From: Chloroflexota bacterium
Lineage (GTDB): Bacteria > Chloroflexota > Dormibacteria > Dormibacterales > Dormibacteraceae
Assembly: GCA_005880345.1 (NCBI GenBank)
Contig: VBGE01000255.1
Coordinates: forward strand, 1 to 10,024
Length of the DNA: 10,024 nt
Reading direction: 5' to 3'
Of the stretch, positions 1 to 10,024 are shown piece by piece (position 1 is the stretch's first letter; each line of letters starts with the position of its first letter). The position numbers and the translations under genes were made by a program. Below the pieces are notes generated by a model that had not been told where the DNA came from, searched no databases, and saw nothing but the letters and a program-made list of their open reading frames with translations.

Positions 1-1912
1 GGATGCTCACGTCGATGACGCCCTCGCGCGACTCGCTGCTGACGGCTATCTCGCCGCCGTCGGGCGAGTACCTCACGCCGTTGCTCAGAAGGTTCGCGAT
101 GACCTGCGCGCTCCGGTCAGGATCGCACTGAGAGATCGGCAGCTCTGGGTCGAGGTGCGTGACGATCACGTGCCGCTCACTCGAAGCCCGGGCCCTGTCC
201 GCCCCGTCCTCGAGCAGGTCGTTGATTGCGACCGCCTGCGGATGAAGCGTGAGCCGCCCAGCCTCGATGCGGTCGAGGTCGAGCATGTCGTTGATCATGC
301 GATTGAGTCGCTCCGACTCCTTGTTGATGTCCGTCGCGTATGCCTTCGTCTCCTCGAGGGAAACGTCCTCGTCACGGATCATCTCGCTGAAGCCTGAGAT
401 GCCGACGAGGGCGGTTCGAAATTCGTGGCTCACCAGGGATACGAATTCGCTCTTGAGCCGATTGAGACGTTCAAGCCCGGCGAGATGTGCCGCCGCAGCC
501 TCGTTGGCGGCGTGCTCGGCATCCGTGTCTTCGTACATGGCGAGGAAATAGCTGATGTGGCCGGCGGCGTTTCGAACGCCGGTCGCGCTCCAGTGCAGCC
601 ACACCTCGGTGCCGTCGGTCCGCAACGCACGGCTGTCCGACTCGACGCTGTCCGCTGCGCCTCGCCACAGGGGTTGGAAGATCTCGAAGACGCGGGCGAA
701 CTCGTCCGGATGCAGGTATGTCGCGACCGGGGTGCCGGTCATCTTCTCCGGGCTCGTGCGCAACAGTCCCGCCATTCTCGGGTTCACGTCGATGACGTTC
801 ATGTCAGGCCCCACCCGGGCGATGCCGAGCGGCGCGTGCGCGAGGATCTCGTTGAGCAGCCGGTTGCGCCGCTCGACCTGGGCCTCCGCTCGCTGGCTGT
901 TCAGGAGAAGCCCGTGCGAGTCACGATGCGAAAGAACGTGGCTGGCGACGAACAGAAGCCCGATGCCGCCGGCCAGCGCCGTCTCGAAGCGGTCGAGGTT
1001 CTGGTCGGTGATCGCCTGGCGAAACACCACGATCGCCCCCGCCGTCACCGCCACCCATGGCAACGCGAGCTGCCATAACTGGATCGAACCATCTGCCTTC
1101 TCGGCGTCGTGGCGGCCGGCCGGCCATAGCGGGGCGAGGGCGATCAGCAGGTAGCCGACCACCCAGCCGGTATCGAGCACGCTGCCGAGGGCGCCGTACG
1201 TGCCGTTGGCCGTCAGGTAGGCGAAGGCGCTGTCGGCGAGCGCGTTGAAGGCGAGACCGCCCAGCAGCAGCGCGAGGCGGCCGACGTCGGCGCGGCGCGC
1301 GCGCTGCAAGGCGACGATCAGCGCGGTCGCGGTGATGATGTCGCCGATCGGATACGCGAGGCCGATGGCCTGCGCGGCGGGCGTCGCGGGCGAGCTCTCG
1401 TACACCTTGCCCAGGCCGAAGGCCCACGCGATGAACAGCAGCGACAGCGCCACGATCGTGCCCGACAGCACCGTCTGACCCCGCGTGGCGAGGCGGGTTG
1501 GAGTCGACGTGAACGCCAACACGCCGGCGACCGCGAACGGGACGGCGAGCAGAAAGCCCAGGTCCGCCGCGGAGGGGAATGGGACCGAGATGCCCAGACC
1601 GACCTCGTATACGGTCCAGACGACCTCGCCGGCGCCCCAGCTGAACGCGGAAGCCGCCAGGAACAGCCACGCGACACGAGTCCTGCTGGCATTCCTGGCG
1701 GCTGCCAGCGCGCAGCTGCCGGCCGCGATGAAGGCGGCGGCCGCCTCGCCGATGTCGTCGAGGTCGATCGTGGCCTGGTCGCTGACCCAATGGAAGGCGG
1801 TCCAGCCGGTAAACACCGCCGACGCGATGAGCGCGGCGCCCGCAGCGAGAGCAAACGGGCGCCAGCCCCGAATGCCAAACCCGGAAATGGTGATCGGTCT
1901 CCTGAAGGCCAT
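1..1912 (-). CDS. Membrane sensor histidine kinase (multi-TM, PAS, HisKA, HATPase), C-terminus off the window
   Basis: A membrane-bound sensor kinase that should autophosphorylate on a histidine and pass the phosphate to a response regulator. Read on the minus strand, the frame is open to the window edge, giving about 637 residues. Residues 15-315 are a run of roughly nine or ten hydrophobic segments with no recognised ligand motif. A PAS domain covers about 350-460. The HisKA H-box follows with SHEFRTALVGISG (phospho-acceptor His496; Ala where Pro is usual). The ATPase N-box is NLLSNGVRYSPDGG (Asn607). The G boxes lie beyond position 1. I chose ATG at 1912 because RR precedes the first membrane helix, but in-frame GTGs at 1933 and 1960 are possible and none has a Shine-Dalgarno. 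It is divergent from the peptide/regulator cluster. The kinase call is firm; the stimulus is unknown. Confidence 0.93.
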   Translation of the reverse strand, partial: MAFRRPITISGFGIRGWRPFALAAGAALIASAVFTGWTAFHWVSDQATIDLDDIGEAAAAFIAAGSCALAAARNASRTRVAWLFLAASAFSWGAGEVVWTVYEVGLGISVPFPSAADLGFLLAVPFAVAGVLAFTSTPTRLATRGQTVLSGTIVALSLLFIAWAFGLGKVYESSPATPAAQAIGLAYPIGDIITATALIVALQRARRADVGRLALLLGGLAFNALADSAFAYLTANGTYGALGSVLDTGWVVGYLLIALAPLWPAGRHDAEKADGSIQLWQLALPWVAVTAGAIVVFRQAITDQNLDRFETALAGGIGLLFVASHVLSHRDSHGLLLNSQRAEAQVERRNRLLNEILAHAPLGIARVGPDMNVIDVNPRMAGLLRTSPEKMTGTPVATYLHPDEFARVFEIFQPLWRGAADSVESDSRALRTDGTEVWLHWSATGVRNAAGHISYFLAMYEDTDAEHAANEAAAAHLAGLERLNRLKSEFVSLVSHEFRTALVGISGFSEMIRDEDVSLEETKAYATDINKESERLNRMINDMLDLDRIEAGRLTLHPQAVAINDLLEDGADRARASSERHVIVTHLDPELPISQCDPDRSAQVIANLLSNGVRYSPDGGEIAVSSESREGVIDVSI

Positions 1913-1994
1913 GGCGGCGGCCGGGTTCTGCACCGCATGAGCGTAGGCAGGGGCGCTCACGGTTGAAGCCGAGATAGGCCAAACAGTTCAGGCC

Positions 1995-2023
1995 TTGTTA
2001 AGTGACTCCGGTTTTCATTTAAC
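1995..2023 (+). promoter_or_regulatory. Possible sigma-70-type promoter within an inverted repeat
   Basis: TTGTTA (1995-2000), a 17-bp spacer and TTTAAC (2018-2023) give a -35/-10-like pair in an AT-richer island. The same bases contain a 6-bp inverted repeat, TGTTAA (1996-2001) and TTAACA (2019-2024), which could instead be a regulator site shared by the two divergent transcripts. The match is only partial. Confidence 0.28.
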
Positions 2024-2087
2024 ATGGCGGGGCAGTTACTTGTAGCACAGCCGAGAGGGCGTGGAGCACGGCTAAACGGAGGACTGC

Positions 2088-2189
2088 GTGATCCCGCGGA
2101 TATCGGACCTGGAGCTGACCCGGAGCTGGATGGAGACAGCGCGCCTGCGGACCTTGGCATGGTCGCGGCGGGGCTGGTTGTCTCCCTGA
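2088..2189 (+). CDS. Possible small protein, 33 residues, unknown function
   Basis: GTG at 2088 is preceded by GGAGGA (2078-2083), which puts GGAGG five bases from the start, the best-spaced ribosome binding site in this region. The 33 codons end overwhelmingly in G or C, as in the real genes here. The product starts MIPRISDLELTRSW, is rich in Trp and Arg (RLRTLAWSRRGW), has no signal peptide or membrane segment, and matches no family I recognise. It lies on the same strand as the exported-peptide gene and about 150 bp upstream of it, so it could be a second small product or a translated leader. In a GC-rich genome a frame this short can be open by chance, so this is tentative. Confidence 0.35.
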   Translation: MIPRISDLELTRSWMETARLRTLAWSRRGWLSP

Positions 2190-2323
2190 GAGGGGTGGAG
2201 TTGATCGCGGTGGCCCGGGGCCTGTTGTCTCGCCCGACGGCGAGCCCTCACGGCCGTCCAGCCGCCGCATTGGTCGATTGACGCGCTCGTTTCCGAGAGG
2301 GGTGCCGGCACGGTCTGTGCGGC

Positions 2324-2335
2324 AAAGGAGGTGAT
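2324..2335 (+). promoter_or_regulatory. Exceptionally strong Shine-Dalgarno for the small exported peptide
   Basis: AAAGGAGGTGAT complements the usual 3' end of bacterial 16S rRNA over 12 contiguous bases. GGAGG (2327-2331) ends ten bases before ATG 2342. This is by far the best ribosome binding site in the window and decides the start of the 31-residue ORF. An alternative TTG at 2338 in another frame is also in range but would give a protein without features. Confidence 0.75.
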
Positions 2336-2341
2336 TCTTGA

Positions 2342-2437
2342 ATGCGCAAGCTGCTTTTCGCTGCCGTGATCGCGGCCTCACAGCTGTTGGCCTTCGCTCT
2401 GACCGTGTCAGCGTCGACCGGCGGTCCGTGCTGCTGA
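2342..2437 (+). CDS. Small exported peptide precursor, 31 residues, candidate signalling pro-peptide
   Basis: A 31-residue ORF with a signal-peptide layout. It has a basic start (MRK), a hydrophobic core over about residues 4-22 (rich in Leu, Ala, Phe, Val), and a V-S-A motif at 22-24 fitting the -3/-1 rule of signal peptidase I. Cleavage there would release STGGPCC, seven residues ending in two cysteines. The start is fixed by a 12-base Shine-Dalgarno, and codon use fits the surrounding genes. It lies 58 bp upstream of, and on the same strand as, an XRE-HTH/TPR regulator. Known RRNPP receptors (Rap, NprR, PlcR families) bind short peptides cut from exported precursors encoded next to them, so this is a candidate pro-peptide. 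Alternatives are a tiny membrane peptide or a translated leader. That the ORF is translated is fairly likely; the signalling role is inference. Confidence 0.62.
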   Translation: MRKLLFAAVIAASQLLAFALTVSASTGGPCC

Positions 2438-2459
2438 TCCACCAGACGTTGTAAAGGTT

Positions 2460-2489
2460 TTGTCAAGTCAAAGCCACGTGCGTTAAGCT
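2460..2489 (+). promoter_or_regulatory. Candidate promoter for a leaderless HTH-TPR mRNA
   Basis: TTGTCA (2460-2465), an 18-bp gap and TAAGCT (2484-2489, fitting TANNNT) lie just ahead of GTG 2496, leaving six bases between the -10 and the start codon. No Shine-Dalgarno precedes this GTG. The spacing is what a leaderless transcript needs. It would give the regulator its own promoter, separate from the peptide gene. Two tandem TTGAC units on the minus strand (2461-2470) overlap the -35 and could be regulator contacts. Confidence 0.4.
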
Positions 2490-2495
2490 GGCGGC

Positions 2496-3890
2496 GTGTC
2501 AGAGGTCCTTACGCACCCCGCGAGGGCGGACGGCTTGAGCGGGCAAGGAAAGACCAGCTCGAGCCGCCGTCGTGGCAGGCGCCGTGGGGTCGAAATTCGT
2601 CCTGGCGCTGTCAAGCAGGCGCGCCAGGAAGCCGGCCTGAGCCTCGGCCAGGTGGCGCGCGACGACATCAGCCGCACCGCCATCTATTTCGTGGAGACTG
2701 GCAAAGCCAAGCCATCGATGGAGACCCTGGTCCTCATCGCCGAGCGCACCGGCCGCCCGGTGGAATTCTTTCTTGGTCCCGAGGCGATGCCGGTCCCGGC
2801 CGCCAAGATCGCCGAGCTCGAGCGCTTGCTCGCCACCGGTGCCAATGCCGCCGCCGCCGCGTCCGGCGAGGCGCTTTTGAGGGCGAAGCTGGACGCCGAC
2901 GCCGCCGCAAGGGTGCGGCAGCTGGCCGGCATGGCGAACTTACGCCTCGGCCGGCCGGTGGTGGCGCGGCGTCTCGTGACAGCCGCGAGAGAGCATTTCG
3001 AGATGAGCGGTGATGTGCTGTCCGCCGCGGAAAGCATGGGCATGGAGGCCCAGGCCGCTTACCTGCTGCAGGAACCCGCAGCACTTCCCCTGGCCGAGGC
3101 TGCGCTCGGCATGGTCCGGTCGATCACGCCGGTGCCGCCCTCCACGGAAGCTCAGCTCCTCATGGTCCTCGCGAGCGTGCACCTGATGCGCCGCAGCTGG
3201 CATGACGCGATCGCGCTGTACCAGGAAGCCATTGCGGTCGGCGACGTCGTCCAGGACCTGCACCGTCTTTCGCTCATGTACAGCGGCCTCAGCGGCGCCT
3301 ATCAAGAGCTCGGAGAGCTCGGAGAGGCGACCCGCTATGCGCAGAAGGCGCTCACGATCCACGAGACCCTGCAGGACCGCCTCTCGCTGGCCCGGTCGCT
3401 TAACAACCTAGGCTACATGCTGGTCCGCATGGGCGAGCTGGGCTCGGCGCGCACCCACCTCATTCGCTCGCTCCGGATCTACGAGGTCGAAGGCGTTGAG
3501 AGTGGCCTGGGCTACACGCTCACGAGCCTGTCCGAGCTGGAGCTCAAGCTGGGCAACGTCGACGGGGCCGAGGCCTGGGCCCGGCAAGCTCTCGAGATAT
3601 CGTCCCGGCTCGGTGAAGCGGCACTGACTGCCGAGGCGCACATGTGGCTCGGTCGCATCGCTGCCGGACGTGGGCTGCAGCCGGAAGCGGACGTTGAGTT
3701 CTGGGCCGCGCTGGACGCCGTCAAGCCCCTCGGTTCAGGTGCCAGGTTGTCCGAGGTGCACGAGGCATTCGCCGAGATCCTCGAAGCCCGCGGCGACCTC
3801 GCCGGCGCCAACGACCACCTGAAGCAAGCCCTGGCCGCGGCGCACACCGCTCCTTCGAGCGCCCTCGAGTCAAGGATCGCCACTGCCTGA
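2496..3890 (+). CDS. XRE-family HTH regulator with C-terminal TPR repeats (RRNPP-like architecture)
   Basis: A cytoplasmic DNA-binding regulator of 464 residues. A basic N-terminal stretch (SSSRRRGRRRG, 21-31) precedes an XRE helix-turn-helix at about 36-94, in which LSLGQVARDDISRTAIY forms the recognition region and ETGKAKPS the usual following turn. From about 140 to 450 the protein is helical with TPR-type repeats. The clearest are at 262-290 (SGLSGAYQELGELGEATRYA), 301-329 (SLNNLGYMLVRMGELGSART), 341-369, 380-408 and 420-449. HTH plus TPR is the architecture of RRNPP peptide receptors, although many such proteins in Chloroflexota and Actinobacteria have no known ligand. GTG 2496 gives the full HTH and has a leaderless-type promoter. 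The exported-peptide ORF lies just upstream and the HD-GYP response regulator 75 bp downstream. Its targets and ligand are not visible from sequence. Confidence 0.9.
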   Translation: MSEVLTHPARADGLSGQGKTSSSRRRGRRRGVEIRPGAVKQARQEAGLSLGQVARDDISRTAIYFVETGKAKPSMETLVLIAERTGRPVEFFLGPEAMPVPAAKIAELERLLATGANAAAAASGEALLRAKLDADAAARVRQLAGMANLRLGRPVVARRLVTAAREHFEMSGDVLSAAESMGMEAQAAYLLQEPAALPLAEAALGMVRSITPVPPSTEAQLLMVLASVHLMRRSWHDAIALYQEAIAVGDVVQDLHRLSLMYSGLSGAYQELGELGEATRYAQKALTIHETLQDRLSLARSLNNLGYMLVRMGELGSARTHLIRSLRIYEVEGVESGLGYTLTSLSELELKLGNVDGAEAWARQALEISSRLGEAALTAEAHMWLGRIAAGRGLQPEADVEFWAALDAVKPLGSGARLSEVHEAFAEILEARGDLAGANDHLKQALAAAHTAPSSALESRIATA

Positions 3891-3906
3891 AACCTTCCCA
3901 GCCTTT

Positions 3907-3921
3907 GGTTGCCAGGCAACC
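3907..3921. repeat. 15-bp odd palindrome, possible operator
   Basis: GGTTGCC-A-GGCAACC is a perfect 7-bp inverted repeat around one central base. It starts 17 bp after the HTH-TPR stop codon and lies about 45 bp ahead of the likely HD-GYP start. No run of T follows, so it is a poor intrinsic terminator and more like a dimeric-regulator site. No second copy was seen in the window. Confidence 0.4.
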
Positions 3922-3965
3922 CCTCGGCGTTCCTATTTGACGAGCCTCGGCGGCCATCGCTTAAG

Positions 3966-4949
3966 GTGTTTTCTAAGGTTGCGAGACTGAAGCCTGTAGT
4001 CCTTGTGGTCGATGACGGCGCGGCGAACCGTGAGCTGATCCGTTCTTACCTGGGTCAGATCGACTGCGACGTGCGCGAGGCCGAGGACGGCCCGGCGGCC
4101 CTGGCCCAGATCGAGATCTCAGCCCCGGACCTTGTGCTGCTCGACGTGCGCATGCCGAAGATGGACGGCTACGAGGTGTGCAGGCGCATCAAGGCCATGC
4201 CCCATGGGCGCCTGCTGCCCGTCGTGATGATCACCGGGCTGAGCCAGACGACACACCGCATCATGGCCCTCGAGGCGGGTGCCGACGACTTCATGGCCAA
4301 GCCGGTGGAGGGAGCCGAGCTCATCGCCCGCGTCCGTTCGGCCCTGCGCCTGAAGGAGCTCTACAACTCCCTCGACGGGGCTGAGCATGTGATCTTCTCC
4401 CTCGCCACCGCGGTCGAGGCGAAAGATGCTTTCACCGAGCGCCACACGCAGCGCGTCGGCGAGTCTGCACGGTTTCTCGGCCAATGCCTGGGTCTGTCCG
4501 ACAGCATGCTGGACACTCTTTATCGGGGCGGCATGATCCACGACATCGGCAAGATCGGTGTCTCGGATTCGATCCTGCACAAGCCTGGTCCGCTCGACCC
4601 CATCGAGGTGCCGCAGATGCAGGCGCACGTGGCCATCGGCGAGAGCATCGTGCGGCCCTTGCGGTCGACCTCAGGCTTGCTGCCCATCATCCGCCACCAT
4701 CACGAACGATTCGACGGGCTGGGCTATCCGGATGGCCTGCGCGGCCGCGAGATTCCGCGCGCCGCGCGAATCGTGTCGGTATGCGATGCCTTCGACGCAC
4801 TGGTCAACGACAGGCCGTATCGCGTGCGCCGCTCGACCGAAGAGGCGCTCGAGGTGCTGCGCGCAGGCGCCGGCAGCCAGTGGGACCCAGAGGCCGTGGC
4901 GCTGCTGGCCAGCGAGCTGCCGTCGATCCAGCACCTCGGCGCTGCTTAG
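3966..4949 (+). CDS. Response regulator with HD-GYP output domain (RpfG-type cyclic-di-GMP phosphodiesterase)
   Basis: A cytoplasmic two-component output protein of 327 residues from GTG 3966. The receiver domain (about 10-130) has the acidic pair VVDDG, the phospho-acceptor Asp60 in LLDVRMPKMDGYEV, and the switch Lys in MAKPVEG. The HD-GYP domain (about 145-320) carries HDIGKIGV (His192-Asp193), HHHERFDGLGYPDGL with GYP at about 254-256, and VCDAFDALVNDRPYR. In characterised HD-GYP proteins these residues bind a metal centre that hydrolyses cyclic-di-GMP; all key residues look intact. The cognate kinase may be the divergent one at the left edge, which is inferred from proximity. The start is uncertain: the frame opens from TTG 3909 and no start has a Shine-Dalgarno. 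GTG 3966 places nine residues before the receiver domain. The stop codon overlaps that of the convergent ppc. Confidence 0.93.
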   Translation: MFSKVARLKPVVLVVDDGAANRELIRSYLGQIDCDVREAEDGPAALAQIEISAPDLVLLDVRMPKMDGYEVCRRIKAMPHGRLLPVVMITGLSQTTHRIMALEAGADDFMAKPVEGAELIARVRSALRLKELYNSLDGAEHVIFSLATAVEAKDAFTERHTQRVGESARFLGQCLGLSDSMLDTLYRGGMIHDIGKIGVSDSILHKPGPLDPIEVPQMQAHVAIGESIVRPLRSTSGLLPIIRHHHERFDGLGYPDGLRGREIPRAARIVSVCDAFDALVNDRPYRVRRSTEEALEVLRAGAGSQWDPEAVALLASELPSIQHLGAA

Positions 4950-7400
4950 CCCGTGTTCTGCAGTCCCGCGGCGACACCGTTGACGCTTAGCTGAAACACC
5001 CGCTCGGCCCGTAAGCGGTCTGCGCGCGAGGTCTTCCGGTCTCGCAGCGCGCGCAGCCCGCGCAGCTGAAGATGGGAGAGCGCGTCGACGTATGGGTTGC
5101 GCAGCTCGATCGCCCACGACAGGACTCGCCGGTCCTCGAGCAGGCGGCTGTGGCCGGTCACGGCCAGCACTCGCTCCAGCGTGAGGTCGTATTCCTCCAG
5201 CAGCATCGCGGCAAGGTCGTCTCGGTCGCCAAGCGCGAGGTAGCGCTGCGCTATGCGCCGGTCTGTCTTGGCCAGGCTCATCTCGGCGTTGTCGAGCATG
5301 ACGTTGAAGAGCGGCCACTCGGCATAGGCCCGGCGGAGGTCATCGATCGGCGCGGCCGACAGCCCGCTGCCCAGCCCGTACCAACCGGGCAGGTTGAGCC
5401 GCATCTGCGACCACGCGAACACCCAGGGGATGGCGCGCAGGTCTTCGAGCTTGCGACCGCCGCCTCGGCGAGTCGGGCGTGAGGCGATCCGCAACCTGCC
5501 GAGCTCTTCGGCGGAAACGGTGGGCGGGATCGCTCCTCGCGGGGCGGGGCACCGAGGCTTCGAGCACCGCTGAGGTGACCTGCTCGAGGTGCCGCCGCGC
5601 GATCGCGCGATTGCCGTAGCGGGCAAAGATGACCTCGCCCTGCTCCGTCACCTTGAAGCGCCCGGCCACCGAACCGGGGGCCTGCGCTCGCACCGCGCGG
5701 TTGGCGGGCCCACCGCCACGGCCGAGTGCGCCGCCGCGGCCGTGGAAGATCGTGAGCCGAACATGATTCCTGGCCGCCCACGCGGTCAGCGCTGCCTGCG
5801 CGTCATGAAGCGCGAGCGTTGCCGACAGCGGCCCGGCTTGCTTGGCGGAGTCGGAGTAACCGAGCATGACCTCGATGCGCCGGCCGTTGGCGGCCAGGCG
5901 CTCGCGTACCGCCGCCATGCGCAGCATTGCGTCGAGCACGTCCGTCGCTCTGTCCAGGTCATCCAGCGTTTCGAAGAGCGGGATGACGTCGATCGACGGC
6001 GGCTTGCCGGTGACACTCCTGGACAGCTCGTACACAGTGGCGATGTCGCCGGCGCTCCGCGTGAAGCTGACCACGAATCGCCGGCAGCTGTCGACGCCGA
6101 ACTTCGCCTGGAGGCGGGCCATGACGCGCAACGTCTCGAGGGTGTCGCGCGTCAGCTCCGACCGCCGGCCTCCCGCGCGGACCTCGTCAAGCGCACGCGC
6201 CAGGACCTGGCTGTGCTGTCGCACCTCCAGCTCGGCGAGGTGAAAACCGAAGGTCTGCGCCTGCCAGATGAGGTGTTGGACCTCGCCGTGGGCGAGGCGC
6301 GTCGCACCCGCGGCGGCCAGCGAGTCACGCAGGACCAGGAGGTCGTCGACGAGCTCTTGCGCGGACCGATAGCCGCGAGTCGGCCCGGACGTCCTTGTCG
6401 CCCGGAGTCGCTCTGCGACATCGAGGAGCAGCAGGCGATGCGGTTCCGGCCCGGGCTTCTTCAACCGCCGCAGGAGCTCGCGAGATGGCGGCGTGGTTTC
6501 TCGGTCGACGGTCAACGCTCGGCCGACGCGGTTTGCCACGGCCTCGAGCGCGAGCAGCGCATGCTCCTGCTGGACTGCCATCGTCTCGTTGGTCACCTCG
6601 GCGGTGACGGCGGGGTTGCCATCGCGGTCGCCGCCGATCCAGCTGCCGAACCGTAGAAATGACGGTGCGGGCGAGCCGAGCGCGCTGTCCATCGATCGCA
6701 TCAGCTCGGGCACGATGCGGAACAGGGACTCATCGAACACGGCCATGAACGACCGCACCTCGTCGAGCGGGGTGACATGCGCGGCGCGAACCTGCGCCGT
6801 GCGCCACAGGCCGTCGACCTCTTCGATCAGCCTGCGGCGCGCATCATCGCGCTCCGGGTCGGAGATGCGCGGGTCATCGAGCCGTTCGAGCTGGTCGCCA
6901 ACGCGCCTGATCGCAGTCACAATCGCGCGACGCCGCGCCTCTGTCGGATGGGCGGTGAAAACGGGATGGATTTCGAGGCTCGACATGAGCTCCGCGAATC
7001 GTTTGGGTCCGAGCTTCCGGCGCAGGTCGCTCACTGCGGCTGTGATCGACTCGGGCAGCGCATCCGGCCCGCGGTCGCGTTCTCGGATGACCCGCGCGCG
7101 GTGGTGCTCCTCGGCCAGGTTGGCGAGATGGAAGTAGCAGGTGAACGCGCGGGCCACGAGCTCAGCGCGCTCGAGCGGCCACGACGCGACGAGCTTCTCC
7201 GCGTCGCGCTCGTAGCGCCCGTCCTCGCGCGCGCGAATGACCAGGCTGCGCAGCTTCTCCACGTCGCGTAGCAGGGTGGCCCCTCCCGAATCGGCGATGA
7301 CCCGGCCCAGCAGCTCGCCGAGGAGTCGCACGTCGCGCCGCAGTGGCGCGGGGATTTCCTGGCGGGCCGCTTCTCGGCTAGTCGAGGATCGCGTACTCAA
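4946..7400 (-). pseudogene. ppc: Phosphoenolpyruvate carboxylase with an internal deletion and frameshift
   Basis: PEP carboxylase adds bicarbonate to PEP to make oxaloacetate. Reading from the 5' end, one frame gives HPVFTAHPTEARRR (catalytic His151), SWIGGDRDGNP (255-263), GYSDSAKQAGPL (514-525), FHGRGGALGRGGGP (552-565) and LEQVTSAVLEASVPRPA, then loses homology near 5515. A second frame resumes with SAEELGRLRIASRP, LEDLRAIPWVFAWSQ and the normal C-terminus VNGVAAGLQNTG. Between HRF and SAEEL, Escherichia coli and Corynebacterium enzymes have about 30-35 more residues, which fit neither frame. So the break is a deletion of about 92-104 bp (length 2 mod 3), not a simple indel. Both halves keep family-level conservation, so it is either very recent or an assembly error. 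Conserved residues (APLRRDVRLLG) lie upstream of GTG 7331, which favours TTG 7400, overlapping the end of cimA. Confidence 0.88.
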
Positions 7401-8952
7401 GCGAGTCGACGAGCGCGAGCAGCGACGCCTCGATGATGTTGGTCGAGCAGCCGACCGTGGTCCATCGCTTGGTGTCTCGTCCGGATTCGACGAGCACGCG
7501 CGTCGTCGCTGCGGTGCCCGCATCTCCGTTCAGGATGCGCACCTTGTAATCGTGCAGGCTTACGTCTTCGAGCAACGGGAATCGCGGGCTCAGTGCTTTG
7601 CGCAGCGCGGCGTCGAGCGCGTTCACCGGACCGTTGCCCGACGCCGCGGTGTGGTAAACCGTGCCGCCGACGTCGACCTTCACAGTGGCCTCGGCATGCA
7701 CCGAGCCTCCGTTCTTGCGCACCTGGGTGGTGAAGTCCGCGACCGTCCACGGCGCCGTGTAGCCGGGTTGCAGCCGGCGGACGAGCATCATGAAGGAGGC
7801 ATCGGCGGCCTCGTATGAGTAGCCCTGGTGCTCGAGCTCTTTGAGGTGCTGCACGAGCCACCGTGTCTGCGGGTCGTCGCGGTCGAGCTCGAGACCGAAC
7901 TCGCGCGCCTTGGCCAGCACGTTGCCGCGGCCTGAGAGCTCCGAGACGAGCACTCGCGCCTCGTTGCCGACGATCGCGGGGTCGATGTGCTGGTACGCGT
8001 CTTTGTGACGCAGCACCGCCGCCACGTGCTGGCCGCCCTTGTGGGCGAAAGCGCCATATCCGACGAAGGGCTGCTGCAGCGGCAGCGCCAGGTTGGCGAT
8101 CTCGGCCACCGTGCGCGAGAGCTCGCTGAACTCTGCGATCGAGGACGCCGGCAGCGATTCGAGGCCGTACTTGAGGGCGAGGTTCGCCACGACCGAGACG
8201 AGGTTGGCGTTGCCGCATCGCTCGCCGTAACCGTTGATCGTGCCCTGGACCATGTCGGCGCCCGCCGCCACGCCTGCGAGAGTGTTGGCCACCGCCAGCT
8301 CGCAGTCGTTGTGCGTGTGGATGCCGACCCGAGCATGACTCCCCGCTTCGGCCAGCGCCTTGCGCATGGCCTCCACGCCATCCCGGATTGCGTCAGGTGT
8401 GCTGCCTCCGTTCGTATCGCATAGCACGACCCACGACGCGCCCGCGCGCGCCGCAGACAGGCAAGCCTCGATCGCATATTCGGCGTCGCGCGCGTAGCCG
8501 TCGAAGAAGTGCTCGGCGTCGAAGATGACCTCATGGCCGAGCCCGACTCCATAGGCGACCGACTCTTCGATCATGGCGAGGTTTTCATTGTTCGTGGTCT
8601 GGAGCACGTTGGCCACCTGCCAGCCGTCGCTCTTGCCGACGAGCGTCCACACCTGCGAGCCGCTCTCGATGAGCGCGTTCAGGTTGGCGTCGTCCTCGCA
8701 GCGACCGTTCGCCCGCCGAGTCGCTCCGAATGCGGCCAGTCGCGCGTGGTACAGAGGCTGAGCGGCGAGCCGGGCGAAGAGCTCTTCGTCTTTCGGGTTC
8801 GACCCGGGGAAACCGCCTTCCACGTAGTCGAACCCGAGCCGGTCGAGAAGCCTCGCGATCCGCTCCTTGTCCGCCGCGGAGAAAGACACGGCCGGACCCT
8901 GCGCGCCGTCGCGCAGTGTCGTGTCATACACCACGATCTTTCTGGCGGACAT
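7378..8952 (-). CDS. cimA: Citramalate synthase
   Basis: Condenses pyruvate and acetyl-CoA to (R)-citramalate, the first step of the threonine-independent route to 2-oxobutyrate and isoleucine. The product is 524 residues, normal for the long LeuA-like CimA family. The HMGL-type catalytic barrel starts at once: VVYDTTLRDGAQ (7-18), EGGFPGSNPKDEELF (45-59), the metal-binding HTHND (212-216), and GTINGYGERCGNANL (237-251). GNEARVLVSELSGRGNVL (329-346) belongs to the linker region, and about 410-520 is the LeuA dimerisation/allosteric domain, where isoleucine feedback would act. ATG 8952 has GGGAGG seven bases upstream; the longer open frame to 9168 would read through the leader hairpin. ppc overlaps its 3' end, implying co-transcription. 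A homocitrate or 2-isopropylmalate synthase is less likely given the motif pattern and the leader with Ile codons. Confidence 0.93.
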   Translation of the reverse strand: MSARKIVVYDTTLRDGAQGPAVSFSAADKERIARLLDRLGFDYVEGGFPGSNPKDEELFARLAAQPLYHARLAAFGATRRANGRCEDDANLNALIESGSQVWTLVGKSDGWQVANVLQTTNNENLAMIEESVAYGVGLGHEVIFDAEHFFDGYARDAEYAIEACLSAARAGASWVVLCDTNGGSTPDAIRDGVEAMRKALAEAGSHARVGIHTHNDCELAVANTLAGVAAGADMVQGTINGYGERCGNANLVSVVANLALKYGLESLPASSIAEFSELSRTVAEIANLALPLQQPFVGYGAFAHKGGQHVAAVLRHKDAYQHIDPAIVGNEARVLVSELSGRGNVLAKAREFGLELDRDDPQTRWLVQHLKELEHQGYSYEAADASFMMLVRRLQPGYTAPWTVADFTTQVRKNGGSVHAEATVKVDVGGTVYHTAASGNGPVNALDAALRKALSPRFPLLEDVSLHDYKVRILNGDAGTAATTRVLVESGRDTKRWTTVGCSTNIIEASLLALVDSLEYAILD

Positions 8953-8985
8953 AAAAAAACCTCCCGACCTTCTTGGCCGGGAGGT
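8953..8985 (-). terminator. Attenuator terminator hairpin touching the cimA start codon and hiding its Shine-Dalgarno
   Basis: On the minus strand ACCTCCCGGCC, loop AAGAA, GGTCGGGAGGT and a T tract form an 11-bp stem (one G-U pair) with a 5-base loop and seven consecutive T (8959-8953), the textbook intrinsic terminator. The ATG follows immediately. The cimA Shine-Dalgarno GGGAGG (8960-8965) is inside the 3' arm, so the same hairpin can both end transcription and block ribosome binding. A hairpin of this quality here only makes sense as a conditional element. Confidence 0.85.
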
Positions 8986-9028
8986 CCACCGAATCAGCGA
9001 TTGCGCGCTAAGTCGGGGGGCCTCCCCG
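8975..9028 (-). promoter_or_regulatory. Alternative pairing segments of the cimA leader
   Basis: The end of the leader ORF contains GGGGAGG (9027-9021), then CCCCCCGAC (9020-9012). GGGAGG here is perfectly complementary to CCTCCC (8984-8979) in the 5' arm of the terminator. It can also fold locally, CGGGG with CCCCG around a 5-base loop. CCCCCCGAC pairs with GTCGGGAGG of the terminator 3' arm with one mismatch. The leader therefore has four segments with mutually exclusive pairings, as attenuators do. Which fold wins when the ribosome stalls cannot be decided by eye. Confidence 0.6.
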
Positions 9029-9064
9029 GCGAATCTCGATCCCAATCGCGCTCTGGTTGCGCAC
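9008..9064 (-). CDS. Candidate isoleucine-sensing leader peptide of cimA, 18 residues
   Basis: GTG 9064 opens a short frame whose product reads MRNQSAIGIEIRRGGPPT and stops at TAG (9010-9008). Three of five consecutive codons (7-11) are Ile (ATT, ATC, ATT), just ahead of the GGGGAGG segment that can compete with the terminator. ATT is used twice although ATC is the expected Ile codon in such GC-rich DNA. The downstream gene makes the isoleucine precursor citramalate, so stalling at these codons would sense the product of the pathway. There is no Shine-Dalgarno; a TAGCCT hexamer ten bases upstream suggests translation from a nearly leaderless transcript. The leader role is inference from position and codon content. 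Confidence 0.55.
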   Translation of the reverse strand: MRNQSAIGIEIRRGGPPT

Positions 9065-9074
9065 CGTGCAGGCA

Positions 9075-9080
9075 AGGCTA
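9075..9080 (-). promoter_or_regulatory. Possible -10 element of the cimA leader
   Basis: TAGCCT on the minus strand fits TANNNT and lies ten bases before the leader-peptide GTG. No good -35 hexamer is visible upstream, so this is only a candidate. Confidence 0.22.
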
Positions 9081-9207
9081 GGCCATCGGAAGCGTGCCGC
9101 GCATGGTTATCGGCGCCAATTCCGCCCGGTGGGGTTAGTGCCACGGCGACAGCAAAACCCGCCGCCACGTGCGTTCGGGCGTCCGCCGTGGGGCGGCCCG
9201 GTGGCCT

Positions 9208-9213
9208 TACGCT
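9208..9213 (+). promoter_or_regulatory. Possible -10 element for a leaderless ACT-domain gene
   Basis: TACGCT fits TANNNT and is followed by eight bases before ATG 9222. A GGAGG sits at 9216-9220 but ends only one base from the ATG, too close to act as a Shine-Dalgarno. The leaderless reading therefore explains the start better. No clear -35 is seen. Confidence 0.33.
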
Positions 9214-9221
9214 GCGGAGGC

Positions 9222-9884
9222 ATGAATCCGGAAGCTGTCGGTCTCCTCGTCGAGTGCCGCGACGAACCCGGCCTGCTCCACCGCATCACTGAGGCGATCC
9301 TTCGTCACGGCGCCAACATCTCGTATGTGGCGGGGGGAGCCTCGCGCAGCGAGGCCGTGGCGGAGCTGCAGCTGGAGGTCGCCGGCGCGCCGGACCAGGA
9401 GCGCCTTGTCTCCGACCTGGAGAGCGTGCAGGGTGTGACGAAGGTGAGCCTCGTGCCGACCTTCCAGATGATCTACGGCAAGCGCGTCATCGTCATCGGC
9501 GGCGGCGCGCAGGTGGGCATGGTGGCGCAGGGCGCCATCTCCGAGGCGGACCGCCACAACATCCGCGGAGAGCGCATTTCGGTCGACACGATCCCACTCG
9601 TCGGGGAAGAGCAGCTCGCGGATGCGGTGCGCGCCGTGGCCCGGCTGCATCGGGCGCGCGCCCTGGTCCTCGCAGGTGCCCTGATGGGCGGCGACATCTC
9701 CAATGCCGTGAGGGAGATCCGCGCCGCGGGAATTCTTGTGTTGTGCACGAGCATGGCGGGGTCGGTGCCAGACGCGGCCGACGTCGTGGTGAGCGATCCG
9801 GTCGAGGCCGGAGTGATGGCGGTCATGCTGATCGCCGACACCGCCAGGTTCTCGATCGACCATGTGCGGGGCAAGCGGTTCTAA
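9222..9884 (+). CDS. ACT-domain protein with DUF5612-like C-terminal domain, putative amino-acid-responsive regulator
   Basis: A soluble 220-residue protein. Residues 1-78 are an ACT domain: VGLLVECRDEPGLLHRITEAI, then HGANISYVAGG, then AELQLEV, the usual order with the DEPG ligand-binding turn. Residues 85-220 (YGKRVIVIGGGAQVG, AISEADRHNIRGERISVDT, VLAGALMGGDI, MAGSVPDAADVVVSDPVEAG) match, from memory, the DUF5612 domain of ACT proteins annotated as predicted regulators of homoserine dehydrogenase (COG2061-type). ACT domains usually bind amino acids and control biosynthetic enzymes. Divergence from cimA suggests a role in aspartate-family or branched-chain amino-acid supply. ATG 9222 starts directly on the first ACT strand; the upstream open frame to 9057 is non-coding leader DNA. 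The family call is good; no biochemical function is established from sequence. Confidence 0.85.
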   Translation: MNPEAVGLLVECRDEPGLLHRITEAILRHGANISYVAGGASRSEAVAELQLEVAGAPDQERLVSDLESVQGVTKVSLVPTFQMIYGKRVIVIGGGAQVGMVAQGAISEADRHNIRGERISVDTIPLVGEEQLADAVRAVARLHRARALVLAGALMGGDISNAVREIRAAGILVLCTSMAGSVPDAADVVVSDPVEAGVMAVMLIADTARFSIDHVRGKRF

Positions 9885-9888
9885 GTTC

Positions 9889-9908
9889 CGGATAGTCCGG
9901 ACTAACCG
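9889..9908. repeat. Palindromic operator-like site, copy 1 (imperfect)
   Basis: CGGATAGTCCGGACTAACCG is a 20-bp palindrome with one mismatched pair. It starts five bases after the ACT-gene stop codon. Its first 16 bases are identical to copy 2. It has no loop and no following T run, so it is a protein-binding site rather than a terminator. Confidence 0.75.
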
Positions 9909-9930
9909 GGCATCTGCGTCGGGCTAACTT

Positions 9931-9950
9931 CGGATAGTCCGGACTATCCG
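9931..9950. repeat. Palindromic operator-like site, copy 2 (perfect)
   Basis: CGGATAGTCCGGACTATCCG is a perfect 20-bp palindrome. Its centre is 42 bp from that of copy 1, close to four turns of B-DNA, so two dimers could bind the same face cooperatively. The regulator family is not recognisable to me. Confidence 0.82.
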
Positions 9951-10024
9951 GGATCTAGCCCACTTCGTGTGTTTTGACGCTGATTGACATGGTCCCGGTC
10001 GCCGAGCCGACGTATACCCCGCGC

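Follow-up and report, generated by a model that had tools for sequence, protein, structure and literature searches.

Organisation of the locus

The window, the whole stretch of 10,024 nt analysed here, comes from a 63% complete, 1.95 Mb assembly of an uncultured soil bacterium, a member of the Chloroflexota family Dormibacteraceae. It contains a 31-codon ORF with a 12-base Shine-Dalgarno sequence, separated by 58 bp from a gene encoding an XRE-HTH protein with TPR repeats (Table 1), all of which the preliminary description of the sequence had recorded correctly.

Table 1. Features surrounding the mini-peptide gene, in window coordinates
Feature	Position	Strand	Remarks
PAS sensor histidine kinase	2..1960	-	divergent; 3' end beyond window; Pfam HisKA, PAS
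P1, putative operator/promoter of peptide operon	1997..2023	+	GTYAAGTSA-N12-TTWARC
Conserved 5' untranslated stretch before small ORF	2029..2087	+	from alignment of 14 intergenic regions; GGAGGACTG at end
Small hydrophobic ORF remnant	2088..2281	+	precedes peptide gene in relatives
Shine-Dalgarno AAAGGAGGTGAT of peptide gene	2324..2335	+	12 bases
Mini-peptide precursor, predicted exported, 31 aa	2342..2437	+	ATG at 2342, 31 codons MRKLLFAAVIAASQLLAFALTVSASTGGPCC, stop at 2435-2437; predicted mature tail STGGPCC
P2, same motif as P1	2462..2488	+	7 nt before receptor GTG
HTH-TPR receptor/regulator, 464 aa	2496..3890	+	GTG start at 2496
Response regulator with HD-GYP-type domain	3909..4949	+	Pfam Response_reg, HD_5; start codon uncertain

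The Shine-Dalgarno sequence, which we take to match the 16S tail at all 12 bases, includes the stretch AAGGAGGTGA, identical across 14 aligned intergenic regions from the receptor clade to which the window belongs (clade A). In the same alignment, L090 deviates over the conserved 5' untranslated stretch, for which the single-sequence fold is weak (z -1.24), and no Rfam family was found within positions 1900-2560 at E<=1. The small hydrophobic ORF that follows (2024-2281 in the window) begins in relatives with an ATT or GTG start after GGAGGACTGCG, and its frame is apparently shifted and shortened in the window.

Upstream of the clade A peptide genes, a PAS histidine kinase is present at 20 of 21 loci (L084 matches only a kinase fragment elsewhere), and a response regulator lies downstream at 18, none being found at L078, L080 and L085. 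This association would fit an arrangement in which the kinase reads the peptide outside the cell and the response regulator is the output. At 18 loci tested from outside clade A, by contrast, no kinase was matched and the response regulator gave four partial matches, including one at the edge of a locus with 66% identity across 71 residues, while the peptide and HTH-TPR genes remain paired in most clades; sensing by the kinase is therefore very unlikely. As these neighbours are not matched likewise outside clade A, the core unit is taken to comprise the peptide and HTH-TPR genes, with the HD-GYP-type response regulator a possible output partner of the locus. Further downstream, a gene named from its sequence as PEP carboxylase-like (4946-7523, reverse strand) is apparently split into ORFs at 5340-7523 and 4946-5626, perhaps through an assembly error.

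The mini-peptide in clade A

The precursor encoded in the window appears, by a simple rule and by eye, to possess a charged start, a hydrophobic core and an A-x-A-like site, each conserved in relatives. Searching with the receptor at E<=1e-40 identified it in 40 of 101 genomes, including the window's own, and at 24 of 31 placed loci (L001, L002 and L005-L033) there is an upstream ORF of the form MRK...CC, with up to two further residues. Across 24 aligned precursors, M1, R2, K3, A7, A24, C30 and C31 are invariant. Within the receptor tree described below, a small ORF is found upstream of the same regulator in all 22 clade A orthologues (in L031 a run of N lies between the two genes), and it ends in Cys-Cys in 21 of these, in some with one extra residue. 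At L012 (genome G015) the precursor is retained with PPVG in place of the Cys-Cys tail, and the P2 motif is intact. The peptide itself, used as a query at E<=1e-3, gave a single match in 13 of 17 genomes of the genus, its own included, and all 13 matches lie at the receptor locus. The matches of lower significance (E 0.08-0.37) number five: the L012 peptide, the peptide of a different receptor in genome G009, and three that fall within longer frames.

Constraint on the coding sequence was also evident; its absence, like that of a small ORF next to close homologues, would have counted against the pair proposed in the preliminary description. The clade A ORFs gave a pN/pS of 0.58, falling to 0.38 over codons 2-14, when calculated from 19 of the 23 sequences (the near-copies L018, L019 and L022 and the gapped L031 being excluded). 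For a subset of 12 of those 19, pN/pS was 0.53 against 0.99 +/- 0.18 in column-shuffled controls, none of 200 being as low. Codon-position entropies of 0.81, 0.50 and 1.17 identify the third position as the most variable. In the tail, Cys-Cys alone is fixed; at the five residues ahead of it, pairwise identity is 0.22-0.47, comparable to that in much of the core.

A motif common to two putative promoters

The alignment of 14 clade A intergenic regions revealed that P1 and P2 are related, both following the motif given in Table 1, with P1 conserved among these regions apart from small variations. Exact copies of the motif number two in the window's own 1.95 Mb assembly, namely P1 and P2, and 21 in the 17 genomes of the genus; these come from 15 genomes and lie without exception at this locus, one copy being at a contig end. 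The two genomes lacking a copy, G001 and G006, likewise gave no clade A receptor at E<=1e-40. The reversed pattern had no copies in 8 genomes, and when a wider P1/P2 regulon was sought in the 17 genomes by allowing two mismatches, the counts were comparable to those for the reversed pattern. Because the motif was built from the P1 and P2 sites, the one finding that carries information is that it does not occur elsewhere. Copies of a general promoter would be likely to turn up at other loci too, and a motif confined to this one is most simply read as a site for the local regulator, which suggests autoregulation. As P2 ends so close to the receptor's GTG, and the intervening stretch contains no Shine-Dalgarno sequence, we infer that the receptor mRNA is probably leaderless.

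The receptor

The receptor matches Pfam HTH_3 at residues 39-91 (E 2.1e-9) and TPR families including TPR_12 (E 1.5e-24). Its structural model, with a pLDDT of 87.8, comprises nine helix pairs, and the predicted TPR domain resembles Rap and NprR along its full length, its fold being similar to eukaryotic TPR proteins as well. No sequence match was found to the RRNPP chains or models searched. The NCBIfam profile for the NsdA family (NF053720), also TPR regulators, matched weakly and below its threshold (38 bits against a cut-off of 75); we know of no paired peptide for that family. Asn303 was considered as a possible peptide clamp and dropped, being Asn in just 75 of 96 receptors. At residue 220 (3153-3155) the window has Gln, where 97% of the 96 receptors have Arg.

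Peptide and receptor pairs within the class

The preliminary description had proposed a cognate peptide and receptor pair in a Chloroflexota- or actinobacteria-like lineage, and the former of these placements agrees with the relatives retrieved, which are named Candidatus Dormiibacterota, Dormibacteraeota or Chloroflexi bacterium. A survey of homologues in the same class found a neighbouring ORF with signal peptide-like features at 67 of the 91 receptors in a quick maximum likelihood tree, 23 being without one and one doubtful (L067, which has an ORF ending FPPCC and was counted apart). This tree includes 91 of 100 receptor records, those omitted (L019, L031b, L044, L156, L158, L165, L166, L167 and L169) being partial, frameshifted, cut or fragments. 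Precursors among the relatives are about 26-77 aa in length, and receptor clades other than A have exported-looking mini-peptides of their own, with tails such as GPTP, TGPxx, WPPxx and WPNPx. The range of tails found includes GPTP(K) types, TGPGI, TGPGV and TGPHI, CCFS and CCYS, TWCC, CHCS and CHCF, SPSGH and SPSGW, GSWPPGT and GNWPPGT, DVWPPVR and DGWPPHI, and APWAPVGP. The Cys-Cys ending, for which the preliminary description suggested a possible disulfide or thiolactone form, is constant only in the window's clade, where one member has lost it, and the system in general therefore does not depend on it.

Tail type follows the receptor clades. Mapped onto the tree, the tail class changes 18 times (the minimum being 15), compared with a mean of 59 when shuffled and none of 200 shuffles as low, although tail classes were assigned after inspection and relatedness inflates this comparison; its informative part is that the tail itself, beyond the mere presence of a peptide, changes with the receptor.

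A single mechanical detector, applied to L074-L139, found 33 of 64 HTH-TPR genes to be accompanied by such an ORF, as against none of 163 other ORFs from the same loci, these last being mechanical picks of at least 120 aa rather than curated genes. The misses among the 64 include wrong-strand picks, members of a peptide-less clade and L077, whose precursor falls barely under the hydropathy limit. Short ORFs are common, with 29 of at least 20 aa in 2.1 kb of the window, and one such could lie beside the receptor by chance. The detector result, the pN/pS values with their shuffle controls, and shuffled upstream regions, in which family means for finding a peptide were 0 to 0.6%, together lead us to reject this possibility.

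Three peptide classes from outside clade A gave pN/pS values of 0.51 (n=8), 0.45 (n=5) and 0.35 (n=7), the estimate for WPNP using 7 of 13 rows, and in all three the tail is better conserved than the hydrophobic core. These bear on the alternative that the product is a small exported or membrane-active peptide, toxin-like or acting on the envelope, with the HTH-TPR regulator as the repressor of its gene. The hydrophobicity of the 31-aa product and the promoter-like motif common to peptide and regulator would suit such a role, as would the signal-sequence half in clade A being better conserved than the tail, Cys-Cys aside. We nevertheless consider it quite unlikely, given that a short tail is the best-kept part in the three other classes, that one class has repeat units, and that the predicted TPR domain fits peptide binding.

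These repeat units occur in family f3 of the class, in which receptors were found at E<=1e-20 in 18 of 18 genomes. Several f3 receptors are accompanied by a precursor of approximately 28 aa ending WPNPx, and longer propeptides contain multiple WPN units: three in L156 and L162, and two in L160, L161, L164, L165 and L166. Three proteins were retrieved at E<=1 when the L162 propeptide was searched against a database. One has no WPN unit, which is what gain and loss of copies would be expected to produce in such a repeat. From the WPN repeats, the core of a putative ligand can be surmised. Pairing with a receptor and conservation of the tail would need no export if the peptide were a cytosolic ligand, binding the TPR domain or recruiting the regulator to the membrane within the same cell. 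Yet in the peptide classes read, the tail is preceded by a site of small residues, and the charged start and hydrophobic core are likewise preserved; this and the repeated WPN cores, which fit proteolytic release, make an unsecreted ligand unlikely.

Several genomes harbour multiple pairs, with three in G022 (L028, L061 and L061b). The window's own assembly, which is incomplete, has one pair, along with two partial matches and another receptor that lacks a peptide. In family f2, a partial match was found in just 1 of 32 genomes at E<=1e-15. A well-supported clade of 24 receptors includes 21 with no neighbouring peptide, 17 of which were searched on either strand to both sides of the gene (approximately 300 nt downstream for most), with a six-frame reading in addition for L002, L027, L046, L054 and L057, and four of which (L037, L042, L043 and L048) were scanned upstream on the same strand. 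Members of this clade may have lost their peptide or listen to those of others. At L002, L033, L046, L057 and other peptide-less loci, the product of the adjoining gene, which we take to be prephenate-dehydratase-like, ends in FGTYP plus one to three residues.

Distribution beyond the class

NCBI treats Candidatus Dormiibacterota as a separate phylum; the genome grouping used here places it in one phylum with Chloroflexota. In a draw of 301 genomes from this phylum, 100 had a receptor match. From the matches listed, themselves part of the total, 49 loci outside the class were selected and read, and a short peptide was recognised at 17 of them: 7 of 11 loci in f21, 4 of 9 in f11, 5 of 13 in f32 (with three more unclear) and 1 of 1 in f45. 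None was seen at the loci read in f19 (7), f38 (4), f17 (2), f80 (1) and f12 (1). A stricter automatic rule, scored at 33 of the 49 loci (the other 16 lacking the HTH regular expression), found a peptide at 12; it is under this rule that the shuffled regions gave the means quoted above. For one f21 receptor, four organism names were displayed with its relatives, each of them Candidatus Limnocylindrales, a Chloroflexota order. Upstream of L222, L231 and L233 there are precursors ending YACPPDGGGGLC, YACDPTDTGGLC and YACNPEGGGGFC, respectively, each with two spaced Cys that are possibly closed by a disulfide. Of 76 pattern-matching stretches on viral contigs, none encodes a relative.

Gene order varies between families. 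The mini-peptide gene is divergent at L157, L168 and L170 in f3, and also in f21 and f11 where one was found, and at two f32 loci, L189 and L190, it follows the receptor's stop codon at a distance of 2-3 nt. The tails at these last two, GGPPICC and GSPPLCC, resemble that of the window. As the peptide gene can be upstream of, divergent from or downstream of its receptor, the peptide probably acts in trans. Leader peptides or attenuators responsive to Cys lie upstream of the gene to which they are coupled and which they control in cis, and the clade A peptide, positioned before the regulator and with Cys-Cys codons at its end, might similarly control translation or attenuation of the regulator gene. 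The promoter-like P2 between the two genes, the divergent and downstream arrangements in other clades and the many tails without Cys render this highly improbable, though less so if clade A is considered by itself.

Proteins of the OppA type (PF00496) were found in 21 of 21 relatives: the window's own assembly encodes eight, genomes of f1 and f3 have 6-12, and the four sampled from f2 have 1-3. Such proteins are not specific, being present in 11 of 14 control genomes too, and are compatible with peptide uptake, no more.

Comparison with known systems and proposed mechanism

The Bacillota RRNPP or RRNPPA systems (Rap, Rgg, NprR, PlcR, PrgX, ComR and AimR) share with these loci a small propeptide, here predicted to be exported, adjoining a TPR receptor of 250-500 aa, often with an HTH, several pairs in some genomes (up to three here, in G022), mature peptides, here likewise predicted, that are C-terminal or repeated, and, as predicted, a TPR fold similar to those of Rap and NprR. 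The differences are the phyla concerned, the Cys-Cys, GPTP and WPN tails, the divergent and downstream gene orders, the probably leaderless receptor mRNA and, in clade A, the association with a kinase and HD-GYP-type regulator. Rap is not known to have an HTH; the receptors of the WPN-repeat propeptides, which belong to the window's class, have an XRE-like one. The multiple near-copies of the WPN core nonetheless recall Rap-Phr, in which some propeptides are reported to be tandem pseudo-repeats carrying several near-copies of the pheromone core (PMC11343458). RRNPP_Detector, run on Firmicutes and viruses, defines RRNPP by five criteria, which comprise a Sec-secreted propeptide of 10-100 aa and a receptor of 250-500 aa with TPR, the two being neighbours at -60 to 400 bp (PMC10075063). 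In the window the corresponding values are 31 aa, 464 aa and 58 bp, TPR repeats are present, and the receptor also has the N-terminal HTH of most RRNPP subfamilies. Four of the five features are thus found here, and with regard to Sec secretion the precursor appears to have the charged start, hydrophobic core and A-x-A-like site noted above.

The pairing, the coding constraint and the way tail types follow receptor clades all favour the cognate pair originally proposed; to that proposal are added the co-diversification itself, propeptides that repeat their cores and a motif linking two promoters. These loci represent a real, diversified family of peptide and receptor genes, and we think it probable that they form a pheromone system of the RRNPP kind outside Firmicutes. 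Gene pairing, coding constraint, co-diversification of tail and receptor, repeat propeptides, locus-specific motif and receptor fold were computed; we infer that the peptide is exported, cleaved, imported and bound, and likewise in which sense regulation runs. The module would be self-regulated and work like an RRNPP system: after Sec export of the precursor, cleavage behind the A-x-A-like site would free a tail of 7-9 residues ending in Cys-Cys, which would be re-imported through an oligopeptide (Opp-type) transporter and settle in the concave groove of the receptor's TPR domain. Once bound, the tail would alter the activity of the HTH-TPR protein, directly or indirectly, at P1 and P2, which would control the peptide operon and the receptor, possibly also the divergent kinase.

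HTH-TPR intracellular receptors that read peptide pheromones are reported to be a trait of Firmicutes (PMC9765709). Among the literature matches listed, none described pairs of this sort from Chloroflexota or Dormibacterota, the sole co-mention of RRNPP and Chloroflexi consisting of words in a reference list. A coherent, diversified family would bring such cell-cell signalling to Dormibacterota and other Chloroflexota, lineages known here almost only through metagenome assemblies, and the many matched pairs in related bacteria suggest that they engage in a kind of peptide talk so far described mainly in Firmicutes. More tentatively, and in our view rather doubtfully, the peptide language of these lineages may have arisen separately from Bacillota RRNPP, with private channels and with the redox state of the near-obligatory Cys-Cys in clade A, be it vicinal disulfide, dimer or free thiols, as part of the message. 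With a tail specific to each receptor clade, a genome containing several pairs could run private channels, and the peptides predicted for 67 receptors in the tree make such pairings directly testable with synthetic peptides.
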